DNA of 64,000 bases, taken from assembly GCF_025979705.1 (NCBI RefSeq), contig NZ_CP110136.1, forward strand, positions 1,612,001-1,676,000, given 5' to 3'. Both the position numbers and the translations under genes were made by a program. This document shows, piece after piece, positions 1 through 64,000 of the stretch. Position 1 is the first letter of the stretch. Each line of letters opens with the position of its first letter. Below the pieces are notes generated by a model. It worked only from the letters and a program-made list of their open reading frames with translations, was not told the origin of the DNA and did no database searches. The DNA is from Hymenobacter sp. YIM 151858-1. Its GTDB lineage: Bacteria; Bacteroidota; Bacteroidia; Cytophagales; Hymenobacteraceae.

Positions 1-169
1 CGAGGGCGGTGCGTTCGAGCTCAGGCATTTCCCACAGCGTCCGGAAAAAGTATTTCGCGGGCAGCGGCTCGTCTTCGGCCACGCTGCTGTGCACCGTAAG
101 GGTTGCCGAGTGGTTGCCGCCCAGGTAGTCGAGAAGCGCAGCCCCGATGGGGTCGAAAGCAGAAGCCAT
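1..169 (-). CDS. Class I SAM-dependent methyltransferase, N-terminal fragment
   Basis: Only the first 56 codons lie in the window; the gene runs off the left edge. The ATG at 169-167 opens MASAFDPIGAALLDYLGG and continues TVHSSVAEDEPLPAKYFFR and then an EMPELER stretch. This resembles the N-terminal region of Bacteroidota class I SAM methyltransferases, where an FR..EMP.LE segment precedes the glycine-rich SAM loop. The SAM-binding motif itself is outside the window, so the family call rests on the N-terminus alone and the substrate is unknown. Confidence 0.6.
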   Translation of the reverse strand, partial: MASAFDPIGAALLDYLGGNHSATLTVHSSVAEDEPLPAKYFFRTLWEMPELERTAL

Positions 170-247
170 GTGAGGTAGTAAGTAGGGAGTAGGTGGTAGT
201 GGGCAGTTGGCTTTTCGGGCCAGGCACCCGCTATTAGATACTGCTGG

Positions 248-697
248 CTAAAAGCGGCGGATGAGTAGTACGCCAACCAGTAACAAAAGTATGCCGGCCA
301 CGCGGCCCACCGATACGCGCTGCATCGGCAGGCCCAGCAGCCCAAAATGATCGAGCGCCACCGAGAGCAACAGCTGCCCGGCAATCAGCAGCCCGAACGT
401 AAGGGCCACGCCCAGCCGCGGCGTGAGCACGGTTACGGAGCCCACATAAAACGCCCCGATTACCCCGCCCAACCACACGGCCGGCGACTCGGAGCGGGCG
501 GCCCCTGCCAGGCTGCTCAGGCGCATGCCCGAACCTAGGGCAATCAGCAGCAGCGTTACGGTGCCAATGGCAAACGATGCCAGGGCGGCAATTACGGGTC
601 CTCCTCCGGCGCGGGCCAGACGGGCATTCAGGGCCGCCTGCACGGGCAGCAATGCGCCCATGCTCACGGCCAGCAGCATCAACAACAAACGATTCAT
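248..697 (-). CDS. DMT-superfamily inner-membrane transporter, YdcZ/DUF606 type
   Basis: 149 aa, almost entirely hydrophobic, with about five transmembrane helices. It opens with MNRLLLMLLAVSMGALLPVQ and has the N-A-x-L-A-R segment after the first helix that is typical of the single-domain YdcZ (DUF606) branch of the drug/metabolite transporters. The length matches the usual 140-150 aa. Such small proteins generally work as dimers in the inner membrane; the substrate is not known. ATG start at 697. It stands alone between divergent neighbours. Confidence 0.85.
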   Translation of the reverse strand: MNRLLLMLLAVSMGALLPVQAALNARLARAGGGPVIAALASFAIGTVTLLLIALGSGMRLSSLAGAARSESPAVWLGGVIGAFYVGSVTVLTPRLGVALTFGLLIAGQLLLSVALDHFGLLGLPMQRVSVGRVAGILLLLVGVLLIRRF

Positions 698-780
698 AAA
701 CCGGAAATGAAAAAACGCGGCAAGTTAGCCACAACCAAGCGCAAGGCCCGCGGTTTACTTGGGCAAAGCCCCGCTTGCCT

Positions 781-972
781 ATGCCTGCCCGCTCCGCCGC
801 CCCGCGCTACACCAAAAGCACCTTGCCCACTAAACCGTGCGCTACCTGCGGGCGGCCCTTTGCCTGGCGCAAGAAATGGAGCCAGTGCTGGGACGAGGTA
901 AAGTACTGCGGCGAGAAGTGCCGCCGCAACCGCCCGGGGCCCGAAGTTGGTAGCGGCCCCGCCACTTCCTGA
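781..972 (+). CDS. DUF2256 domain protein (small zinc-ribbon-like)
   Basis: 63 aa. The core reads CATCGRPFAWRKKWSQCWDE followed by VKYCGEKCRRNR, the signature of DUF2256. Four cysteines in two CxxC-type pairs suggest a small metal-binding fold. An upstream TTG at 775 is also in frame, but the ATG at 781 is preferred. Function unknown. The proline- and glycine-rich C-terminus is not conserved-looking. Confidence 0.85.
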   Translation: MPARSAAPRYTKSTLPTKPCATCGRPFAWRKKWSQCWDEVKYCGEKCRRNRPGPEVGSGPATS

Positions 973-1051
973 GGCGCCCTACCGGCCCCTAGGTGTATCC
1001 CTGGCCGAGGAGCTTGCGTTGAGTACTTACTACACCCTTCTCTGCTGAGCC

Positions 1052-1447
1052 ATGTCATCGAACCTCGATTACCTCAACCCCAACCTCGTACCCCTGGAGC
1101 AAAAAGTAATAGCCTACCTCGAAGCCGAAGAGGACTTGCGCCAAACCGAAGTTGAGGCCCGCAACCTGCAAACGGCGCACCCCTCGGGGGCCGAAGTAGC
1201 GGCCAACAACTTTATCCAGAACATTCCGGCCGTGGAGCCGCCCCGCCCCCTGGCCGAGGTAGAGCAGCAACGGCAGCAGCTGCAGCAAACCATTGCCCAG
1301 CTGCGCGACGAGATAATGCAACTGCTGCCTGCCCGCGACGAGTGGGTGAAGGTGAACCTAGGCTACGGCCCCAGCCGCGTGGGCGCTTTCCGGCTCGACA
1401 ACCCCAAACCCGGCCAGCCCGAGTACATGCTACGCATCGTGCACTAA
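1052..1447 (+). CDS. Hypothetical coiled-coil-rich protein
   Basis: 131 aa, no family recognised. There is no signal peptide and no membrane segment. Residues about 70-100 are rich in Gln, Glu and Leu and probably form a short coiled coil. The C-terminus ends in a hydrophilic segment VNLGYGPSRVGAFRLDNP. ATG start at 1052. A strong terminator follows 28 bp after the stop, so this looks like the last gene of its transcript. Likely cytoplasmic. Confidence 0.6.
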   Translation: MSSNLDYLNPNLVPLEQKVIAYLEAEEDLRQTEVEARNLQTAHPSGAEVAANNFIQNIPAVEPPRPLAEVEQQRQQLQQTIAQLRDEIMQLLPARDEWVKVNLGYGPSRVGAFRLDNPKPGQPEYMLRIVH

Positions 1448-1475
1448 TTGCGCCCGACCAATACCAAACAAAAAA

Positions 1476-1504
1476 GCCGCTTCCTGATGCAGGAAGCGGC
1501 TTTT
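1476..1504. terminator. Intrinsic terminator, bidirectional
   Basis: A perfect 11-bp stem (GCCGCTTCCTG at 1476-1486 with its complement at 1490-1500) around a 3-nt loop, with an A-run before and a T-run after it. It ends the + strand hypothetical gene and also lies just past the 3' end of the minus-strand tRNA-Glu. Confidence 0.85.
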
Positions 1505-1508
1505 GTTG

Positions 1509-1580
1509 TACTCCGTAGGGGAATCGAACCCCTGTTGGCAGAATGAAAATCTGCAGTCCTAACCCCTAGACGAACGGAGC
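1509..1580 (-). tRNA. tRNA-Glu (anticodon TTC)
   Basis: The reverse complement begins GCTCCGTTCGTCTAGGGG and folds as a full cloverleaf. The anticodon stem GCAGA/TCTGC carries the loop TTTTCAT, which places TTC at positions 34-36. The T-arm reads AGGGGTTCGATTCCCCT. The acceptor closes with one G-U pair. No CCA is encoded. A TACCTTTG -7 element lies about 20 bp upstream. Confidence 0.96.
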
Positions 1581-1598
1581 GTTTGTCGTTTGACGATG

Positions 1599-1606
1599 CA
1601 AAGGTA
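1599..1606 (-). promoter_or_regulatory. -7 promoter element for tRNA-Glu
   Basis: Reads TACCTTTG on the minus strand, matching the Bacteroidota -7 consensus TAnnTTTG. A TTG trinucleotide about 21 bp further upstream is placed for the -33 element. The distance to the tRNA 5' end (19 bp) is reasonable. Confidence 0.6.
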
Positions 1607-1783
1607 AGCAAAGCCTTTTTATTTCCGCAAGCCTGAATCGTGGTTCAGGCCACAAAAACGCACTTCACGGCCTTACCCATCTGATTTCCAACTACAAAAT
1701 TTAACCTGCGGGTAACTTTCGCTGGGGAGGCTGTTGTGCCCACCTGGGTGAAAACCCGACCGCAGCGTGCCGGAACGGCTCGG

Positions 1784-1836
1784 CTGCAACCAAACACGCG
1801 CTTGCCCGGTTGCTGGACTGGCGTGCTTGGTTGCAG
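1784..1836 (-). terminator. Hairpin just past the aldehyde dehydrogenase stop
   Basis: 16-nt arms (1784-1799 and 1821-1836) pair with a single mismatch around a 21-nt loop, 12 bp downstream of the minus-strand stop codon. No clear T-run follows, so this could be a terminator or simply an mRNA 3'-end structure. Confidence 0.4.
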
Positions 1837-1847
1837 GTGGCCGATGG

Positions 1848-3392
1848 TTAGATTTTTTCCGGAAGCAGCAGGGCGTCTTCGTAATTGCCGAGCACGGGTT
1901 GGCCGTTGCTGGCCTGCGTTACGGCCTCTACCAGCAGCTTGCCGCCCACGAAGGCCCCTTTCCACGACTCGCCTAGGCCGCCGAACACCTCTTCCCGGTC
2001 GCCGCGCGAGCGGAGTTTGTTGATACCGACTTTGAAGGCCCGGATTTCCTTGGCCGTGCGCTGCGCCCACTTCTGGTCGTCGGAGGCCAGCGCGGCTACC
2101 AGCGCGCCGTTCGAGATGTTCATCTCCCCTACCAGCTCCTCTACCCGGTCCACAAGCACGATGCTGTCGATGGGGCCGAACGGCTCTTTGAAGTACAGTT
2201 CGCTTTGGCGCGGCAGGTTTACGAGGGCCCTAGGTGCGCGGTAGGCCGAGCAGTCCTGGCCGGGCAGAAACAGGCTGTCGTCGAGCTGGCCTTCGTAAAT
2301 CGGCGTAGCACCGGTTTTCAGCGCGTCGGCGTAAAGGCGGTCGAGGTCTTCGGCCTGGCGGCTATTGATTACGGGACCGAATGCCAGATCGGGCAGCTTG
2401 TCGTCGGGGTTTTCCACCAGCGTGGGGTTGCCTACTTTCAGGCTTCGGGCGGCATTCCAGTACGTTTCCAGGAACTTCGGGAACAGGCTGCGCTGCACCA
2501 CAAAGCGCACGTAGGCCGTGCAGCGCTGCTTGCCGTAGTCGTAGCCTTTTTTGAGCTGATCTTCGAGCGCGGCCCAGTCGGAGTAATTCCAGATGCCGTA
2601 GGTGTTCACGCCCTCCATTTCCAGCATGTAGCGCTTGTGTACCGAGGCCAGGGCGTCGGCGATGTTGCGGCCGTTGTAGCGCCCGCCCACAAACGAAAGG
2701 CAGTCAATGGCGTCGTTTTTCACCAGCACGTCGCTCAGCTCGCCGCCCGAGCCGCTCACCAGCGTTACGGGCAGGCCGCAGCGGCGGGCAATGGCAAAGG
2801 TGAGGCTCAGCGAAATAAAGCCGCCATCGGTGGGCGTTTTGGCCACGGCCGAGTTGCCGCACAGCACCTGCACCAGCACTGCGTGCAGTAGCACCGACAT
2901 GGGGTAGTTCCAGGAGGCGATGTTCGAAACCACACCTAGGGGCTCGCGCTGCCCGAGCATGCTCTCGATGTTATCGACATACCACTGCACCCCGTCGATG
3001 GCGCGGTCGATGTCGGTGAAGCCCAGCTTGTAGGTTTTACCGATTTCCCACATCAGCAGCTTACCTACCAGGTCGGCTTGCTGCCGGAGCTGATCGAGGC
3101 AATCCTGTACGCAGCGGCGGCGCTCGTCGAGGTCGGTTTGGGCCCACTTACCGGCTTCGGCATTGGCGAAGGTTACGGCGCGCAGGGCCGTTTCGCGGTC
3201 GAGCATGGGCAGGGCGCCCAACACCGAGCCATCAATGGGCGACACAAAATCCTGGGGCTTGCCGGGCTCCTGCCAGCGGCCTTCGAGCAGGTTGAGGTAT
3301 CGGCCGCTGGGGTCGAAGATTTCGGGAGCAACTTGCTTTACCTGCGCAACGAGGCCAGCAAACGCTACTTGGGGCGAAATGATTTTAGGCAT
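1848..3392 (-). CDS. Aldehyde dehydrogenase family protein
   Basis: 514 aa from the ATG at 3392 (MPKIISPQVAFAG), NAD(P)-dependent aldehyde oxidation. The Rossmann and catalytic domains are recognisable. The SWNYPM segment near residue 180 corresponds to the PWNFP motif. The general-base region reads LEMEGVNTYGIW in place of the usual LELGGK, and the nucleophilic Cys is kept in GKQRCTAYVRF. FKEPFGP and GLGESWKGAF correspond to the ExFGP region and the C-terminal loop. The altered LELGGK region means the substrate cannot be inferred. The start lies 15 bp from a 48-bp palindrome; an upstream in-frame extension reads through that palindrome and is not believable. Confidence 0.88.
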   Translation of the reverse strand: MPKIISPQVAFAGLVAQVKQVAPEIFDPSGRYLNLLEGRWQEPGKPQDFVSPIDGSVLGALPMLDRETALRAVTFANAEAGKWAQTDLDERRRCVQDCLDQLRQQADLVGKLLMWEIGKTYKLGFTDIDRAIDGVQWYVDNIESMLGQREPLGVVSNIASWNYPMSVLLHAVLVQVLCGNSAVAKTPTDGGFISLSLTFAIARRCGLPVTLVSGSGGELSDVLVKNDAIDCLSFVGGRYNGRNIADALASVHKRYMLEMEGVNTYGIWNYSDWAALEDQLKKGYDYGKQRCTAYVRFVVQRSLFPKFLETYWNAARSLKVGNPTLVENPDDKLPDLAFGPVINSRQAEDLDRLYADALKTGATPIYEGQLDDSLFLPGQDCSAYRAPRALVNLPRQSELYFKEPFGPIDSIVLVDRVEELVGEMNISNGALVAALASDDQKWAQRTAKEIRAFKVGINKLRSRGDREEVFGGLGESWKGAFVGGKLLVEAVTQASNGQPVLGNYEDALLLPEKI

Positions 3393-3406
3393 AGGAAGTG
3401 GGTACA

Positions 3407-3454
3407 GCAAATCCAGCATCGGCCCGCCGCGCGGCGGGCCGATGCTGGATTTGC
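3407..3454. repeat. 48-bp perfect palindrome
   Basis: Two 24-nt arms meet with no spacer at 3430/3431. The centre is GGCCCGCCGCGCGGCGGGCC and the outer part is GCAAATCCAGCATC with its complement. It sits 15 bp upstream of the aldehyde dehydrogenase start codon. It could be a REP-type element, a cruciform-forming site or part of the leader. I found no second copy in this window. Confidence 0.9.
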
Positions 3455-4135
3455 CCGTTCGTTCGGCAACAATAACCAACAACTCCGAATGTTGCTTCCT
3501 GCCCGGCTTCTCCTACTGCGCTTACCTGCACCCTCACCTAGGGCTGGCCAGCACTCCAAATCAGCCTCATAGAATAAACCACGGGCTGCACATTTTTCCG
3601 CTTAGCAGCGTGGCACTTGCGCTAGTCAGCCTGCCAAGTTGGCAACTAACTAAGCCCGCCTCCGCAAGCATAAAGCGGAATATTTATATTTATTCATCTC
3701 CCTCCAAAGCTTAGACAATAGCTTACTGCTTGGTTTCAGCGCAGCATATAAGCAATATAAAAAACCCTTACGCGGAGCAATGATGCCACAAATGCACGCC
3801 TAGGTAAGTTGAATGGGCATAAAAAAAGGGCAGCTATGAGCCGCCCTCTTTTCCACAACCAAAACACCTAAAAAACTATTCTTTCGCAAAGGTAATGACA
3901 ATCTTCGTGCCAGAAACATTTTTAGTTAAAAAATCTGCTTGAGGCTTCAGATTCCTCCTCAAGGAGCATAAATCGCTCCGGAAGGTTGCATCAGCACATT
4001 GCTTTGAAAGAACGTCATGTCACAACAGACAAGCCTGTAAGTTGGTGCCCAACTTGTTACGCTTCCCCGGATTTTTTTGGCGCAGCCTTTACAGCTGGCC
4101 AAAACCCTGATTTACCGGTATTGCAGCGCGGGGTG
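3455..4135. other. Gene-free AT-richer intergenic stretch
   Basis: About 680 bp between the palindrome and the guanine deaminase promoter, clearly richer in A and T than its surroundings. It holds one hairpin (AGGGCAGC/GCCGCCCT, one mismatch, at 3828-3847) flanked by an A-run and TCTTTT, plus two CCTAGG sites. Open frames here are short and lack recognisable domains. I see no RNA gene in it. Confidence 0.5.
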
Positions 4136-4143
4136 TACTTTTG
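4136..4143 (+). promoter_or_regulatory. -7 promoter element for guanine deaminase
   Basis: TACTTTTG matches TAnnTTTG and lies 24 bp before the ATG, giving a short leader. Confidence 0.55.
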
Positions 4144-4167
4144 CAACCCTTTTCCCGTTCAGCAACT

Positions 4168-4644
4168 ATGGATACTCCCAATCCCGAATTCATGCGCGAG
4201 GCTATCCGCCTTTCGATAGAGAAAATGCAAGCCGGCCACGGCGGCCCCTTTGGTGCCGTAATCGTGAAAGACGGCCAAATCATAGCCCGCGGTTTCAACC
4301 AGGTAACCAGCACCAACGACCCTACCTGCCACGCCGAGGTAGATGCCATCCGGAAAGCCTGCAAAGAGCTCGGCACCTTCCAGCTCGACGGCTGCGACCT
4401 GTACACCAGCTGCGAGCCGTGCCCTATGTGCCTGGGCGCCATTTACTGGGCCCGCCCCCGCCGCGTGTTTTATGGCAACACCAAGCAGGATGCGGCAGCC
4501 ATCGGTTTCGACGACCAATTCATTTACGACGAAATCGAGAAGCCCCTCCCCGACCGCCAGATCCCGATGGAGCAGCTGCTGCGCGACGAGGCAATTGCCG
4601 GTTTCCAGGCCTGGACCCAGCACGAGGGCAAGACGGAATACTAA
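4168..4644 (+). CDS. guaD: Guanine deaminase (cytidine-deaminase fold)
   Basis: 158 aa, hydrolytic deamination of guanine to xanthine in purine salvage. The zinc site is complete: the HAE motif near residue 54 (TCHAEVDAI) and CEPCPMC near residue 84. The string TSCEPCPMCLGAIYWAR and the C-terminal Y-D-E-I region are those of Bacillus-type guanine deaminases rather than TadA, which also has this fold. The ATG at 4168 (MDTPNPEFMREAI) is chosen; the longer frame starts with TTG at 4141, inside the promoter element. Single gene, followed by a repeat and a terminator. Confidence 0.88.
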   Translation: MDTPNPEFMREAIRLSIEKMQAGHGGPFGAVIVKDGQIIARGFNQVTSTNDPTCHAEVDAIRKACKELGTFQLDGCDLYTSCEPCPMCLGAIYWARPRRVFYGNTKQDAAAIGFDDQFIYDEIEKPLPDRQIPMEQLLRDEAIAGFQAWTQHEGKTEY

Positions 4645-4670
4645 AGAACCGCTGGAATTAAAGTACCGTT

Positions 4671-4770
4671 GTCATCCTGAGCAAAGCGAAGGACCTCCTC
4701 ACGCTAGAACTAAACGTCGTAACCTCAACTGTTCAGGCGTGGCAAGGTCCTTCGCTTTGCTCAGGATGAC
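4671..4770. repeat. REP-like inverted repeat, family 1, copy A
   Basis: A 100-bp unit whose 25-nt ends are perfect inverted copies (GTCATCCTGAGC...GAAGGACC at 4671-4695; its complement at 4746-4770). Each arm can itself form a small hairpin (TCCT...AGGA). It lies between guaD and ffh. Three more copies occur at 9659, 57857 and 60828. Confidence 0.9.
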
Positions 4771-4800
4771 AGATGATGATTACTCAACTGCTACTGCAAC

Positions 4801-4837
4801 AAAAAGCCCGGCTGCCTTTCGGCAGCCGGGCTTTTTG
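4801..4837. terminator. Bidirectional terminator between guaD and ffh
   Basis: AAAAAGCCCGGCTGCC, a TTTC loop, then the complement and a T-run. An 11-bp GC stem flanked by A5 and T5 serves both convergent genes. Confidence 0.9.
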
Positions 4838-4856
4838 TTGCAGTAGCACCTAGGGC

Positions 4857-6197
4857 TTAGCGGCGCATGCCCATCATGCGGGCCATTTGCAGCATACCGC
4901 CTTTGCTCTGGCTCATCTTGTTCATGGTGCGCATCATTTTGCGCATCTCGTCGAACTGCTTCATCAGGTTGTTTACCTGCTGAATGCCCTGGCCCGAACC
5001 GGCGGCGATGCGCTTGCGGCGGGAACCGTTCATGATGTCGGGGTTGGCGCGCTCCTGCGGCGTCATCGAGCGGATGATGGCTTCGATTGGCTTGAAGGCG
5101 TCGTCGTCGATTTCCACGTCCTTCATGGCCTTGCCCATGCCGGGGATCATGCCCACCAGATCCTTCAGGTTGCCCATCTTCTTGATCTGCTCGAGTTGCG
5201 AGAGGAAGTCGTCGAAGTTGAACTGGTTTTTGCGGATCTTCTGGTTGATGCGCTTGGCCTCGTCCTCGTCGAACTGCTGCTGCGCGCGCTCTACCAACGA
5301 AATTACGTCGCCCATGCCCAGGATGCGCTGGGCCATGCGGTCGGGGTAGAACAGGTCGAGGGCCTCCATCTTTTCACCCGTCGAGATGAACTTGATGGGC
5401 TTCTCCACCACGGCCCGAATCGAAAGGGCAGCACCGCCGCGGGCATCGCCGTCGAGCTTGGTGAGCACCACGCCGTCGAAGTTGATGCGCTCGTTGAACG
5501 ACTTAGCCGTGTTCACGGCGTCCTGGCCGGTCATCGAGTCAACCACAAACAGGGTTTCGCTCGGGTTGATGGCGCGCTTCACCTGTTCGATTTCGCGCAT
5601 CATCTCCTCATCCACGGCCAAGCGGCCGGCGGTGTCGATGATGACTACCTTCTTGTTGTTCTGCTTGGCGAACTGAATGGCGTTTTGGGCAATCTGCACG
5701 GGGTTTTTGTTCTCCACTTCGGAGTACACCTCCACGCCGATTTGCTCGCCGAGCACCTTCAGCTGGTCGATAGCGGCGGGGCGGTACACGTCGGCAGCCA
5801 CCAGCAGCACGGTGCGGTTTTGCTTCTTGATAAACGAGGCCAGCTTGCCGGCAAACGTGGTTTTGCCCGAACCCTGCAAGCCCGAGAGCAGCACCACCGC
5901 CGGGTCGCCTTTGATGACGATGTCCTGCTTCTCGCCGCCCATCAGCTGGGTCAGCTCGTCGTACACGATCTTCACCATGAGCTGGCCCGGCGATACTGCG
6001 GTGAGTACCTCGCGGCCCATGGCCTCGTCCTTAATCTTGTCGGTGACTTCCTTGGCCACCTTATAGTTTACGTCGGCATCAACCAGCGCGCGGCGGATTT
6101 CCTTAACCGTCGAGGCAACGTTGATTTCGGTGATGCTGCCTTGGCCCTTCAGGGTTTTGAAGGCGCGGTCGAGCTTGGTAGATAAATTATCAAACAT
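4857..6197 (-). CDS. ffh: Signal recognition particle protein Ffh (SRP54)
   Basis: 446 aa GTPase that binds signal sequences on ribosomes and delivers them to FtsY at the membrane. Order: N domain (1-~85), G domain with P-loop GLQGSGKTT at about 106-114, DTAGR near 195 and TKLDGDARGG near 250, then the M domain from about 310. The M domain is methionine-rich at the C-terminus (MRKMMRTMNKMSQ, ARMMGMRR) and contains the RNA-binding SRRKRIAAGSG. ATG at 6197 (MFDNLSTKLDRAF). A longer reading extends past the conserved N-terminus and is rejected. Its RNA partner is encoded at 33911-33998. Confidence 0.98.
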   Translation of the reverse strand: MFDNLSTKLDRAFKTLKGQGSITEINVASTVKEIRRALVDADVNYKVAKEVTDKIKDEAMGREVLTAVSPGQLMVKIVYDELTQLMGGEKQDIVIKGDPAVVLLSGLQGSGKTTFAGKLASFIKKQNRTVLLVAADVYRPAAIDQLKVLGEQIGVEVYSEVENKNPVQIAQNAIQFAKQNNKKVVIIDTAGRLAVDEEMMREIEQVKRAINPSETLFVVDSMTGQDAVNTAKSFNERINFDGVVLTKLDGDARGGAALSIRAVVEKPIKFISTGEKMEALDLFYPDRMAQRILGMGDVISLVERAQQQFDEDEAKRINQKIRKNQFNFDDFLSQLEQIKKMGNLKDLVGMIPGMGKAMKDVEIDDDAFKPIEAIIRSMTPQERANPDIMNGSRRKRIAAGSGQGIQQVNNLMKQFDEMRKMMRTMNKMSQSKGGMLQMARMMGMRR

Positions 6198-6366
6198 GGG
6201 TTGTGCGTAGCAAAGGAATGCTTCGGGCTGAAGGCCTGGCGGCCGATGCAACACCCCGCAGGAGTGCCGGCTGGTTCGGCGCCAAGCACAAAAATAGCCA
6301 CAAAACCATGAATGCCGGTTCGGTGGTTTACTTTCGCGTTTCCCGAACACCAAAAAGTGCCTTGCC

Positions 6367-7671
6367 GTGCCCGCACCGCTTCGTTTGCTGGTCATTACCT
6401 ACTACTGGCCCCCTTCGGGCGGGGCAGGCGTGCAGCGCTGCCTGAAGTGGGTAAAGCACCTGCCCGAAATGGGCGTGGAGCCCACGGTAATTACCGTTGA
6501 TCCGGCGGCTGCGGCGTACCCGGTTTTGGATGCTTCGCTCGAAGCAGATGTACCCGCCGACGTACGGGTGTTGCGCACGGGCACCCTCGAGCCTTTTGGG
6601 GCTTACCAGAAACTAACGAACCGGCCCATTCCGCACGGCGGCTTTGCCAACGAAGGGCGGCCCTCGCTGGCGCAGCGGGTAGCCCGGTTTGTGCGCGGCA
6701 ATCTGTTTCTGCCCGACCCGCGCCGGGGCTGGAACCGCTTTGTGCTGCGCCAGGTAGAGGAGCTGCTGCAAGCCGGCGAGCGGTTCGACGCGGTGCTTAC
6801 TTCATCGCCGCCTCACTCCACGCAACTGATTGGCCTGGAGCTAAAACGGCGCTACGGCATGCGCTGGCTGGCCGACATGCGCGACCCCTGGACCGATATT
6901 TACTACAACCAGGCCCTGCACCGTACGGCCCTGGCCCGTCGCATCGATGCGCGCTACGAACGGCAGGTACTCGAAGCGGCCGACGTGGTAATCACCACCA
7001 GCGCCGATACGCGCCGCCTGCTGCTGGGCAAGGCCGCGGGCCTGCCCACCAACAAGTTTGTGGTATTGCCCAATGGTTATGACGAGGCCGATTTCCGGCT
7101 GCCTTCGGCCCCTCCTGCCGATCAGCTGCTGATTACCTACGTGGGCACCATTACGGGCCAGTACCACGTGCAGCCGTTTCTGGAGGAAGTAGCGGCGTGC
7201 GCCCAACGCCACCCCGAGGTGCCGCTGCGCCTGCGCTTCGTGGGCCGGGTGGGCAAAGAAGTGGAGCGTCAAATTGCGCAGGCAGGCCTGCAGGAGCGCA
7301 CCGAGCTGCTCGAATTTGTGCCGCACGACGAGGCCGTAGGCTACATGCTCCGGAGCAGCGCGCTGCTGCTGGCTATTCCGAAAGTGCCGCACAACCTGGG
7401 CATTTTGCCGGGCAAGGTGTTCGAGTACATGGCGGCCAACAAGCCCATCATCTGCATCGGCCCTACCGCCTCCGATGCGGCCCACATCCTCGACGAAACG
7501 CACGCCGGGGTAACCCTAGGTTACGACGACCGCCCCGATATGCGGGAGCACCTGGAGCAACTGGTAGCCTCGTGGCAGAAAAGCCCAAACCTGGATTTGC
7601 CGGCTTTCAGCCACTCCCGCTATTCGCGCCGCGCCCTCACGCAGCGGTTGGCTGGGTTGATTAGGGGCTGA
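6367..7671 (+). CDS. Glycosyltransferase, GT4-like
   Basis: 434 aa. The N-terminus LLVITYYWPPSGGAGVQR is the typical donor-independent opening of GT-B family 4 enzymes in Bacteroidota. The C-terminal half has ITYVGTITGQYH followed by a retaining-GT E-x7-E-like region, GILPGKVFEYMAANKPI. It likely transfers a sugar during cell-surface glycan synthesis, cytoplasmic side. The start is a GTG at 6367, the first plausible codon after a TACTTTCG promoter element at 6329-6336. It lies upstream of the Pse block but is separated by the divergent HAD gene, so it may not be part of that pathway. Confidence 0.85.
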   Translation: MPAPLRLLVITYYWPPSGGAGVQRCLKWVKHLPEMGVEPTVITVDPAAAAYPVLDASLEADVPADVRVLRTGTLEPFGAYQKLTNRPIPHGGFANEGRPSLAQRVARFVRGNLFLPDPRRGWNRFVLRQVEELLQAGERFDAVLTSSPPHSTQLIGLELKRRYGMRWLADMRDPWTDIYYNQALHRTALARRIDARYERQVLEAADVVITTSADTRRLLLGKAAGLPTNKFVVLPNGYDEADFRLPSAPPADQLLITYVGTITGQYHVQPFLEEVAACAQRHPEVPLRLRFVGRVGKEVERQIAQAGLQERTELLEFVPHDEAVGYMLRSSALLLAIPKVPHNLGILPGKVFEYMAANKPIICIGPTASDAAHILDETHAGVTLGYDDRPDMREHLEQLVASWQKSPNLDLPAFSHSRYSRRALTQRLAGLIRG

Positions 7672-7672
7672 T

Positions 7673-7719
7673 GCAGCGCGGGCTTTGGCTTTGCCTTCCT
7701 GCGGTTCAGCCCGCGCTGC
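7673..7719. repeat. Hairpin-forming inverted repeat
   Basis: 12-nt perfect arms GCAGCGCGGGCT and complement around a 23-nt spacer, starting 2 bp after the glycosyltransferase stop. May act as a terminator between two convergent genes. Confidence 0.5.
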
Positions 7720-7757
7720 ACCGCGCTAACTCCCTAGGTCAGAAATTACTATCCGGT

Positions 7758-7800
7758 GACGCGGACTACAACCGAAGGTCGGCGTAGCCAAAGTCCGCGC
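7758..7800. repeat. Second intergenic inverted repeat
   Basis: Arms GCGGACT and AGTCCGC with a GC-rich interior that also partly pairs. Together with the repeat at 7673 it fills the gap between two convergent genes. Confidence 0.35.
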
Positions 7801-7815
7801 TACAGTGCGCTCCTG

Positions 7816-9663
7816 CTACAACTTCAGCCGCTCCCACACTTTGCGCACGGGCTTGGGCAAGGCATCGAGCAGGTTTGCACGCAGCTGGCCTAGGGCCGAA
7901 CGCCCGAGCTTTTGGCCTTGCCATTGCGCCAGCACCTCGGCCAGCTTTTCGGCCAGCGCTTTGTAGTGCGGGCGTTGGTAATGGCGAATGTTGTTGGTGA
8001 CGTCGGCGCGAGTATGCACGATTTCGCGCACATCAATCAGGTAGCAATGCGGCGTGCGCTCCACGAACTCCTCCAAAGCCCGGTTCATCAGCCGATGGCG
8101 CTCAGCGGCACCCGGTTCAGCTGAATTGGGAAGTTCCACTTCGGCGCCCGTTAGTAGCAACAAAGGCACGCCGGCGGGCAGTTGTTCGCGCAGCCACCGA
8201 AGGTTTTGCTGAAACTGCTCGGGCGTGAGGGGGCCGAGGCAGGTAAACTCTTGCTGAAAACGCTGCAGAAAAGCTTCGTCCATGCCGCGAAACCTGCGCT
8301 GCTGGTAACGCTGCGCCTGCTGCTGCGGATCGACGGCGGTAAGATTTTGGTAACCCCCAAACGGAATGGCAATGCCGGTGCTGCTTTCGCGGTACAGCTC
8401 CTGGGTGTAGTCCATCAGCGGGCTGTACACCACGGCATCGTAGCCGCCTTGCCAGAGCAACGGCCGGAAGGCCTCAGCATCCAGAAACGGCAAAGCGGCG
8501 GCCAGGCGTTGCTGCTCAGCTTCCGGCAACGCGCGGCTCAGGCGCAGCAGCTCGGTGTGCTCGGTGTGCACCGGAATCTGGTTGTGGTTGACGTAGTTAA
8601 AGTCTTCCACCACGTCAACCTGGTAGGTTTGCAGATACGGCGTCAGCTGCCCTAGGTCGCAACCGCCCTTAAGCAGAATGCGGAGCCGCGGCTTGGCTGG
8701 CCCCTGCCGGGGCACTGCCTCGGCAGGGCGGCGCGTAACAAGCGTTATCCAGTCGGGCTTGTCGGTGGTGTTCAGCTGGGTGGCCACGTCGCCTTGCACC
8801 GCGAGCTGCGGAAACCCTAGGTGGGCGTAGGTCCATTGCTCCACGCCCAGGTGCAAAATGCGGCAGCTGAACGTGAACTGCTCCAGCTCGTTGGTCTGAG
8901 TATTGAGGCAGTACACGCCCACCAGGCCGTAGTCGCCGAAACGGTCGTGCACGCGCACGGAGCCCCAGCGCAACGCAGGGTTGGCCAAACCGGCCTCCAG
9001 CTCGGGCAGGGCCACGCGGCGCTTGGTGTAGTTCAGCTGGTTGGAGCGGTTAATCAGCTCGTCGAGGCGGCCTATGTCGGGGCGCAGGGCATCGGCGCCT
9101 TCGCGCACCTCCGCCTGCACCTGGGCATCGCGCAGAAAAGCGAGGTTGTCGCCGTGGTACCCGGCGCGGGCTTGCTGCTGCCGCTCCAGCAGGCGGTACT
9201 GCCCAAGGCGGGCGTACGTGGGGTCGGGCTTGCCGAGGGCCAGCAGCTGCGGCGCCAGTTGGGGCAAATCGGCGGGGTCGGCTACCTGCAGCCTGGGGTT
9301 GTAGTGCAGCGCTTCGGCCCGGTTCATCGGGTTATCGTCGAGAAAGAGCGCATTGGGAGCCCGCAGCTGCATGTCATCAAGCAATTGCCTGATGATGGGG
9401 CCTTTGGGCTGCCAGCTTACCTGCAGGAACACGAACAAGTCGCGCACCCCCAGCTCCTCAAGCTTGGCCTCGACGGGCCCTGGGTCGTTTTTGCTGACGA
9501 TGGTATGAACCATGCCGCGGGCGGCCGTAGCGCGCACGAGCGCCAGGTTTTCGGCCACGGCCTGTACCTCGCCCTCCGACAACGTGCCGCGCCAAAAAGT
9601 ATCGTCGAGGTCCCAGATAATGAGCTTGACGGGGTCGGGGAAATTAGCGTGTGGAACTGTCAT
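7816..9663 (-). CDS. FkbH-like HAD phosphatase fused to SGNH-like domain
   Basis: 615 aa. HAD-IIIC domain at the N-terminus with nucleophile motif LIIWDLDDTFWRG (residues ~13-25), HTIVSKNDPG and LFLDDNPMNR. Residues about 150-310 resemble the acetyltransferase-like part of FkbH proteins (TKRRVALPELE, VRVHDRFGDYGLVGV). From about 350 a third region opens with ILLKGGCDLG and ends with NIRHYQRPHYKALA, consistent with an SGNH/GDSL fold. FkbH-type proteins activate or load small acyl groups; here a role in glycan decoration is inferred from the divergent Pse genes. The only sensible start, ATG at 9663, lies inside repeat copy B. Confidence 0.75.
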   Translation of the reverse strand: MTVPHANFPDPVKLIIWDLDDTFWRGTLSEGEVQAVAENLALVRATAARGMVHTIVSKNDPGPVEAKLEELGVRDLFVFLQVSWQPKGPIIRQLLDDMQLRAPNALFLDDNPMNRAEALHYNPRLQVADPADLPQLAPQLLALGKPDPTYARLGQYRLLERQQQARAGYHGDNLAFLRDAQVQAEVREGADALRPDIGRLDELINRSNQLNYTKRRVALPELEAGLANPALRWGSVRVHDRFGDYGLVGVYCLNTQTNELEQFTFSCRILHLGVEQWTYAHLGFPQLAVQGDVATQLNTTDKPDWITLVTRRPAEAVPRQGPAKPRLRILLKGGCDLGQLTPYLQTYQVDVVEDFNYVNHNQIPVHTEHTELLRLSRALPEAEQQRLAAALPFLDAEAFRPLLWQGGYDAVVYSPLMDYTQELYRESSTGIAIPFGGYQNLTAVDPQQQAQRYQQRRFRGMDEAFLQRFQQEFTCLGPLTPEQFQQNLRWLREQLPAGVPLLLLTGAEVELPNSAEPGAAERHRLMNRALEEFVERTPHCYLIDVREIVHTRADVTNNIRHYQRPHYKALAEKLAEVLAQWQGQKLGRSALGQLRANLLDALPKPVRKVWERLKL

Positions 9664-9757
9664 CCTGAGCGCAGCGAAGGACCTTATCACGTCGGATAGT
9701 AGCTCACCAACGTTAGCCGTGCCCGCGCGGTGAGGCCCCTGGCTTTGCTCAGGATAA
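9659..9757. repeat. REP-like inverted repeat, family 1, copy B
   Basis: Left arm GTCATCCTGAGCGCAGCG then AAGGACC; right arm is a degraded complement ending in CTCAGGATAAC. The left terminus contributes the ATG (ATGAC on the minus strand) of the HAD gene, so the insertion defines that protein's N-terminus. Confidence 0.8.
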
Positions 9758-9810
9758 CTTACGACGCGGGTATGCCGCCGCAAAACTACGCAAACCCCGC
9801 CCCGATTGCC

Positions 9811-9818
9811 TACTTTTG
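9811..9818 (+). promoter_or_regulatory. -7 promoter element for pseB
   Basis: TACTTTTG, 42 bp before the pseB ATG. It is the likely main promoter of the pseudaminic acid block. Confidence 0.55.
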
Positions 9819-9860
9819 CGCCCTTGCCGGCCCAGGTCGGCAAGCCACAAAACGCAAGGC

Positions 9861-10880
9861 ATGGCCCTCGACCTCAACCATAAATCCATTCTGCTCACCG
9901 GCGGTACCGGTTCGTTTGGCAAACAGTTCGTGCAGTTGGTGCTCGATCGGTACCCGCAGGTGAAGCGCCTCGTGGTGTTTTCGCGCGATGAGCTGAAGCA
10001 GTACGAAATGGCTCAGCAGTTTCCGCAGAGCAAATACCCGGCAATGCGCTACTTCATCGGCGACGTGCGCGACGCCGAACGCATGAAGCGCGCCTGCGAG
10101 GGCATCGATATTATTGTGCACGCCGCGGCCCTCAAGCAGGTGCCCGCCGCCGAGTACAACCCGATGGAGTGCATCAAGACGAACATCTTCGGGGCCGAAA
10201 ACGTGATTAACGCCGCCCTCGACTGCGGCGTGAAAGACGTGGTGGCGCTGAGCACCGACAAAGCCGCCGCGCCCATCAACCTGTACGGGGCCACCAAGCT
10301 TTGCTCCGACAAGCTGTTTGTGGCGGCCAACAACATGAAAGGCTCGCGCGATTTGCGCTTCTCGGTGGTGCGCTACGGCAACGTAATCGGCTCGCGCGGC
10401 TCGGTGGTGCCTTTCTTCCTGCAGGAGCGCCACAAAGGCGTGCTGCCCATCACCCACCCCGACATGACGCGCTTCAACATCTCGCTCGAAGAAGGCGTTG
10501 ATTTGGTGCTGTATGCGCTGGAGCACGCGTGGGGCGGCGAAATCTTCGTGCCGAAAATTCCTTCGTACAAAATCACGGAGCTGGCCACGGCCATTGCTCC
10601 GAACTGCGAGCAGGAAATCGTGGGCATCCGCCCCGGCGAGAAGCTGCACGAGGAAATGATTACCGAAACCGATGCCCTAAGCACGGTTGAGCTGGAGAAA
10701 TACTACGTTATCCTGCCCTCCACCCCGCCGTGGAGCGAAGAGAAGTTTATCCAGCATTTTGGGGGTAAGCGCGTGCCGTTGGGCTTCCACTACGATTCGG
10801 CCAACAACACCGAGTGGCTGAGCGCCGAGCAGCTGCGCGAAGAAATCCGTCTGCACGTCGACGCGGAGTTTACCGCCTAG
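9861..10880 (+). CDS. pseB: UDP-GlcNAc 4,6-dehydratase (inverting), PseB
   Basis: 339 aa, first step of CMP-pseudaminic acid synthesis: UDP-GlcNAc to UDP-2-acetamido-2,6-dideoxy-L-arabino-4-hexulose. Extended SDR fold with the nucleotide loop ILLTGGTGSFGKQF (about 11-24) and the catalytic region VALSTDKAAAPINLYGATK, carrying the D-K and Y-x3-K residues typical of PseB. Length fits the family (330-345). ATG at 9861; the upstream extension starts in the leader. The stop TAG is part of a CCTAGG site. A 20-bp hairpin separates it from pseC. Confidence 0.95.
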   Translation: MALDLNHKSILLTGGTGSFGKQFVQLVLDRYPQVKRLVVFSRDELKQYEMAQQFPQSKYPAMRYFIGDVRDAERMKRACEGIDIIVHAAALKQVPAAEYNPMECIKTNIFGAENVINAALDCGVKDVVALSTDKAAAPINLYGATKLCSDKLFVAANNMKGSRDLRFSVVRYGNVIGSRGSVVPFFLQERHKGVLPITHPDMTRFNISLEEGVDLVLYALEHAWGGEIFVPKIPSYKITELATAIAPNCEQEIVGIRPGEKLHEEMITETDALSTVELEKYYVILPSTPPWSEEKFIQHFGGKRVPLGFHYDSANNTEWLSAEQLREEIRLHVDAEFTA

Positions 10881-10892
10881 GTTCACAAGCAA

Positions 10893-10937
10893 TTATAACA
10901 ACGGAGGCCCGCTTGTTGCGGGCCTCCGTTGTTATAA
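10893..10937. terminator. 20-bp perfect hairpin between pseB and pseC
   Basis: Arms at 10893-10912 and 10918-10937 (TTATAACAACGGAGGCCCGC and complement), loop TTGTT. There is no T-run beyond the stem's own TTGTTATAA. It could end or attenuate pseB transcription; pseC has its own promoter just after it. Confidence 0.7.
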
Positions 10938-10987
10938 GCACTAGCAAATCCGCCCGAAAACGCCGTTCAGCTAAGCAACGAGCCGCC

Positions 10988-10995
10988 TATCTTTG
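10988..10995 (+). promoter_or_regulatory. -7 promoter element for pseC
   Basis: TATCTTTG ends 7 bp before the pseC ATG at 11003, so the transcript would have almost no leader. Confidence 0.5.
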
Positions 10996-11002
10996 AACCC
11001 GC

Positions 11003-12172
11003 ATGAGCACTCCCGTACTTCGCCCCATTCCTTACGGCCGCCAGCACATCACCGAAGCCGATGTGCAAGCCGTTGTTGAAACGCTGCAATCCGATTTTCT
11101 GACGCAAGGCCCCAAAGTGGCCGAGTTTGAGCAACGGTTTGCCGAGTACATCGGGGTTGAGTACGCGGTGGCCGTAAGCAACGGTACGGCCGCTTTGCAC
11201 CTGTGCGCCTTGGCCCTAGGTGTGCAGCCGGGGCAGCGCGTTATCACCACGCCCATCACGTTTGCGGCCTCGGCCAACTGCGTCCGCTACTGCGGCGGCG
11301 AGGTGCACTTCGTCGACATCGACCCGGCCACGGCGCTGATTGACCTAGGGCAGGTGCGCCGCCTGCTCGAACGGCACCCCAAAGGCTACTTCAGCGGGCT
11401 GATTCCGGTTGACTTTGCCGGCTTGCCCGTGAACCTGGAGGAAGCCCGCCAACTGGCCGATGAGTTTGGCCTCTGGATAATTGAAGATGCCTGCCACGCG
11501 CCGGGCGGCTACTTCCTCGACAGCCTAGGTCGGGAGCAACGCTGCGGCAACGGGCAGCTGGCCGATCTGGCTATCTTCTCCTTCCATCCGGTTAAGCACA
11601 TTGCCACCGGCGAAGGTGGCATGATTACCACCAACCGCCGCGACCTTTACGAGCAACTGCTGTTACTGCGCACCCACGGCATCACGCGCGACGCAGCCCG
11701 CCTCACGCAGCCCGACGAAGGCGGTTGGTACTACGAAATGCAAGAGCTCGGCTACAATTACCGCATGCCCGATATGCTGTGCGCCCTAGGTATCACGCAG
11801 CTGCAACGCGCCGAGGAGGGCCTGGAGCGTCGTCGCCAACTGGCTCGGCAGTACGATGCGGCGTTTGCCGAGGTGCCCGGCGTTACGCCGCTGGCCGGCT
11901 CCGCTGGCCATGCTTATCACCTGTACGTCATTCAGGTAGACGACCGCCGCGGCCTTTACGACTTTTTGCGCGCCCGGCAGATTTTTGCGCAGGTGCACTA
12001 CATTCCCGTCCATACCATGCCTTACTACGAGCAGCTGGGCTGGCAGCGCGGCGACTTACCGCTGGCCGAAGCGTACTATGCCCGCTGCCTCAGCCTGCCC
12101 ATGTTTCCCTCGCTAACCGACGAGGAGCAGCAGTATGTGATTGAGAGCGTACGGGAGTTTTTGGGCGCATGA
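11003..12172 (+). CDS. pseC: UDP-4-amino-4,6-dideoxy-AltNAc transaminase, PseC
   Basis: 389 aa PLP-dependent DegT/DnrJ-type aminotransferase; it aminates C4 of the PseB product using glutamate. The PLP lysine is in FHPVKHIATGEGG, and the substrate-pocket strings SNGTAALHLCALALG and LGYNYRMPD are those of PseC. Full length. The stop overlaps the aldo/keto reductase start by 4 bp (ATGA), so translation is coupled. Confidence 0.95.
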   Translation: MSTPVLRPIPYGRQHITEADVQAVVETLQSDFLTQGPKVAEFEQRFAEYIGVEYAVAVSNGTAALHLCALALGVQPGQRVITTPITFAASANCVRYCGGEVHFVDIDPATALIDLGQVRRLLERHPKGYFSGLIPVDFAGLPVNLEEARQLADEFGLWIIEDACHAPGGYFLDSLGREQRCGNGQLADLAIFSFHPVKHIATGEGGMITTNRRDLYEQLLLLRTHGITRDAARLTQPDEGGWYYEMQELGYNYRMPDMLCALGITQLQRAEEGLERRRQLARQYDAAFAEVPGVTPLAGSAGHAYHLYVIQVDDRRGLYDFLRARQIFAQVHYIPVHTMPYYEQLGWQRGDLPLAEAYYARCLSLPMFPSLTDEEQQYVIESVREFLGA

Positions 12173-13059
12173 CGGCCGAAACGTTTGTTCAGCGGCTGGC
12201 CCTGGGCACGGCCCAGTTCGGCCTGGCTTACGGCATCAACAATACCCTAGGCCGGCCCACTGACGAGGTGGTGCGGGACATTCTTACCGACGCCCAAGCC
12301 GCCGGCATTTCGCTGCTGGATACTGCTGCGGCATACGGCGACAGCGAAGCACGCCTGGGCGCTTGGCTGCACCAGCAACCGCAGCAGCCTTTTCAGCTTA
12401 TTACCAAAGTGGGCGCCGCCGCACCCGCCGTCGTGGAGGCTGCCGTGCGGGCATCGGTTGCGCGGTTGCAGCGGCCGAGGGTGTACGGCGTGCTGTTTCA
12501 CGATTTTGAGGCGCTACGGCGACAGCCCGATGCGTGGCAAGGTTTGCTGGCGGCGCAGGCTGCCGGCCTTACCGAGCGCATCGGCGTCTCGCTTTACCAC
12601 CCCTGGCAGGCCGAGTGGCTGCTGGAGCGCGGCTACCAGCCGCAGCTGCTGCAAGTGCCCTACAACGTGCTCGATCAGCGCTTTGCCCCGTTGCTGCCGC
12701 AGCTGGCCACCGCCGGCGTGGAGGTGCACGGCCGGTCGGCATTTCTGCAGGGCTTGCTGCTGCGCCCGTTGGCTACATTGCCTGGCTTTTTTGAGGCGCT
12801 GCGGCCCAAACTGGCCCACTTGCAGGCGCTATTAGCCCAAACGGGCATTCCGCTTGAAGCTGGGCTGCTGTTGTTTGCCGCTACCGCACCGGGCCTGGCC
12901 CGCGTGGTTATTGGTGTAGATTCGCCCGAAAACCTGCGCGCCAACCTGGCCGCCGCGGCTTACCTGACCGACTTCGGGCCGGTGCGCGCGCAGCTGCAAA
13001 CCCTGGCCGAACCCACCGACACGTACATTCTGCCTTACGCATGGCCCACTCCGCACTAG
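12169..13059 (+). CDS. Aldo/keto reductase in Pse cluster
   Basis: 296 aa, TIM-barrel oxidoreductase. The catalytic tetrad is visible: Asp and Tyr in LLDTAAAYGDSE (~50-61), Lys in LITKVG (~83) and His in LFHDFE. It begins LALGTAQFGLAYGINN, a form seen in reductases embedded in nonulosonate and other surface-sugar clusters. Its reaction in the pathway is not established; it may act on a modified variant of the sugar. Overlaps pseC by 4 bp. Confidence 0.85.
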   Translation: MTAETFVQRLALGTAQFGLAYGINNTLGRPTDEVVRDILTDAQAAGISLLDTAAAYGDSEARLGAWLHQQPQQPFQLITKVGAAAPAVVEAAVRASVARLQRPRVYGVLFHDFEALRRQPDAWQGLLAAQAAGLTERIGVSLYHPWQAEWLLERGYQPQLLQVPYNVLDQRFAPLLPQLATAGVEVHGRSAFLQGLLLRPLATLPGFFEALRPKLAHLQALLAQTGIPLEAGLLLFAATAPGLARVVIGVDSPENLRANLAAAAYLTDFGPVRAQLQTLAEPTDTYILPYAWPTPH

Positions 13060-13073
13060 CTGCTTACGCCAAC

Positions 13074-13838
13074 ATGTTTTCGCTGCACGCGCAGGTGGTG
13101 CTGGTAACCGGTGGCTACGGGCACCTAGGCCGGGCCATCGTGCTGGGGCTGGCGGCCCACGGCGCCAATGTGGTGGTGCTCGGCCGCAACCCGGCGGCTT
13201 TTACCGAAGCATTTGCTGGCCTCGAAAACGTTTATTTTCAGGCCTGCGACGTAGCCGAAACCGATTCGGTAAAAGCCGCATTTGCCCACGTACGGGCGCA
13301 GTTTGGTTTGCCGGCGGTGCTTGTGAACAATGCTTTTTACAGCCGCGGCAATCAGCCCGATGCCCTCACCGACGAGGATTTTGCCTTCGGGCTCGACGGC
13401 TCTTTGGGCAGTGCCTACCGTTGCATTCGGGAGGTGCTGCCGTACATGCGCGAGCGGGGCGCCGGCAAAATCATCAACGTGGCCTCGATGTACGGCGTGG
13501 TAGCGCCCGACTTTGCGGCCTACGAGGCGACGCCGCAGTTTACCAACCCGCCGCACTACGGCGCGGCCAAAGCCGGTGTCATTCAGCTTACCAAATACTT
13601 TGCCTCGTACCTCGGGCCGCACCGCATTCAGGTGAACTGCGTAACGCCGGGCGCTTTTCCGAGCCCGGGCGTGCAGCAACATGCTGAGTTTGTGCAGCAA
13701 CTCGAGCAGCGCAGTCCGCTGGGCCGCATTGGGCAGCCGCAGGACTTGGCCGGCGCTTTTGTATTTCTGGCCTCCGCGGCTTCTGATTTTGTTACGGGCC
13801 ACAACCTGGTTGTCGACGGCGGATGGACCATACGCTAA
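13074..13838 (+). CDS. SDR oxidoreductase, PtmA-like
   Basis: 254 aa classical short-chain dehydrogenase. The NAD(P) loop VVLVTGGYGHLGRAI is near residue 10, the NNAF motif near 93, and the active site has INVASMYG with Y-G-A-A-K. Start at ATG 13074 (MFSLHAQ) fits the family; an in-frame ATG at 13041 would overlap the preceding gene by 19 bp. An SDR of this kind (PtmA in Campylobacter) accompanies nonulosonate genes. The exact substrate is unknown. Confidence 0.83.
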   Translation: MFSLHAQVVLVTGGYGHLGRAIVLGLAAHGANVVVLGRNPAAFTEAFAGLENVYFQACDVAETDSVKAAFAHVRAQFGLPAVLVNNAFYSRGNQPDALTDEDFAFGLDGSLGSAYRCIREVLPYMRERGAGKIINVASMYGVVAPDFAAYEATPQFTNPPHYGAAKAGVIQLTKYFASYLGPHRIQVNCVTPGAFPSPGVQQHAEFVQQLEQRSPLGRIGQPQDLAGAFVFLASAASDFVTGHNLVVDGGWTIR

Positions 13839-14566
13839 CCCCACCCCGCGTAGGCGCATTGGTGCAGGCCCGCATGGGCTCCACGCGCTTGCCGGGTAAA
13901 GCCTTGCTTCCCTTGCCCCTAGGTGCGGCCACCACAGTGCTTAGCCATGTGCTGGCGCGGGCCCAAGCCGCCGAGCTCGTGCACACGGTAGTGGTAGCCA
14001 CCTCTACCCTGCCCGCCGACGACGCCCTGGCCCAGGCCGCGCAGGCGTGCGGCGTAGCCGTTTACCGCGGCGACCAGCAGGATGTACTGCGGCGCTTTCA
14101 TGAAGCGGCCCTTGCGCATCGGCTGGATGTGGTGGTTCGCCTGACTGCCGACAATCCTGCCATTGACCCTGGCTACCTCGACCGCGCCGTAACCGCGCAC
14201 CTTGCCGCCGGCGCCGATTACACCCTCAGCACGGGCTTGCCCCTAGGTACCAACCTCGAGGTGTTCGGCCAGCAGACACTGGCCACGGCCTTTGCCCAGG
14301 CCACGGCGCCCGAGGAGCGTGAGCACGTGACCCCGTACCTTCGGCGGCACCCCGATAGGTTTCGGTTGCAAACGCTCGACCTAGCCACCGCCGAAATACC
14401 AGCCTCGCTGCGCCTTACCCTCGATTACCCCAGCGACTACGCCTTGTTGCACCTGCTCTTCAGTACCTTGCCGCCCGGCTTCGGGCTGGCGGCGGTGGGC
14501 GAGCTGCTGCGCCAGCACCCGTGGTTGGCGCGCATCAACGATCAGAACACGCAAGTAAAAGTGTAA
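13823..14566 (+). CDS. SpsF-type cytidylyltransferase (PseF role)
   Basis: 247 aa nucleotidyltransferase. The opening VGALVQARMGSTRLPGKALL is the SpsF/COG1861 signature loop for CTP binding, and VVRLTADNPAIDP carries the metal-binding Asp residues. In this position it would activate pseudaminic acid to the CMP form, the task normally done by PseF. The start overlaps the SDR stop by 16 bp. The PseF role is inferred from position. Confidence 0.83.
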   Translation: MDHTLTPPRVGALVQARMGSTRLPGKALLPLPLGAATTVLSHVLARAQAAELVHTVVVATSTLPADDALAQAAQACGVAVYRGDQQDVLRRFHEAALAHRLDVVVRLTADNPAIDPGYLDRAVTAHLAAGADYTLSTGLPLGTNLEVFGQQTLATAFAQATAPEEREHVTPYLRRHPDRFRLQTLDLATAEIPASLRLTLDYPSDYALLHLLFSTLPPGFGLAAVGELLRQHPWLARINDQNTQVKV

Positions 14567-14569
14567 GCC

Positions 14570-16060
14570 ATGGCTGCTGCTTCGTCCCGCCTTGTTTTTC
14601 GTGCCGATGGCAACCCGCGCATCGGGTTGGGCCACGTAATGCGGCTGCTGGCTTTGGCCGACACGCTGGGCGAGCAGTACCCCACGGTGTTTGTGGTGCA
14701 GGAGCCCTGGCCCGAATTGCTGCAGCTGTTGCGCGCCACGTGCAACGAAGTGGTGGAGGCGCCCCCCATGCCCTACGAAGGCGAGCCGGCCTGGCTGGCG
14801 CAGCAGGTGTTGCGGCCCACGGATGTGCTGGTACTCGATGGGTATGGCTTCGAGTACACCTACCAGCAAGCCGTACGCCCCCACGTGGCCCGGCTGGTGT
14901 ACATCGACGATCTGCACGGTTTTCCGCAGGCCGCCGATCTGATCATCAACCCCGCCGGCGGCATTTCGGCCAAAGACTACGAGTTGCGCCAGCCCGGCGC
15001 CCGCGTGCTGACGGGCCCGCGCTACGCCCCGCTGCGGCCGGCTTTTCAGCAAGCGGCCCAGCAGGCAGCTCCCGAAGCCCCGCCGGCGCACACGGTGCTG
15101 GTGTGCCTGGGCGGCGCCGACCCTACGCACCAGACCCAGCGCATTGCCCATTTGCTGCTCGGGCTGGAGCCCATCCGGCAAGTACACGCCGTGGTGGGCA
15201 GCGCCTTTGTCGGCTGGGAGGCGCTGCAAAGCTGGGCCCACGACCAACCGCGGCTGTTGCTGCACCGCAACCTAGGGGCCGCCGAAATGTGCGCCCTGAT
15301 GCAGCAATGCGGCACGGCCGTATGCTCGCCCAGCACCATCAGCTACGAGTACTGCGCGGCCGGGGGCGGCTTGTTGTTGGTGCAGCCCGTGGCCGATAAC
15401 CAGCACGACATCGACCTGTTTTTGCGCAGCTCGGGCCTGGCGCTGCCGTTTCATGCGGCCGCCAACGTGCTTACCTCGCCCGAGGCCGACCGCCTGGCCC
15501 AGCAAATGCGCCAGGCCCAGCGCCGCCAGTTCGATGGGCTGGCCCCGCAGCGCCTGCGCCAGGCTTTTGCAACGCTGCAGCTACCCGCGCCCGCGTTTCG
15601 CCTGCGCCTGGCTACCCCGGCCGACTCCGATTTGCTGTTCGGCTGGAGCAACGACCCCGCCGTCCGGCAGTTTTCCTTTAACCCCAACCCTATTGCGCGC
15701 GCCGAGCACGATGCCTGGTTTGCCGGCCGCCTCGCCAGCCCCGAGGCCGTGCTGCTCATTGCCGAAGATGCCGCCACCAGCCGCCCGTTGGGCCTTATCC
15801 GGTTTGCTGTCGACGGCCCCGATGCCACCCTCAGCTACCAAATTGCCGCCGAATACCGCGGTCGGGGCCTCTCGGCTGCGCTGCTGGCGGCCGGCACCGG
15901 GGCCTTGCACCAGCTGCAGCCCCAGGTACGCCGGGTGCTGGGCCATGTGCAGCTGGGCAACGAGGCCTCACTTAGGTCGTTCCGCCGGGCGGGCTTTGCC
16001 GAGCTGGGCGCTGATGAGGCAACGCCCCCCGAATCGGTTACTTTTGCGTGGGTGTACTAA
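14570..16060 (+). CDS. PseG-PseH fusion: UDP-sugar hydrolase plus N-acetyltransferase
   Basis: 496 aa joining two usually separate Pse enzymes. Residues 1 to about 335 are PseG, the GT-B-like hydrolase that removes UDP: FRADGNPRIGLGHVMR at the N-terminus, a VLVCLGGADPTHQT loop near 180 and SPSTISYEYCAAG. Residues about 340-496 are a GNAT domain as in PseH, which acetylates the C4 amino group: FRLRLATPADSDLLFGWSND and EYRGRGLSAALLAAG for acetyl-CoA. Starts 3 bp after the cytidylyltransferase stop. The order of domains is reverse to pathway order, since PseH acts before PseG. Confidence 0.9.
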   Translation: MAAASSRLVFRADGNPRIGLGHVMRLLALADTLGEQYPTVFVVQEPWPELLQLLRATCNEVVEAPPMPYEGEPAWLAQQVLRPTDVLVLDGYGFEYTYQQAVRPHVARLVYIDDLHGFPQAADLIINPAGGISAKDYELRQPGARVLTGPRYAPLRPAFQQAAQQAAPEAPPAHTVLVCLGGADPTHQTQRIAHLLLGLEPIRQVHAVVGSAFVGWEALQSWAHDQPRLLLHRNLGAAEMCALMQQCGTAVCSPSTISYEYCAAGGGLLLVQPVADNQHDIDLFLRSSGLALPFHAAANVLTSPEADRLAQQMRQAQRRQFDGLAPQRLRQAFATLQLPAPAFRLRLATPADSDLLFGWSNDPAVRQFSFNPNPIARAEHDAWFAGRLASPEAVLLIAEDAATSRPLGLIRFAVDGPDATLSYQIAAEYRGRGLSAALLAAGTGALHQLQPQVRRVLGHVQLGNEASLRSFRRAGFAELGADEATPPESVTFAWVY

Positions 16061-16081
16061 GCCTGCCCTATCTTTTTCTTT

Positions 16082-16765
16082 ATGATCCGCGACAACAGCC
16101 AGCGCGCCACGCAGGCCGCCTGGTTTTTTATCCTCACGGCCGTTGCGGCCGGCCTTAATATGGTGCTCGGCCTGCTTGATGCCAACAACGCGCAATCGGA
16201 TTACACCACCGCCGACGACGAGCTAAGCCTACTGGGCATGGGCCTTTTTTCGTCGGCTATTCTTTATCTGCTTATCCGCGTTGCCAGCTATGTATTTCTG
16301 ATTCGCTGGTTCCGGAGGGCTTACGCCAACATTGCGCGGGCCGGCGAGCCAACGCAATATTCCGATGGGTGGGCGGCCGGCGCCTGGTTTGTGCCGATTC
16401 TCAGCTTCTTCAGGCCCTACAGCATGATGAAGGAGGTGTGGCGCCACACCCAGCTACTGGCCTACGACGCCGTACAACCCCACGGCCTGCTGCGGATTTG
16501 GTGGCTGCTGTTTGTGCTGCACCTGGGCGCGGCCCGGATGTCGGGCCGTTCCGATGCCGAGCCCGGCGACATGGCCTATACCACCCTTATGGTGCTGGAG
16601 TACAGTTTATCGATTGCAATGGCGGTGCTTACCGTTGTGGTAATCCGGCGGGTGGCTACCGCCGAGGCCGTGCTCCAACTCCGCACCAAAATTTCGAACC
16701 TGGGCGAACCGGCGCCTTCGGTAGCTGTTGCCGAAGACGCTTACGCTCCTACCCTCCAACAATAG
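16082..16765 (+). CDS. DUF4328 membrane protein
   Basis: 227 aa with four predicted transmembrane helices. The central WFRRAYANIARAGEPTQYSD and GWAAGAWFVPILSFFRPYSM are the DUF4328 hallmark. Function unknown. It sits between pseGH and pseI on the same strand, with a TATCTTTT element just before its ATG, so it may be transcribed separately. Not a known Pse component. Confidence 0.85.
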   Translation: MIRDNSQRATQAAWFFILTAVAAGLNMVLGLLDANNAQSDYTTADDELSLLGMGLFSSAILYLLIRVASYVFLIRWFRRAYANIARAGEPTQYSDGWAAGAWFVPILSFFRPYSMMKEVWRHTQLLAYDAVQPHGLLRIWWLLFVLHLGAARMSGRSDAEPGDMAYTTLMVLEYSLSIAMAVLTVVVIRRVATAEAVLQLRTKISNLGEPAPSVAVAEDAYAPTLQQ

Positions 16766-16784
16766 CTTGCCCTCCCCCAGCGGA

Positions 16785-17825
16785 ATGAACATACAGATTG
16801 GCTCCCGCCTCGTTGGCCCCGATCAGCCGCCCCTCATCATTGCTGAGCTCAGCGGCAACCACAACCAGTCGCTGGAGCGCGGTTTGGCCATCGTGGACGC
16901 CATGGCCGCGGCTGGTGCCCACGCCATTAAGCTGCAGACGTACACCGCCGAAACCATGACCTTGCGCGGGGCTCACCGCATTGAGGACCCGGGCTCGTTG
17001 TGGTACGGCCGCGAGCTGTACGAGCTCTACGAAGAAGCCCACACGCCCTGGGAGTGGCACCGGGTGCTGTTCGAGCGCGCCCGGCAGCACGGTATGCTGG
17101 CGTTCAGCTCGCCGTTCGATGAAACCGCCGTCGATTTCCTCGAAACTCTGGATGTGCCGGCCTACAAAATTGCGTCCTTCGAAAATACCGATTGGCCGCT
17201 GCTGCGCCGCGTAGCCGCCACGGGCAAACCCGTGATTATGAGCACCGGCGCCAGCAAACTGGCCGAAGTAGCCGAAGCCGTGGACGTGCTGCGCGCCGCC
17301 GGCTGCCGCGAGCTGGTGCTGCTGAAATGCACGAGCACCTACCCCGCTACTCCGCAAAACACCAACCTGCGCACCATTCCGCACCTGCAGCAACTGTTTC
17401 CGGATACGCTCGTGGGTCTTTCCGACCACACCATGGGCGTAGGTGCCGCCGTTGCCGCTGTGGCCCTAGGTGCTTGCGTAGTGGAGAAGCACGTGACCCT
17501 GCGCCGCGCCGACGGCGGCGTCGATTCTGCGTTTTCGCTTGAGCCCGAGGAGGTTGCGCAACTTGTTACTGAAACCGAACGTGCCTGGCAAGCCTTGGGC
17601 CACGTGCAGTACGGAGTGCAGCGCGCCGAAGAAAAAAGCCGCTTGTTCAAGCGTTCCATCTACGTGTCAAAGGACATCCGTTTTGGTGAGCCGTTCACCG
17701 CCGAAAACATTCGGGTGGTGCGCCCCGGCGACGGCCTGGCCCCTAGGTTCTACGAGCAGGTACTTGGCCGCACGGCCCGCCACGACCTGAAAGCCGGTAC
17801 GCCGCTCACCTGGGACGTGCTCTAA
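16785..17825 (+). CDS. pseI: Pseudaminic acid synthase, PseI
   Basis: 346 aa, condenses phosphoenolpyruvate with the 6-deoxy-diacetamido sugar to form pseudaminic acid. NeuB-type TIM barrel (IIAELSGNHNQSLERGL, AIKLQTYTAETMTL, LLKCTSTYPA) followed by a C-terminal SAF/antifreeze-like domain from about 290 (RSIYVSKDIRFGEPFTAENI). The SGNHN string separates PseI from NeuB and LegI. ATG at 16785; the longer frame starts inside the DUF4328 gene. Confidence 0.95.
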   Translation: MNIQIGSRLVGPDQPPLIIAELSGNHNQSLERGLAIVDAMAAAGAHAIKLQTYTAETMTLRGAHRIEDPGSLWYGRELYELYEEAHTPWEWHRVLFERARQHGMLAFSSPFDETAVDFLETLDVPAYKIASFENTDWPLLRRVAATGKPVIMSTGASKLAEVAEAVDVLRAAGCRELVLLKCTSTYPATPQNTNLRTIPHLQQLFPDTLVGLSDHTMGVGAAVAAVALGACVVEKHVTLRRADGGVDSAFSLEPEEVAQLVTETERAWQALGHVQYGVQRAEEKSRLFKRSIYVSKDIRFGEPFTAENIRVVRPGDGLAPRFYEQVLGRTARHDLKAGTPLTWDVL

Positions 17826-19129
17826 TGCTGGTTTGGCCACCCACCAACCGGGTTGCTCGCTTGCGCGACATGCTGCAGCTGCGTTTTACGCCGCTGTTTG
17901 CCTCGTTGCCGGCCACCACCCTCGAGCCTATTTCGCCGGCCAACCCGCTGAAGCGGCTGGCCAAAGTGCTGGGTTATGCGGCCGTGCGGCTGGTGGGCAA
18001 CGTGTTTCGGCCCATCCGCAACCCCGAGCGGCTGCAGGGGGCCGTGTGGTTGTATGTGGTTAGCCAGAACAACTACGACTCGCTGCGCTTTATCCGGGAG
18101 CACCGCGCCGATGCCGTGCTGGTAGCCGGCCAGGCCAAGCAAATCGGCCGTTACAACCAGCAGGTAAACCGCCTTTCGTTACGCCGCAAGCTATTGTATT
18201 ACTGGCAGCTACCCGAGGTGCTGCTGGGCTTGTGGCGCAGCGAAGGACCTAGGGCGTGGCGCTTCTTCGATTTGATTTTCAACGCCATCGGTTACTACGA
18301 GGTGTACCGGCGGGCCTTGCGGCATTACCGACCCAGGGCCGTGGTGTTTGCCAACGACCACAACGACGACGCCCGCGCCCTGCTGCTGGCCTGCGCGGCC
18401 GAAGGAGTACCCACGGCCTACGTGCAGCATGCCAGCGTGAGCACCAACTTCCCGCCCCTGGGCTTCGATCTTAACCTACTTGAAGGGCAGGATGCGCTCG
18501 ACAAATACCGCCAGTGCGGCCCCGTACGGGGGCAGGTGCAACTGGTAGGCATGCCCAAGGCCGATGCCTTTATCGGGCAGCGCAACCAGCAACCTAGGGT
18601 GCAGCGCGTGGCCATTGCCGCCAATACCCTCGACGATACCGCCGGGCTGCTGGCCGCCGTAGCATACCTGCTGGCCGAGTTTCCGGCGCTGAGCTTCACC
18701 TTCCGGGCCCACCCGAGCGATGCACGCAGCTTTGCCGAATTGCGCCAGCGCTTCCCGCAGCTCCGCTTTTCGGATGCGCGGCAGGAGTCGGTGTTTGAGT
18801 TTCTGCAGCAGCACGATGCGCTTATTGCCGCCGATACCTCCACGCACCTCGAGGCAACCCTGCTCAACCTCGTCAGCCTGTACTACCGCTTCAGCAGCCA
18901 CGGCGTGGCCGACGATTATTACGGCTACGCCGCCCAAGGCCTGGTAGAACGAGCCCACAGCTTACCCGAATTGGGCGAGCTGCTGCACCGCTACGCCCAC
19001 CACAAGCCGGCCGGGCACTACCAGCGCGCGGCCTACTATTGCGCCACCCTGGGCACCCCACACGAAGGCCGGAGCCAGGAGCTGGCCCTGCAGCAACTCG
19101 ATTCGTGGCTGATGCAAGAAGCTAAGTAG
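17825..19129 (+). CDS. Putative surface-glycan glycosyltransferase, GT-B-like
   Basis: 434 aa, no exact family recognised. Features fit a two-Rossmann GT-B protein related to CDP-glycerol/polysaccharide transferases: ANDHNDDARALLLACAAEGV, a QHASVS motif and AADTSTHLEATLLN in the C-terminal half. No signal peptide. It overlaps the pseI stop by one base (TAATG), so it is very likely co-translated, and it is the best candidate here for the transferase that moves Pse from CMP-Pse. That role is inference from position. Confidence 0.6.
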   Translation: MLVWPPTNRVARLRDMLQLRFTPLFASLPATTLEPISPANPLKRLAKVLGYAAVRLVGNVFRPIRNPERLQGAVWLYVVSQNNYDSLRFIREHRADAVLVAGQAKQIGRYNQQVNRLSLRRKLLYYWQLPEVLLGLWRSEGPRAWRFFDLIFNAIGYYEVYRRALRHYRPRAVVFANDHNDDARALLLACAAEGVPTAYVQHASVSTNFPPLGFDLNLLEGQDALDKYRQCGPVRGQVQLVGMPKADAFIGQRNQQPRVQRVAIAANTLDDTAGLLAAVAYLLAEFPALSFTFRAHPSDARSFAELRQRFPQLRFSDARQESVFEFLQQHDALIAADTSTHLEATLLNLVSLYYRFSSHGVADDYYGYAAQGLVERAHSLPELGELLHRYAHHKPAGHYQRAAYYCATLGTPHEGRSQELALQQLDSWLMQEAK

Positions 19130-19200
19130 GTGGCACTTCCTGGCTCATGCAGCAAGCTCGACACTGGCATACCTAGGGCAAAGCCGCTATTTTAGCCCCG

Positions 19201-20583
19201 ATGCCAACCGCACCCTCAACCATGCCCCGGCGGCCCGCGGCGGCGCCCGAGCTCCAGCAAAACATGCTGGCGTACGTGCTGCGGCATTTCTGGTCGGCCT
19301 ACGATGCCGAGCCGCTGGCCATTGGCTACGCGGGGCAGCACCCCGGGGCACCGGTGCAGGTAGCGGCGCAAAGCACCAACTTCTTCGAGCAGGCCGAGCC
19401 CTACCCCGCCGAGCCCGTGTGGCGCGAGTGGGCGGGCCGCAAACTGCCCTTTTTCTTTCAACCCAAGCTCCCCGCCGAACTGCTTACGCTGGCACCGGGC
19501 CGCGCCACCATTCAGGCCGATGTGGTGGCCAACGCCTTTTACCTGCTCAGCGGCTGGCAGGAGTACTACTCGCCCGAGCGCGACCACCACGGCCGATTTC
19601 CGTACCGCGCCAGCGTGCAGCAACGCTACGATTTTGTGGCGGTGCCGGTGGTAAACTACTATTTCGAGCTGCTGCGCACGGCCGTGGAGCACGTGCTGGG
19701 CCACCCCTTGCCCCGGCGCCCCTGGCCGCAGCAAGCGCCCTTTGCCTGCTGGATAACCCACGACGTGGACAATTGCCGCAGCGGCTGGAAAGCCGAAGGC
19801 AAAAAAGCGCTGCAGGCGGGCGAGGTGGGCACGTTCGTGTCGTTGCTCACGCGCCGGTTGGGCGGGCGCGATGCCTGGGACAACCTCGACGTAGTGCAGC
19901 GCGAAGTGGCCATTCATGGCCAGATTTCCACGTTCTTCATGCTCGGCAACGCGCGCCCGGCCCCCAACGGCACGCCCAACGCCGATTACGACGTGCGCCA
20001 CCCGCGCTACCAGCGCTGCCTGCAGCGCCTGCGCTCGGGCGGGGCCGAAATTGGGGTACACGGCAGCATTGGTACCAGCGGCAGTGCCGCGGCGCTGCAG
20101 CGCGAAATCGGCCAGCTGCCGCCTCCTATTCGGGGCAACCGCTTTCATTACCTCAGCTGGGAGCCGCAAACCACCCCCGATGTACTCGACGAGGCCGGCG
20201 TGCAGTTTGATACCACCCTGGGTTTTGCCGAGCACTTTGGCTTTCGGCACAGCTACTGCCTGCCCTTCTGGCCTTATAACTTTGCCACGGGCGGCTGCCA
20301 TCGGTTTCTGGAAATCCCCCTGAACCTGATGGACGCGACCCTGCACCACCCCAACTACCTGCAGCTCGGCCCCGAGGAAATTCTGCCGGCCGTGCGGCCC
20401 ATGTTGGCTGAAATCGAGCATTTTGGCGGGGTGTTCACGCTGCTGTGGCACAACGAAAACTTTTCGCGGCGCAACCATCTCAACGGACCTAAGCAGTTCC
20501 ACGCGTTGGTACGCTACCTTCGCAGCCGTCATGCCGCGTTCATCACGGGCGGGCAAATAGCGGATGCTTGGATGAATAAATGA
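19201..20583 (+). CDS. Polysaccharide deacetylase family protein
   Basis: 460 aa. N-terminal region (1-~170) is the DUF7033-like module common in Bacteroidota; the NodB-type catalytic half begins at CWITHDVDN, where the Asp pair binds the metal, and continues with GAEIGVHGSIGTSGS. The final part has FTLLWHNENFS. Probably removes acyl groups from a surface polysaccharide; no signal peptide is seen, so it may act in the cytoplasm. A weak TATTTTAG promoter-like element precedes the ATG by 5 bp. Confidence 0.82.
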   Translation: MPTAPSTMPRRPAAAPELQQNMLAYVLRHFWSAYDAEPLAIGYAGQHPGAPVQVAAQSTNFFEQAEPYPAEPVWREWAGRKLPFFFQPKLPAELLTLAPGRATIQADVVANAFYLLSGWQEYYSPERDHHGRFPYRASVQQRYDFVAVPVVNYYFELLRTAVEHVLGHPLPRRPWPQQAPFACWITHDVDNCRSGWKAEGKKALQAGEVGTFVSLLTRRLGGRDAWDNLDVVQREVAIHGQISTFFMLGNARPAPNGTPNADYDVRHPRYQRCLQRLRSGGAEIGVHGSIGTSGSAAALQREIGQLPPPIRGNRFHYLSWEPQTTPDVLDEAGVQFDTTLGFAEHFGFRHSYCLPFWPYNFATGGCHRFLEIPLNLMDATLHHPNYLQLGPEEILPAVRPMLAEIEHFGGVFTLLWHNENFSRRNHLNGPKQFHALVRYLRSRHAAFITGGQIADAWMNK

Positions 20584-20584
20584 G

Positions 20585-20697
20585 CAGATGAGTGGATAGT
20601 AGGATGCTAACCAGGGCTAACCCACGCATCCACTCAGCCACGCATCCACTCAGCCACTCCGCTACGCATTCGCTCATCTACTCATCCACTTATCCAC
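20585..20697. repeat. Heptad-type repeats of GATGAGT / ACTCATC
   Basis: Degenerate 7-bp periodic sequence: GATGAGTGGATAGT on the left, two tandem 16-bp ACGCATCCACTCAGCC units (20624-20655), and CTACTCATCCACTTATCC on the right. Left and right parts are roughly inverted. The block ends at the TTG start of the flippase. Confidence 0.7.
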
Positions 20698-20701
20698 CAT
20701 T

Positions 20702-22180
20702 TTGGGCATCGTCCAGCGCCAAGGGCTGCGCAATACTATCATTTCCTACATCGGCCTGGGGCTGGGGTTCGTCAACACGGTTTTCGTGTTGCCCAGAATC
20801 CTGGAAACCGAGCAGTTAGGCCTCACGCAGCTGCTGATTGCCATTGCCACCATTTACGCCCAGCTCTCGGCCATGGGCTTTGCGAGCATGGGCATTCGGT
20901 TCTTCCCGTACTTCCGCAACCGCGAGGCCGGCCACCAAGGCTTTTTGCCCTTTTTGCTGGGCGTGCCCATGCTGGGATTTGCCGCCATCACGGCGTTGTA
21001 CATCCTGGGTCGGCCCCTGATCATGGCGCAATACGCCAAGGATGCCTCGTTGCTCGGGCCGTATTATTTGTGGGGCTGCGTACTGGCTTTGTTCACGTTG
21101 CTCTACTCCCTGCAGGATGCCTACCTCAAGGGCCTGTATCATACCGCCTTTTCGTCGTTTGTACAGGAAATTTTGCTGCGCCTACTAGTGGCAGGGGCCG
21201 CGCTGGCATACGACCACGATTGGCTGAACTTTCATCAGTTCGTGCTGCTGTATATTGGCCTCAACAGCGGCATCTCGCTGCTGCTTACGGCTTACCTTGC
21301 TGCCATCGGGGAGCTGCATCTCCGCCCAAGCACCGCCGTACTCAACGTGCGGCCCATGGGCGAATTGCTTGGTTTTGGGGCTTTTGCGCTTCTCTCCAAC
21401 ATTTCCGGCACGGTTATCAGCTCGATTGATAGATTGATGGTGGGCTCCACCATCAACATTGGCGCTGCCGGGGTGTACACCGTGGCCTTCTACATCAGCA
21501 CGGCGCTAACCATCCCGTTTCGCTCGCTCTACAAAATTGCTTTTCCGCTGCTGGCCGATTACTGGAAGCAACGCGACCTAGGGCGCATGGCCGAGTTTTA
21601 CCGCAGCACCACGCGCCTCAACACCGTGCTGGGCTGCTACCTGGCCCTGGGCATCGGCCTCAACCTCGATTTTATTTACTCCCTCATGAAGCCGGAGTAC
21701 GCTGCCGGCGCCACGGCCGTGCTGCTCCTGCTGGTGGGGCGCCTGTTCGATGGCATTACCGGCGTAAACGCGCTGATTGTGGTTACCTCGCCGCGCTACC
21801 GCTACGACCTCATTTTCAACGCCTCGCTGGCCGCGCTTACCGTGCTGCTCAACCTCGTGCTGATTCCGCGCTACGGGCTGGCGGGCTCGGCGGCGGCTAC
21901 CTCGCTGGCTTTGGTGCTCATCAACGTGGCGCGCACGTGGTTTGTGTGGTACAGCTACGGGCTACAGCCTTTCGACAAGCGCATACCGCTGCTGCTCGGT
22001 ATTGCTGCCCTGGCGGGCGTGGCCGGCTGGCTGGTGCCCACCCTCCCCTCCGCGTGGCTGACGATGTTGGTGCGCTCGGCGGCCCTAACCGCGGTGTACG
22101 GCGCCCTGGTGCTGGCAACCCGCGCAGTGCCCGAAGCCATGCCCTTGCTGCAAAAAATCCTGGGCCGGAGCAAAGCGTAG
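20702..22180 (+). CDS. Oligosaccharide flippase / polysaccharide biosynthesis protein
   Basis: 492 aa integral membrane protein with about 12-14 helices, MATE/MVF-like (Wzx type). It opens MGIVQRQGLRNTIISYIGLG, the usual start of Bacteroidota flippases. Exports lipid-linked glycan units across the inner membrane; likely partner of the Pse and glycosyltransferase genes. The start is a TTG at 20702, with repeats directly before it. The final codons form one arm of a 14-bp terminator stem. Confidence 0.88.
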   Translation: MGIVQRQGLRNTIISYIGLGLGFVNTVFVLPRILETEQLGLTQLLIAIATIYAQLSAMGFASMGIRFFPYFRNREAGHQGFLPFLLGVPMLGFAAITALYILGRPLIMAQYAKDASLLGPYYLWGCVLALFTLLYSLQDAYLKGLYHTAFSSFVQEILLRLLVAGAALAYDHDWLNFHQFVLLYIGLNSGISLLLTAYLAAIGELHLRPSTAVLNVRPMGELLGFGAFALLSNISGTVISSIDRLMVGSTINIGAAGVYTVAFYISTALTIPFRSLYKIAFPLLADYWKQRDLGRMAEFYRSTTRLNTVLGCYLALGIGLNLDFIYSLMKPEYAAGATAVLLLLVGRLFDGITGVNALIVVTSPRYRYDLIFNASLAALTVLLNLVLIPRYGLAGSAAATSLALVLINVARTWFVWYSYGLQPFDKRIPLLLGIAALAGVAGWLVPTLPSAWLTMLVRSAALTAVYGALVLATRAVPEAMPLLQKILGRSKA

Positions 22181-22199
22181 CTTCGTCCGGCCCAGGATT
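22152..22199. terminator. Terminator shared by flippase and CPBP protease genes
   Basis: 14-bp perfect stem (22156-22169 / 22186-22199) with the flippase stop in the loop. On the minus strand it is followed by a T-run, giving an intrinsic terminator for the convergent CPBP gene. Confidence 0.8.
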
Positions 22200-22230
22200 G
22201 CAAGAAGTTAATTATGCGCAGGCACGGTGC

Positions 22231-23133
22231 CTACGGCGCCGTTTCGACAACCGGGGCGGCCGGCGCATCGGCCGGCGCCGCATCGGCGGGCTCGTGGGTA
22301 GCCTGCTGCAGGTAGCGCACCACCAGCGCCAGCACCACCGCCGAACCTAGGGCTGCAGCGGCCACGGACCAGCTTGGTGCTTGGTACTTCGTCATTTGGG
22401 CCAAGGCGTCTTTGTCGTTGCGGATCATGAACATGCCCAGCCAGGCAATGAAGTTGTTGACGCCGTGCACCAGAATGCAGGCCCGCAGCGAACCGGTGCG
22501 GTGGTACAGCCAACCCAGAAACAGGCCCAGCATGGCCGCCGACAACGACTGCGCCGGGTTGAAGTGGATGATGCCGAACAGCACGCTGGTTTGCACAATG
22601 GCCTTGGTAGGCCCGTAGTTGCGCGCGAGGCCCGGCAGCAGCACGCCCCGAAACAACCACTCCTCAAATACCGGCGCCATTACGCATACCACCACAAAGC
22701 AGAGTACGGGGTGCGCCATCAGCTTCAGCAGCATGTCGGGCAACGACCAGGTAGGCAAATTCAGCCAATGAACGGGCAGCCGCACGAACAGCAGCGCCAC
22801 CGTGGTGAGGGCTAGCAAGGCATACAGCCCCGGGCCATCGAGGCGGCCGTGCCAGCTGGCCGGCACAATGCGGCCGGGGCCTTCCGTTCGCTGCAGAAAC
22901 CACACCAGCAACGGCATGGCGAGCGAGGCCAAAGCAATGCCGTAGGTTTCGGCCTGGGCCTCGGGCAACCACTGCGAAAGCACCACCAGCGGGATGCCCG
23001 CAATAAGCGAGGCTAGTAGAAACCACCCGAGTACCCACCAGCTTTCGGCGTACGTGGGGTACGCTTTTTTGGGGCGGCGCGGGGTGGCGGGCGCGGCCAT
23101 CATGTAGGGTTCTTGCGGATAAATGTGTTCCAT
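22231..23133 (-). CDS. CPBP family intramembrane metalloprotease
   Basis: 300 aa, about eight transmembrane helices. The CPBP/Abi motifs are present: EEWLFRG (EExxxR), the histidine in GIIHFNP and HGVNNFIA. These proteases cleave within the membrane or process prenylated or exported peptides; the target is unknown. The C-terminal tail is rich in Ala and Pro. ATG at 23133 (MEHIYPQEPYMM). A longer in-frame reading passes a hairpin and is rejected. Confidence 0.9.
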   Translation of the reverse strand: MEHIYPQEPYMMAAPATPRRPKKAYPTYAESWWVLGWFLLASLIAGIPLVVLSQWLPEAQAETYGIALASLAMPLLVWFLQRTEGPGRIVPASWHGRLDGPGLYALLALTTVALLFVRLPVHWLNLPTWSLPDMLLKLMAHPVLCFVVVCVMAPVFEEWLFRGVLLPGLARNYGPTKAIVQTSVLFGIIHFNPAQSLSAAMLGLFLGWLYHRTGSLRACILVHGVNNFIAWLGMFMIRNDKDALAQMTKYQAPSWSVAAAALGSAVVLALVVRYLQQATHEPADAAPADAPAAPVVETAP

Positions 23134-23174
23134 TGAATGCGGCTTATAAGGCGGCAAAATACACGCAAAAGCAA

Positions 23175-23205
23175 ACCGGGCCCGCGGCAGTGCCGCGGGC
23201 CCGGT
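23175..23205 (-). terminator. Hairpin after the amino-acid permease gene
   Basis: 15-nt arms ACCGGGCCCGCGGCA and complement separated by one base, so about 13 pairs with a 5-nt loop. T-rich sequence follows on the minus strand. Confidence 0.65.
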
Positions 23206-23249
23206 GCAAAATGATAGAACCGTACTAGGTAGCCAGCGCCCCGGCAGGC

Positions 23250-24731
23250 CTAGGCAACGGTATTGCCGGCCGGCTCCACGGCGGTTTTTACCAGCTGACC
23301 CTGGCCCAGCTTGCTGTTCTTTTTGCCGTACAGGAAGTAAATAACCAAGCCGATGGCCAGCCACACGAACAGGCGTATCCAGGTGTCCTGGGGCAGCGAG
23401 AACATCATCACCAGGCAGGTAACGATGCCCAGGATGGGCACCACCGGTACCCACGGCGTACGGAAGGCCCGCGGGGCGTTGGGCTCGCGCTTGCGCATAA
23501 TCAGCACGCCCACGCACACCATCACGAAGGCCAGCAGCGTACCGATGCTGCACATTTCGCCCACTACCCGGATGGGCACAAAGCCGGCGAACAGGCTAAT
23601 GAACAAGCCCAGCAGCAGGCTCGACTTCAGCGGCGTCTGGAACTTGGGGTGAATCTGCGAGAAGACTTGGGGCAGCAGCCCGTCGCGCGACATGGAGAAG
23701 AACACGCGCGACTGGCCCAGCAAATCAACCAGGATTACCGAGGTGTAGCCGATGAGGATGGCCCCGATGATGGCCGTGCTCAGCCAGCCGTAGGGCGTTT
23801 TTTCGATGGCAATGGCCACCGGCGCGGCGCTGTCTTTGAACTCGGTGTAGTTGGCGAGGCCCGTCATGACGTAGCCGAAGAGCACGAACAACACGGTGCA
23901 CACCAGCAGCGAGCCGATGATGCCGATGGGCATGTTGCGCTGCGGATTTTTGGCCTCCTGCGCCATGGTAGCCACGATATCGAAGCCGATGAACACGAAG
24001 AACACCACGCCCGCGCCGCGCAAGATGCCGCTCCAGCCAAACTCGCCGAAGGTACCCGTGTTTTCGGGGATGTACGGCTGGTAGTTGCTGGGGTCGATGT
24101 ACTGCCAACCCAGGGCAATAAACACCAGCACCACCGACACTTTGAGGGCCACCACGATGGCGTTGAACCACGCCGAACCTTGCGTGCCGCGCACGATAAT
24201 GGCCGTAATGGCCAGCACGATCAGCACGGCCGGCAGGTTTATCAGCCCGCTTACGGTGCTGCCGTCGGCCAGCGTAGCCGTTTCCCACGGCGACATCATC
24301 AGCTGCGGGGGCAGGTGGATGTCGTACTTGCTCAGGAACTTGCCTAGGTAGTTCGACCAGCTGATTGCCACGGTAGCGGCGCCCACCGAGTACTCCAGCA
24401 CCAAATCCCAGCCGATAATCCAGGCAAACAGTTCGCCCATGGTGGCGTAGGAATACGTGTAGGCCGAGCCGGCCACCGGCACCATGGAGGCAAACTCGGC
24501 GTAGCACAAGGCCGAAAACGCGCAGCCCACCGCGGCCACGATAAACGAGAGCGTAATAGCCGGGCCGGTGTGGTTGGCGGCGGCAATGCCCGTGAGCGAA
24601 AACAGGCCCGCCCCGATGATTACCCCTACCCCAATGGCAATAAGGTTGAACGGCCCCAGGCTACGCTTAAGCGTGTGCGTACCGCTCTCGGCGGCCTCTT
24701 GCCGCAGCAGCTCCAATGATTTTTTAAGCAT
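23250..24731 (-). CDS. APC-superfamily amino-acid permease
   Basis: 493 aa, about 12-14 transmembrane helices, of the cationic amino-acid transporter/YfnA branch. Helix 1 reads LIAIGVGVIIGAGLFSLTGI, and FFVFIGFDIVATMAQEAKNP is the helix-6/7 region. ATG at 24731 (MLKKSLELLRQEAAESG). The distal leader carries a SAM-I riboswitch, so methionine or a related sulfur compound is a plausible substrate; this is inferred from regulation only. A 7-bp hairpin (24745-24762) lies just before the start codon. Stop TAG lies in a CCTAGG site. Confidence 0.9.
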   Translation of the reverse strand: MLKKSLELLRQEAAESGTHTLKRSLGPFNLIAIGVGVIIGAGLFSLTGIAAANHTGPAITLSFIVAAVGCAFSALCYAEFASMVPVAGSAYTYSYATMGELFAWIIGWDLVLEYSVGAATVAISWSNYLGKFLSKYDIHLPPQLMMSPWETATLADGSTVSGLINLPAVLIVLAITAIIVRGTQGSAWFNAIVVALKVSVVLVFIALGWQYIDPSNYQPYIPENTGTFGEFGWSGILRGAGVVFFVFIGFDIVATMAQEAKNPQRNMPIGIIGSLLVCTVLFVLFGYVMTGLANYTEFKDSAAPVAIAIEKTPYGWLSTAIIGAILIGYTSVILVDLLGQSRVFFSMSRDGLLPQVFSQIHPKFQTPLKSSLLLGLFISLFAGFVPIRVVGEMCSIGTLLAFVMVCVGVLIMRKREPNAPRAFRTPWVPVVPILGIVTCLVMMFSLPQDTWIRLFVWLAIGLVIYFLYGKKNSKLGQGQLVKTAVEPAGNTVA

Positions 24732-24744
24732 ACAAAAATGGGTA

Positions 24745-24762
24745 CACGGGCTAGCGCCCGTG
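24745..24762 (-). promoter_or_regulatory. Hairpin next to permease ribosome-binding region
   Basis: CACGGGC, loop TAGC, GCCCGTG, 14 bp upstream of the ATG. It could belong to the riboswitch expression platform or merely reduce initiation. Confidence 0.35.
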
Positions 24763-25093
24763 CGAACGAAAAAGCGCCCTGGCACCCGCCGCGCGCCTGC
24801 GCGGGGCAGGCTAAGCGGGCAGCCAACAGGCTTACGATGAAAAGATTACCAAAAAGGTTGGGCGTGGCTTGGGCCAGGCCCTAGGTGGCGGCGCTTGCCC
24901 GGGGCAGCGGGAGCGTGCCGCAGCACCACTCCCCGGGCAGCCCGGCTATGCGGCGCCTGTTGGCCTCAACAACAACAACCCACAGCACACGCGGGTGCAT
25001 GCGCGGCCGTAGCGGCGCTGGCAAACAAGCGGTGTGCGGATGCACGATGGAAACCGGAAACGGGAAAGTGGCAGGTAAAGCCCACAGCTACTT
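24763..25093 (-). other. Long leader between riboswitch and permease
   Basis: About 330 nt of GC-rich transcribed leader. Open frames in it overlap the permease in another phase and lack a recognisable product. I see no clear terminator hairpin with a T-run, so the mode of control is unclear. Confidence 0.4.
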
Positions 25094-25188
25094 GTTTTTA
25101 TATGGTCAGGAATTGGCACCGTTCCGGATGATCCGGAGGGTTGCCGGCGCTTCAGGGAGCCTGTCTCTCCACGCCTCTGTATAAAAAC
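25094..25188 (-). promoter_or_regulatory. SAM-I (S-box) riboswitch
   Basis: The minus strand shows the conserved aptamer: AGAGGCGTGGAGAGACAGG, CCTGAAGCGCCGGCAACC, a CTCCGGATCATCCGGA hairpin, then CGGTGCCAATTCCTG. P1 is a perfect 9-bp helix (GTTTTTATA at 25180-25188 with TATAAAAAC at 25094-25102). A TACCTTTG promoter lies 28 bp upstream. SAM binding normally lowers expression of methionine-related genes. Confidence 0.94.
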
Positions 25189-25216
25189 AATCCTTCAGAG
25201 TAAAGAATTGATGCCG

Positions 25217-25224
25217 CAAAGGTA
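25217..25224 (-). promoter_or_regulatory. -7 promoter element driving the riboswitch leader
   Basis: TACCTTTG on the minus strand, placed so that the transcript starts just before the aptamer. Confidence 0.6.
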
Positions 25225-25279
25225 GCCCGCAATCCGCGGATTGTGCAAACCAGCCGCTGGCCTAGGTGCCGTGGCGGGC

Positions 25280-26002
25280 TTACGAGGCCGGCAACAAGCG
25301 CATGCGGTAGCAGTTCATGGCGGTTTCGCCGAGCTGCTCGAGCAGGCGGTAGTTGGCCACCAGCCCCACGGCCGCCCCCACCACGGGCAACAGTTGGGCC
25401 AGCTTGGCCAGGTCGATGTAGTCGCGGTACTCCTGCTGAAACGTGCGCCAGTCGAAGGTGTTTACATCGGTGGGCAGGGTTTGGCGGTAGGCCTCCCAGT
25501 TGGCCAGCCGCTGGTACACCTCGTTGCGCGTTTGCTGGCTGCTGAAGGCCAGCTGAAATACGTGCAGCAGATAGAGGCGCTCTTTGTAATCGTGCACGTT
25601 GTAGCCGTAGAGCGCGGCCACATCGAAAAGCAGCTTCAGCTTGATGCCGAGCAGCAACGGGAAGTCGGCCAAGCTCAGCAAAAACCCGCCCGCTCCGGTA
25701 ACGGCGCCTTCGGCCGCGGCCGTGTTGCGGTAATACTTGATGCGCGTACGCACGGCGGCTTCGCGCTCGGCCAAAGCAGCCTGCAGCAAGGGCTGGCGCG
25801 TGGTGTGCATCGACCCGAACAACACCCCGCGCACCATTTGCTTGATGGCCGAGGTAAGGGCCTTGTGCACCCGCTCGGGCAACAGGGCGTTCAGGCGGGT
25901 TTGTACGTGGCGCGCAAAGCGGTTTAGCGTCGAGGGCGGCCGCTGCATGCGCTGTTGCCAGGCCCGGAGCTCGTGGTAGGCTTGCTGTTCGTGGGGCGTC
26001 AT
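25280..26002 (-). CDS. EcsC family protein
   Basis: 240 aa. EcsC-like fold: an amphipathic N-terminus, a central AVTGAGGFLLSLADFPLLLG membrane-associated stretch near residues 100-120, then an alpha-helical domain with YGYNVHDYKERLYLLHVFQ and a C-terminal GAAVGLVANYRLLEQLG. EcsC members are peripheral membrane proteins of unclear function. ATG at 26002 (MTPHEQQAYHELRAW). Confidence 0.88.
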   Translation of the reverse strand: MTPHEQQAYHELRAWQQRMQRPPSTLNRFARHVQTRLNALLPERVHKALTSAIKQMVRGVLFGSMHTTRQPLLQAALAEREAAVRTRIKYYRNTAAAEGAVTGAGGFLLSLADFPLLLGIKLKLLFDVAALYGYNVHDYKERLYLLHVFQLAFSSQQTRNEVYQRLANWEAYRQTLPTDVNTFDWRTFQQEYRDYIDLAKLAQLLPVVGAAVGLVANYRLLEQLGETAMNCYRMRLLPAS

Positions 26003-26149
26003 GGAGGAGGGCGGGGCCTAGGTGAATGAAAGCCAAGTACGCAGCCAGAGCGGCGCAGGGTACGCACGCCGGCACCCGGCCCGCTGGTTCGCCGATTTAG
26101 CCGTTTATTAGCGGGCCGCTTTCAAGATACCACTCCTACTTTCAGCTTA

Positions 26150-26635
26150 ATGAAACCCGCTTTACTTTGCTTGCTGCTGTTGTTGGGGGCTCCGGCCGTA
26201 CACGCCCAAAAACGCCCCGTTAAGCGGCCCGCGCCTGCTGCCCGGCCGGCTCAGCCCGTGGTACCGGCTCCCGCCCCGGAGCCAGCGCCCGCACCGGCGC
26301 TTTCGGAGGCCGAGCAAGTGGTGCAACGGCAGCTGGACGCCTACAACGCCCGCAACCTCGATGCTTTTGCCGCTACCTACCACGAGCAGGTAGAGCTGCT
26401 TACGTTTCCGGCCACGCTACGCTCCAAGGGCGTTGCCAAACTGCGCGAGGGCTACGGCCAGTTTTTCGCCCAAACCCCTGACCTGCATTGCCAGATTATG
26501 CACCGCACGGTGCTGGGCAACAAGGTTATCGACCACGAGCGGGTAACGGGCCTGCCCAACGGCCAGGTGCTGGAGGCCGTGGCCATTTACGAAGTAGAGA
26601 ACGGCCTGATCCGGCGCGTCACGTTTGTGCAGTAG
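26150..26635 (+). CDS. Secreted SnoaL/NTF2-like protein
   Basis: 161 aa. Signal peptide MKPALLCLLLLLGAPAVHAQ, a Pro/Ala-rich linker (about 21-55), then an NTF2-like domain with the typical QLDAYNARNLDAFAATYHEQ helix and a C-terminal beta-rich part. Related domains bind small ligands or act as enzymes; no catalytic pair can be assigned. A TACTTTCA element lies 6 bp upstream of the ATG. Confidence 0.82.
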   Translation: MKPALLCLLLLLGAPAVHAQKRPVKRPAPAARPAQPVVPAPAPEPAPAPALSEAEQVVQRQLDAYNARNLDAFAATYHEQVELLTFPATLRSKGVAKLREGYGQFFAQTPDLHCQIMHRTVLGNKVIDHERVTGLPNGQVLEAVAIYEVENGLIRRVTFVQ

Positions 26636-26638
26636 GCC

Positions 26639-27667
26639 TTACTTCAGGCTGTAAATCCGTTCGATTATCTCCACCACCTTCAGGCCTTCGTGGGCATTGG
26701 TGGTGGCCACGGTGCGGTGCTGTAAGGTATCAATCACGTTCTCGATGAGGTGCACGTGGTTGGCGGCGCTGCCCTGGTAGGCGCCGTAGTCGTTGGCGGG
26801 GTTGGTGCGGGCCAGCGCGGGCAGTTGGTAGTTGCGGATGTGGCAGTACTCCACCTTATCCATGTACTGGCCGGCGATGCGCAGGCTGCCGTGCTCGGCC
26901 ACCACCGTAATGGAGCTTTCGAGGTTACGATCCCACACGCTGGTGCTGTACTGCAGGGTGCCGCTGCCGCCGCGCTCCAGATCGAAGGTAACCAGGCCCG
27001 AGTCCTCGAACTCGGTGAGGCCCTGATGGTTGAAGTTGCGAAACCGGGCCGCGAGGTTGGTGATGTCGCCGAATACCCAGTACAGCAAATCGACGAAGTG
27101 GCTGAACTGCGTGAACAGCGTGCCGCCATCGTGGGCCTGCGTGCCGTGCCAGGAGCCGGGGCGGTAGTAGCGCGCATCGCGGTTCCAGAAGCAATTGATT
27201 TGCACCAGGTACACTTGCCCTAGGTGGCCCGCGTCGTACACCTGCTTAAGCCAGGCCGCAGGCGGCGAGTAGCGGTTCTGCATCACGCCAAACACCAGCC
27301 GGTTGGTTTGCTGCGCGGTTTGCACAATGGCCTCGGCATCGGCGCGGTGCAGGGCCATGGGTTTTTCGACAACTACATGCAGGCCTTGCCGCAGGGCCCG
27401 CGTGGCCTGCTCGGCGTGCAGGTAATTAGGCGTGGCTACCGTCAGCACATCGGCTGCAGGGCCTTGGCCTAGGTACTCATCGAGCGAAGTAAAGAGTGGC
27501 ACCCCCGGAAACTCCGTCTGCAGCCCAGCCCGCAACGCCGGGTTCCTATCGATAAGAGCTACCAAACGCGCCGCGGGGTTGCGCGCTACCAAGGCGGCGT
27601 GGCGCCGCCCAATGTGGCCCACGCCACAGATTACAAAACGAACCACTGGCAGCGCAGCCGCGCCCAT
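26639..27667 (-). CDS. Gfo/Idh/MocA family oxidoreductase (WbpB/WlbA-like)
   Basis: 342 aa NAD(P)-dependent sugar dehydrogenase. Rossmann loop FVICGVGHIGRRHAALV, the EKPMAL motif near residue 90 and the H/D-containing region GGTLFTQFSHFVDLLYW. The form resembles UDP-N-acetyl-2-amino-2-deoxyglucuronate dehydrogenases (WbpB). The DegT aminotransferase at 28682 would be the matching next enzyme (WbpE), which supports but does not prove this. ATG at 27667; an in-frame start at 27697 is possible. Confidence 0.82.
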   Translation of the reverse strand: MGAAALPVVRFVICGVGHIGRRHAALVARNPAARLVALIDRNPALRAGLQTEFPGVPLFTSLDEYLGQGPAADVLTVATPNYLHAEQATRALRQGLHVVVEKPMALHRADAEAIVQTAQQTNRLVFGVMQNRYSPPAAWLKQVYDAGHLGQVYLVQINCFWNRDARYYRPGSWHGTQAHDGGTLFTQFSHFVDLLYWVFGDITNLAARFRNFNHQGLTEFEDSGLVTFDLERGGSGTLQYSTSVWDRNLESSITVVAEHGSLRIAGQYMDKVEYCHIRNYQLPALARTNPANDYGAYQGSAANHVHLIENVIDTLQHRTVATTNAHEGLKVVEIIERIYSLK

Positions 27668-27755
27668 TCCGGTAGCAGAGGTACTTGCTGAAAACACACC
27701 GCAAGCTCCGAAAAAAGCGGATTCCGCAAGCCTTGTTCATCGTTTGATAAACAAT

Positions 27756-27789
27756 AAAGCGCTCCGCTGCAGCCGCAACGGAGCGCTTT
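27756..27789. terminator. Terminator after M48 protease gene
   Basis: 11-bp stem AAAGCGCTCCG / CGGAGCGCTTT with a 12-nt loop, 22 bp past the minus-strand stop codon. Confidence 0.65.
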
Positions 27790-27811
27790 CGCTGAAACGC
27801 GCGAACCGAAC

Positions 27812-28618
27812 TTATAGAATACGCTTCAGCTCCTCGAAGTTGCCGTTGGCCACCGAGCGGTTGGTGCAGCCTAGCTGCCGGGCGCTGTTCTGGATGCTCG
27901 TAACGCGCGAGCCGGGGTTGGGGTGCGTGCTCAGGAACTCGGGCGAGCGGGCACCGCCTTGCTTTTCGGCCTTGATGAAGAAGCCGGCCGCCCCGTCGCA
28001 GGCGTAGTAGCGCGTGCCGTTGAGGTACACGGTAGAGTACTTGTCGGCCTCTTGCTCGAAAGTGCGGCTGAACTTGAGCTGGCCCAGGCCGGCGGCAATT
28101 TGGGTGAGCATGTTGGGGTTTTTGCCCAGCACCACGCCCATCAGCAGGCTGATGCCGTACTGGCGCTGCAGCAGCTGGGTGCTGTGGCGGCGGTCGGCGT
28201 GGGCAATTTCGTGGCCGATTACCCCGGCCAGCTGGCTTTCGTTGTCGAGGAACTTGATCAGGCCCGTAAACACGTAGATGTGGCCGCCGGGGGTGGCAAA
28301 CGCGTTTTGCATCTGGTCGTCTTTAATGATCTTGACGTCCCAGGCAAACTGGTTGCGGTACTTGATGTTGCCGTTGTCGAGCACGCGCTTCACCACGCCA
28401 TCGAGCAGCTGGTAGGCGCGGGCGTTGCCGCTGCGCGAAAGCAGCTGGCCCTTGGCCTGGTACAGCGAGTCGGTTTGGTGGGCTACCTGGGCGCCCAGGG
28501 CAATGTCCTGATCGACGGAGAAAATATTGAAGCCTTGGTGGGGCTTGTTGATAGCAGCAGTGGTGAGGCCGGCTAGTGCCGTGAGGCCCGCCAGCAGGCC
28601 AAGAAAGGAGCGGGTCAT
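27812..28618 (-). CDS. M48 family metalloprotease, exported
   Basis: 268 aa. N-terminal signal segment MTRSFLGLLAGLTALAGLTT, then the zinc site HEIAHADRRH near residue 140 and a downstream E in EQEADKYST, the third ligand. This is the BepA/LoiP-type periplasmic protease layout without the TPR region. Likely takes part in envelope quality control. ATG at 28618; upstream frame is leader. Confidence 0.9.
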   Translation of the reverse strand: MTRSFLGLLAGLTALAGLTTAAINKPHQGFNIFSVDQDIALGAQVAHQTDSLYQAKGQLLSRSGNARAYQLLDGVVKRVLDNGNIKYRNQFAWDVKIIKDDQMQNAFATPGGHIYVFTGLIKFLDNESQLAGVIGHEIAHADRRHSTQLLQRQYGISLLMGVVLGKNPNMLTQIAAGLGQLKFSRTFEQEADKYSTVYLNGTRYYACDGAAGFFIKAEKQGGARSPEFLSTHPNPGSRVTSIQNSARQLGCTNRSVANGNFEELKRIL

Positions 28619-28681
28619 GAGCGTAGTATTCGGGTTGATGACAACTTGTACGGGCGCAAGAAAAAACAGTGCCAGTTGCAC

Positions 28682-29851
28682 CTAGGCCTGGGCCCAGGCC
28701 TGCACCGCCGCGCTTACGTAGCGCACCTGCTCGGGCGTGAGCGTGGGGTGGATGGGCAGCGAAAGCACCGTGGCGCACAGTTGCTCGGCCACGGGAAACG
28801 CGCCCGGCCCGTGCCCTAGGTACTGGTAAGCCGGCTGCAGATGCAGGGGCACCGGGTAATACACCACCGAGGGCACGCCGTGCTGCCGCAAGTGCTGCTG
28901 CAGTGCGTCGCGCCGGGCTGGGTTTTCGAGCCGGATGGTGTACTGATGAAACACGTGCGTGCTGCCGGATTGCCGGGCGGGTACCTGCAGGCCGGCCAGG
29001 CCGGCCAAGGCCGCGTCGTACGCGGTTGCCACGCGCTGGCGGGCGGCCGTCCAGGGGCCTAGGTGCGGCAACTTCGCGCGCAGCACGGCAGCCTGCAGGG
29101 TATCCAGGCGCGAGTTAAGGCCGATGCGGTGGTGCACGTATTTCTGGCCGCGGCGCTGGCCGTGGTTAGCCAGCTCGTAGAGCTGCGCGGCGCGGGTGGC
29201 ATCGGCGGTGAGCAGGGCGCCGCCGTCGCCCATGGCCCCTAGGTTTTTGGAGGGGAAAAACGACGTAGTGCCCACCTCTCCTACCGTGCCTGCCGGGGCG
29301 CGGCGGCCGTCGGGCAGCTGCCAGGTGGCCCCAATGGCCTGGGCGTTGTCTTCGATGAGGGCGAGGCCGTGCTGGCGGCAAAGCTGCTGCAAGGCGTTCA
29401 GGTCGGCGCACTGGCCGTAGAGGTGCACGGCCATAACGGCCCGGGTGCGCGGGGTAATGGCGGCTGCGGCGGCAGCGGCGTCGAGCGTAAAGGTGTCGGG
29501 CAGCACATCAGCCAGCACCGGTTTCAGGCCCAGCACCGCTACTGCTTCGGCCGAGGCCACGTAGGTAAACGCGGGCACGATTACTTCGTCGCCGGGGTGC
29601 AGGCCCAGGCTCATCAGGGCCAGCTGCAGGGCATCGGTGCCGTTGGCGCAGGGTACCACGTGTGCGCCGCCCAGGTAAGCGCCCAGCTCGTCGGCAAACA
29701 GCTGCACTTCGGTGCCCTGAATAAAGTCGCCGGCCTGCATCACGCGGTGCAGGGCCGCATCCAGCTCAGCCTGAATGGGAGCGTGCTGCGCCGGCAAATC
29801 GAGCAGCCGAATGGGTACGGGAGGCAAAACAGAATGCAAGGGAACCGGCAA
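28682..29851 (-). CDS. DegT/DnrJ/EryC1/StrS aminotransferase (WbpE-like)
   Basis: About 389 aa PLP-dependent sugar aminotransferase. Opening IRLLDLPAQHAPIQAELDAA, the active-site string SFFPSKNLGAMGDGG with the PLP lysine, and the C-terminal HVFHQYTIRL. There is no ATG near the expected start. TTG codons at 29851, 29839 and 29827 are possible, with 29851 the first after a TATATTTCG promoter-like element. Paired with the Gfo/Idh/MocA gene it may make a diamino-uronate precursor. Stop TAG lies in a CCTAGG site. Confidence 0.82.
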   Translation of the reverse strand: MPVPLHSVLPPVPIRLLDLPAQHAPIQAELDAALHRVMQAGDFIQGTEVQLFADELGAYLGGAHVVPCANGTDALQLALMSLGLHPGDEVIVPAFTYVASAEAVAVLGLKPVLADVLPDTFTLDAAAAAAAITPRTRAVMAVHLYGQCADLNALQQLCRQHGLALIEDNAQAIGATWQLPDGRRAPAGTVGEVGTTSFFPSKNLGAMGDGGALLTADATRAAQLYELANHGQRRGQKYVHHRIGLNSRLDTLQAAVLRAKLPHLGPWTAARQRVATAYDAALAGLAGLQVPARQSGSTHVFHQYTIRLENPARRDALQQHLRQHGVPSVVYYPVPLHLQPAYQYLGHGPGAFPVAEQLCATVLSLPIHPTLTPEQVRYVSAAVQAWAQA

Positions 29852-30038
29852 AACAGCGCTGAAAAGCCGAAATATAGCGCAGCTGCGGAGTTTGAATAGG
29901 ATGCGCGGCTTCGAAAAACGGCCGGCGCAGCTATCCTCAGCGGCAAACATGCGTAACCTACTATGTAACGCTTGCGTTAAGCGGGCCAAGATAGCCGCTG
30001 CCGCAAGCGGCTTCCTTCCCACCAAACGTCTGATCATC

Positions 30039-30995
30039 ATGCTTAAGAAAACCATTTCCACGCATGCCCTGGCCCTGCTGTTGCTGGGCGGCGGCATTGC
30101 TTTCAGCCAAGCCAGCTGCAACCGCGCCGAGCGCCAGGAAGCCGCCAACGAAACGGCCGCTGCCACCAACGATGCCTACAACGACTTTAAAACGTTTGTA
30201 GCCAATACCGAGGCCCGCGCCGACAGCATGGGCGACATCACCGAAGCCGAGTACAACGAAGAAAGCACTCAGCTGAAAAGCGACTACGACAGCAAAGTTG
30301 CCGCCGCCGAGGCCGACATGGCCACCTGGGACGACGCCCGCAAAACGGAGTACGAGCAGCTGAAAACCCGCTACAACACGGCCTACACCCGCCGCGAAGA
30401 AACGTACCGCAACCGCGGCGCCGTGGCTATGAACACCACCACGGGCGGCAGCTCGGCCAGTGGCAGCAGCTCGATGAACGCCACCTCGGGCGCCGGGGCT
30501 ATGGGCAAATACTACAAGCCCAGCAACCTCGCCGGTAGCCTCACCGCTGCCAACGCGCGCCAAACCTACGAGAACTTCATTCAGATGGTGAAGCAGAACG
30601 AGGACCGCTACGACATCAACGACTGGCGCAACATCAACGCTGAGTGGCGTGCCCTCGACCAAAAGTACGAGCAGATTAAGGGCGACGTAAGCACCGGCGA
30701 CAAGGCCGAAATTGCCAAGGAAAAGCTGAAGTACGCCGCCTTTAAGTCGTACGACAAAGCCGAAACCCGCGTATCGCAGGGCGCCGACCTGGCTACCGGC
30801 AAGCGCGAAGAGGCCGCTGCCAAAGGCTCGGGCGTACGCCTGGAGCAATCGGCCCGCAACGCCGGCTCCGATGCCAAAGAAGTAGGCAAAGACGCCGCCG
30901 AAACCGGCAAGAACGTAGGCCAGAAGGTAGGCGGTGCCGTGAAGGGCGCCTACAAGGAAGTGAAGTCGGAAGTAAAAAACACCGACAACGACTAA
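30039..30995 (+). CDS. Putative lipoprotein, amphipathic helical, unknown function
   Basis: 318 aa. Signal region LALLLLGGGIAFSQASC with Cys as a possible lipidation site. The mature part is hydrophilic and helical, with a Ser/Gly/Asn-rich linker (about 130-160) between two helical blocks. The C-terminus has repeated K-x-V-G/D-A-A segments (KEVGKDAAETGKNVGQKVGG) like LEA or CsbD-type stress proteins. No enzyme motif. Followed by a strong terminator. Confidence 0.7.
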   Translation: MLKKTISTHALALLLLGGGIAFSQASCNRAERQEAANETAAATNDAYNDFKTFVANTEARADSMGDITEAEYNEESTQLKSDYDSKVAAAEADMATWDDARKTEYEQLKTRYNTAYTRREETYRNRGAVAMNTTTGGSSASGSSSMNATSGAGAMGKYYKPSNLAGSLTAANARQTYENFIQMVKQNEDRYDINDWRNINAEWRALDQKYEQIKGDVSTGDKAEIAKEKLKYAAFKSYDKAETRVSQGADLATGKREEAAAKGSGVRLEQSARNAGSDAKEVGKDAAETGKNVGQKVGGAVKGAYKEVKSEVKNTDND

Positions 30996-31029
30996 GCAAC
31001 TGCCTTACTACCCCACTGCCTATTGCACG

Positions 31030-31060
31030 AAAAAGCCGACCTGTCCTAGGTCGGCTTTTT
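31030..31060. terminator. Bidirectional terminator with CCTAGG loop
   Basis: 13-bp stem AAAAAGCCGACCT / complement around GTCCT. It also contains the stop codon of the convergent GT2 gene. Confidence 0.88.
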
Positions 31061-31963
31061 GTTTTCGGGGGGGCGTTGCCATGCCTGCAGCAACCACAGC
31101 AGCTTCAGCAGATCGAGGCTGCGCAAATCGGGGCGCGGGCCCAGCACCCGGTGCCGGAGCCACGGCTGCGCCACGGCCAGCGCCCGGGCTGCTACGCCGG
31201 CCAGCCCTAGGTGCCGCAGGCGCAGCGCGGTGCTCAGCAGGCGGGTATCGGCGCCGAGGCCGCTGGCGCGGTAGAGCTGCAGCAGGTTGCGCACGGCCGC
31301 CTGGCTTTTTGCCAGAAACTCCTCGGCCGGCTCAAGCACGGCGTGCTCCACGGGGTTGGGCAAGTGGTGAACGGGCACGCCCTGCTGGCGTAGCTGCCAG
31401 CCCAGCTTGGTATCCTCGTGGCCGTACTGCGTCAGGGTTTCATCAAGCGGAAACTGCCGGAACACGGCCGCGCTAATCAGCACGTTTTTGAGGTTGAACT
31501 GCGCGTAGGGCGCTTGCTGACGCTCGGCGGCGGGGCGGGCCTCGCGGGTGCGGCCGTAGTGCCAGCGCAGGTGCTGGCGCATGTTGGCCGGAGGCGTTTC
31601 GGAGTATACCGAACCACCAACGATTACCGGCGCTGTATGCTGCGCGGCAGCGTAGCGCGCCAAAAAGTCGGGGCTGGTAATGCGTGTGTTGTTATCGAGC
31701 AGCAGCAGCCACGGGTGGCTGGCCGCGGCAGCCAGGCGGTTGCGAATGGCCGCGCGCCCTAGGTTGCGCGGCAGCTCGTGGTAGCGCACACCGGGCCAGT
31801 CAGCTATTTCGCGGTTCAGTTTTCTAAATGCTTCCGCAGAGGCATCGTCGAAGCACAGCAGCTCGAGGGGGCCGGGCCAGGTGGCAGCCTGGTTTACCAG
31901 TGCCTGCACCAGCGCCCGCACATCGCAGTTGTACACCGGAATGAGAACCGACAGGCCGGGCAT
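31046..31963 (-). CDS. Glycosyltransferase family 2
   Basis: 305 aa GT-A enzyme. LSVLIPVYNCDVRALVQALV at the N-terminus, the CFDDASAE loop near 45, and the metal-binding LLLLDNNTRI region near 95. Probably adds a sugar to a surface glycan. ATG at 31963 (MPGLSVLIP); an in-frame TTG at 31993 is less likely. Its stop codon lies inside the terminator stem. Confidence 0.85.
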   Translation of the reverse strand: MPGLSVLIPVYNCDVRALVQALVNQAATWPGPLELLCFDDASAEAFRKLNREIADWPGVRYHELPRNLGRAAIRNRLAAAASHPWLLLLDNNTRITSPDFLARYAAAQHTAPVIVGGSVYSETPPANMRQHLRWHYGRTREARPAAERQQAPYAQFNLKNVLISAAVFRQFPLDETLTQYGHEDTKLGWQLRQQGVPVHHLPNPVEHAVLEPAEEFLAKSQAAVRNLLQLYRASGLGADTRLLSTALRLRHLGLAGVAARALAVAQPWLRHRVLGPRPDLRSLDLLKLLWLLQAWQRPPENKKPT

Positions 31964-32024
31964 GGCAGCAGGTGGCTGAGCGTGAGGCAGCAAAACAGAC
32001 CTAGGTAGCAGCGCGCCCGGGCGG

Positions 32025-32729
<705 letters not shown>

Positions 32730-32837
32730 GGGGGCGTTGAATAGCGGCTGTTGCGGGTCCTGTGCGAAGGTTATGCGTTTGGGCACCTAGGGCCGGGCTC
32801 AAGGAAAAAGGACTAACTGGTTACCCCAGCAATTGTG

Positions 32838-33041
32838 CTACAGGTTGAGCGGCTGCAGCTTACCAAACTCGAGCTGCTCAATTACGGCGGCCAGTTCGGT
32901 TTCCTTTCCTTCCAGGCCGTAGCGGTGCAGGTCTTTCAGGGGGCGGTCGGCGCGGAAATAGGCAATCAGCACGAACTCGTTGTCGCGCAGCTGAATGTAA
33001 TCCGGAATCTTGGCCTTGCCTTTGACTTTGATGATGTACAC
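32838..33041 (-). CDS. Small conserved-looking hypothetical protein
   Basis: 67 aa, starts MYIIKVKGKAKIPDYIQLRD, no signal or membrane segment. Compact alpha/beta composition (FVLIAYFRADRP, EFGKLQPLNL). Not assigned to a family. It lies between fsa and ftsE on the same strand, next to an AT-rich repeat, and may be co-transcribed. Confidence 0.6.
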   Translation of the reverse strand: MYIIKVKGKAKIPDYIQLRDNEFVLIAYFRADRPLKDLHRYGLEGKETELAAVIEQLEFGKLQPLNL

Positions 33042-33050
33042 CGCTTTTTC

Positions 33051-33134
33051 AATTATGAATTATGAATTATGAATTATGAATTGGCCGTTGGGGCCGTGCA
33101 TAATTCATAATTCATAATTCTCAATTCATAATTC
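33051..33134. repeat. AT-rich inverted repeat element with GGCC core
   Basis: Four AATTATG units at 33051-33082, a GGCCGTTGGGGCC core at 33083-33095, then CATAATT units in reverse to 33134. The whole can fold into one long hairpin. Sits between fsa and the 67-aa gene. A related element is at 59022. Confidence 0.85.
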
Positions 33135-33141
33135 CCACTCC

Positions 33142-33798
33142 TTACGCGTTTACGCGCTTGTGGTCGGCCAGGAAGGTAGCCAGGCCTTTGTCGGTGAGGG
33201 GGTGGTTCAGCAGGCCCGTAATTACGTTGAGCGGGCAAGTAACCACGTCAGCCCCGATTTCGGCGCACTGAATCAGGTGCGGCACGTGGCGCAGCGAAGC
33301 GGCCAGTACTTGCGTGGGGTAGCCGTAGTTGCCGAAAATCTGCACGATTTGCTCAATCAGCTGCAGGCCATCGTGGCCGATATCGTCGAGGCGGCCGACG
33401 AAGGGCGACACGTAGGTGGCACCGGCTTTGGCCGCCAGCAGCGCCTGGCCAGCCGAGAAAATCAGTGTGCAGTTGGTTTTGATGCCGTTTTCGGAGAAGT
33501 GCTTGATGGCCTTCACGCCTTCGCGGATCATGGGCACTTTCACCACAATGTTGGGGTGCAGCTCGGCCAGGGCCTCGCCTTCGCGCACAATCTCGTCGTA
33601 GGTGGTGCCAATTACTTCCGCCGACACGTCGCCGTCCACCAGCTCGCAAATGCGCTTGTAGTGCGCCATTACGTTGTCGTGGCCGCCGATGCCTTCTTTT
33701 GCCATCAGCGAGGGGTTGGTGGTAACGCCGTCGAGCACGCCCAGCTCCACAGCTTCCTGAATGTCCTTCAGGTTGGCGGTATCAATGAAAAACTTCAT
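33142..33798 (-). CDS. fsa: Fructose-6-phosphate aldolase (transaldolase-like)
   Basis: 218 aa, TIM-barrel aldolase of the TalC/Fsa family. [12 protein letters not shown] at the N-terminus, [15 protein letters not shown], the Schiff-base lysine in IVVKVPM near residue 90, and [18 protein letters not shown]. Length (about 215-220) is that of Fsa rather than classical transaldolase. It may act on fructose-6-phosphate or in place of transaldolase; the two are hard to separate by sequence. Confidence 0.92.
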
Positions 33799-33910
33799 CC
33801 GAAAAAGCTTAAAGCCCTAAAAACAAAAGATGCCCCAAAGCTAACCGTTTGTTGGCGGCGAAGGAAACGAACCTTCGCCTCGGCTAGTTGGGGCAGGCAC
33901 AAAAAAAAAA

Positions 33911-33998
33911 GCGAACCAGTATCGCACCGCTCAACCACCTACCCTTGCTACCTTCCGGTCCTGGGGGAGTTCAGCAGGAGCTGGTCGTACTGATTCGC
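33911..33998 (-). ncRNA. ffs: Signal recognition particle RNA, small bacterial type
   Basis: 88 nt. The apical domain reads CCCCCAGGACCGGAAGG then TAGCAAGGG, matching the conserved SRP loop region bound by Ffh. The 5' end GCGAATCAGTA pairs with the 3' end TACTGGTTCGC (one G-U). A TACCTTTG promoter is just upstream and a T10 run immediately follows. It is short, as in Gram-negative 4.5S RNA. Confidence 0.96.
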
Positions 33999-34003
33999 CG
34001 TTG

Positions 34004-34011
34004 CAAAGGTA
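34004..34011 (-). promoter_or_regulatory. -7 promoter element for SRP RNA
   Basis: TACCTTTG on the minus strand, 6 bp from the RNA 5' end, the usual -7 spacing. Confidence 0.75.
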
Positions 34012-34069
34012 ACACAGCGGGCCGCGCAATTGCAAGCCCGGCTGCGTTTTTTCTGCTTTTGTGCGGTTT

Positions 34070-34795
34070 TCAGGGCTTAAAGGGAAGCAGCCGCAAGGCC
34101 ATACCAAAGCTCAACTGGCTCACGTAGTGCACAAAGCCGTACTCGCGCTCATCCAGGTTTATTTCGGTAGCGGCTTTGGTAAGGCCGCGTTCGTAGCGCG
34201 CGGTAAGCAGCACGCGGCCTGCATCGTAGCCCACGCCGGCCTGCAGGGCAAAGCCATGCCGGCGCATGCTGTGGTTGATGCTGCTCACAATGCGCGTTTC
34301 GTAATCCTGCTCCGCGCGCTCGTAGCCGGTAGGAATGCGCACGGCAAAGGCGGCCCCGCCCAACAAGCGCACGCGCTTGCCCAAGCGGTATCCTACCGGC
34401 AAGGCCACGTTGAGCCGCTGCCAATCCTGCGCCGACGACATCGTCCAGAAATCATCGGAGTTGGGCTGCCGGGCGGTGTTGTTGATGTGGTGCCAGCTTT
34501 GGCTGCGCGAGTACGTGAGTTCGGGCTGCACAAACCAGCGCCGGGCGGGGCCGCCAAAGTTGTGGCGCGCCCAAAACCCGATCCGGAAACCGGCCGAAGG
34601 CGTGGTGAGGCGCGGAATAATCTGGTATTGGCCCACCACAAAGCCCGGCTGCGGATTGGTTACGCGAAACAAATCGTGCCCGATAAGCAGGCCGCCCTGC
34701 CAGGCCGCCGGCGGCCTGGCGGCGGTACTATCGGGCGAAGTTTGGGCCCACGAAAACAAGGGCAGGCCTAGGAGCAGAAGTAGAAGTTTTTTCAA
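34070..34795 (-). CDS. Outer-membrane beta-barrel-like protein
   Basis: 241 aa from a TTG at 34795, directly before a signal peptide KKLLLLLLGLPLFSWAQ. The mature part has alternating polar/aromatic beta strands (FVVGQYQIIPRL, FVQPELTYSRS, RVLLTARYERGL) and ends LSFGMALRLLPFKP, typical of small PorT-like barrels. No ligand can be named. The upstream in-frame extension is non-coding leader. Confidence 0.7.
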   Translation of the reverse strand: MKKLLLLLLGLPLFSWAQTSPDSTAARPPAAWQGGLLIGHDLFRVTNPQPGFVVGQYQIIPRLTTPSAGFRIGFWARHNFGGPARRWFVQPELTYSRSQSWHHINNTARQPNSDDFWTMSSAQDWQRLNVALPVGYRLGKRVRLLGGAAFAVRIPTGYERAEQDYETRIVSSINHSMRRHGFALQAGVGYDAGRVLLTARYERGLTKAATEINLDEREYGFVHYVSQLSFGMALRLLPFKP

Positions 34796-35029
34796 GCAGC
34801 AGGTGGTAAAGCGGAGTTCGGGGTATTCTGTAAAAAAACTAATTATACCCTTACCCTGCAACGACGGAATTGCGTTTACCCGCTGTTTATCAATAAATTG
34901 AAACAAGCCATTGGCACTATCCAAGTTTGGTACTATATAGCTATTCGGGCTATGGGCGTGCCGGTGCCTGGTGGCTTATTTTGCGGCTGGCAAAGTGCCC
35001 AGGGGTTGGATAGCTCGGCTTCGGCGCCC

Positions 35030-35037
35030 TACCTTTG
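35030..35037 (+). promoter_or_regulatory. -7 promoter element for guaA
   Basis: TACCTTTG ends 3 bp before the ATG; a TTGG about 22 bp upstream fits -33. Transcription would start at or next to the start codon. Confidence 0.6.
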
Positions 35038-35040
35038 CCC

Positions 35041-36573
35041 ATGCCTCAACAGATTTTGATCCTTGATTTCGGGTCGCAGTACACGCAGCTGATAGCGCGG
35101 CGCGTCCGCGAGCTGAACGTCTTCTGCGAAATCCACCCCTTCACGCACGCCCCGGACCTCACTGAGGATATCCGGGGCGTTGTGCTTTCGGGTTCTCCCT
35201 GCTCGGTGCGCGACCCCGAAGCCCCCAACCCCGACCTGAGCAAGTACCTGGGCAAGGTGCCGGTATTGGGCGTGTGCTACGGGGCGCAGTTGCTGGCCCA
35301 CCAGGCCGGCGGCGAAGTGCTGCCGGCTACCATCCGGGAATACGGCCGGGCCCGCCTCGCCGACCTGCGCCCCGAAAACCCGCTCATGCAGGGCATCAGC
35401 CCAAACTCGCAGGTGTGGATGTCGCACGGCGACACGATCAAGACGCTGCCCGATAACTACCACGTAATTGCCAGCACGCCCGAGGTGCGGGTGGCCGCTT
35501 TCCAGATTGAAGATCAGCCCACCTACGGCATTCAGTTTCACCCGGAGGTAACGCACTCCACGCAGGGCAAGCAGCTGCTGGCCAACTTTGTGGTGGATAT
35601 CTGCGGCTGCGCGCAGGACTGGACGCCCGAGCACTTCGTGGATGGCGCCGTGGCCGCGCTGCAGCAAACCATCGGCCCCGATGATCAGGTGATTCTGGGT
35701 TTGTCGGGTGGCGTCGATTCGTCGGTGGCGGCGCTGCTGCTGCACCGGGCCATCGGCCCTAGGTTGCACGGCATTTTTGTGAACAACGGCCTGCTGCGCA
35801 AAGAAGAGTTCGAGAGCGTGCTCCACTCCTACCAGGGCCTGGGCCTGAACGTAACCGGCGTGGATGCCTCGCAGGAGTTTTACGCGGCCCTGGCGGGCCT
35901 CTCCGACCCCGAGCAGAAGCGCAAAGCCATTGGCCGCACCTTCATTGAAGTGTTCGACCGCGAGGCGCACAAAGTAGAAGGCGCGCGGTGGCTGGCGCAA
36001 GGCACCATTTACCCCGATGTAATTGAGTCGGTGTCGGTGAAAGGCCCGGCCGTAACCATCAAGAGCCACCACAACGTGGGCGGCCTGCCCGAGCGCATGC
36101 ACCTGAAAGTGGTGGAGCCGCTGCGCATGCTGTTCAAAGACGAGGTGCGCGAAGTGGGCGACACCCTAGGTCTGCCGCACCACATTTTGCACCGGCACCC
36201 CTTCCCCGGCCCCGGCCTGGGCATCCGCATCCTGGGCGACATCACGCCCGAGAAAGTGCGCCTGCTGCAGGAAGCCGACGCTATTTTCATCGACGCGCTG
36301 CACCAAACCGGCCTCTACGAAAAGGTATGGCAGGCGGGCACCATTCTGCTGCCCATCCAGAGCGTGGGCGTAATGGGCGACGAGCGCACCTACGAGCAAG
36401 TGGTAGCCCTGCGCGCCGTAACCAGCGTGGATGGCATGACGGCCGACTGGGCGCACTTGCCCTACGAGTTCCTGGCCGATGTATCGAACCGCATCATCAA
36501 CCAGGTGCGCGGCATCAACCGCGTGGTGTACGACATTTCCTCCAAGCCGCCCGCAACGATTGAGTGGGAATAG
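35041..36573 (+). CDS. guaA: GMP synthase (glutamine-hydrolysing)
   Basis: 510 aa, converts XMP to GMP. Class I glutamine amidotransferase domain (1-~195) with Cys in LGVCYGAQ near 79 and His/Glu in [14 protein letters not shown]-pyrophosphatase domain with the P-loop [13 protein letters not shown] near 225; C-terminal dimerisation domain with [14 protein letters not shown] and the end KPPATIEWE. All expected residues are present. ATG at 35041 ([13 protein letters not shown]). Confidence 0.98.
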
Positions 36574-36595
36574 TTGGGCAGTTAATGAGTTGCCA

Positions 36596-36625
36596 GCCGC
36601 CTCGGGAAACCGGGGCGGCTTTTTT
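36596..36625 (+). terminator. Terminator of guaA
   Basis: 10-bp stem GCCGCCTCGG / CCGGGGCGGC (one G-U), loop GAAA, then T6. Confidence 0.85.
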
Positions 36626-36977
36626 ACGGGTTGCTGCTTCATGTTAAGCTGCGGCTGATTCTCGCCGAACCTGTTGCCATCTGCGGGGTTATCGGGCTGA
36701 TAATAGCGCTCCTGTATGCCGCTTGCTGCCACCAGCACCTAGGGCTGCGGCGGCGTAGGCACCAGCCGCAGCCGCCGCAATCGTTGCACGGAATCGTTGC
36801 TGACGGCCGCGCCGCCGTGGCCCCCTTCTTCCTTCGAGAGGGGCCGGGGGGTGAGGCCGCGGAACCGTGCCTCAGGCCCGTCCTGCGAGGCCCTCCACTT
36901 CGCGCAGGTTCAAACAAATGTTATATTTACTGCGGTGCCGCGTATTGGCAATCCCCCTTTTTGTCGACCTCTGACAA
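36626..36977. other. Intergenic stretch without a clear gene
   Basis: About 350 bp. It holds a CCTAGG site and a GC-rich run with no plausible reading frame or stable hairpin. The last 60 bp are AT-richer (GTTATATTTACTGCGG) and probably carry the promoter of the following secreted-protein gene. Confidence 0.4.
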
Positions 36978-37736
36978 ATGGTTACTACCCTTCGCCGGGT
37001 TAAGCACTGTGTAGCCCTGGCCGCAGCGCTCCTACTGGTACAAGCTACCTCCCAAGCCCAGCACGGGCAGCACTCCCCCGCTCCGCTTACCACCCCCGAC
37101 CGCCCCGGCGTGCACGGGATGCTGGTATTTGGCACGGGCCGCGTGTACGCCTCGCACTTGGCCATGTTCAACAGCCCGCACGATTACCAAGTGCTGCTCG
37201 AGGTTACCCTCAGCGACTCGGCCCGGGCGGCCTACGCCCGCAGCCAACGCCAGTTCCCGGATGAGCAGGTGTATACCCTGGAGCCCGAGCGGTTTGTGCT
37301 GCCCGCCATGCTGCAGCAACCGCGCCCGTTTAAGGCTACGCTGTACCGCGGGCACTTCGAGCGGGGCGGCACCGCCATTGCCGGCGGCGTAACGGTGCGC
37401 ATTGCCAAAGTTTTGTACGCCAAGCAGCTGCAGCCCCACCCCGACCCCGATGCCAAAGCGGAGTACGTGCTGCTGGGCAACGAGCAGGAGCAGTTTCTGG
37501 TGCACCGCATCGGGGCCCGGCCCAACTTCGATCAGGTGCTGCGCGTGAGCCTGCCCGATGCCCGCCTGCGCAAGCAGCTGGCCCAGCAAGGCAGCCTCGT
37601 ACTCACCCAGCCCCGCCTCGCGGCCAGCGTCGAGCCGATTACCACTCCGGCCACCATCAGCGGCGAAGCAGGCGGCCGCAAATTGTCGCTCAAGGTCACG
37701 CGCAGCCTCTACCTCGAGCACGACGACCTGAAGTAG
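36978..37736 (+). CDS. Secreted protein of unknown function
   Basis: 252 aa. Signal peptide up to about residue 28 (LAAALLLVQATSQAQ), then HGMLVFGTGRVYASHLAMF. A core with beta-strand character follows. No catalytic motif seen. Stops 3 bp before the glutamine amidotransferase start, so the two are likely co-transcribed. Confidence 0.65.
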   Translation: MVTTLRRVKHCVALAAALLLVQATSQAQHGQHSPAPLTTPDRPGVHGMLVFGTGRVYASHLAMFNSPHDYQVLLEVTLSDSARAAYARSQRQFPDEQVYTLEPERFVLPAMLQQPRPFKATLYRGHFERGGTAIAGGVTVRIAKVLYAKQLQPHPDPDAKAEYVLLGNEQEQFLVHRIGARPNFDQVLRVSLPDARLRKQLAQQGSLVLTQPRLAASVEPITTPATISGEAGGRKLSLKVTRSLYLEHDDLK

Positions 37737-37739
37737 GCC

Positions 37740-38444
37740 ATGCGCATCCATTGCCTGCAACACATTCCGTTCGAAACACCGGGCCTGATTTCCGATTGGG
37801 CGCGGCAGCACAACCATCAGCTAAGCGTTACCCGGTTCGACCAGCCCGACCCGCGCGTGCCGGCCTTGGAAGAGCTGGATTGGCTGGTGGTGCTGGGCGG
37901 CGCCATGAGCGTGCACGACGACGACCGTTTCGGGTGGCTGCCCGCCGAAAAAGCACTTATCGGCCAGGCTATCGCCGCGGGCAAAACCGTGCTGGGCATT
38001 TGCCTGGGCGCGCAGCTGGTGGCCCATGCGCTCGGGGCCGGAGTAGCGCCCAACCCCGAGCCCGAAATCGGCTTTTACCCGGTGCAGTTTACGGCCGAAG
38101 CGCAACGGCATCCGCTGTTTGCCCATGCCGGCGCGCAGGCCACTTTCCTGCACTGGCACGGCGACACCTTTTCGCTGCCCACGGGTGCTGTGCCCCTAGG
38201 TGCCTCGGCGGCGTGTGCGCAGCAGGGCTTTGCCTACGGCACGCGGGTGACGGGGCTGCAGTTTCACCCCGAGATGACGCCCGAAATACTGGAGCAGATG
38301 CTGCTGCACGACGGGCACGAGCTGGTGCCCGCGCCTCATGTGCAAACAGCTGCCGAGCTGCGCCGCGGCATGACGCACCTAGGGCCCAGCCAGCGGTTTT
38401 TGTTTGGCCTGCTCGATGCGCTGGCTGCGCGGCCCGGCACTTAA
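37740..38444 (+). CDS. Type 1 glutamine amidotransferase-like protein
   Basis: 234 aa. Class I GATase fold with the nucleophile in LGICLGAQL near 86 and the His-x-Glu in LQFHPEMTPE near 176. The layout (LDWLVVLGGAMSVHDDD near 45) is that of the stand-alone GuaA-like GATases, whose partner and substrate are usually unknown. Overlaps the convergent small gene by 4 bp. Confidence 0.85.
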   Translation: MRIHCLQHIPFETPGLISDWARQHNHQLSVTRFDQPDPRVPALEELDWLVVLGGAMSVHDDDRFGWLPAEKALIGQAIAAGKTVLGICLGAQLVAHALGAGVAPNPEPEIGFYPVQFTAEAQRHPLFAHAGAQATFLHWHGDTFSLPTGAVPLGASAACAQQGFAYGTRVTGLQFHPEMTPEILEQMLLHDGHELVPAPHVQTAAELRRGMTHLGPSQRFLFGLLDALAARPGT

Positions 38445-38773
38445 GCGTCGGGCTGCAGCAAGGCTTCGGCTTCCAGAAACAGCGCCGTGCAATCGAGCAG
38501 CTCCGCGAGTTGCGTCAGCTCACCAAGCGTGAACACCATAGCCATGCGCGTGGCAGGCGTGGGCACGGCAATGCAGCGAGCGTCGGGGTCGCACGGAGGG
38601 CAGGAGGCGGAGGTGCACTGCCGGTAGGTGGTGGCAATGCGGGTGCGGAAATCGGCCAGCTCGGCGGGGGTAAGCGCCAGCCCTAGGTTGCCGAAGCACA
38701 GGTGCACGAAGCCAGCTGCCCGGGGGCAGCGGGCTGTGTAGCCGAAAGCGTTGTGGTGAAGTAGCTGCGCCAT
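38441..38773 (-). CDS. Small Cys-containing hypothetical protein
   Basis: 110 aa, MAQLLHHNAFGYTARCPRAA at the N-terminus. Cys residues lie in CPRAAGFVHLCFGN and SCPPCDPDARC. It resembles the short Bacteroidota proteins with an FGN..L...E...F pattern (possibly DUF6686), but I am not certain. It lies next to the PepSY gene on the same strand and may share its transcript. Confidence 0.5.
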   Translation of the reverse strand: MAQLLHHNAFGYTARCPRAAGFVHLCFGNLGLALTPAELADFRTRIATTYRQCTSASCPPCDPDARCIAVPTPATRMAMVFTLGELTQLAELLDCTALFLEAEALLQPDA

Positions 38774-38813
38774 AACCTTGTGGGCTTGGGTAAACGCGTA
38801 GCAAAAACAGGGG

Positions 38814-39923
38814 TCAGGCCGAAACGGCCGCCTGGCGCCGCACGGGCGCGGGGCGCCGGGCCGGCCGGCGTCGGCGCCACCAAAGCAGGAAACCCGTGAG
38901 GGTGATAACGGCGCTGCTCAGAGCCAGCAGGCTGTAGATAATCTTGATGGCGAGGCCGCCGTATTGCCCGTAGTGCAGGGTGCGCAAGGCAAAGTCGAAG
39001 CGTTCGGCTGGCCTTAGGTCTCGCTCCCGAAACACCTTCTTCAGCTGCGCCGCGCCGGCTTGGTTACTGAACTCCACCTTGCTAGCGGTGCGGCCCCACA
39101 GCCAGGCGCTGCCGGGCGCGCGGCCGAGCACCGTAACGGGGGCATCGGGCTTGCGCGGGAAGTTTACCCGCACCAGCTCCAGACCGGGCTCCTGCCGCTG
39201 CGCTTCGGCAATCAGCGCGTCGAGGTTGGCGGCTACGGCAGGCAGGGCTTTTTCTTTCTTCTCTTTGTCGTCGGCGAAGATCTTCTTCAGATCGAAAGCG
39301 TCCCAGCTCATCCATAGGCCGCTGCCCGCCAGCACCACATTAAACAGCAAGGCCCACGAACCCAGCACGCGGTGCAGCCCCGAAGAGGCCGTGCGCCAGT
39401 TTTTCCAGCGAATGGGGGTGCGCAGCAGCAGGGCATCGAGCAGGTGCTTGCGGTACACCACAAAGCCGGTAAGCACCGAGCCCAGCAGCGCAATGGCAAA
39501 CGTGCCCGCCAACGCCTCGCCCAGCTTCCCCAGGAAAAAGCTGTAGTGCAGAATAATCAGCTGATCGGTAAACGACCCGAACGACTTGCCCAGCACCTGC
39601 CCGGTGTACGGGTTGACAAACAAACGGCCGGGCTCCTGCTTTTCGTAGATGCGGATTTCGAGGGCCTCGTTGGGGGCTTGCGGCACGTGCCGGAACGAGT
39701 AGAACTGCGCCGCCGGCTCGGCGGCTTTGGCCCGCCGGTACAGCTCGTCGTAGCTGAGGCGCCGCTCCCCTACCGCCACCCGAAACAGCTCGGGGTGCAG
39801 CTGCTTGTTCAGCTCTTCGCGAAACACCATGAGGGCGCCCGTGCAGAAGAACACCAGCATGAAGGCCCCGCAAACGAGCCCCAGCCAGGAGTGCAGCGAA
39901 AAGAGACGGCGCTTAAGATTCAT
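38814..39923 (-). CDS. PepSY-associated transmembrane protein
   Basis: 369 aa. Starts MNLKRRLFSLHSWLGLVCGA with the first helix; further helices lie at about 140-160, 200-220 and 330-350, with periplasmic PepSY-like regions between them. The family (PiuB-like) is found with siderophore receptors and is thought to work as a membrane reductase or assembly factor in iron uptake. The TonB receptor is directly upstream on the same strand. ATG at 39923. Confidence 0.88.
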   Translation of the reverse strand: MNLKRRLFSLHSWLGLVCGAFMLVFFCTGALMVFREELNKQLHPELFRVAVGERRLSYDELYRRAKAAEPAAQFYSFRHVPQAPNEALEIRIYEKQEPGRLFVNPYTGQVLGKSFGSFTDQLIILHYSFFLGKLGEALAGTFAIALLGSVLTGFVVYRKHLLDALLLRTPIRWKNWRTASSGLHRVLGSWALLFNVVLAGSGLWMSWDAFDLKKIFADDKEKKEKALPAVAANLDALIAEAQRQEPGLELVRVNFPRKPDAPVTVLGRAPGSAWLWGRTASKVEFSNQAGAAQLKKVFRERDLRPAERFDFALRTLHYGQYGGLAIKIIYSLLALSSAVITLTGFLLWWRRRRPARRPAPVRRQAAVSA

Positions 39924-40101
39924 GGGTAATAGCGTTCGGTAAAGGACTTTTTCCTGCCAGGTGTGCGCCCAACCGCGGCCCGACTGCCGGGGTTGCTGAT
40001 GCCATTCACTCACCTAGGTACCAAACCGAAGCCCGGCAAACCGGCTTTGGTTGGGCGAACACCGGAGCAAAAAGAAGGATGCCCGAAAGCAGCGCGAAGG
40101 G

Positions 40102-42483
40102 TTAGAAAGCGTAGCCGGCCGTGAGGTTGAAGCGGGCACCGTTGCCGCGGGTGTAGTTGGCGTCGGTGCCGTTGAACTGCGCAATGGGGGCGTAGTAAAC
40201 GTTGTTGAGCAGGTTTTCTACGCCCAGCGTCAGGCGCAGCTTTTCGCTGAAGCTGTACGTGGAGGTGAAGTTGACGAGGCCAAAGGAGTTCACCGAACCT
40301 TCGCCCGAGGCGTAGGCGTTGGTGCGCGGGTTGCGGTTGAAGCGCGAACGGGTGCCCGAGTACACGTAGTTCAGGGCCAGGCTCAGGGCCTCAATGGGTT
40401 GGTAGCGCACGTAGGCCGTGGCTTTGGGCGGCGCAATGCGGTTGCCGTTCAGCCACACACCTTGCTGCACATCCTGCCCGTTTACTTTCGTGGTCAGGGT
40501 AGCGCGGCCCTCCACCCACGACCACGACCCGCCCAGGCTCAGGGTTTTCAGCGGGGCGTAGTCGGCCGTCAGCTCGTAGCCCCACACGCGCTCGGGGGCG
40601 CGCTGCGGCACCAGAATGCCGTTGCCCTGGTCGACGAGGTTGGCGCCTAGGTCGGATTTGCTCACGAAGTACACGCCGCTGAGCGTCAGCGGGCCCAGCT
40701 CGCTGCTGGCGCCGGCCTCGTAGTTGCGCACCACAATGGCTTCGGTTTCGAGCAACGACAACGTGTTGGCGCGCGCGGTGCGCAGCGTACGGCCTAGTTC
40801 GAACAGCGAGAAACCCTCGGAGTAGCTTACAAAGGGGTTCAGCCACTTGTAGCGGGAGTAGCGCAGGCCGGCGTTGTACACCGCGGTGTTGTACTTAAGC
40901 GTGCCGCCCTGCACCGCCACGCCGCCCGTGTAGGTGTTGCCGCTTTGGGTGCGCAGGGTGGTGTAGTTGGGCACTTCTACCCGAATGTTCTCGACGCGGG
41001 CGCCGCCCTTCAGCACAAAGTGCTCGAACAAGGTGGCGCGCAGCTGCGCGTAGGGCGCCAGGTTGCGCATTTGCATGCGCGGCGTCCAGAGGCGGCCGTC
41101 TACCAGGTTCTGCACGGTTTCGTCGCCGAGCAGGTCGAGGCCGTAGGTTACATCGGCGTTGAACTCTTCGCCCGCCACAATGGGCGTGTTCAGGTTCAGG
41201 CGCAAACCCAGCTTATCGGAGTTGATTTCGGACTGCCCGCCGCCCTCAAAGAACGTGGGCTCGGCGTCGTAAATCGTCCGGAAATCCTGCCAGTAGCCCG
41301 TTACCTCGGCGCTGGTGCGCAGGGGCAGCACCTCCTGGCCGCGGTAAGTCAGGTAGGCGTTGTGGTTGTGGCGCGTGCCTTCATCAACGCCGCCCCGCTC
41401 GCCTTTCACCCCGATGGTGGGGTACTGCCCGTACTTGCCGGTGCGCAGCACGTAGTCGGAGTTTTGGCGCGAGCTGAAGTAGTTGTACATCAGCTCCAGG
41501 CGGTTTTTCTCGTTGATGTCGTAGCCCAGCTTGCCGAAGCCGTTGTAGGTTTTGGTTTCGCCGAGGCCGTAGCGCGGCGAAATCACCTCGCCGCGGGCGT
41601 CCTTGTACACGCCGCTCTGGTCGAAGGTGCCGCTCAGCACGTAATCGAAGTTGCCGGGCTTGCCAAATACCTGCTGCGTAGCGCGGTAGCCCAGCGAGTT
41701 GCCGGGGTGCGCCACGTTGCCGTTTACGCCCAGGGTGGTGAGGCCGCCAAACTTCTGGCCGGCCACGGGGCGCTTGGTAATGTAGTTGATGAGGCCGCCA
41801 TCGGCGCCGTTGCCGAAAATGGCCGTAGCACCTTTAATCACCTCCACGCGCTCAATCACCGTTGGGTCGATGGTGCGAATGTCGCGGCCACCGGCGCGCA
41901 GCGGCGTGCTTTGCGGAATGCCATCGATGAGCACCAGCACGTTGCGGCCGCGCAGGGTTTGGCCCACGTTGCCGGTTTGGTTGGTGGTCAGGCCCAGGCC
42001 CGGCACGGCGTTGCCCACCACGGCCGCTAGGTTGTTGGGCGTGGCGGCGGCCTGCAGCTGAATTTCGCGGGCGTTCAGGATGGTAGCCGAAACGGGTGTT
42101 TCGCGGATGGGCTCGGCCCGGCGGCTCGCCGATACGATTACCTCGCCCAGCTCGGCGCGGTTTTCGGCCAGCACCACATCAGCCAGTGTTTGCGTTTGGC
42201 CCTCCTGCACTTGCACGCGCTGCTGGGTGGCGGTGTAGCCCACGGCCGTTACGGCCAGGGTGTAGTCGCCGGCGGGCACGTTCCCGATTTCAAAAGTGCC
42301 GCCGCCATCGGTTGCGGCGCCTAGGTTGGTATTGAGCAGGCGCACCGTGGCACCCGGCAGCCCTGCCCCTTTGGCGTCGCGCACGTTGCCGCGCAGCGTA
42401 CCCAGGGTTTGGGCCAGTACAGAAAGAGAAACAAGAAGTCCGCCAAGGGTAAAGAGCAGGCGGGCAAAAAAGCGAAAGGACAT
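40102..42483 (-). CDS. TonB-dependent outer-membrane receptor, siderophore type
   Basis: 793 aa. Signal peptide (~1-27), carboxypeptidase-like regulatory domain (~30-110, GTLRGNVRDAKGAGLPGATV), plug (EVIVSASRRAEPIRETPVSA; LRGRNVLVLIDGIPQ; VEVIKGATAIFGNGADGG) and a 22-strand barrel ending in F (LTAGYAF). Layout fits ferric-siderophore receptors. Energised by TonB at the inner membrane. The PepSY gene follows, and a Fur-like box lies upstream, so iron repression is likely. ATG at 42483. Confidence 0.93.
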   Translation of the reverse strand: MSFRFFARLLFTLGGLLVSLSVLAQTLGTLRGNVRDAKGAGLPGATVRLLNTNLGAATDGGGTFEIGNVPAGDYTLAVTAVGYTATQQRVQVQEGQTQTLADVVLAENRAELGEVIVSASRRAEPIRETPVSATILNAREIQLQAAATPNNLAAVVGNAVPGLGLTTNQTGNVGQTLRGRNVLVLIDGIPQSTPLRAGGRDIRTIDPTVIERVEVIKGATAIFGNGADGGLINYITKRPVAGQKFGGLTTLGVNGNVAHPGNSLGYRATQQVFGKPGNFDYVLSGTFDQSGVYKDARGEVISPRYGLGETKTYNGFGKLGYDINEKNRLELMYNYFSSRQNSDYVLRTGKYGQYPTIGVKGERGGVDEGTRHNHNAYLTYRGQEVLPLRTSAEVTGYWQDFRTIYDAEPTFFEGGGQSEINSDKLGLRLNLNTPIVAGEEFNADVTYGLDLLGDETVQNLVDGRLWTPRMQMRNLAPYAQLRATLFEHFVLKGGARVENIRVEVPNYTTLRTQSGNTYTGGVAVQGGTLKYNTAVYNAGLRYSRYKWLNPFVSYSEGFSLFELGRTLRTARANTLSLLETEAIVVRNYEAGASSELGPLTLSGVYFVSKSDLGANLVDQGNGILVPQRAPERVWGYELTADYAPLKTLSLGGSWSWVEGRATLTTKVNGQDVQQGVWLNGNRIAPPKATAYVRYQPIEALSLALNYVYSGTRSRFNRNPRTNAYASGEGSVNSFGLVNFTSTYSFSEKLRLTLGVENLLNNVYYAPIAQFNGTDANYTRGNGARFNLTAGYAF

Positions 42484-42516
42484 TTGCGGCGGTTTAGAAC
42501 GAATCCAAATACGCTG

Positions 42517-42524
42517 CAAAGGTA
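42517..42524 (-). promoter_or_regulatory. -7 promoter element for TonB receptor
   Basis: TACCTTTG on the minus strand with a TTG about 20 bp upstream as -33. Confidence 0.6.
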
Positions 42525-42552
42525 TAGTCCAGCCCTAATTCAGCCAAGCATT

Positions 42553-42571
42553 ATTTAGATTAGTTCTAATT
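42553..42571. promoter_or_regulatory. Fur-like box upstream of TonB receptor
   Basis: ATTTAGA-TTAGT-TCTAATT, a near-palindrome matching the ATTTAGAnnnnnTCTAAAT pattern of Fur-type boxes in Bacteroidota except near one end. It lies just upstream of the predicted -33 element. Confidence 0.45.
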
Positions 42572-42606
42572 AGAGAGTCCTTCAGCCCTATGCTCCCGCG
42601 CAGCAA

Positions 42607-42635
42607 AAGAGCCGCCACAAAATGTAGCGGCTCTT
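42607..42635 (-). terminator. Terminator of the binding-protein/TPR gene
   Basis: 9-bp stem AAGAGCCGC / GCGGCTCTT, loop of 11, T-run on the minus strand, 31 bp past the stop codon. Confidence 0.7.
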
Positions 42636-42665
42636 ACCGAACTAGTTAGCCGGCAAAGCCGCTTG

Positions 42666-44624
42666 CTAGCGCATCCCTACCGGGTTTTGCACCTCAACCT
42701 CCAGCCGCTCCAGCTTGGTGATGGGCACGTACTGGTTGTCGTGGGCCTGGTTGGAGTAGCCGATGCCCTGAAACAGCACACCCGAAATCGGCCCCGAGTT
42801 GGCCAGCTGCTGCTGAAAGCCGGGCCCATGTTGGTGCAGATGCGAAGCGAAGTAGTACAGCAGCTCGAAGCCCGTAGCGGCAAACACCGAGGGCGGTATG
42901 TTCTGCTGTTGGGTGTAGAGCTGCCGGAAGCGCCGCACGCCCGGCGCGGTGCCATCGAGGTACTTCGGCTGCACAAAGTAAATGTCGCGGCGGTCGAGCT
43001 GGCCCAGGCTGATGCTCGGGTTATCGAGCCAGGAGGCATAGGCCAGCACGGGTGCCGCGAGGCCCTGGCTTTGCATAACACCTAGGGCATAAGGGCCGGC
43101 CTTGCGGTGGTCGGAGGCCACCACCAAGTGTCCGGCGCTTTTCAGATCGACGCCCCCGAAGCCGGCGTTCAGCGATTCGGGGTTGTTCGAATCGATACGG
43201 CGCACGCCGATTACGCGGCCGCCCAGGCTTTCGTAGGTGCGCTTGTAGGCCTCGGCAAAGGCGGCTTCGTCTTTATTATCCTCATGAAAGATAACCGCCG
43301 GGCGGCCGCCCAGGCTGCGGTAGGCGTACTCGGCCGCCTGCCGCCCTTGCGTGGCCAGGCTGGGCTCGAAGAGGTAGTACCAGGCGTTGTCCTGCACCAG
43401 CGCCCCGTCCTGCGACAACGGGTTTACGGCCACAATCTGGTTTTGCTGGGCGTAGCGCGCCAGGATTTTCGCCCCCGATTTGTACACCGGCCCGATGATC
43501 ATGTCCATCGAAGCCAGCTCCGGCAGGGCCAGCACCTGTTTCAGACCTAGGGTATCGGCGCCGGTGTCGTAGGCGTAAAGGTTAAGGCTGCGGCCCTCGC
43601 GCTGCAGCGAGTCGGCGGCCAGCTTCATGCCGGCATATAAGTCGGTGGCAAACTGCAGGCGGCGGCGCGTTTCCCAGCTGGTATCGTCGAACTCGAAGGG
43701 CAGCAGCACCGCCACGTTGTAGCTGCTTTTGCGCTGCTGCCGGGGCCGCGGTGTGTAGCGGGCGCGGTCGAAATTGAACTGATTGACCACCTGCTCCAGC
43801 TGGTTGCGGTCGGCCTCGGTGTAGAGCCCGCCGAACACCAGCTGCTCGGCGTAGGCGCGGGCCACGGTGGTATCCTGCGGGTAGCGTCGCACCAGGTTCT
43901 GCCAGAGGGCTTTATCGCGCAGGCGGCTCAGGTAGGTCAATTTCATGGCTTGCTGCTGCGCGCGCAGCTGCCCGGCGGGTATTTCGCCCAGCACACGCAG
44001 GGCATTATCGGCCTCGCCCTGCTCAAACGATACCTGCGCTTGCAGAAAATACGCCTCGCTCAGGCCGGGCCACTGCGAGTACTCGGTGCGCAGCAGGTTC
44101 AGCATTTGCTCGGCTTCGGCCCATTTGCGGGCGCGCGTGGCCGCCACGGCATATAAATAAGCGGCCTCGGGGCCGCGGCCGTATTTGGCGGCGGGGGGCG
44201 TCAGGGGCAGCAGCTCATCCATGGCCAGCTCGAAGCGCGCTTGGTCGATGAGGGTTTTGCCGTTGCGGTAGCGGGTGTCGGGGTCTTGCGAGCCTAGGTT
44301 GGCCGGCAGCGGCGGGGCGGGCTTGGGTGCCGGTGTAGTGCTGGCGGCTGGCTTGGCGGTGGGGGTAGCGGCTGCGGGCTTGGCAGCAGGCTTTGCGGCA
44401 GCACCACCGGCGGCCGGCGCGGCAGCTTTGCCTGCGGGGGCCGCTTTATCGGTGGGCTTGGTAGCGGCGGGTTTGCTGGCTGGGGCCGCGGATTTCGGGG
44501 CCGGGCTGGCGGGCTTGGTAGCAGCCGGCTTGGCGGGGGCAGGCTGCGTACGGGCAGGTTGCTGCGCCGCGCTCGGCAACGCCAGCCAGGAGGCTACGAA
44601 AAGGCAGGCAAAAGAAAACCGCAT
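42666..44624 (-). CDS. Periplasmic-binding-protein-like protein with TPR region
   Basis: 652 aa. Signal peptide (MRFSFACLFVASWLALPSAA), a long Ala/Pro/Lys-rich linker (~25-115), TPR-like helices (~120-290, KWAEAEQMLNLL; LSEAYFLQAQVSFEQGEADN) and a type-1 binding-protein fold from ~315 (YNVAVLLPFEFDDTSWE; DMIIGPVYKSGAKILARYAQ). TPR plus binding-protein order is that of LpoA-like penicillin-binding-protein activators, though ligand sensing is also possible. The Ala/Pro/Lys linker suggests cell-wall spanning. ATG at 44624. Confidence 0.75.
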   Translation of the reverse strand: MRFSFACLFVASWLALPSAAQQPARTQPAPAKPAATKPASPAPKSAAPASKPAATKPTDKAAPAGKAAAPAAGGAAAKPAAKPAAATPTAKPAASTTPAPKPAPPLPANLGSQDPDTRYRNGKTLIDQARFELAMDELLPLTPPAAKYGRGPEAAYLYAVAATRARKWAEAEQMLNLLRTEYSQWPGLSEAYFLQAQVSFEQGEADNALRVLGEIPAGQLRAQQQAMKLTYLSRLRDKALWQNLVRRYPQDTTVARAYAEQLVFGGLYTEADRNQLEQVVNQFNFDRARYTPRPRQQRKSSYNVAVLLPFEFDDTSWETRRRLQFATDLYAGMKLAADSLQREGRSLNLYAYDTGADTLGLKQVLALPELASMDMIIGPVYKSGAKILARYAQQNQIVAVNPLSQDGALVQDNAWYYLFEPSLATQGRQAAEYAYRSLGGRPAVIFHEDNKDEAAFAEAYKRTYESLGGRVIGVRRIDSNNPESLNAGFGGVDLKSAGHLVVASDHRKAGPYALGVMQSQGLAAPVLAYASWLDNPSISLGQLDRRDIYFVQPKYLDGTAPGVRRFRQLYTQQQNIPPSVFAATGFELLYYFASHLHQHGPGFQQQLANSGPISGVLFQGIGYSNQAHDNQYVPITKLERLEVEVQNPVGMR

Positions 44625-44733
44625 AACAAACGTCGGCAAGGGGAAGGAAGGGACCGGGCAAGCTAGCCCGACGGGCAAAGGTACGTACTTGCCCTAGCCA
44701 ACGATACAACACCTCAGCAGCAACTATTTTAAT

Positions 44734-44750
44734 TGATAGTAAAACTATCA
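44734..44750. promoter_or_regulatory. Palindromic operator-like site upstream of icd
   Basis: TGATAGT-AAA-ACTATCA, a perfect 7-bp inverted repeat with a 3-bp spacer in AT-rich sequence 47 bp before the ATG. The binding protein is unknown. Confidence 0.4.
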
Positions 44751-44796
44751 TTACGAAAAGCATGTATATATTGCGCCGTCATTTCACTACCGCATC

Positions 44797-46332
44797 ATGT
44801 CGCACATTACCCTCAACCCCGCCCCCGAACTTTCCCCCGCCGGTCTCGATCGTCCGCAGCCTACGCCCATTACCGTAGCCCCCGGCGACGGCATCGGGCC
44901 CGAAATCATGACGCAGGTGCTTCGCATCCTGAAGGCAGCGGGCGCCTCGCTGGCACCGCAGTTTATCGAGGTTGGGGAGCAGCTGTACCGGGCCGGCCAC
45001 ACCTCGGGCATCGCCCCCGACGCCTGGGACTCGCTGCACCACACGCGCGTACTGCTGAAAGGCCCCATCACCACGCCGCAGGGCGGCGGCTACAAGTCGC
45101 TGAACGTAACGCTGCGCAAAACCCTGGGCCTGTACGCCAACGTGCGCCCGTGCCGCTCGCTGGCCCCGGCCGTTAGCTCGCTGCACCCGCAGCTGGATGT
45201 GGTAATTATCCGCGAAAACGAAGAGGATCTGTACGCCGGCATCGAGCACCAGCACACGCCCGACGTGGTGCAGTGCCTGAAGCTGATTACCCGCTCGGGC
45301 TGCGAGCGGATTGTGCGCTACGCCTTTGAATACGCCCGCAGCCACGGCCGCCGCAAGGTTACCTGCATGACGAAGGACAACATCATGAAGCTGACCGACG
45401 GGCTGTTTCACCGGGTGTTCGACGAAATCGGCCGCGAGTACCCCGACATTCAGCAGGAGCACCAGATCATCGACATCGGCACGGCCCGCCTGGCCACGCA
45501 GCCCGAGCGCTACGATGTGGTGGTGACGCTGAACCTGTACGGCGACATTATTTCGGACGTGGTGGCGGAGCTGACGGGCTCGGTGGGCCTGGCCGGCTCG
45601 GCCAACATCGGCCGCGACTGCGCCATGTTCGAGGCCATTCACGGCTCGGCGCCCGACATTGCCGGCCAGGGCCTGGCCAACCCCTCGGGCCTGCTGCAGG
45701 CCGCCGTGCTGATGCTGCAGCACCTAGGGCAAACCCAAGCCGCCGCCCGCGTGCAAAACGCCTGGCTGTGCACCCTCGAAGACGGCCTGCACACGGCCGA
45801 CATTTACCGCCCGGGCCATAGCCGCGAGCAGGTGAGCACCAAGGGGTTTGCCGATGCGGTGGTGGCCCGCCTAGGTCAGGAGCCCTCCAACTTCCAGGCC
45901 CAGCCCAAAGGCAATGCCCCGAGCGCGGTGCGTGTTGCCACCACACCGGTGGCGCCGCCCCAGCCCCAGGCCCAACCCGAGCAGCAGCTGGTGGGCGTCG
46001 ATGTCTTCTTGCGCTGGCAGAACGGCACGCCCACCAACCTGGGCGAGCAGCTAACGGCGCTGGGCGGCGAGCGGCTGAAGCTGAAGCTGATAACCAACCG
46101 CGGCGTGAAGGTGTACCCCGAGGGCCAGCCCGAAACCTACTGCACCGACCACTGGCGCTGCCGCTTTGTGGCGCACGGCTCGGCGCCCGAAATCGGCTAC
46201 AGCCCCGTGCCTTTCATCGATGTGCTGGCCTTGCAGCACCGCCTGACCGATGCGGGCCTGGAAATCGTAAAAACCGAAAACCTCTACCTGTTCGACGGCG
46301 TACGGGGCTTCTCGCTGGGGCAGGGCGAGTAG
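44797..46332 (+). CDS. icd: Isocitrate dehydrogenase, NADP-dependent (Thermus/Rickettsia type)
   Basis: 511 aa, oxidative decarboxylation of isocitrate in the TCA cycle. ITVAPGDGIGPEIMTQVL, the substrate loop KSLNVTLRKTLGLYANVRPC, VVIIRENEEDLYAGIEH, and the metal site LNLYGDIISDVVAELTGSVG. IHGSAPDIAGQGLANPS is the nucleotide loop. Beyond ~375 a linker (VAPPQPQAQP) leads to a second domain (~400-511) as in Thermus-type IDH of about 500 aa, so the length is normal for this branch. ATG at 44797. Confidence 0.93.
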   Translation: MSHITLNPAPELSPAGLDRPQPTPITVAPGDGIGPEIMTQVLRILKAAGASLAPQFIEVGEQLYRAGHTSGIAPDAWDSLHHTRVLLKGPITTPQGGGYKSLNVTLRKTLGLYANVRPCRSLAPAVSSLHPQLDVVIIRENEEDLYAGIEHQHTPDVVQCLKLITRSGCERIVRYAFEYARSHGRRKVTCMTKDNIMKLTDGLFHRVFDEIGREYPDIQQEHQIIDIGTARLATQPERYDVVVTLNLYGDIISDVVAELTGSVGLAGSANIGRDCAMFEAIHGSAPDIAGQGLANPSGLLQAAVLMLQHLGQTQAAARVQNAWLCTLEDGLHTADIYRPGHSREQVSTKGFADAVVARLGQEPSNFQAQPKGNAPSAVRVATTPVAPPQPQAQPEQQLVGVDVFLRWQNGTPTNLGEQLTALGGERLKLKLITNRGVKVYPEGQPETYCTDHWRCRFVAHGSAPEIGYSPVPFIDVLALQHRLTDAGLEIVKTENLYLFDGVRGFSLGQGE

Positions 46333-46353
46333 CAAGCCGGGTTTAACTAAAAT

Positions 46354-46379
46354 TTAAGCTCAACTTAATTCCAGCTTAA
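46354..46379. promoter_or_regulatory. Inverted repeat upstream of TetR gene
   Basis: TTAAGCT, 12-bp spacer, AGCTTAA, within AT-rich sequence between icd and the TetR gene. Could be an operator or a weak terminator for icd. Confidence 0.3.
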
Positions 46380-46538
46380 GCTCGCGTGGCGCCCTTTGCA
46401 GGCGACAATGGAGAAGAGCGGCTGGTAGGCTTGCACCTTGGTTTGCCCAAGCTACAAGGTCTTGCACACGTCATTTTGCTACCGGTTGGGCCGGCGCCGG
46501 TTTGGGCGCCGGCTCCCCTTCATTGCCTCACCCCGCTT

Positions 46539-47219
46539 ATGTTCACCACCCTCCGACCCGAATTAAACGAGAAGCTGTTTCTGCGCGACCCGCAGGAAAC
46601 CGACCTAGGGCGCAAGATTATCCAGGTAAGCGTTCAGCTGATTGATGAGCTGGGCTTCGAGCAGTTCACCTTCAAAAAGCTGGCGCAGCAAATCGGCTCC
46701 ACCGAGGCGTCGTTGTACCGCTACTTCGAAAACAAGCACCGCCTGCTGGTGTACCTGGTTTCGTGGCATTGGGCGTGGCTGCGCTTCCAGATTCGGTTTC
46801 ATACCCACAACGTGGCCGATGCCGAAGGGCGCCTGCGCCTGATCCTTAGCATCATCACGCGGGCCCACCGCGACCACGCCGCCACCACCGACCTCGACGA
46901 GGCGGCCCTCTACCGCATCGTGGTGACGGAGGCCTCCAAAACCTACCTCACCAAGGAGGTTGACGAGGTGAACCGCGACGGCTTTTACCGCGAATACAAG
47001 CGCCTGGCGGCCGATATAGTGGCGGTGGTGCAGGAAATCAACCCGGCGTACCCCTTCCCCAACTCCCTCGTCAGCACCCTGATCGAGTCGGCGCGCAAGC
47101 AGCTGTTCTTTGCCCAGCACCTGCCTTCGCTCAGCGATGCTTCCGACGCCAACAAGGCCGAAACGCAGATTCTGTTCTTCCTCGAAAACCTCGCCTTTTC
47201 GGCACTTCGCCAACAATAA
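46539..47219 (+). CDS. TetR/AcrR-family transcriptional regulator
   Basis: 226 aa. N-terminal helix-turn-helix: IDELGFEQFTFKKLAQQIGS followed by TEASLYRYFENKHRLLVYLV, with the YRYF(E/D)NK signature near residue 65. The ligand domain (~75-226) is alpha-helical. Lies 130 bp upstream of the ABC exporter genes and most likely controls them or itself; no operator is certain. ATG at 46539; longer frame rejected. Confidence 0.88.
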   Translation: MFTTLRPELNEKLFLRDPQETDLGRKIIQVSVQLIDELGFEQFTFKKLAQQIGSTEASLYRYFENKHRLLVYLVSWHWAWLRFQIRFHTHNVADAEGRLRLILSIITRAHRDHAATTDLDEAALYRIVVTEASKTYLTKEVDEVNRDGFYREYKRLAADIVAVVQEINPAYPFPNSLVSTLIESARKQLFFAQHLPSLSDASDANKAETQILFFLENLAFSALRQQ

Positions 47220-47349
47220 GCCCCTTACCACGCTTTGGGTATGGGCTGTTTCTGATGCCGCCCCCTCCGGACTGCGTTGCCGCGCAGTGCTCTCCACCTA
47301 GCCTCATCAACCACTTGCCGGCCCTTGCTGGCAATTCGCCTCTTACCAC

Positions 47350-49086
47350 ATGGCCGATTCGCAGCCTCACGCCTCGCTCACGCCGGGCCAACGCTTGTGG
47401 CGCCTGTTGGGCGCCGAGCGCCGCGACATCACGTATTTGTATGTGTACGCCGGCTTGGCCGGTGTCATCAACCTCTCGCTGCCGTTGGGCGTGCAAAGCG
47501 TCGTCAACTTCGTATCGAGCGGCGCCGTGAGCACCTCCCTTATCGTGCTCATTCTGTTTATCGTGCTGGGCACGCTCGTGGTGGGCGGCTTGCAGGTGAT
47601 GCAAACCTACCTCGTGGAGTTTGTGCAGCAGCGGCTGTTTGCCCGCGTGGCCTTCGACTTTGCCGTGCGCCTGCCCCGCGTGCGCACCGAGGCCCTTGGT
47701 GGCCAGTACCTGCCCGAGCTTATGAACCGCCTGCTCGACGCGCCTACCCTGCAAAAGGGGCTGGCTACGCTGCTGCTCGAGTTTACGGCGGCCGGCCTCC
47801 AGATTTTGTTTGGGCTGGTGCTGCTCTCGTTTTACCACCCCATTTTCATTGCCTTTGGCTTGCTGCTGATTGGCTTGCTGGCCATTTTGCTGCGGGCCAC
47901 CGGCCCCAAAGGCCTGAGCACCAGCCTTACCGAATCGAAGTACAAGTACCGCGTGGTGGCCTGGCTCGAAGACGTGGCCCGCACGGTGCACACCTTTCGG
48001 CTGGCGCCGCGCCGCCCGCTCGTTATCGGCCGCACCGACGACCTCGTGAGCGGCTACCTCTCGGCCCGCCGCGGCCACTTTAAAGTGCTGCTCACGCAGT
48101 ATTTCGGCTTTGTGGCGTTCAAGGGCCTGATTACGGCCGCCCTGCTCATCATCGGTTCGTGGCTGCTCATCAACAAGCAGATCAACATCGGGCAGTTCGT
48201 AGCGGCCGAAATCGTAATCATTCTTACCATCAACGCCGTCGAAAAGGTGCTCATCAAGCTCGATGTGCTCTACGACGCGCTTACCTCGCTCGACAAGATC
48301 GGCCACGTGCTCGATCTGCCGCTGGTGCCCGACCAAACCGGCGCCGGCCTAGAGCTCAACGCCACCGGCCAGGGCCTGAGCGTAGAGCTGCGCGATGTGC
48401 ACTACCAGTACCCCGAAAGCCGCAGCCCCGTGCTCGAGGGTATCTCGTTGCAGCTGATGCCCGGCGAGCACCTAGGCCTGGCTGGTTTCGATGGCTCGGG
48501 CAAAACCACGCTGCTGCGCGTGCTGGCCGGCCTGCTGCACGACTACACCGGGGTGGTGGCCTACGACAGCATTGCGCTGCGCGATTTGTCGCCGGCGGCA
48601 CTGGCCACGGCCATGGGCGAGAATATTTCGCACCAGCACCTGTTCTCGGGCACGGTGCTCGAAAACATCACCCTCGATCAGCCCAACATCAGCCCCGCCG
48701 ACGTAACGTGGGCCCTGGAGCTGGTGGGCCTGCGCGACTACTTTTTTGCCCGCCCCGACGGCCTGGCCACCACCCTGGGTGCCGGCGTGCCCGTAGCCGA
48801 CTATGTGCGCCAAAAGCTGCTGCTGGCCCGCGCCCTGGTGCGGCGCCCGCGCCTGCTGCTGCTCGATCAGTTTTTGCCCAACGTGGAGCCCGCCGAGCGC
48901 CTGCGCGTAATGCAGCGCCTTGTGTCCAAAGAGCACCCCTGGACGCTCGTGGTGGCCTCCAACGATCCGCACCTGCTGTCGCTGTGCCCGCGCACGGCCC
49001 TGATGCGCGACGGCCGCCTGGTGGTGGACGGGCCCTACGCCCAAGCCGCCCAGGAGCCCGAGCTGCGCGCCTTGCTGGCCCAATAA
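47350..49086 (+). CDS. ABC transporter, fused membrane/ATPase domains, degenerate ATPase
   Basis: 578 aa with six helices (~30-300) and a nucleotide-binding domain (~345-578), the type-1 exporter layout used with HlyD and TolC. Walker A is present (LAGFDGSGKTTLLRVLAG, ~378-387). The signature LSGGQ is replaced by VADYV (~482-486), the Walker B glutamate by Gln (LLLLDQFLPNVE, ~503-513), the D-loop is NVE and the H-loop His is Asn (VVASNDP). ATP binding is likely; fast hydrolysis by the homodimer is doubtful. HlyD and TolC genes follow directly. ATG at 47350. Confidence 0.87.
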   Translation: MADSQPHASLTPGQRLWRLLGAERRDITYLYVYAGLAGVINLSLPLGVQSVVNFVSSGAVSTSLIVLILFIVLGTLVVGGLQVMQTYLVEFVQQRLFARVAFDFAVRLPRVRTEALGGQYLPELMNRLLDAPTLQKGLATLLLEFTAAGLQILFGLVLLSFYHPIFIAFGLLLIGLLAILLRATGPKGLSTSLTESKYKYRVVAWLEDVARTVHTFRLAPRRPLVIGRTDDLVSGYLSARRGHFKVLLTQYFGFVAFKGLITAALLIIGSWLLINKQINIGQFVAAEIVIILTINAVEKVLIKLDVLYDALTSLDKIGHVLDLPLVPDQTGAGLELNATGQGLSVELRDVHYQYPESRSPVLEGISLQLMPGEHLGLAGFDGSGKTTLLRVLAGLLHDYTGVVAYDSIALRDLSPAALATAMGENISHQHLFSGTVLENITLDQPNISPADVTWALELVGLRDYFFARPDGLATTLGAGVPVADYVRQKLLLARALVRRPRLLLLDQFLPNVEPAERLRVMQRLVSKEHPWTLVVASNDPHLLSLCPRTALMRDGRLVVDGPYAQAAQEPELRALLAQ

Positions 49087-49194
49087 ATTTTAACCTTCCG
49101 GAGCACCCGCGTCAACCAACTTCGCCGCAATTGCTGTTTTCGCCAAAGCAAGTATTGCCTTGCCCCCGCTCCCGTTCATACTGCCTTCAAATCC

Positions 49195-50598
49195 ATGCCA
49201 TTCGCTGAGCATCCAAGTCCTGAAACCCACCCCTCGGCCGGCGTATTCCGCTCGTTCGAGTTGGTGCAAACGCCCACGGCCGGCCGCACCCTGGCTCGCT
49301 GGTGCACCGGGCTGAGCCTGGGAATCCTGCTGGCCGGTTTTCTGCCCTGGACGCAGAACATCCGCTCGGGCGGCACGCTTACCACCCTGCGCCCCCAAGA
49401 CCGCCCCCAAACCGTACCCAGCACCATTGCCGGCCGTATTGAGCGGTGGCGCGTACGCGAGGGCCAGCTAGTGAAGCGCGGCGACACGCTCGTGGAAATC
49501 GCCGAAATCAAGGACAAGTACTTCGACCCGCAACTGCTGGCCCGCACCCGCGAGCAGCTGGCGGCCAAAGAGGCCTCGCTGCGCGAAAACGTAGCCAAAG
49601 GCGAAGCCCTCGAAGACCAACAGGCCGCCCTGCGCGCCGGCCTGCAGGTAAGCCTGAACAAGGCCCGCAACAAAGTTGAGCAAACCCGCCTGAAGCTGAA
49701 CAGCGACCAGGCCGAGCTACAAGCCGCCAACAACGACTTTGCCATTGCCCAGCAGCAGCTGCAGCGCCAGGAGGCTTTGTACCGCCAGGGTCTGAAGTCG
49801 CTGACCGAGCTGGAGCAGCGCCGCCTGAAGTTCCAGGAATCGACGGCCAAGCGCCAGGCCGTGGAAAACAAGGTGGCTGCCACCCGCCAGGAGCTTACCA
49901 ACGCCGAGCTGGAGCTGAACTCGCTGCAGGCCGAGTACCAGGACAAGCTGGCCAAGTCCGAATCGGACCGCCGCAGCACGCTGGCCTACCAGTTCGACAC
50001 CGAGGGGCAGATTTCCAAAATGCGCAACGAGTACGCCAACCTCAGCATCCGCTCGGGCTTTTACCGCATTACGGCCCCGCAGGATGGCTATGTGGTACGT
50101 GCCCTGAAGGCCGGTTTGGGCGAGGTGATTAAGGAAGGCGAGCCGATTGTAACGGTGATGCCCGACAAGCCCTTGCTGGCCGCCGAGCTGTACGTGCAGC
50201 CCATGGATATTCCGCTGCTCTCGGTGGGCCGCAAGGTGCGCCTGCAGTTCGATGGCTGGCCCGCGCTGGTGTTTTCGGGGTGGCCGGGCACCAGCTTTGG
50301 TACCTTCGGCGGCGTGGTAGCCGTAATCGACAACCTCGACTCGGAGGGCCGCTACCGCATTCTGGTAACCCCCGACCCCGACGACGAGCCCTGGCCCAAG
50401 CCCTTGCGCGTGGGCTCGGGCGTGTACGGCTGGGCCCTGCTCGATGATGTACCCATTTGGTACGAGCTGTGGCGGCAGCTCAACGGCTTCCCGCCCAACT
50501 TTGTGGGCTACGGCGGCGCTACCGATGCCAAAGCCGACAAAGCCAAAGCTTCCAAAGACAAAACGGCCAGCAGCGCCTCCGACGAAACCGAGCTATGA
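49195..50598 (+). CDS. HlyD-family membrane fusion protein
   Basis: 467 aa. One N-terminal membrane helix (~33-50, LSLGILLAGFLPWT), a lipoyl-like half motif (TIAGRIERWRVREGQLVKRG), a long coiled coil (~110-280, many Glu/Gln/Leu/Lys), the second lipoyl half (YRITAPQDGYVVRALKAGLG) and a beta-barrel region. The C-terminal Lys/Ala tail is low complexity. Bridges the ABC protein and TolC. Overlaps the TolC start by 4 bp. Confidence 0.92.
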   Translation: MPFAEHPSPETHPSAGVFRSFELVQTPTAGRTLARWCTGLSLGILLAGFLPWTQNIRSGGTLTTLRPQDRPQTVPSTIAGRIERWRVREGQLVKRGDTLVEIAEIKDKYFDPQLLARTREQLAAKEASLRENVAKGEALEDQQAALRAGLQVSLNKARNKVEQTRLKLNSDQAELQAANNDFAIAQQQLQRQEALYRQGLKSLTELEQRRLKFQESTAKRQAVENKVAATRQELTNAELELNSLQAEYQDKLAKSESDRRSTLAYQFDTEGQISKMRNEYANLSIRSGFYRITAPQDGYVVRALKAGLGEVIKEGEPIVTVMPDKPLLAAELYVQPMDIPLLSVGRKVRLQFDGWPALVFSGWPGTSFGTFGGVVAVIDNLDSEGRYRILVTPDPDDEPWPKPLRVGSGVYGWALLDDVPIWYELWRQLNGFPPNFVGYGGATDAKADKAKASKDKTASSASDETEL

Positions 50599-52094
50599 TA
50601 CCCAAGCGCCGTTTTTGGCTGACCACCCTGCTAGGCGCTGCGCTGCTCGGAACCACCGCCCTGGCCCTGCCCACCCCGGCAGCGGCCCAGGCCCCTACCG
50701 CACCTAGGGCCGCCGCGCAGCCCGCCGATACCAGCACCGTGTTTACCCTAGGTGATTTGCTTACGCTGGTGGGCGAGCAGCACCCCGTAGCCCGCCAGGC
50801 CGGCCTGCTGCCCGAGCGCGCCCGCCAGGAGGTGCGCCAGGCCCGGGGCATGTTCGACCCCGCCGCCAGCAGCAAGTTTTACCGCAAGGAGTTCGGCGGC
50901 AAGGATTACTGGAACCTCTGGGACAACACCCTGCGCCTGCCCACTTGGTTTGGCCCCGATGTACGCCTCGGTTACGAGCGCAACGTGGGCCCGCGCATCA
51001 GCCAGCAAGAGGCCACCCCCCTCGAAGGCCTCAGCTACGTGGGCTTGTCGTTGCCCATTGGGCAGGGCCTGCTGATTGACGAGCGCCGCGCTGCCGTGCG
51101 CCAGGCCCAGGCCATGGTAAACCTGGCCGAGGCCGAGCGCATCGGCGCCCTCAACAAGCTGCTGCTCTCGGCCGTGAAGGAGTACTGGGACTGGACCTTG
51201 GCCTACGAGCGCCGCCGCCTGCTGCAAACCAACCTGCAGCTGGCCGAGGTGCGTTACAACGCCGTGCGCGAGCGGGTGCGCCTAGGTGATTTGGCCGCCA
51301 TCGACTCGGTGGAGGCGCTTACCGAGCTGCAAAACCGCCGGGCCCAATTGGTGCAAGTCGAAGTAGAGTGGCAAAACGCCACGCTGGTGCTCAGCAACTT
51401 TTTGTGGGATGCCCAGCAGCGCCCGCGCGAGCTGCCGCCTACCGTGCGCCCCCAGCCGCTGCCGCCCGCCCAGGCCTGGGCCGCGCCGCCCGCCGTGCCC
51501 CTCGAAACCCTGGTGGAACAGGCCCGCCAGCAACACCCCGAGCTGCTGAAAGCCCGCGCCAAGCTGGGCCAGCTGGAGGTGGAGCGCCGCCTGGCCCAAA
51601 ACAAGCTGCTGCCCAAGCTCTCCGTGGATTACAACCTGCTGATGACCGGCCGGCCCTACAACCCCGAAATGGGCTACGGTCCGGCACCCGTATTCAACAA
51701 CAACTACAAGCTGGGCGTAAGCTTTGCCTACCCGCTGCTGCTGCGCCAGGAGCGCAGCAAGCTGCAAATCACCCAGCTAAAGATCCGCGACACCAACTTG
51801 GGCATCGAGCAAACCACCCGCGAAATTGCCACCGGCGTGCGCACCGTTGCCAACGACCAACGCGCCCTAAGCCAGCAGCTGCAGGTGCAGGAGCAGGTGG
51901 TAGCCAACGCCGAGCGCCTGCGCAACGGCGAGCAAATCCGCTTCGAAAACGGCGAGAGTTCGGTGTTCTTGCTCAACTCGCGCGAGGCTTCCCTCCTGTC
52001 GGCGCGCATTAAGCTGGCTGAGTTGCAAGCCAAGTACGCCCAAACGCTGGCAGGCCTGCGCTTCGCAGCAGGCTCTGCACCAATTGCGGAGTAA
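50595..52094 (+). CDS. TolC-family outer-membrane channel protein
   Basis: 499 aa. Signal peptide (LTTLLGAALLGTTALALPTPAAAQ), then two repeats of the helical TolC hairpin with long coiled coils (e.g. VRQAQAMVNLAEAERIGALN; LEVERRLAQNKLLPKLSVDY) and beta strands (YKLGVSFAYPLLL). Forms the trimeric exit channel of the ABC-HlyD system. ATG at 50595 overlaps the HlyD stop (ATGA). Followed by a 19-bp terminator. Confidence 0.92.
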   Translation: MIPKRRFWLTTLLGAALLGTTALALPTPAAAQAPTAPRAAAQPADTSTVFTLGDLLTLVGEQHPVARQAGLLPERARQEVRQARGMFDPAASSKFYRKEFGGKDYWNLWDNTLRLPTWFGPDVRLGYERNVGPRISQQEATPLEGLSYVGLSLPIGQGLLIDERRAAVRQAQAMVNLAEAERIGALNKLLLSAVKEYWDWTLAYERRRLLQTNLQLAEVRYNAVRERVRLGDLAAIDSVEALTELQNRRAQLVQVEVEWQNATLVLSNFLWDAQQRPRELPPTVRPQPLPPAQAWAAPPAVPLETLVEQARQQHPELLKARAKLGQLEVERRLAQNKLLPKLSVDYNLLMTGRPYNPEMGYGPAPVFNNNYKLGVSFAYPLLLRQERSKLQITQLKIRDTNLGIEQTTREIATGVRTVANDQRALSQQLQVQEQVVANAERLRNGEQIRFENGESSVFLLNSREASLLSARIKLAELQAKYAQTLAGLRFAAGSAPIAE

Positions 52095-52106
52095 CGAGCA
52101 TCTATT

Positions 52107-52153
52107 ACAACAGAAAAGCCCGGCAGCCATTAAATGCCGGGCTTTTCTGTTGT
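52107..52153. terminator. 19-bp perfect hairpin terminator after TolC gene
   Basis: Arms at 52107-52125 (ACAACAGAAAAGCCCGGCA) and 52135-52153, 9-nt loop, T-run inside the right arm. Marks the end of the exporter operon. Confidence 0.9.
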
Positions 52154-52428
52154 ACACTGTTCGAAAGCTAATTTGAAAAATACAAGTCTTTAATCACTTA
52201 GCACAATCGAATTCTAAGTAGATATTTTAAAGAGGGAAGAAATAACTACCATTTCGTTATGCGACTTTTCCGGGGCGAGTGAAAGCCTACAACACCCAAT
52301 ACTTACCCCCTTTAACCAATTCATGGAAAATCTCAAAAGATAACCGCCACCACAAGTTTCTGTTCGCTTAAGCGTTGTACAATCCGAGTTATATATTTCG
52401 TAAGTATGGGCTTAATTCAGCAGGTTTC
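52154..52428. other. AT-rich promoter region of the TlpA-like gene
   Basis: About 275 bp, much richer in A/T than the rest. TATATTTCG at 52391-52399 is a -7-like element 30 bp before the ATG. No gene seen. Confidence 0.45.
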
Positions 52429-53889
52429 ATGTGGTCACTACTCAACTTACTTGGTGTTTGGCTGACACTCCTTTTGCCATGTTCTGTTGGGCTAGCGCAG
52501 TCTGCCGCCCCAATTGTCACCGTGCTGTGTGACGGTGATGGGCGCGCGCAGCCGGTGCACCTCTACTATTCCGACCGCTTCAACGACTTGGTGCAGCCGC
52601 GCTTCGGCCTCGATTCGGCAACCATCCGTTGGCGGCCCATGCAGCTGCCCGCGCCGCACGCTCTGTGGTTGCAGCTCTCGGACGCACGCGGGCAGCAGTA
52701 CGGCCTGCTCGCCCAACCCGGCGACACCATTCTGATCCAAACCCACCCCGGCCAAGTCCCCTACTACACTTTTCGCGATCCGCGCCGCCGCCGCGGGCGC
52801 GAGGCCGAGCTGAACTTCTTCACCGGCCTGCACCAACGTGGCCTGGGCATGAACTGGCCGGATGCCATGGGCGTGCAGGCTGGCGCGCAGCGCGCCCGCC
52901 AAGCGGGACGTTTCTGTGGGGTGTTCGACCAGCGCTTGGCCGCACTGCACCGCCAACGCGACTCACTGGGGTTGTCCCCGGCGTTTGTCGCCTGGGCCAG
53001 CCACCAGATCCGCGCCCAGTACGTAGCGGCGCTGGTCGGCGGGTATTTGGCACCCCAGCCGCTGGCGGAACAGTACCCGCCCGCTTACCACGAGTTGGTG
53101 GCGGCCACCCCGTTTTTCAGCCGCGACGCGCTGGCCCTGAGTTCGCAGACGTACCGGGCCGCTGCCCTCGGTTACGTGCGCTACCACAGCCGGGCGGCGC
53201 GCGGCACGGCGGACGAGTTGCCCGTGCAGTACCGCACGGCCGCTGCTCTCTTGCAGGGCGCCACCCGGGACTACGTCTGGTTTGCCTTGCTCCGGGAGGC
53301 GTTAGGCCAGCGTTTGCCCGCGTTCGGGGACTTGCATGCGCAGTTTCGCCGCGATTGCACCACAGCGCCTTACGTGCGCTACCTGGACTCCTTGGCTGAG
53401 CGGGCAGCCACACGGCAGCTGCCGCCGGCGTTACTCGCCACTCCACTGCGCACCCCCACAGGCGAGGCGCTGACGTGGCAGCAGATGCTGGAGCGCCACC
53501 GCGGGCAGGTGCTCTACGTGGACCTGTGGGCCAGCTGGTGCGGGCCGTGCCTAGCCGAGATGCCGGCTTCCCAGCTTGTGCAGCAGCAGCTAACGGGCCG
53601 GCCGGTGCAATTCGTGTACCTGTCGGTAGACACCAATCCGGCCAAGTGGCAGAAGGCAATTGCCACCCACGCGTTGGCGCGCGCCGGGGCGCATCACTAT
53701 TTACTTGACGCGGCCTCGGCCTTGGCTAAGTATCTCAATGCGCCGCCCATTCCGCGTTACCTGATCCTCGACGCGCAGGGCGAGTTCGTCACGCTCGATG
53801 CCGCCCGCCCCAGCGACCCACGCCTGATGGCAGAGTTAGCTAGGTTGGCTACTGCGCGAGCGGAGCACAAACGGAAAGTCAACCCATAA
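52429..53889 (+). CDS. TlpA-like thioredoxin-domain protein, exported
   Basis: 486 aa from the ATG at 52429; the preceding TTG-initiated frame is upstream sequence. Signal peptide MWSLLNLLGVWLTLLLPCSV. Residues ~30-340 are an N-terminal domain of unknown role, with helical content. A thioredoxin/TlpA domain from ~350 has the active site YVDLWASWCGPCLAEMPAS and the cis-Pro loop NAPPIPRYLILD. Probably a periplasmic disulfide reductant. No CCTAGG site and a locally AT-rich leader set it apart from neighbours. Confidence 0.87.
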   Translation: MWSLLNLLGVWLTLLLPCSVGLAQSAAPIVTVLCDGDGRAQPVHLYYSDRFNDLVQPRFGLDSATIRWRPMQLPAPHALWLQLSDARGQQYGLLAQPGDTILIQTHPGQVPYYTFRDPRRRRGREAELNFFTGLHQRGLGMNWPDAMGVQAGAQRARQAGRFCGVFDQRLAALHRQRDSLGLSPAFVAWASHQIRAQYVAALVGGYLAPQPLAEQYPPAYHELVAATPFFSRDALALSSQTYRAAALGYVRYHSRAARGTADELPVQYRTAAALLQGATRDYVWFALLREALGQRLPAFGDLHAQFRRDCTTAPYVRYLDSLAERAATRQLPPALLATPLRTPTGEALTWQQMLERHRGQVLYVDLWASWCGPCLAEMPASQLVQQQLTGRPVQFVYLSVDTNPAKWQKAIATHALARAGAHHYLLDAASALAKYLNAPPIPRYLILDAQGEFVTLDAARPSDPRLMAELARLATARAEHKRKVNP

Positions 53890-53979
53890 AAATCTAACAC
53901 GAAAGCCCATGGTATCCAGTCTATAAGTAAACTTTATATTCAGTTGGTAAACATAAATGCCCTTATTATTGCCAGAACC

Positions 53980-54420
53980 TCAATCCGGCTGATACTGCTC
54001 CGGCAACGTGCGTTCGGGCGTTTGGTCATTCCAGGCAATGGAGCTTACCTGCCAGCGGCCGTCGGCGTGCACAAACTGAATGCTGTTGATGCCCACAATA
54101 TCAGGCTCCACGGAGCCGGGCGTGACACGTGCCTCGTAGGTGCTAAAGCGGTGGGCCACCTTGCCGAACACCTCGGTGGTGTGCTTTACTTCGGTTTCTT
54201 CGAAGGCCGTGAATTTTCCTGCGTTTAGGTTAGCCTCGATGCTGTTGATAAAAGCATCGAGCGTGAGCAGCTGAGGCTGCGTGCCGTTGGCATTTATCAG
54301 ATGAGCCTGGGGCAGAAAAATGCGGCGCATCAGGCGGAAATTGGGCCGCTTGCCGGGGCCAAAACTGATGCAGTCGTACAGATCTTGCACCACAGCGTTG
54401 AGTTCGGTGAGCAGCAGCAT
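53980..54420 (-). CDS. SnoaL/NTF2-like protein
   Basis: 146 aa, no signal peptide. NTF2-like pattern: an N-terminal helix (ELNAVVQDLYDCISFG), a central LLTLDAFINSIEANLNAGKF and beta strands at the end (FVHADGRWQVSSIAWNDQ). Cytoplasmic. A substrate cannot be named. ATG at 54420. It diverges from the dGTPase gene; the two promoters are in the 170-bp gap. Confidence 0.8.
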   Translation of the reverse strand: MLLLTELNAVVQDLYDCISFGPGKRPNFRLMRRIFLPQAHLINANGTQPQLLTLDAFINSIEANLNAGKFTAFEETEVKHTTEVFGKVAHRFSTYEARVTPGSVEPDIVGINSIQFVHADGRWQVSSIAWNDQTPERTLPEQYQPD

Positions 54421-54588
54421 AACCGGGCGGAGTTTAGCGGTGAAGCACAGGAAACAGCCGGGCCGAGCCAGGCTCAGCCAAGTACTGCGCTCCGTGTACG
54501 CACAACTGCCCGCCTAGGTGCTTTGTGCTTGCTTGCAGCCTTCTATCTTGGGGGCTGCATGAAGCTCGCCTCCTCTACTACCGCCTCC

Positions 54589-55962
54589 ATGACTTGGGAA
54601 CGGCTGCTCTCGCGCCGCCGTTACCCCGAGCAGCCGCAACTGCACGTTGTGTCCGATGCCGCTCCCGTGCGCGGCGCCTTCGTGGCCGATTACGACCGCG
54701 TGGTGTTCAGCTCGGCGTTCCGCCGGTTGCAGCGCAAAACGCAGGTAATGCCCCTGCCCGAAACCGACTTCGTGCACACGCGCCTCACGCACTCGCTCGA
54801 AACTGCCTGCGTGGGCCGCTCCCTAGGTCGGATGAGCGGCCGCCTGCTGATGGAGCAAGACGAGGAGCTGGCCCGGCAGCTCCCCTACTTCGATGCCGAT
54901 TGCGGCGACATTGTGGCGGCCGCCTGCCTGGCCCACGACATCGGCAACCCGCCCTTCGGCCACTCCGGCGAAGACGCCATTTCCACCTACTTCCGCTCGC
55001 CTGCGGCCGAGCCGTTTGTGCGCGTGCTCAGCCCTGCCCAACGCGCCGATCTGCAAAACTTCGAGGGCAACGCGGCGGGCTTCCGGGTACTTACCCATAC
55101 CTACGCCGCGCACAGCACCGGTTCGGCCGGGCTGGGCCTTACCTACGCGGTGCTGGGCGCTTTCACCAAGTACCCGCGCCCCTCGGTGGTGGAGGACCAC
55201 GACAAAACCGGCGGCGCCAGCGAGAAAAAGTACGGCCATTTCCAAACCGAGGCTGCCCGCTTCCGGCACGTGGCCCAAGACCTAGGACTGCTGCCCAAGT
55301 CGGACGAAGCCGGCTTTTACCACCGCCACCCCCTCGCGTTTCTGGTAGAAGCCGCCGACGACCTCTGCTACCGCATCATCGATTTTGAAGACGGCCTGAA
55401 GCTGGGCCTGATTCCGCACCAGGAAGGCTTGGAGCTGCTCCGCGACATGCTCGCCGACGACCCCGCACGCCCGCGCAGCGTGGAATGGCGCGACTGGCGC
55501 GAAGAACTAGGCTATGTGCGTGCCCGTCTCATCGGCAAGCTGGTAGCCGAAGCAGCCCAGCTGTTTGCCCAACACGCCCCCGCCATGCTACGCGGCGAGT
55601 ACGATTCGAGCCTCATCAAAGAGCTAAGCTGCTGGCACGAGTTGCAGCAAGTAGCCTTGCTATCAGTGGAGCGCCTGTACCGCAGCCGCCCCGTGCTGCA
55701 AATTGAGGCCGCCGGTTTCGAGGTGCTCGGCGGCCTGCTCGATGCCTTTCTGCACAGCATCTTCGACCCGGCCGCCAGCCCTAGGTCGCGCAAGCTGCAG
55801 GAGCTGGTGCCAGCGCAGTTCCGGGCCGTGGGCCCGCAGCTGGGCCTCTCGGCCTACGAGCAGATCATCCTGCTCACCGATTACGTCGGCTCCCTCACCG
55901 ACCAAAACGCCCTCAGCCTCTACCGCACCATCAAAGGCATTGACCTGCCGAAAGGGTTTTGA
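54589..55962 (+). CDS. dgt: dGTP triphosphohydrolase, HD domain
   Basis: 457 aa from ATG 54589 (MTWERLLSRRRYPE); an ATG at 54559 is possible and lies just after a TATCTTGG promoter-like element. HD residues: His in TRLTHSLETA near 67 and the HD pair in LAHDIGNPPFGHSGE near 118. The DFVHTRLTHS and FRRLQRKTQV strings are typical of dGTPase. Hydrolyses dGTP to deoxyguanosine and triphosphate, controlling dNTP pools; other dNTPs may also be used. Confidence 0.92.
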   Translation: MTWERLLSRRRYPEQPQLHVVSDAAPVRGAFVADYDRVVFSSAFRRLQRKTQVMPLPETDFVHTRLTHSLETACVGRSLGRMSGRLLMEQDEELARQLPYFDADCGDIVAAACLAHDIGNPPFGHSGEDAISTYFRSPAAEPFVRVLSPAQRADLQNFEGNAAGFRVLTHTYAAHSTGSAGLGLTYAVLGAFTKYPRPSVVEDHDKTGGASEKKYGHFQTEAARFRHVAQDLGLLPKSDEAGFYHRHPLAFLVEAADDLCYRIIDFEDGLKLGLIPHQEGLELLRDMLADDPARPRSVEWRDWREELGYVRARLIGKLVAEAAQLFAQHAPAMLRGEYDSSLIKELSCWHELQQVALLSVERLYRSRPVLQIEAAGFEVLGGLLDAFLHSIFDPAASPRSRKLQELVPAQFRAVGPQLGLSAYEQIILLTDYVGSLTDQNALSLYRTIKGIDLPKGF

Positions 55963-55984
55963 TTGAAGCAACCCTACCCGCCGC

Positions 55985-56029
55985 TGTCATTGCGAGGAGG
56001 CACGACGAAGCAATCGGTCCTGGGCAGGG
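55985..56029. repeat. REP-like inverted repeat, family 2, left arm
   Basis: 45 nt, TGTCATTGCGAGGAGG...CAATCGGTCC...GCAGGG, perfect complement of the arm at 56384. Confidence 0.92.
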
Positions 56030-56065
56030 TACAACTGCCCACTCAGCACCAACCGTAAACCGGGC

Positions 56066-56349
56066 ATGCACGTCCACCTCTACTTTGTCTACATTCTTAC
56101 CAATCAAAATCACACGGTACTCTATGTCGGCGTTACCAACGACTTAGGGCGCCGACTAGCCGAACACCGCTCCGGAACGCACAAGGGGTTTACCAAGCGC
56201 TACAACGTAACGAAGCTTATCCACTTCGAGGAATTCTCCGACATTGACGCAGCTATTGCGCGCGAAAAGCAGCTAAAAGCAGGCTCCGGCAGGAGAAGCT
56301 TGACGCCGTAGCTAAGACTAACCCGAACTGGGTGGAATTGCTGGCCTAG
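56066..56349 (+). pseudogene. GIY-YIG nuclease, frameshifted
   Basis: From ATG 56066 the protein reads FVYILTNQNHTVLYVGVTND, then LGRRLAEHRSG, GFTKRYNVTKL and AIAREKQLKAGS, the GIY-YIG fold of the short UPF0213/COG2827 type with Y-V-G-V-T-N and the downstream Arg and Glu. After about residue 74 the frame breaks: a missing base near 56285 gives RRSLTP and a stop, while the next frame continues EKLDAVAKTNPNWVELLA to TAG at 56349. The intact length would be about 94 aa. Probably inactive or a sequencing error. Confidence 0.85.
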
Positions 56350-56383
56350 GTAGATTTAGGTCTATGCTGGGTGGACGGTGGTG

Positions 56384-56428
56384 CCCTGCCCAGGACCGAT
56401 TGCTTCGTCGTGCCTCCTCGCAATGACA
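56384..56428. repeat. REP-like inverted repeat, family 2, right arm
   Basis: 45 nt, perfect complement of 55985-56029. Confidence 0.92.
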
Positions 56429-56473
56429 ACCAGCGGAACGGTCTAAAATTCCCCACCACAACCACCCACACTA

Positions 56474-56481
56474 TACCTTTG
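56474..56481 (+). promoter_or_regulatory. -7 promoter element for hemL
   Basis: TACCTTTG, 47 bp before the hemL ATG and outside the GIY-YIG cassette. Confidence 0.6.
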
Positions 56482-56528
56482 CCCGAACTTCGGCGGGACA
56501 AACCGCGCCCGCCCGTTGTTACTATCCT

Positions 56529-57842
56529 ATGCAGCAAGCAACCGACCTTAACCTCGCTACCAGCGACCAGCTTTTCACCCGAGCCAAAGACCTGATTCCG
56601 GGCGGCGTAAACTCGCCCGTGCGCGCTTTTCGCGCCGTAGGCGGCCACCCCGTGTTTATGAAATCGGCCGAGGGCGCCTGGCTGACCGACGTAGACGGCA
56701 ACCGCTACCTCGATTTCATCAACTCGTGGGGCCCGATGATTTTGGGCCACGCGCCGCAGGTAGTGCTGGAGGCCGTACAGCGTGCCCTGCCCGATTCGCT
56801 GTCCTTTGGTGCGCCCACGCGCCGCGAGGTTGAAATGGCTGAGCTGATTTGCCAGATGGTGCCCAGCGTGGAGAAAGTACGCCTAGTGAACTCCGGCACC
56901 GAGGCTACCATGTCGGCCATTCGGGTAGCCCGGGGCTACACCGGCCGCGACAAAATCCTGAAGTTTGAGGGCTGCTACCACGGCCACGGCGACTCGTTCC
57001 TGATTTCAGCTGGCTCAGGCGCCCTTACCCTAGGTACCCCCGACTCGCCGGGCGTTACCGAAGGCGTAGCCAAAGATACGCTTACGGTGCCTTACAACGA
57101 CCTAGGCGCCGTGGAGCAAGCCATTGCCGCCAACCCCAACCAAATTGCCGCCATCATTCTGGAGCCGGTAGTTGGCAACATCGGCTTGGTACCGCCTGCC
57201 GAAGGCTACCTGCAAGGCCTGCGCGATCTGTGCACCAAGCACGGCATCGTGTTTATTTTCGACGAGGTAATGACGGGCTTCCGCCTGGCCCGCGGCGGTG
57301 CGCAGGAGCTGTTCGGCATTCAGCCCGACATGACGACCCTAGGTAAAATCATCGGCGGCGGTATGCCGGTAGGCGCCTACGGTGGCCGCGCCGAAATCAT
57401 GGACCAGGTAGCGCCAGCCGGTAAGGTGTACCAGGCTGGCACGCTCTCGGGTAACCCCATTGCTACCGCCGCCGGCATGGCCCAGCTGCGCTATCTCAAC
57501 GAGCACCCGGAGGTGTATGAGCAGCTCGAGCGCACCAGCGCCCGCCTCGCCGAAGGCACCTATGAAATTGCTGCCGAGCTGGGCCTCAACTACACCGTAA
57601 ACCGCGTGGGCTCTATGTGGAGCGTGTTCTTCACGCAGCAACCGGTAACCGATCTGGCATCCGCCAAAACCTCCGACCTGGAGGCATTTGGCCGCTACTT
57701 CCGCGCCATGCTCAACCGCGGCGTGTACCTGGCGCCTTCGCAGTTCGAGGCCCTGTTCGTGAGCACCGCCGTCACCGACGACCTCGTTGACTTCTACCTG
57801 AGCGCCTGCCGCGAATCGATGCGCGAAGCCCACGGCCTGTAA
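56529..57842 (+). CDS. hemL: Glutamate-1-semialdehyde 2,1-aminomutase
   Basis: 437 aa, PLP enzyme making 5-aminolevulinate for heme. IPGGVNSPVRAFRAVGG at the N-terminus, SGTEATMSAIRVARGYTGRD, the Asp/Glu region IFDEVMTGFRLARGGAQ, and the PLP lysine in TLGKIIGGGMPVGAYGG. Length is normal (425-440). ATG at 56529. The next 100 bp hold repeat copy C. Confidence 0.97.
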   Translation: MQQATDLNLATSDQLFTRAKDLIPGGVNSPVRAFRAVGGHPVFMKSAEGAWLTDVDGNRYLDFINSWGPMILGHAPQVVLEAVQRALPDSLSFGAPTRREVEMAELICQMVPSVEKVRLVNSGTEATMSAIRVARGYTGRDKILKFEGCYHGHGDSFLISAGSGALTLGTPDSPGVTEGVAKDTLTVPYNDLGAVEQAIAANPNQIAAIILEPVVGNIGLVPPAEGYLQGLRDLCTKHGIVFIFDEVMTGFRLARGGAQELFGIQPDMTTLGKIIGGGMPVGAYGGRAEIMDQVAPAGKVYQAGTLSGNPIATAAGMAQLRYLNEHPEVYEQLERTSARLAEGTYEIAAELGLNYTVNRVGSMWSVFFTQQPVTDLASAKTSDLEAFGRYFRAMLNRGVYLAPSQFEALFVSTAVTDDLVDFYLSACRESMREAHGL

Positions 57843-57856
57843 GCCCGCTCCGCCTG

Positions 57857-57945
57857 TCATCCTGAGCAAAGCGAAGGACCTTATCACGCCTAGGCAGTAA
57901 ATTCTATCCGGCGTGGTAAGGCCCTTCGCTTTGCTCAGGATGACC
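57857..57945. repeat. REP-like inverted repeat, family 1, copy C
   Basis: 89 bp with 35-nt arms that differ at two positions (GTCATCCTGAGCAAAGCG...CACGCC). Starts 15 bp after the hemL stop and may also end its transcript. Confidence 0.9.
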
Positions 57946-58086
57946 AGGTAAACAACGCTTTGTGCGAACGTGAGATGAAGGATGACAGACGAGAGCAAGC
58001 TGACGGATAACACCCACATCAGCACCAAATTCCGCCCGCCACGGCAAGGATTCAAATAAAGCACTGCATCAATAGGCTCAGCAGTT

Positions 58087-58094
58087 TACCTTTG
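58087..58094 (+). promoter_or_regulatory. -7 promoter element for the 58121 gene
   Basis: TACCTTTG, 26 bp before the ATG. Confidence 0.55.
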
Positions 58095-58120
58095 CCCGGA
58101 AAACTGTTTGCCTGTTGCCC

Positions 58121-59026
58121 ATGCCTTACCGTTACCGTTTTGGGTTTTGGAGCTTGCTGCTTGTGCTGCTGATTGTGCCGATGGGGTTGCGTGCCCAATC
58201 CGAGAACACCGCTGCGCAAAACAAGCAACTCTTCGACCGCGCCGTAGACGAAATCAACTTCCGCACGATGGAAACCGTCTACGACAAGTCCTTCACGCGC
58301 CGCAAGTACCCCGTTAATCTGCGCACGGCCAAGGCCCGCAAGGAGTTCGACGACTACGCCGGCCGCGAAGACCTCAAAACCCTGTTTCGCAACTACAACA
58401 GCGTAGCCGAGCGCTACAAGCAGCGTTTTGGCAAAGGCCGCACCGATCTGGCCGAGTTCGAGAAGCAGCTTAACAGCGTGCTGGTCGACCGCAACTTTGA
58501 GTTTTTCATCCGGGTGCTGCCCCGCGACGAGCGGGTGGCGCTTATCCACTCGCTGCAGCGCTATATCAAACAAGCCAGCGCCCAGTTCAACGCCTCCCAG
58601 GACCCCGCCCCGGAGGAGCTGATGGCCGATGCAGCCAACGTGCCCCCTGCCGATGTGGACGCGCAGGCCGAGGAGCCCATCGCCAAACCCCTCGAAGACC
58701 CGCAGCCCAGCCCCGATGCCGTGGCGGATGAGAGCCTGAGCAGCCCGCTCACGAGCCGGCCCGGCCGCTCCTTTGGCGAAAACGCCCCGAAGTCGGCCCA
58801 CGACTGGGTCGATTACACGACCCTGCTTTGCTCGGTGTTTTCGCTAGCGCTTATGCTGTACCTCACCATGTCGGTAATACCGGGCATGCGCGCCCAAATA
58901 GAGGCCCTTACGCCTCAGCCCGACTACGAAGAGGAGGCGCCGGAAGAGCCCACCGAACCCGCTCCCAAACGCCGCACCGCCATGGTGCTGCCCACCGACA
59001 GATACGAAGACGACGAAATCAATTAA
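58121..59026 (+). CDS. Exported protein with one C-terminal membrane helix
   Basis: 301 aa, not assigned to a family. Signal segment (FWSLLLVLLIVPMGLRAQ), a mostly helical hydrophilic middle with YKQRFGKGRTDLAEFEKQ and DERVALIHSLQRYIKQAS. A Pro/Glu-rich linker (~170-215) leads to one membrane helix (~240-260, LLCSVFSLALMLYLTM), and a Glu-rich tail. ATG at 58121. The stop codon lies in the left arm of an AT-rich repeat. Confidence 0.65.
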   Translation: MPYRYRFGFWSLLLVLLIVPMGLRAQSENTAAQNKQLFDRAVDEINFRTMETVYDKSFTRRKYPVNLRTAKARKEFDDYAGREDLKTLFRNYNSVAERYKQRFGKGRTDLAEFEKQLNSVLVDRNFEFFIRVLPRDERVALIHSLQRYIKQASAQFNASQDPAPEELMADAANVPPADVDAQAEEPIAKPLEDPQPSPDAVADESLSSPLTSRPGRSFGENAPKSAHDWVDYTTLLCSVFSLALMLYLTMSVIPGMRAQIEALTPQPDYEEEAPEEPTEPAPKRRTAMVLPTDRYEDDEIN

Positions 59027-59133
59027 TAATTAGGAATTAAAAATTAAAGATGGCGGCTTCACCCGGCCCTAATCGTGGACCCGAGAAGCGTCATCCGCTT
59101 AATTTTTAATTCATAATTATTAATTCATAATTC
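59022..59133. repeat. AT-rich inverted-repeat element between two genes
   Basis: 27-nt arms at 59022-59048 and 59098-59124 agree at 25 positions (ATTAATAATTA.GAATTAAA). The middle is ordinary GC-rich sequence of 49 bp. The left arm supplies the stop codon of the preceding gene; the right flank ends 6 bp before the dcd ATG. Related to the element at 33051 by its AATTATGAATT words. Confidence 0.85.
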
Positions 59134-59138
59134 TCCCC

Positions 59139-59675
59139 ATGATTCTTACCGACGAGCAAATATTGGCCGAAATGGAGCGCGGCACCATCGTAATCGAACC
59201 CTACGACCGCGCTTGCCTGGGCACCAACTCCTACGATGTGCACCTGGGCCGCTACCTGGCCACTTACCGCGACCACGTGCTCGACGCGCGCAAACACAAC
59301 CAGATTGATGTGTTTGAGATTCCGGAAGAAGGCTTTGTGCTCACCCCCGAAACCCTATACCTGGGCGTAACGGAAGAGTACACCGAAACCCACGCCCACG
59401 TGCCGTTCCTGGAAGGCAAAAGCTCAGTGGGCCGCTTGGGTATCGACATCCACGCCACAGCCGGCAAAGGCGACGTAGGTTTTTCGAACACCTGGACGCT
59501 GGAAATCAGCGTTACGCAGCCCGTGCGCATCTACCGCGGTATGCCCATCGGCCAGCTCATTTACTTTGCGGTGGAAGGCGCCATCCAGAACTACTACAAC
59601 CGCAAGCCCAACGCCAAGTACAACCAGCGCACCGACAAGCCCGTGGAGTCGATGATGTGGATGAACAAATTCTAA
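59139..59675 (+). CDS. dcd: dCTP deaminase
   Basis: 178 aa, makes dUTP from dCTP for thymidylate synthesis. Trimeric dUTPase-like fold: NSYDVHLG near 28, the FLEGKSSVGRLGIDIHATAG region near 90-109 and GMPIGQLIYFAVEG. Length is normal for the 170-190 aa family. ATG at 59139 lies right after the AT-rich element. Confidence 0.95.
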   Translation: MILTDEQILAEMERGTIVIEPYDRACLGTNSYDVHLGRYLATYRDHVLDARKHNQIDVFEIPEEGFVLTPETLYLGVTEEYTETHAHVPFLEGKSSVGRLGIDIHATAGKGDVGFSNTWTLEISVTQPVRIYRGMPIGQLIYFAVEGAIQNYYNRKPNAKYNQRTDKPVESMMWMNKF

Positions 59676-59693
59676 GCAACTAGCTGATTCTTA

Positions 59694-59745
59694 ACCGGCT
59701 GGCCTTTTGCGCGTATGTAGCAAGGGTCAGCCGGTTCTGTTTTTG
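59694..59745 (+). terminator. Probable terminator after dcd
   Basis: AACCGGCTG / CAGCCGGTT, 26-nt loop, T5 about 3 bp beyond the stem. Confidence 0.5.
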
Positions 59746-59861
59746 CTAGTTTGCCGACGAATGCCGAACTGCCTGGCACACTTTTTCGTTAGAAAGTAGC
59801 GTTGGTTGCTTCGGCGGCCCAAACTTTGTTTCAGCGGCTTCGGCCCTCAATAATACTTGCC

Positions 59862-60356
59862 ATGACTACCATCAAGATGATTGCAACGGCTGTGCTGGCA
59901 TCGGGTATGGCACTCGGTGCGCAGGCGCAGCAACCTTCGCCCAAAAAGAACGCTGCCGTGCAGCAACGCGCCGAGCGGTTATCCAACCAAATGGCCCGCG
60001 AGTTGCGCCTGAATAACTACCAGACCACCAAGCTCCGCGCCATCAACGACGACAAGGTGGCCAAAATGGCTGCCATCGAAACGCGCTACGCCGGCAACAG
60101 TAAGCTGATTGACGAGCAGTGCCAGGGCGTGTGTCGCGAGCGTGACCAGGAGTTGCGCGCCGTGCTCACCACCGAGCAATACAGCGACTACTACGGCCGC
60201 CGCCCCGTGTACTACAAGTACGACAAGGACTACGCCGCCCAGGCCACCGATATCATGCTGGTGAAAGCCGTGCAAAACCCGCTGCCGGCCAGCGCCAAAG
60301 GCGCTACCATTTCGCAAACCAAAGACGACAGCAAGCCTGCCCCGCGCGGCCGTTAA
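59862..60356 (+). CDS. Small secreted Spy/CpxP-like protein
   Basis: 164 aa. Signal peptide MIATAVLASGMALGAQAQ within the first 24 residues. The mature part is helical with RELRLNNYQTTKLRAINDDK and LTTEQYSDYYGRRP, similar in outline to the LTxxQ helices of Spy/CpxP-type envelope proteins. The DNA-free, basic C-terminus ends KPAPRGR. The family match is tentative. ATG at 59862. Confidence 0.6.
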   Translation: MTTIKMIATAVLASGMALGAQAQQPSPKKNAAVQQRAERLSNQMARELRLNNYQTTKLRAINDDKVAKMAAIETRYAGNSKLIDEQCQGVCRERDQELRAVLTTEQYSDYYGRRPVYYKYDKDYAAQATDIMLVKAVQNPLPASAKGATISQTKDDSKPAPRGR

Positions 60357-60374
60357 CTGTTAGTGCTAGCTTAC

Positions 60375-60410
60375 AAAAAGCCCGCCCGGCAACTGCCGGG
60401 CGGGCTTTTT
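60375..60410. terminator. Bidirectional terminator
   Basis: 16-bp perfect stem AAAAAGCCCGCCCGGC / complement, loop AACT, A5 and T5 flanks. Serves the small secreted-protein gene (+) and gldC (-). Confidence 0.92.
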
Positions 60411-60437
60411 TCTTAAACCACCTAGGGCGGCAGGCGC

Positions 60438-60776
60438 TTACTTTTGGTTGCGCTCCTCTTGCTCCACGTGCTGGGCCAGCTCCCGACCTAGGGCGCGTAG
60501 TTTGGCACCCATGTACTCGTCGTTGGTGGCGGCCACGATGCTTTCGGCCAGCGAACCGATCATATCCACGTAAAAGCGCTTCATCTCGTTCACGGGCATT
60601 TCCTTGGTCCAGAGGTCAATCTTCATGGTGCCCTGCTGCTCCCGGTCCCAGATGCTGACGTTCATGGCCTTGGCGAAATGAATATCGGCGCCGGCATCGG
60701 TAGCGCTCCAGCTGATGGCTTCCGGGATTTTCTGGTCGTCGAGGGCGATGCTGAACCGGATTTCGGATTTCTTCAT
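60438..60776 (-). CDS. gldC: Gliding motility protein GldC
   Basis: 112 aa, KKSEIRFSIALDDQKIPEAI then SWSATDAGA, the standard GldC opening. Small cytoplasmic protein; in Flavobacterium it belongs to the gliding/type IX secretion-associated Gld set, though its exact role is unclear and it is also present in non-gliding members. ATG at 60776. It sits downstream of dnaN on the same strand with a repeat between them. Confidence 0.93.
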   Translation of the reverse strand: MKKSEIRFSIALDDQKIPEAISWSATDAGADIHFAKAMNVSIWDREQQGTMKIDLWTKEMPVNEMKRFYVDMIGSLAESIVAATNDEYMGAKLRALGRELAQHVEQEERNQK

Positions 60777-60827
60777 GGTAAAAAGACGGTTGAAAGTCGT
60801 CTGGTAAGTGGCGGGTAAAAAACGGCT

Positions 60828-60932
60828 GTCATCCTGAGCCCAAGCGAAGGACCTTATCACGCCCGAACAACCCGGGGTTGGATAGTTACTATCCGACGTG
60901 AGAGGGTCCTTTGGCTAATGCCTCAGGATGAC
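60828..60932. repeat. REP-like inverted repeat, family 1, copy D
   Basis: 105 bp, left arm GTCATCCTGAGCCCAAGCG, right arm degraded (CTAATGCCTCAGGATGAC). Lies between dnaN and gldC. Confidence 0.82.
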
Positions 60933-60953
60933 AGATGCAGTGCTTGCGTGCGG

Positions 60954-62078
60954 TTACACGTAGTTGTTGAGCATCACCGGCATCACGAGCATCAGGATGT
61001 TCTCGTTGTCGTCGGCGAGGGTAGGCATCAGCAAACCGGCGCGGTTGGGGGTGCTCAGCTCCAGGGTAATTTCCTCGGAATCGATGTTCGAGAGCATTTC
61101 GATCAGGAAGCGGGCGTTAAAGCCAATTTCCATGTCCTCGCCGTCGTACTGGCAAGGCAGTTTTTCGTTGGCTTCGTTCGAGAAGTCTAGGTCTTCGGCC
61201 GAAATCGTCATTTCCGAACCGGCCAGGCGCAGGCGCACCTGGTGCGTGGTTTTGTTCGAGTAGATGGCGATTCGCTTCACCGAGTTCAGGAACTGGCCGC
61301 GGTCGATGATGAGCTTGTTGGGGTTCGAAACCGGAATAACGTTCTCGTAATCGGGGTACCGCTCGTCAATCAGGCGGCACACGAGGCGCATCTGGTTGAA
61401 CGAGAAGAAAGCGTTCGACTGGTTGAACTCCACGCGCACGGTGGTTGCCTCGGAGGGCAGAGCACCTTTCAGCAGATTAAAGGCCTTGCGCGGAATGATG
61501 ATGTTGGCCGTTTGACCGGGGTTTACATCCTGGCGGCGGTAGCGCAGCAGGCGGTGGCCATCGGTGGCCACAAAGGTTACCTGCCCATCGGCCAGCTGCA
61601 CCAGAATGCCCGTCATGGCGGGGCGCAGCTCGTCGGTGCTAACGGCGAAAATGGTTTTGTTGATGGCGCGCTGCAGCGCCTGCGAAGGCATCTCGACGGG
61701 GGCCGAGCCCTTTACGACCGGCACGCGCGGAAAATCGGTGGCGTTTTCGCCCGCCAGCTTGTAGCGCCCGTTGGCCGAGGCGATTTCGATGCCGTAGGTT
61801 TCCTCATCGATGGTGAAGGTAACCGGCTGATCGGGCAGGTTCTTCAGGGTATCGAGCAGAATGCGGGCCGGCGCGGCAATGCGGCCGCTTTCGCGGGCCT
61901 CCACCGGCAGCTCGGTAATCATGCTCGTCTCCAGATCGGAGGCGGTAATGGTCAGCTTCCCGTTCTCAATTTCAAACAGAAAGTTCTCTAGGATGGGCAC
62001 CACGGGGTTGTTCGTGACGACACCATTAATGCTCTGGAGCTGCTTAAGCAACGCCGAAGACGAGACGATGAACTTCAT
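60954..62078 (-). CDS. dnaN: DNA polymerase III beta subunit (sliding clamp)
   Basis: 374 aa, ring-shaped dimer that tethers polymerase III to DNA. MKFIVSSSALLKQLQSINGV, three clamp domains with characteristic segments (FATDGHRL-like VTFVATDGHRLLRYRR at the middle domain) and a C-terminal ML/MPVM end (ENILMLVMPVMLNNYV). Full length. ATG at 62078; TATCTTTG promoter 34 bp upstream. No dnaA is in the window, so this need not be near oriC. Confidence 0.97.
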   Translation of the reverse strand: MKFIVSSSALLKQLQSINGVVTNNPVVPILENFLFEIENGKLTITASDLETSMITELPVEARESGRIAAPARILLDTLKNLPDQPVTFTIDEETYGIEIASANGRYKLAGENATDFPRVPVVKGSAPVEMPSQALQRAINKTIFAVSTDELRPAMTGILVQLADGQVTFVATDGHRLLRYRRQDVNPGQTANIIIPRKAFNLLKGALPSEATTVRVEFNQSNAFFSFNQMRLVCRLIDERYPDYENVIPVSNPNKLIIDRGQFLNSVKRIAIYSNKTTHQVRLRLAGSEMTISAEDLDFSNEANEKLPCQYDGEDMEIGFNARFLIEMLSNIDSEEITLELSTPNRAGLLMPTLADDNENILMLVMPVMLNNYV

Positions 62079-62112
62079 ACAGGGGTTTGGGAAGGGTTCT
62101 GACAGTAGAGAG

Positions 62113-62120
62113 CAAAGATA
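62113..62120 (-). promoter_or_regulatory. -7 promoter element for dnaN
   Basis: TATCTTTG on the minus strand, 34 bp before the ATG. Confidence 0.65.
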
Positions 62121-62439
62121 GGAAGCCCGCGGGGAGTTTTCAGAAAGTAAAAACACCGCCTGCAATCGTTTTTCGCAGGTAATGTTACTCCCCAAAGGCA
62201 CCGATGAGGCTTAATGTATGACAAGGAAACAAAATAACCTCGACAATATGCCAACCTTCGGAAGTTTACCGCGGTAAAAGGCCACCGAACATATGAAAAG
62301 GCCTATAAGCCTGCGCTGGCGAATGTGCTCTTGCTGGCGGATGGCGGTAAAAATGGCCCTATCTTGTGTAGCCCACTAACCCCACCTTTTTCTCCTTTTT
62401 GGTTGTTTGCCGGCAACCCAAGCCCATTGTGTTTTCAGC
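62121..62439. other. Intergenic stretch between dnaN and the BLUF gene
   Basis: About 320 bp, AT-richer, holding upstream parts of the dnaN promoter and the BLUF promoter (TATCTTGTG near 62360). No gene or strong hairpin seen. Confidence 0.4.
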
Positions 62440-62883
62440 ATGAGCCAACCCGTACTTTATCACCTGGTATACCAAAGCCTGGCTACCCACGAGCTAAGCG
62501 AGCAGGAGCTGCAGTTGCTGCTGCGGCAATCGCGCGCGTGGAACGCCGCGCACGAGCTAACCGGCATGTTGCTTTACAGCCACGGCCAGATATTGCAGGT
62601 GCTGGAAGGCCCGGCCGACGAGGTGCTTTACATCTTTAAACGCATCAGCCAGGATTGCCGCCACCACAACATTATTCGGCTGGCCGATGGCCCGGTGGAG
62701 CAGCGCAACTTTTCGGATTGGTCGATGGGCTTTCAGGCCATCGACCCGGCCGAGTACGCGCAGCTGGCCGGCTACCGCAACCCCCTGGCCGATGCGTACC
62801 TGGCCCCGCAACCTACCGATGGCCCCGGTTCGCTGCATGCCCTGCTGAGTACGTTTGTGCGCCGCGAGGCTTTGTATTTGTAA
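62440..62883 (+). CDS. BLUF-domain blue-light sensor
   Basis: 147 aa single-domain flavoprotein. The key photocycle residues are all present with normal spacing: Tyr11 (LVYQS), Asn35 (WNAAHELTG), Gln53 (ILQVLEG), Trp94 and Met96 (DWSMGF), matching AppA Tyr21, Asn45, Gln63, Trp104 and Met106. Binds FAD. There is no output domain, so it must signal through a partner. The convergent PAS gene is next. ATG at 62440. Confidence 0.94.
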   Translation: MSQPVLYHLVYQSLATHELSEQELQLLLRQSRAWNAAHELTGMLLYSHGQILQVLEGPADEVLYIFKRISQDCRHHNIIRLADGPVEQRNFSDWSMGFQAIDPAEYAQLAGYRNPLADAYLAPQPTDGPGSLHALLSTFVRREALYL

Positions 62884-62890
62884 CCTCTTC

Positions 62891-62961
62891 CCTAGGTGCC
62901 AAACCACGCGGGGCGCCCTGGCAGCAAGTGCCAGGGCGCCCCGCGTGGTTTGGCACCTAGG
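62891..62961. terminator. 33-bp perfect hairpin between BLUF and PAS genes
   Basis: Arms 62891-62923 and 62929-62961 pair without mismatch, 5-nt loop GCAAG. Both ends are CCTAGG. No T-run follows on either strand. It sits exactly between two convergent genes, where it can end both transcripts, but the length is unusual. Confidence 0.7.
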
Positions 62962-62964
62962 TAC

Positions 62965-63921
62965 TTAGGCCGAGGGCACCGCCGCCGCCGAGCCGGCACC
63001 TAGCTGCGCTTCCAGGGCAGCAATGCGGTTGGCTTGCTCACGCAGCAGGCGCTCCAGCTCCAGGTTCCGGAAGGTTACTTTGCTCTCCAGATCCTGGTAA
63101 GCGCGCTGCAACTCGTCTTCGCGGGCGCGCAGCAGCTGCTCGGTCTGTTTTTGCTCGTGAATGTCGGTGCAGGTACCAAACCACTTAAGCACGTTGCCGT
63201 TGGCATCGCACATGGGCAGCGCCCGCCCCAGGTACCAGCGGTACTCGCCATCGTGGCGCCGAAAGCGGTACTCCACCTCGTAGAGTTGCTGGGTGCGCAG
63301 GGAGTTGGTCCAACGCTCGAGGCAGCGGGGCAGATCATCGGGGTGAATAACGGGCTCCCAGCCCCACTCCTGCGCCTGTTGCAGCGTTTGGCCGGTGTAG
63401 GCCATCCAGCGCTGATTGAAGTACGTAACGCCGCCGTCGGGCCGGGCCATCCACAGGATTTCCGACACGTTTTCGGCCAGAAACAGGTATTCCTGCGCTT
63501 GACGCTGCAACTGCAGCGCCTCTTGCTGCGGCTCGGTTACATCGCGGCTGATGCCCTCGAAACGCACGGGCAGGCCGGTATCGGGGTGGCGGCGCGTGCG
63601 GCCGGTTGAGCGTATCCAGCGCACGGCACCGTCGGGCCATATTACGCGGTACTCTTTGAAGTAGCGCCCCGAGCTGCCGGGTTTCAGCACGGCCTCAATG
63701 GCTTGCTCTACACCGGCGCGGTCGTCGGGGTGAATAGCATTGTACAGATCAGGCAGCGTTACGGGCTGATCGACAGGCAAGCCGTAGAGCAGTTTGCACC
63801 GGGCCGACCACGACAACTCGCGGCTCGGCAGTTCCATTTGCCAAATTCCTACCCCAGCCGCCTCTAGTACCGACTCGAGGCGGGATAGTTCGGCAACCGG
63901 ATCGGGTTGTTCAGTACGCAT
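62965..63921 (-). CDS. Tandem PAS-domain protein
   Basis: 318 aa. Two PAS domains (~10-130 and ~140-265) each with a PAC-like end: PDGAVRWIRSTGRTRRHPDT with FEGISRDVTEPQQE, and HDGEYRWYLGRALPMCDANG with WFGTCTDIHEQKQ. Ends in a coiled coil (~265-305, LQRAYQDLESKVTFRNLELE). No kinase or cyclase domain, so it is probably a sensory adaptor or a truncated sensor. ATG at 63921. Convergent with the BLUF gene. Confidence 0.88.
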   Translation of the reverse strand: MRTEQPDPVAELSRLESVLEAAGVGIWQMELPSRELSWSARCKLLYGLPVDQPVTLPDLYNAIHPDDRAGVEQAIEAVLKPGSSGRYFKEYRVIWPDGAVRWIRSTGRTRRHPDTGLPVRFEGISRDVTEPQQEALQLQRQAQEYLFLAENVSEILWMARPDGGVTYFNQRWMAYTGQTLQQAQEWGWEPVIHPDDLPRCLERWTNSLRTQQLYEVEYRFRRHDGEYRWYLGRALPMCDANGNVLKWFGTCTDIHEQKQTEQLLRAREDELQRAYQDLESKVTFRNLELERLLREQANRIAALEAQLGAGSAAAVPSA

Positions 63922-64000
63922 ATGGCTAGGTGGCTTCGGAGGCGGCAGGGTTAAGGATGGGTTAGCTCAATTTCGAGCCCCGACTGAAAATACAACGTGA

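Follow-up and report, generated by a model that had tools for sequence, protein, structure and literature searches.

Introduction

The leader described here precedes an amino-acid permease gene in a window of 64,000 nucleotides (the whole stretch of DNA analysed). Its closest described relative is the SAM-I or S-box riboswitch, RF00162, with which it shares both the sequence and structure of the aptamer and the accompanying set of sulfur-metabolism genes. A typical SAM-I element acts through a terminator or directly on the start of the main gene; in contrast, we found neither in this leader, and the nearest start is that of a short upstream open reading frame (uORF) whose last codons are a run of cysteines.

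Several described systems resemble one part of this arrangement or another. In mycobacteria, polycysteine short ORFs before sulfur genes have been proposed to be cysteine sensors (Canestrari et al. 2020, via PMC9094748). As far as that second-hand account extends, they share with the present case the short ORF, the Cys run and the position before sulfur genes, but they are leaderless, whereas our uORF comes from a different phylum, follows a SAM-I aptamer and is not leaderless. The ppe2 gene of Mycobacterium tuberculosis is governed by a relay from a B12 riboswitch to a uORF (PMC11260477); as in our case, where translation of the uORF is predicted, a translated uORF lies between riboswitch and gene, but the ppe2 uORF overlaps its gene (AUGA), and its description mentions no run of codons that would sense an amino acid, whereas here the uORF has a Cys end and 234 nt separate its stop from the permease ATG. 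The uORFC-8-2 motif in the cysS leader of Rhodobacterales likewise has a uORF in which Cys codons stand in tandem and for which sensing of Cys-tRNA has been proposed, but it differs in having two Cys codons, an intrinsic terminator and no riboswitch (PMC8632094). Finally, the metE leader of Bacillus clausii, with its tandem SAM-I and AdoCbl riboswitches, is also one leader with two inputs, but there two aptamers act by transcription termination, whereas here an aptamer would be joined to a ribosome (PMC2258182). Excerpts of a flavobacterial transcriptome study describe leader-peptide attenuation before amino-acid operons, and those excerpts do not mention the combination of SAM-I with poly-Cys (PMC9723704). 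In our search of the open-access literature, no paper described a poly-Cys uORF attached to a SAM-I aptamer. Each half is already known; the pairing appears to be new.

We propose that the leader is a composite with two inputs, in which SAM gates a Cys-sensing uORF, such that the permease would be switched on when SAM and charged Cys-tRNA are both low. We assign this reading a probability of roughly two in three. The aptamer, the promoter, the uORF with its poly-Cys end, their conservation and the gene set that they accompany are established by the computations reported below. If the reading is true, the leader is a case in nature of one RNA that takes two inputs by linking a metabolite-binding aptamer with a stalling ribosome, and the distance of these SAM-I elements from their genes is explained.

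Aptamer and promoter

The 5' part of the leader comprises the following features.

25246..25249, minus strand: upstream promoter element, TTTG
25217..25224, minus strand: -7 promoter element TACCTTTG, of the Bacteroidota form TAnnTTTG
25188..25210, minus strand: 5' hairpin CAAUUCUUU..AAGGAUUG, the last base of which adjoins the aptamer
25095..25187, minus strand: SAM-I riboswitch aptamer, RF00162, one of five in the genome

The initial annotation, made from the letters alone, had recognized a SAM-I riboswitch with all core elements, a 9-bp P1 and a promoter just upstream, and had named the Rfam covariance model RF00162 as the check on the first of these. All three observations are borne out. 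The aptamer, 93 nt in length, scores 75.6 bits in cmscan, far above the gathering threshold of 44.4 (E 6e-16), with a match that spans the full model (positions 1-108) and breaks none of the consensus pairs. P1 amounts to 9 bp once the pair G25188-C25094 is counted, so that its ends are 25094 and 25188. We relied on cmscan for SAM-I detection throughout; a simple regular expression recovered just 19 of 40 known elements.

The -7 element ends 29 nt 5' of the aptamer, and TAnnTTTG is present in every one of the 40 orthologous leaders, many of which likewise have TTTG or TTG at the position of the upstream element. A sigma-70 promoter scan gave no match in the leader, as is expected for the phylum Bacteroidota.

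The 23-nt 5' hairpin takes up the stretch that leads from the likely transcript start to the aptamer. When leaders are assessed sequence by sequence (as was done for this hairpin and for the one before the permease ATG, below), a hairpin is flush with the aptamer in 38/40 orthologous leaders, and its pairing is kept despite sequence change, for example as CAAUU/GAUUG, CGAGC/GCUUG and CAACG/GGUUG. Such a hairpin could stack on P1. Within the genus, the aptamers of cysH and the ATP-grasp gene are also preceded by sequence similar to it.

A poly-Cys uORF within the long leader

Between the aptamer and the permease gene we find a uORF that begins almost immediately after P1.

25086..25105, minus strand: A-rich uORF start region, the upstream half of which is the P1 3' strand AUAUAAAAAC
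24966..25085, minus strand: poly-Cys leader peptide uORF, VGFTCHFPVSGFHRASAHRLFASAATAAHAPACAVGCCC followed by a stop, 39 codons with a GTG start
24969..24977, minus strand: terminal Cys codons TGT TGT TGT, followed by the stop TGA
23250..24731, minus strand: APC-family amino-acid permease (CAT/BcaP-like), 493 codons

The permease had been described as the first gene downstream, behind a leader of about 360 nt. The length is right (363 nt from P1 to the ATG), and the gene is indeed an APC permease, but the leader holds a uORF that had gone unseen, and the first ORF downstream is thus the 39-codon ORF with the Cys run, 25085-24966. Nor is the aptamer unusually distant from its gene, as had been supposed. 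Since four of the five SAM-I leaders in the genome are about 300 nt or longer, the exception being the short metH leader, a long leader is usual in the genus and is not peculiar to the permease.

The GTG lies 9 nt 3' of P1 and about 125 nt 3' of the likely transcript start, behind the aptamer, and the peptide terminates in GCCC-stop. According to the folding model, the 20 nt before the GUG have a predicted mean unpaired probability of 0.73 when free, as compared to 0.45 when P1 is imposed.

Among the 40 permease leaders, a run of at least two Cys codons occurs in 38 and of at least three in 32, whereas dinucleotide shuffles yield such runs at rates of 1.2% and 0.06%, respectively; in two leaders, L086 and L109, the Cys run is missing from the frame of the expected start. 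The uORF start codons fall 2-9 nt after P1, mostly at 9 nt. The Cys codons are a mixture of TGT (124) and TGC (68), and synonymous exchange between the two is seen among relatives; the run is therefore not simply a preserved DNA repeat. The body of the peptide, on the other hand, drifts freely and differs even between near relatives, while the start position and the Cys end stay constant. A drifting body with fixed start and Cys end resembles the behaviour of leader peptides. Two points count against a functional leader peptide: the uORF in the window ends in just three Cys codons and has a GTG start, and the uORFs of the nearest relatives have no strong third-codon-position bias outside the tail. 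A search for other Cys4-stop ORFs in the same genome produced no good leader-like candidate outside the SAM-I set.

From the uORF to the permease start

The RNA between the uORF and the permease contains two structures of possible relevance.

24955..24964, minus strand: arm 1 of a weak long-range helix, GCCAACAGGC, the exact reverse complement of 24822-24831
24822..24831, minus strand: arm 2 of the same helix, GCCUGUUGGC, the exact reverse complement of 24955-24964
24744..24763, minus strand: pre-start hairpin GCACGGGC GCUA GCCCGUGU, 12 nt 5' of the permease ATG

The long-range helix is paired in the predicted minimum free energy fold, and the two nearest relatives keep part of it. Its first arm begins just past the uORF stop, where a ribosome located at the Cys codons or at the stop would cover it. 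An alifold analysis of the post-uORF regions of four clades, however, yielded no common fold. The pre-start hairpin (24763-24744) is accompanied by a T run. A stem of at least 6 bp, 8-26 nt before the permease start, is found in 31 of 39 leaders, compared to 10.7 in shuffles, although the sequences differ.

That no standard terminator is visible in the leader had been noted at the outset. In the wider comparison, candidate intrinsic terminators occur in 19/40 permease leaders versus 17.8 in shuffles, and none is convincingly conserved. After the uORF in leaders from elsewhere in the order, the corresponding figures are 9/22 versus 3.6, which is not decisive. A search 3' of the uORF for a conserved terminator/antiterminator pair found none.

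How might the two inputs be combined? Ribosomes of Bacteroidota do not use Shine-Dalgarno pairing, and initiation in Flavobacterium requires low structure from -20 to +20 along with upstream adenines, including those at -12 and -13 (PMC6847099). When SAM is high, the aptamer would close P1, and the A-rich start region would be hidden, in part, within the P1 3' strand AUAUAAAAAC; the uORF would then go untranslated and the permease would be off. When SAM is low, P1 would open and ribosomes would translate the uORF. If charged tRNA-Cys is low as well, a ribosome would halt on the Cys run near the end of the uORF, and the halted ribosome would prevent the downstream RNA from adopting an inhibitory fold, such that permease is made. 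Candidate targets of the halted ribosome are the helix 24955-24964/24822-24831 and the pre-start hairpin; candidate last steps are transcription attenuation, Rho action and unmasking of the permease start. Since no conserved terminator was found, we consider Rho-dependent polarity or translational unmasking to be just as likely as intrinsic attenuation. What we infer from sequence in this scheme is that SAM binds, that it gates the uORF start, that the uORF is translated, that ribosomes stall at Cys codons, and in which direction expression responds. If the scheme is true, concealment of an A-rich start region would be a clear form of riboswitch output for the Bacteroidota, which do without Shine-Dalgarno pairing.

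Recurrence across the order and alternative explanations

We surveyed SAM-I elements in the order Cytophagales outside the family, sorting them into those with an AU-rich P1 and those with a CUUAUC P1. A run of at least three Cys codons lies directly 3' of the aptamer at 22/44 AU-P1 loci, from eight other families, as opposed to 0/21 CUUAUC-P1 loci. The remaining half of the order's AU-P1 elements have no clear Cys run.

Two further tests do not presuppose a Cys-tailed ORF. In the first, we located the longest TGY run 20-240 nt downstream, without requiring an ORF, and compared its frame to that of the first ATG or GTG 5-15 nt after P1. The run is in frame at 22/22 loci of the order, 14/14 of the family, 15/15 other loci of the genus and 26/29 permease leaders, a total of 77/80, where chance predicts one third. 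Because loci within groups share descent, independence is greatest in the order-level set. In the second, the last 12 codons of 47 peptides not picked for Cys were found to be enriched 37-fold in Cys and 7-fold in Met, with all other residues at 2-fold or less.

It is important to ask whether the two parts of the leader need interact at all. They might be separate switches placed one after the other, with the SAM-I element working by its own route (for example transcription termination or mRNA decay) while the poly-Cys uORF attenuates in response to cysteine without being gated by the aptamer. The uORF start is just outside the aptamer, so that contact is unnecessary, and some AU-P1 SAM-I leaders without any Cys run must still function. 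We nonetheless regard this arrangement as unlikely: the start codon lies 2-14 nt from P1 in every family, the Cys-run ORF is limited to the AU-rich P1 type, and we found no terminator of the aptamer's own. The fixed geometry between start and P1 indicates instead that the P1 3' strand is shared.

Alternatively, this might be an ordinary SAM-I riboswitch controlling the permease, with the uORF a product of chance or a remnant. Transporters downstream of SAM-I riboswitches are well known, and the aptamer alone would account for the regulon assignment made below, but given the frame test, the shuffle test and the recurrence across the order, we find this explanation very improbable. Least probable of all is that the Cys-tailed peptide is itself functional, for example as a metal- or sulfide-binding microprotein made at low SAM, for while Cys-rich peptides are capable of binding metal and the uORF sits where a riboswitch-controlled ORF would, its body is unconserved in near relatives and wholly different between operons, several unrelated copies within one genome precede different sulfur genes, and searches of the uORF peptides against NCBIfam and Pfam gave no match.

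Beyond the order, a search for the uORF pattern in the rest of the class returned chance-like matches alone, without the aptamer core. Two weakly similar cases of aptamer plus uORF were seen outside the order, L239 and L230, in which an AU-P1 SAM-I element is followed by a short ORF with many Met and Cys codons (MCSPSMRMRMPMSCFSYMCA) or with a CC pair.

A sulfur regulon with one or two proposed sensors

The five SAM-I elements of the genome precede cysH, the permease, metH, metY (O-acetylhomoserine/O-acetylserine sulfhydrylase) and an ATP-grasp gene. Throughout the genus, the accompanying poly-Cys ORFs end in ...CCCC(M/L)xMRRACC at cysH (in most cases), in ...CCCCCW at metY and in ...ACCC at the ATP-grasp gene, while no poly-Cys uORF was found at the metH elements. 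At the ATP-grasp locus of this genome (L368, C1:652300-657700), a SAM-I element at 5139-5237 and its poly-Cys uORF are followed by a RimK-like ATP-grasp gene and a luciferase-family monooxygenase of SfnG/SsuD-like type, the best profiles of which, both below cut-off, are dimethylsulfone monooxygenase SfnG and alkanesulfonate monooxygenase. Here the two genes form a separate SAM-I unit; six relatives have the permease in third place in such an operon.

More broadly, the genes behind an AU-P1 aptamer with a Cys-run leader comprise metY, cysH, a sulfite/nitrite-reductase-like gene, an NhaC-like transporter, TonB-dependent receptors, ATP-grasp genes and the permease. The AU-P1 elements before four metX-like genes (L144, L152, L157 and L197), by contrast, have no Cys run. 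These gene sets suggest a simple division: genes for sulfur import and fixation, the step common to cysteine and methionine, appear to carry both sensors, and methionine-specific genes the aptamer alone.

We are inclined to think that leaders of this kind form AND-gates throughout the Cytophagales, in which the SAM-I aptamer licenses a Cys/Met-rich sensor peptide, SAM being read first and charged tRNA-Cys second, and that sulfate reduction, sulfhydrylation and uptake of sulfur compounds are thereby jointly controlled. Methionine and cysteine synthesis share enzymes, such as O-acetylhomoserine/O-acetylserine sulfhydrylase, and AND-gate leaders, if real, would explain how a single regulon balances the two amino acids. 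The signature of a Cys-tailed ORF behind an AU-P1 SAM-I element would then also place transporters and uncharacterised enzymes in sulfur acquisition.

One AU-P1 element, L237, has no poly-Cys uORF, and the nearest long ORF opens about 11 nt after P1. Given this spacing, the aptamer may act directly on the start of the long ORF.

Association of the riboswitch with the permease

A SAM-I element precedes the permease in 8/8 genomes of the genus. From 120 genomes of the family we assembled 47 genes of at least 72% identity which, together with the window's own, form a set of 48 orthologs. In 40 of the 48, a SAM-I element lies no more than 900 nt 5' of the permease, and for six more a SAM-I element with poly-Cys ORF heads the operon of ATP-grasp, luciferase-like monooxygenase and permease. 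In contrast, SAM-I was absent from all 12 homologs sampled beyond the ortholog group (51-58% identity), from a Rufibacter homolog of 63% identity, and from the flanks examined of related permeases in Spirosoma, Larkinella, Chitinophaga, Pedobacter and Mucilaginibacter.

Presence at 40/48 orthologs and in six operons, together with absence from 12/12 homologs outside, supports the assignment of the permease to sulfur metabolism. Thus, of the earlier proposal that the permease serves methionine or a sulfur metabolite, membership of a sulfur regulon is supported by these comparisons; methionine is one of several candidate substrates. The two remaining orthologs, L365 (G063) and L366 (G078), have no SAM-I element in about 4.5 kb upstream, and one of them lies behind a TonB-receptor-like gene.

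Identity of the permease

Both profiles and structure comparison place the permease in the APC family. It scores 195 bits against Pfam PF13520 (AA_permease_2; gathering threshold 27) and 573.7 bits against the NCBIfam BcaP profile NF053761, which is under the cut-off of 690. The permease of H. jeollabukensis is 89% identical to it.

The nearest solved structure is that of GkApcT (5oqt), in which Met321 governs selectivity for side-chain size (PMC5803215). The permease has Asp at this site, residue 336, as do 22/35 of the relatives compared, whereas distant relatives and the homolog in the same genome have Met, Leu or Thr. Asp336, in the putative substrate pocket, may alter specificity, and the substrate is consequently not simply inferable from these homologs. 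Methionine is a candidate, as are other sulfur amino acids and organosulfur compounds.

Elsewhere in the window, Rfam identifies a Bacteroidales small SRP RNA at 33905-34007 on the minus strand, with a score of 72.6 bits.
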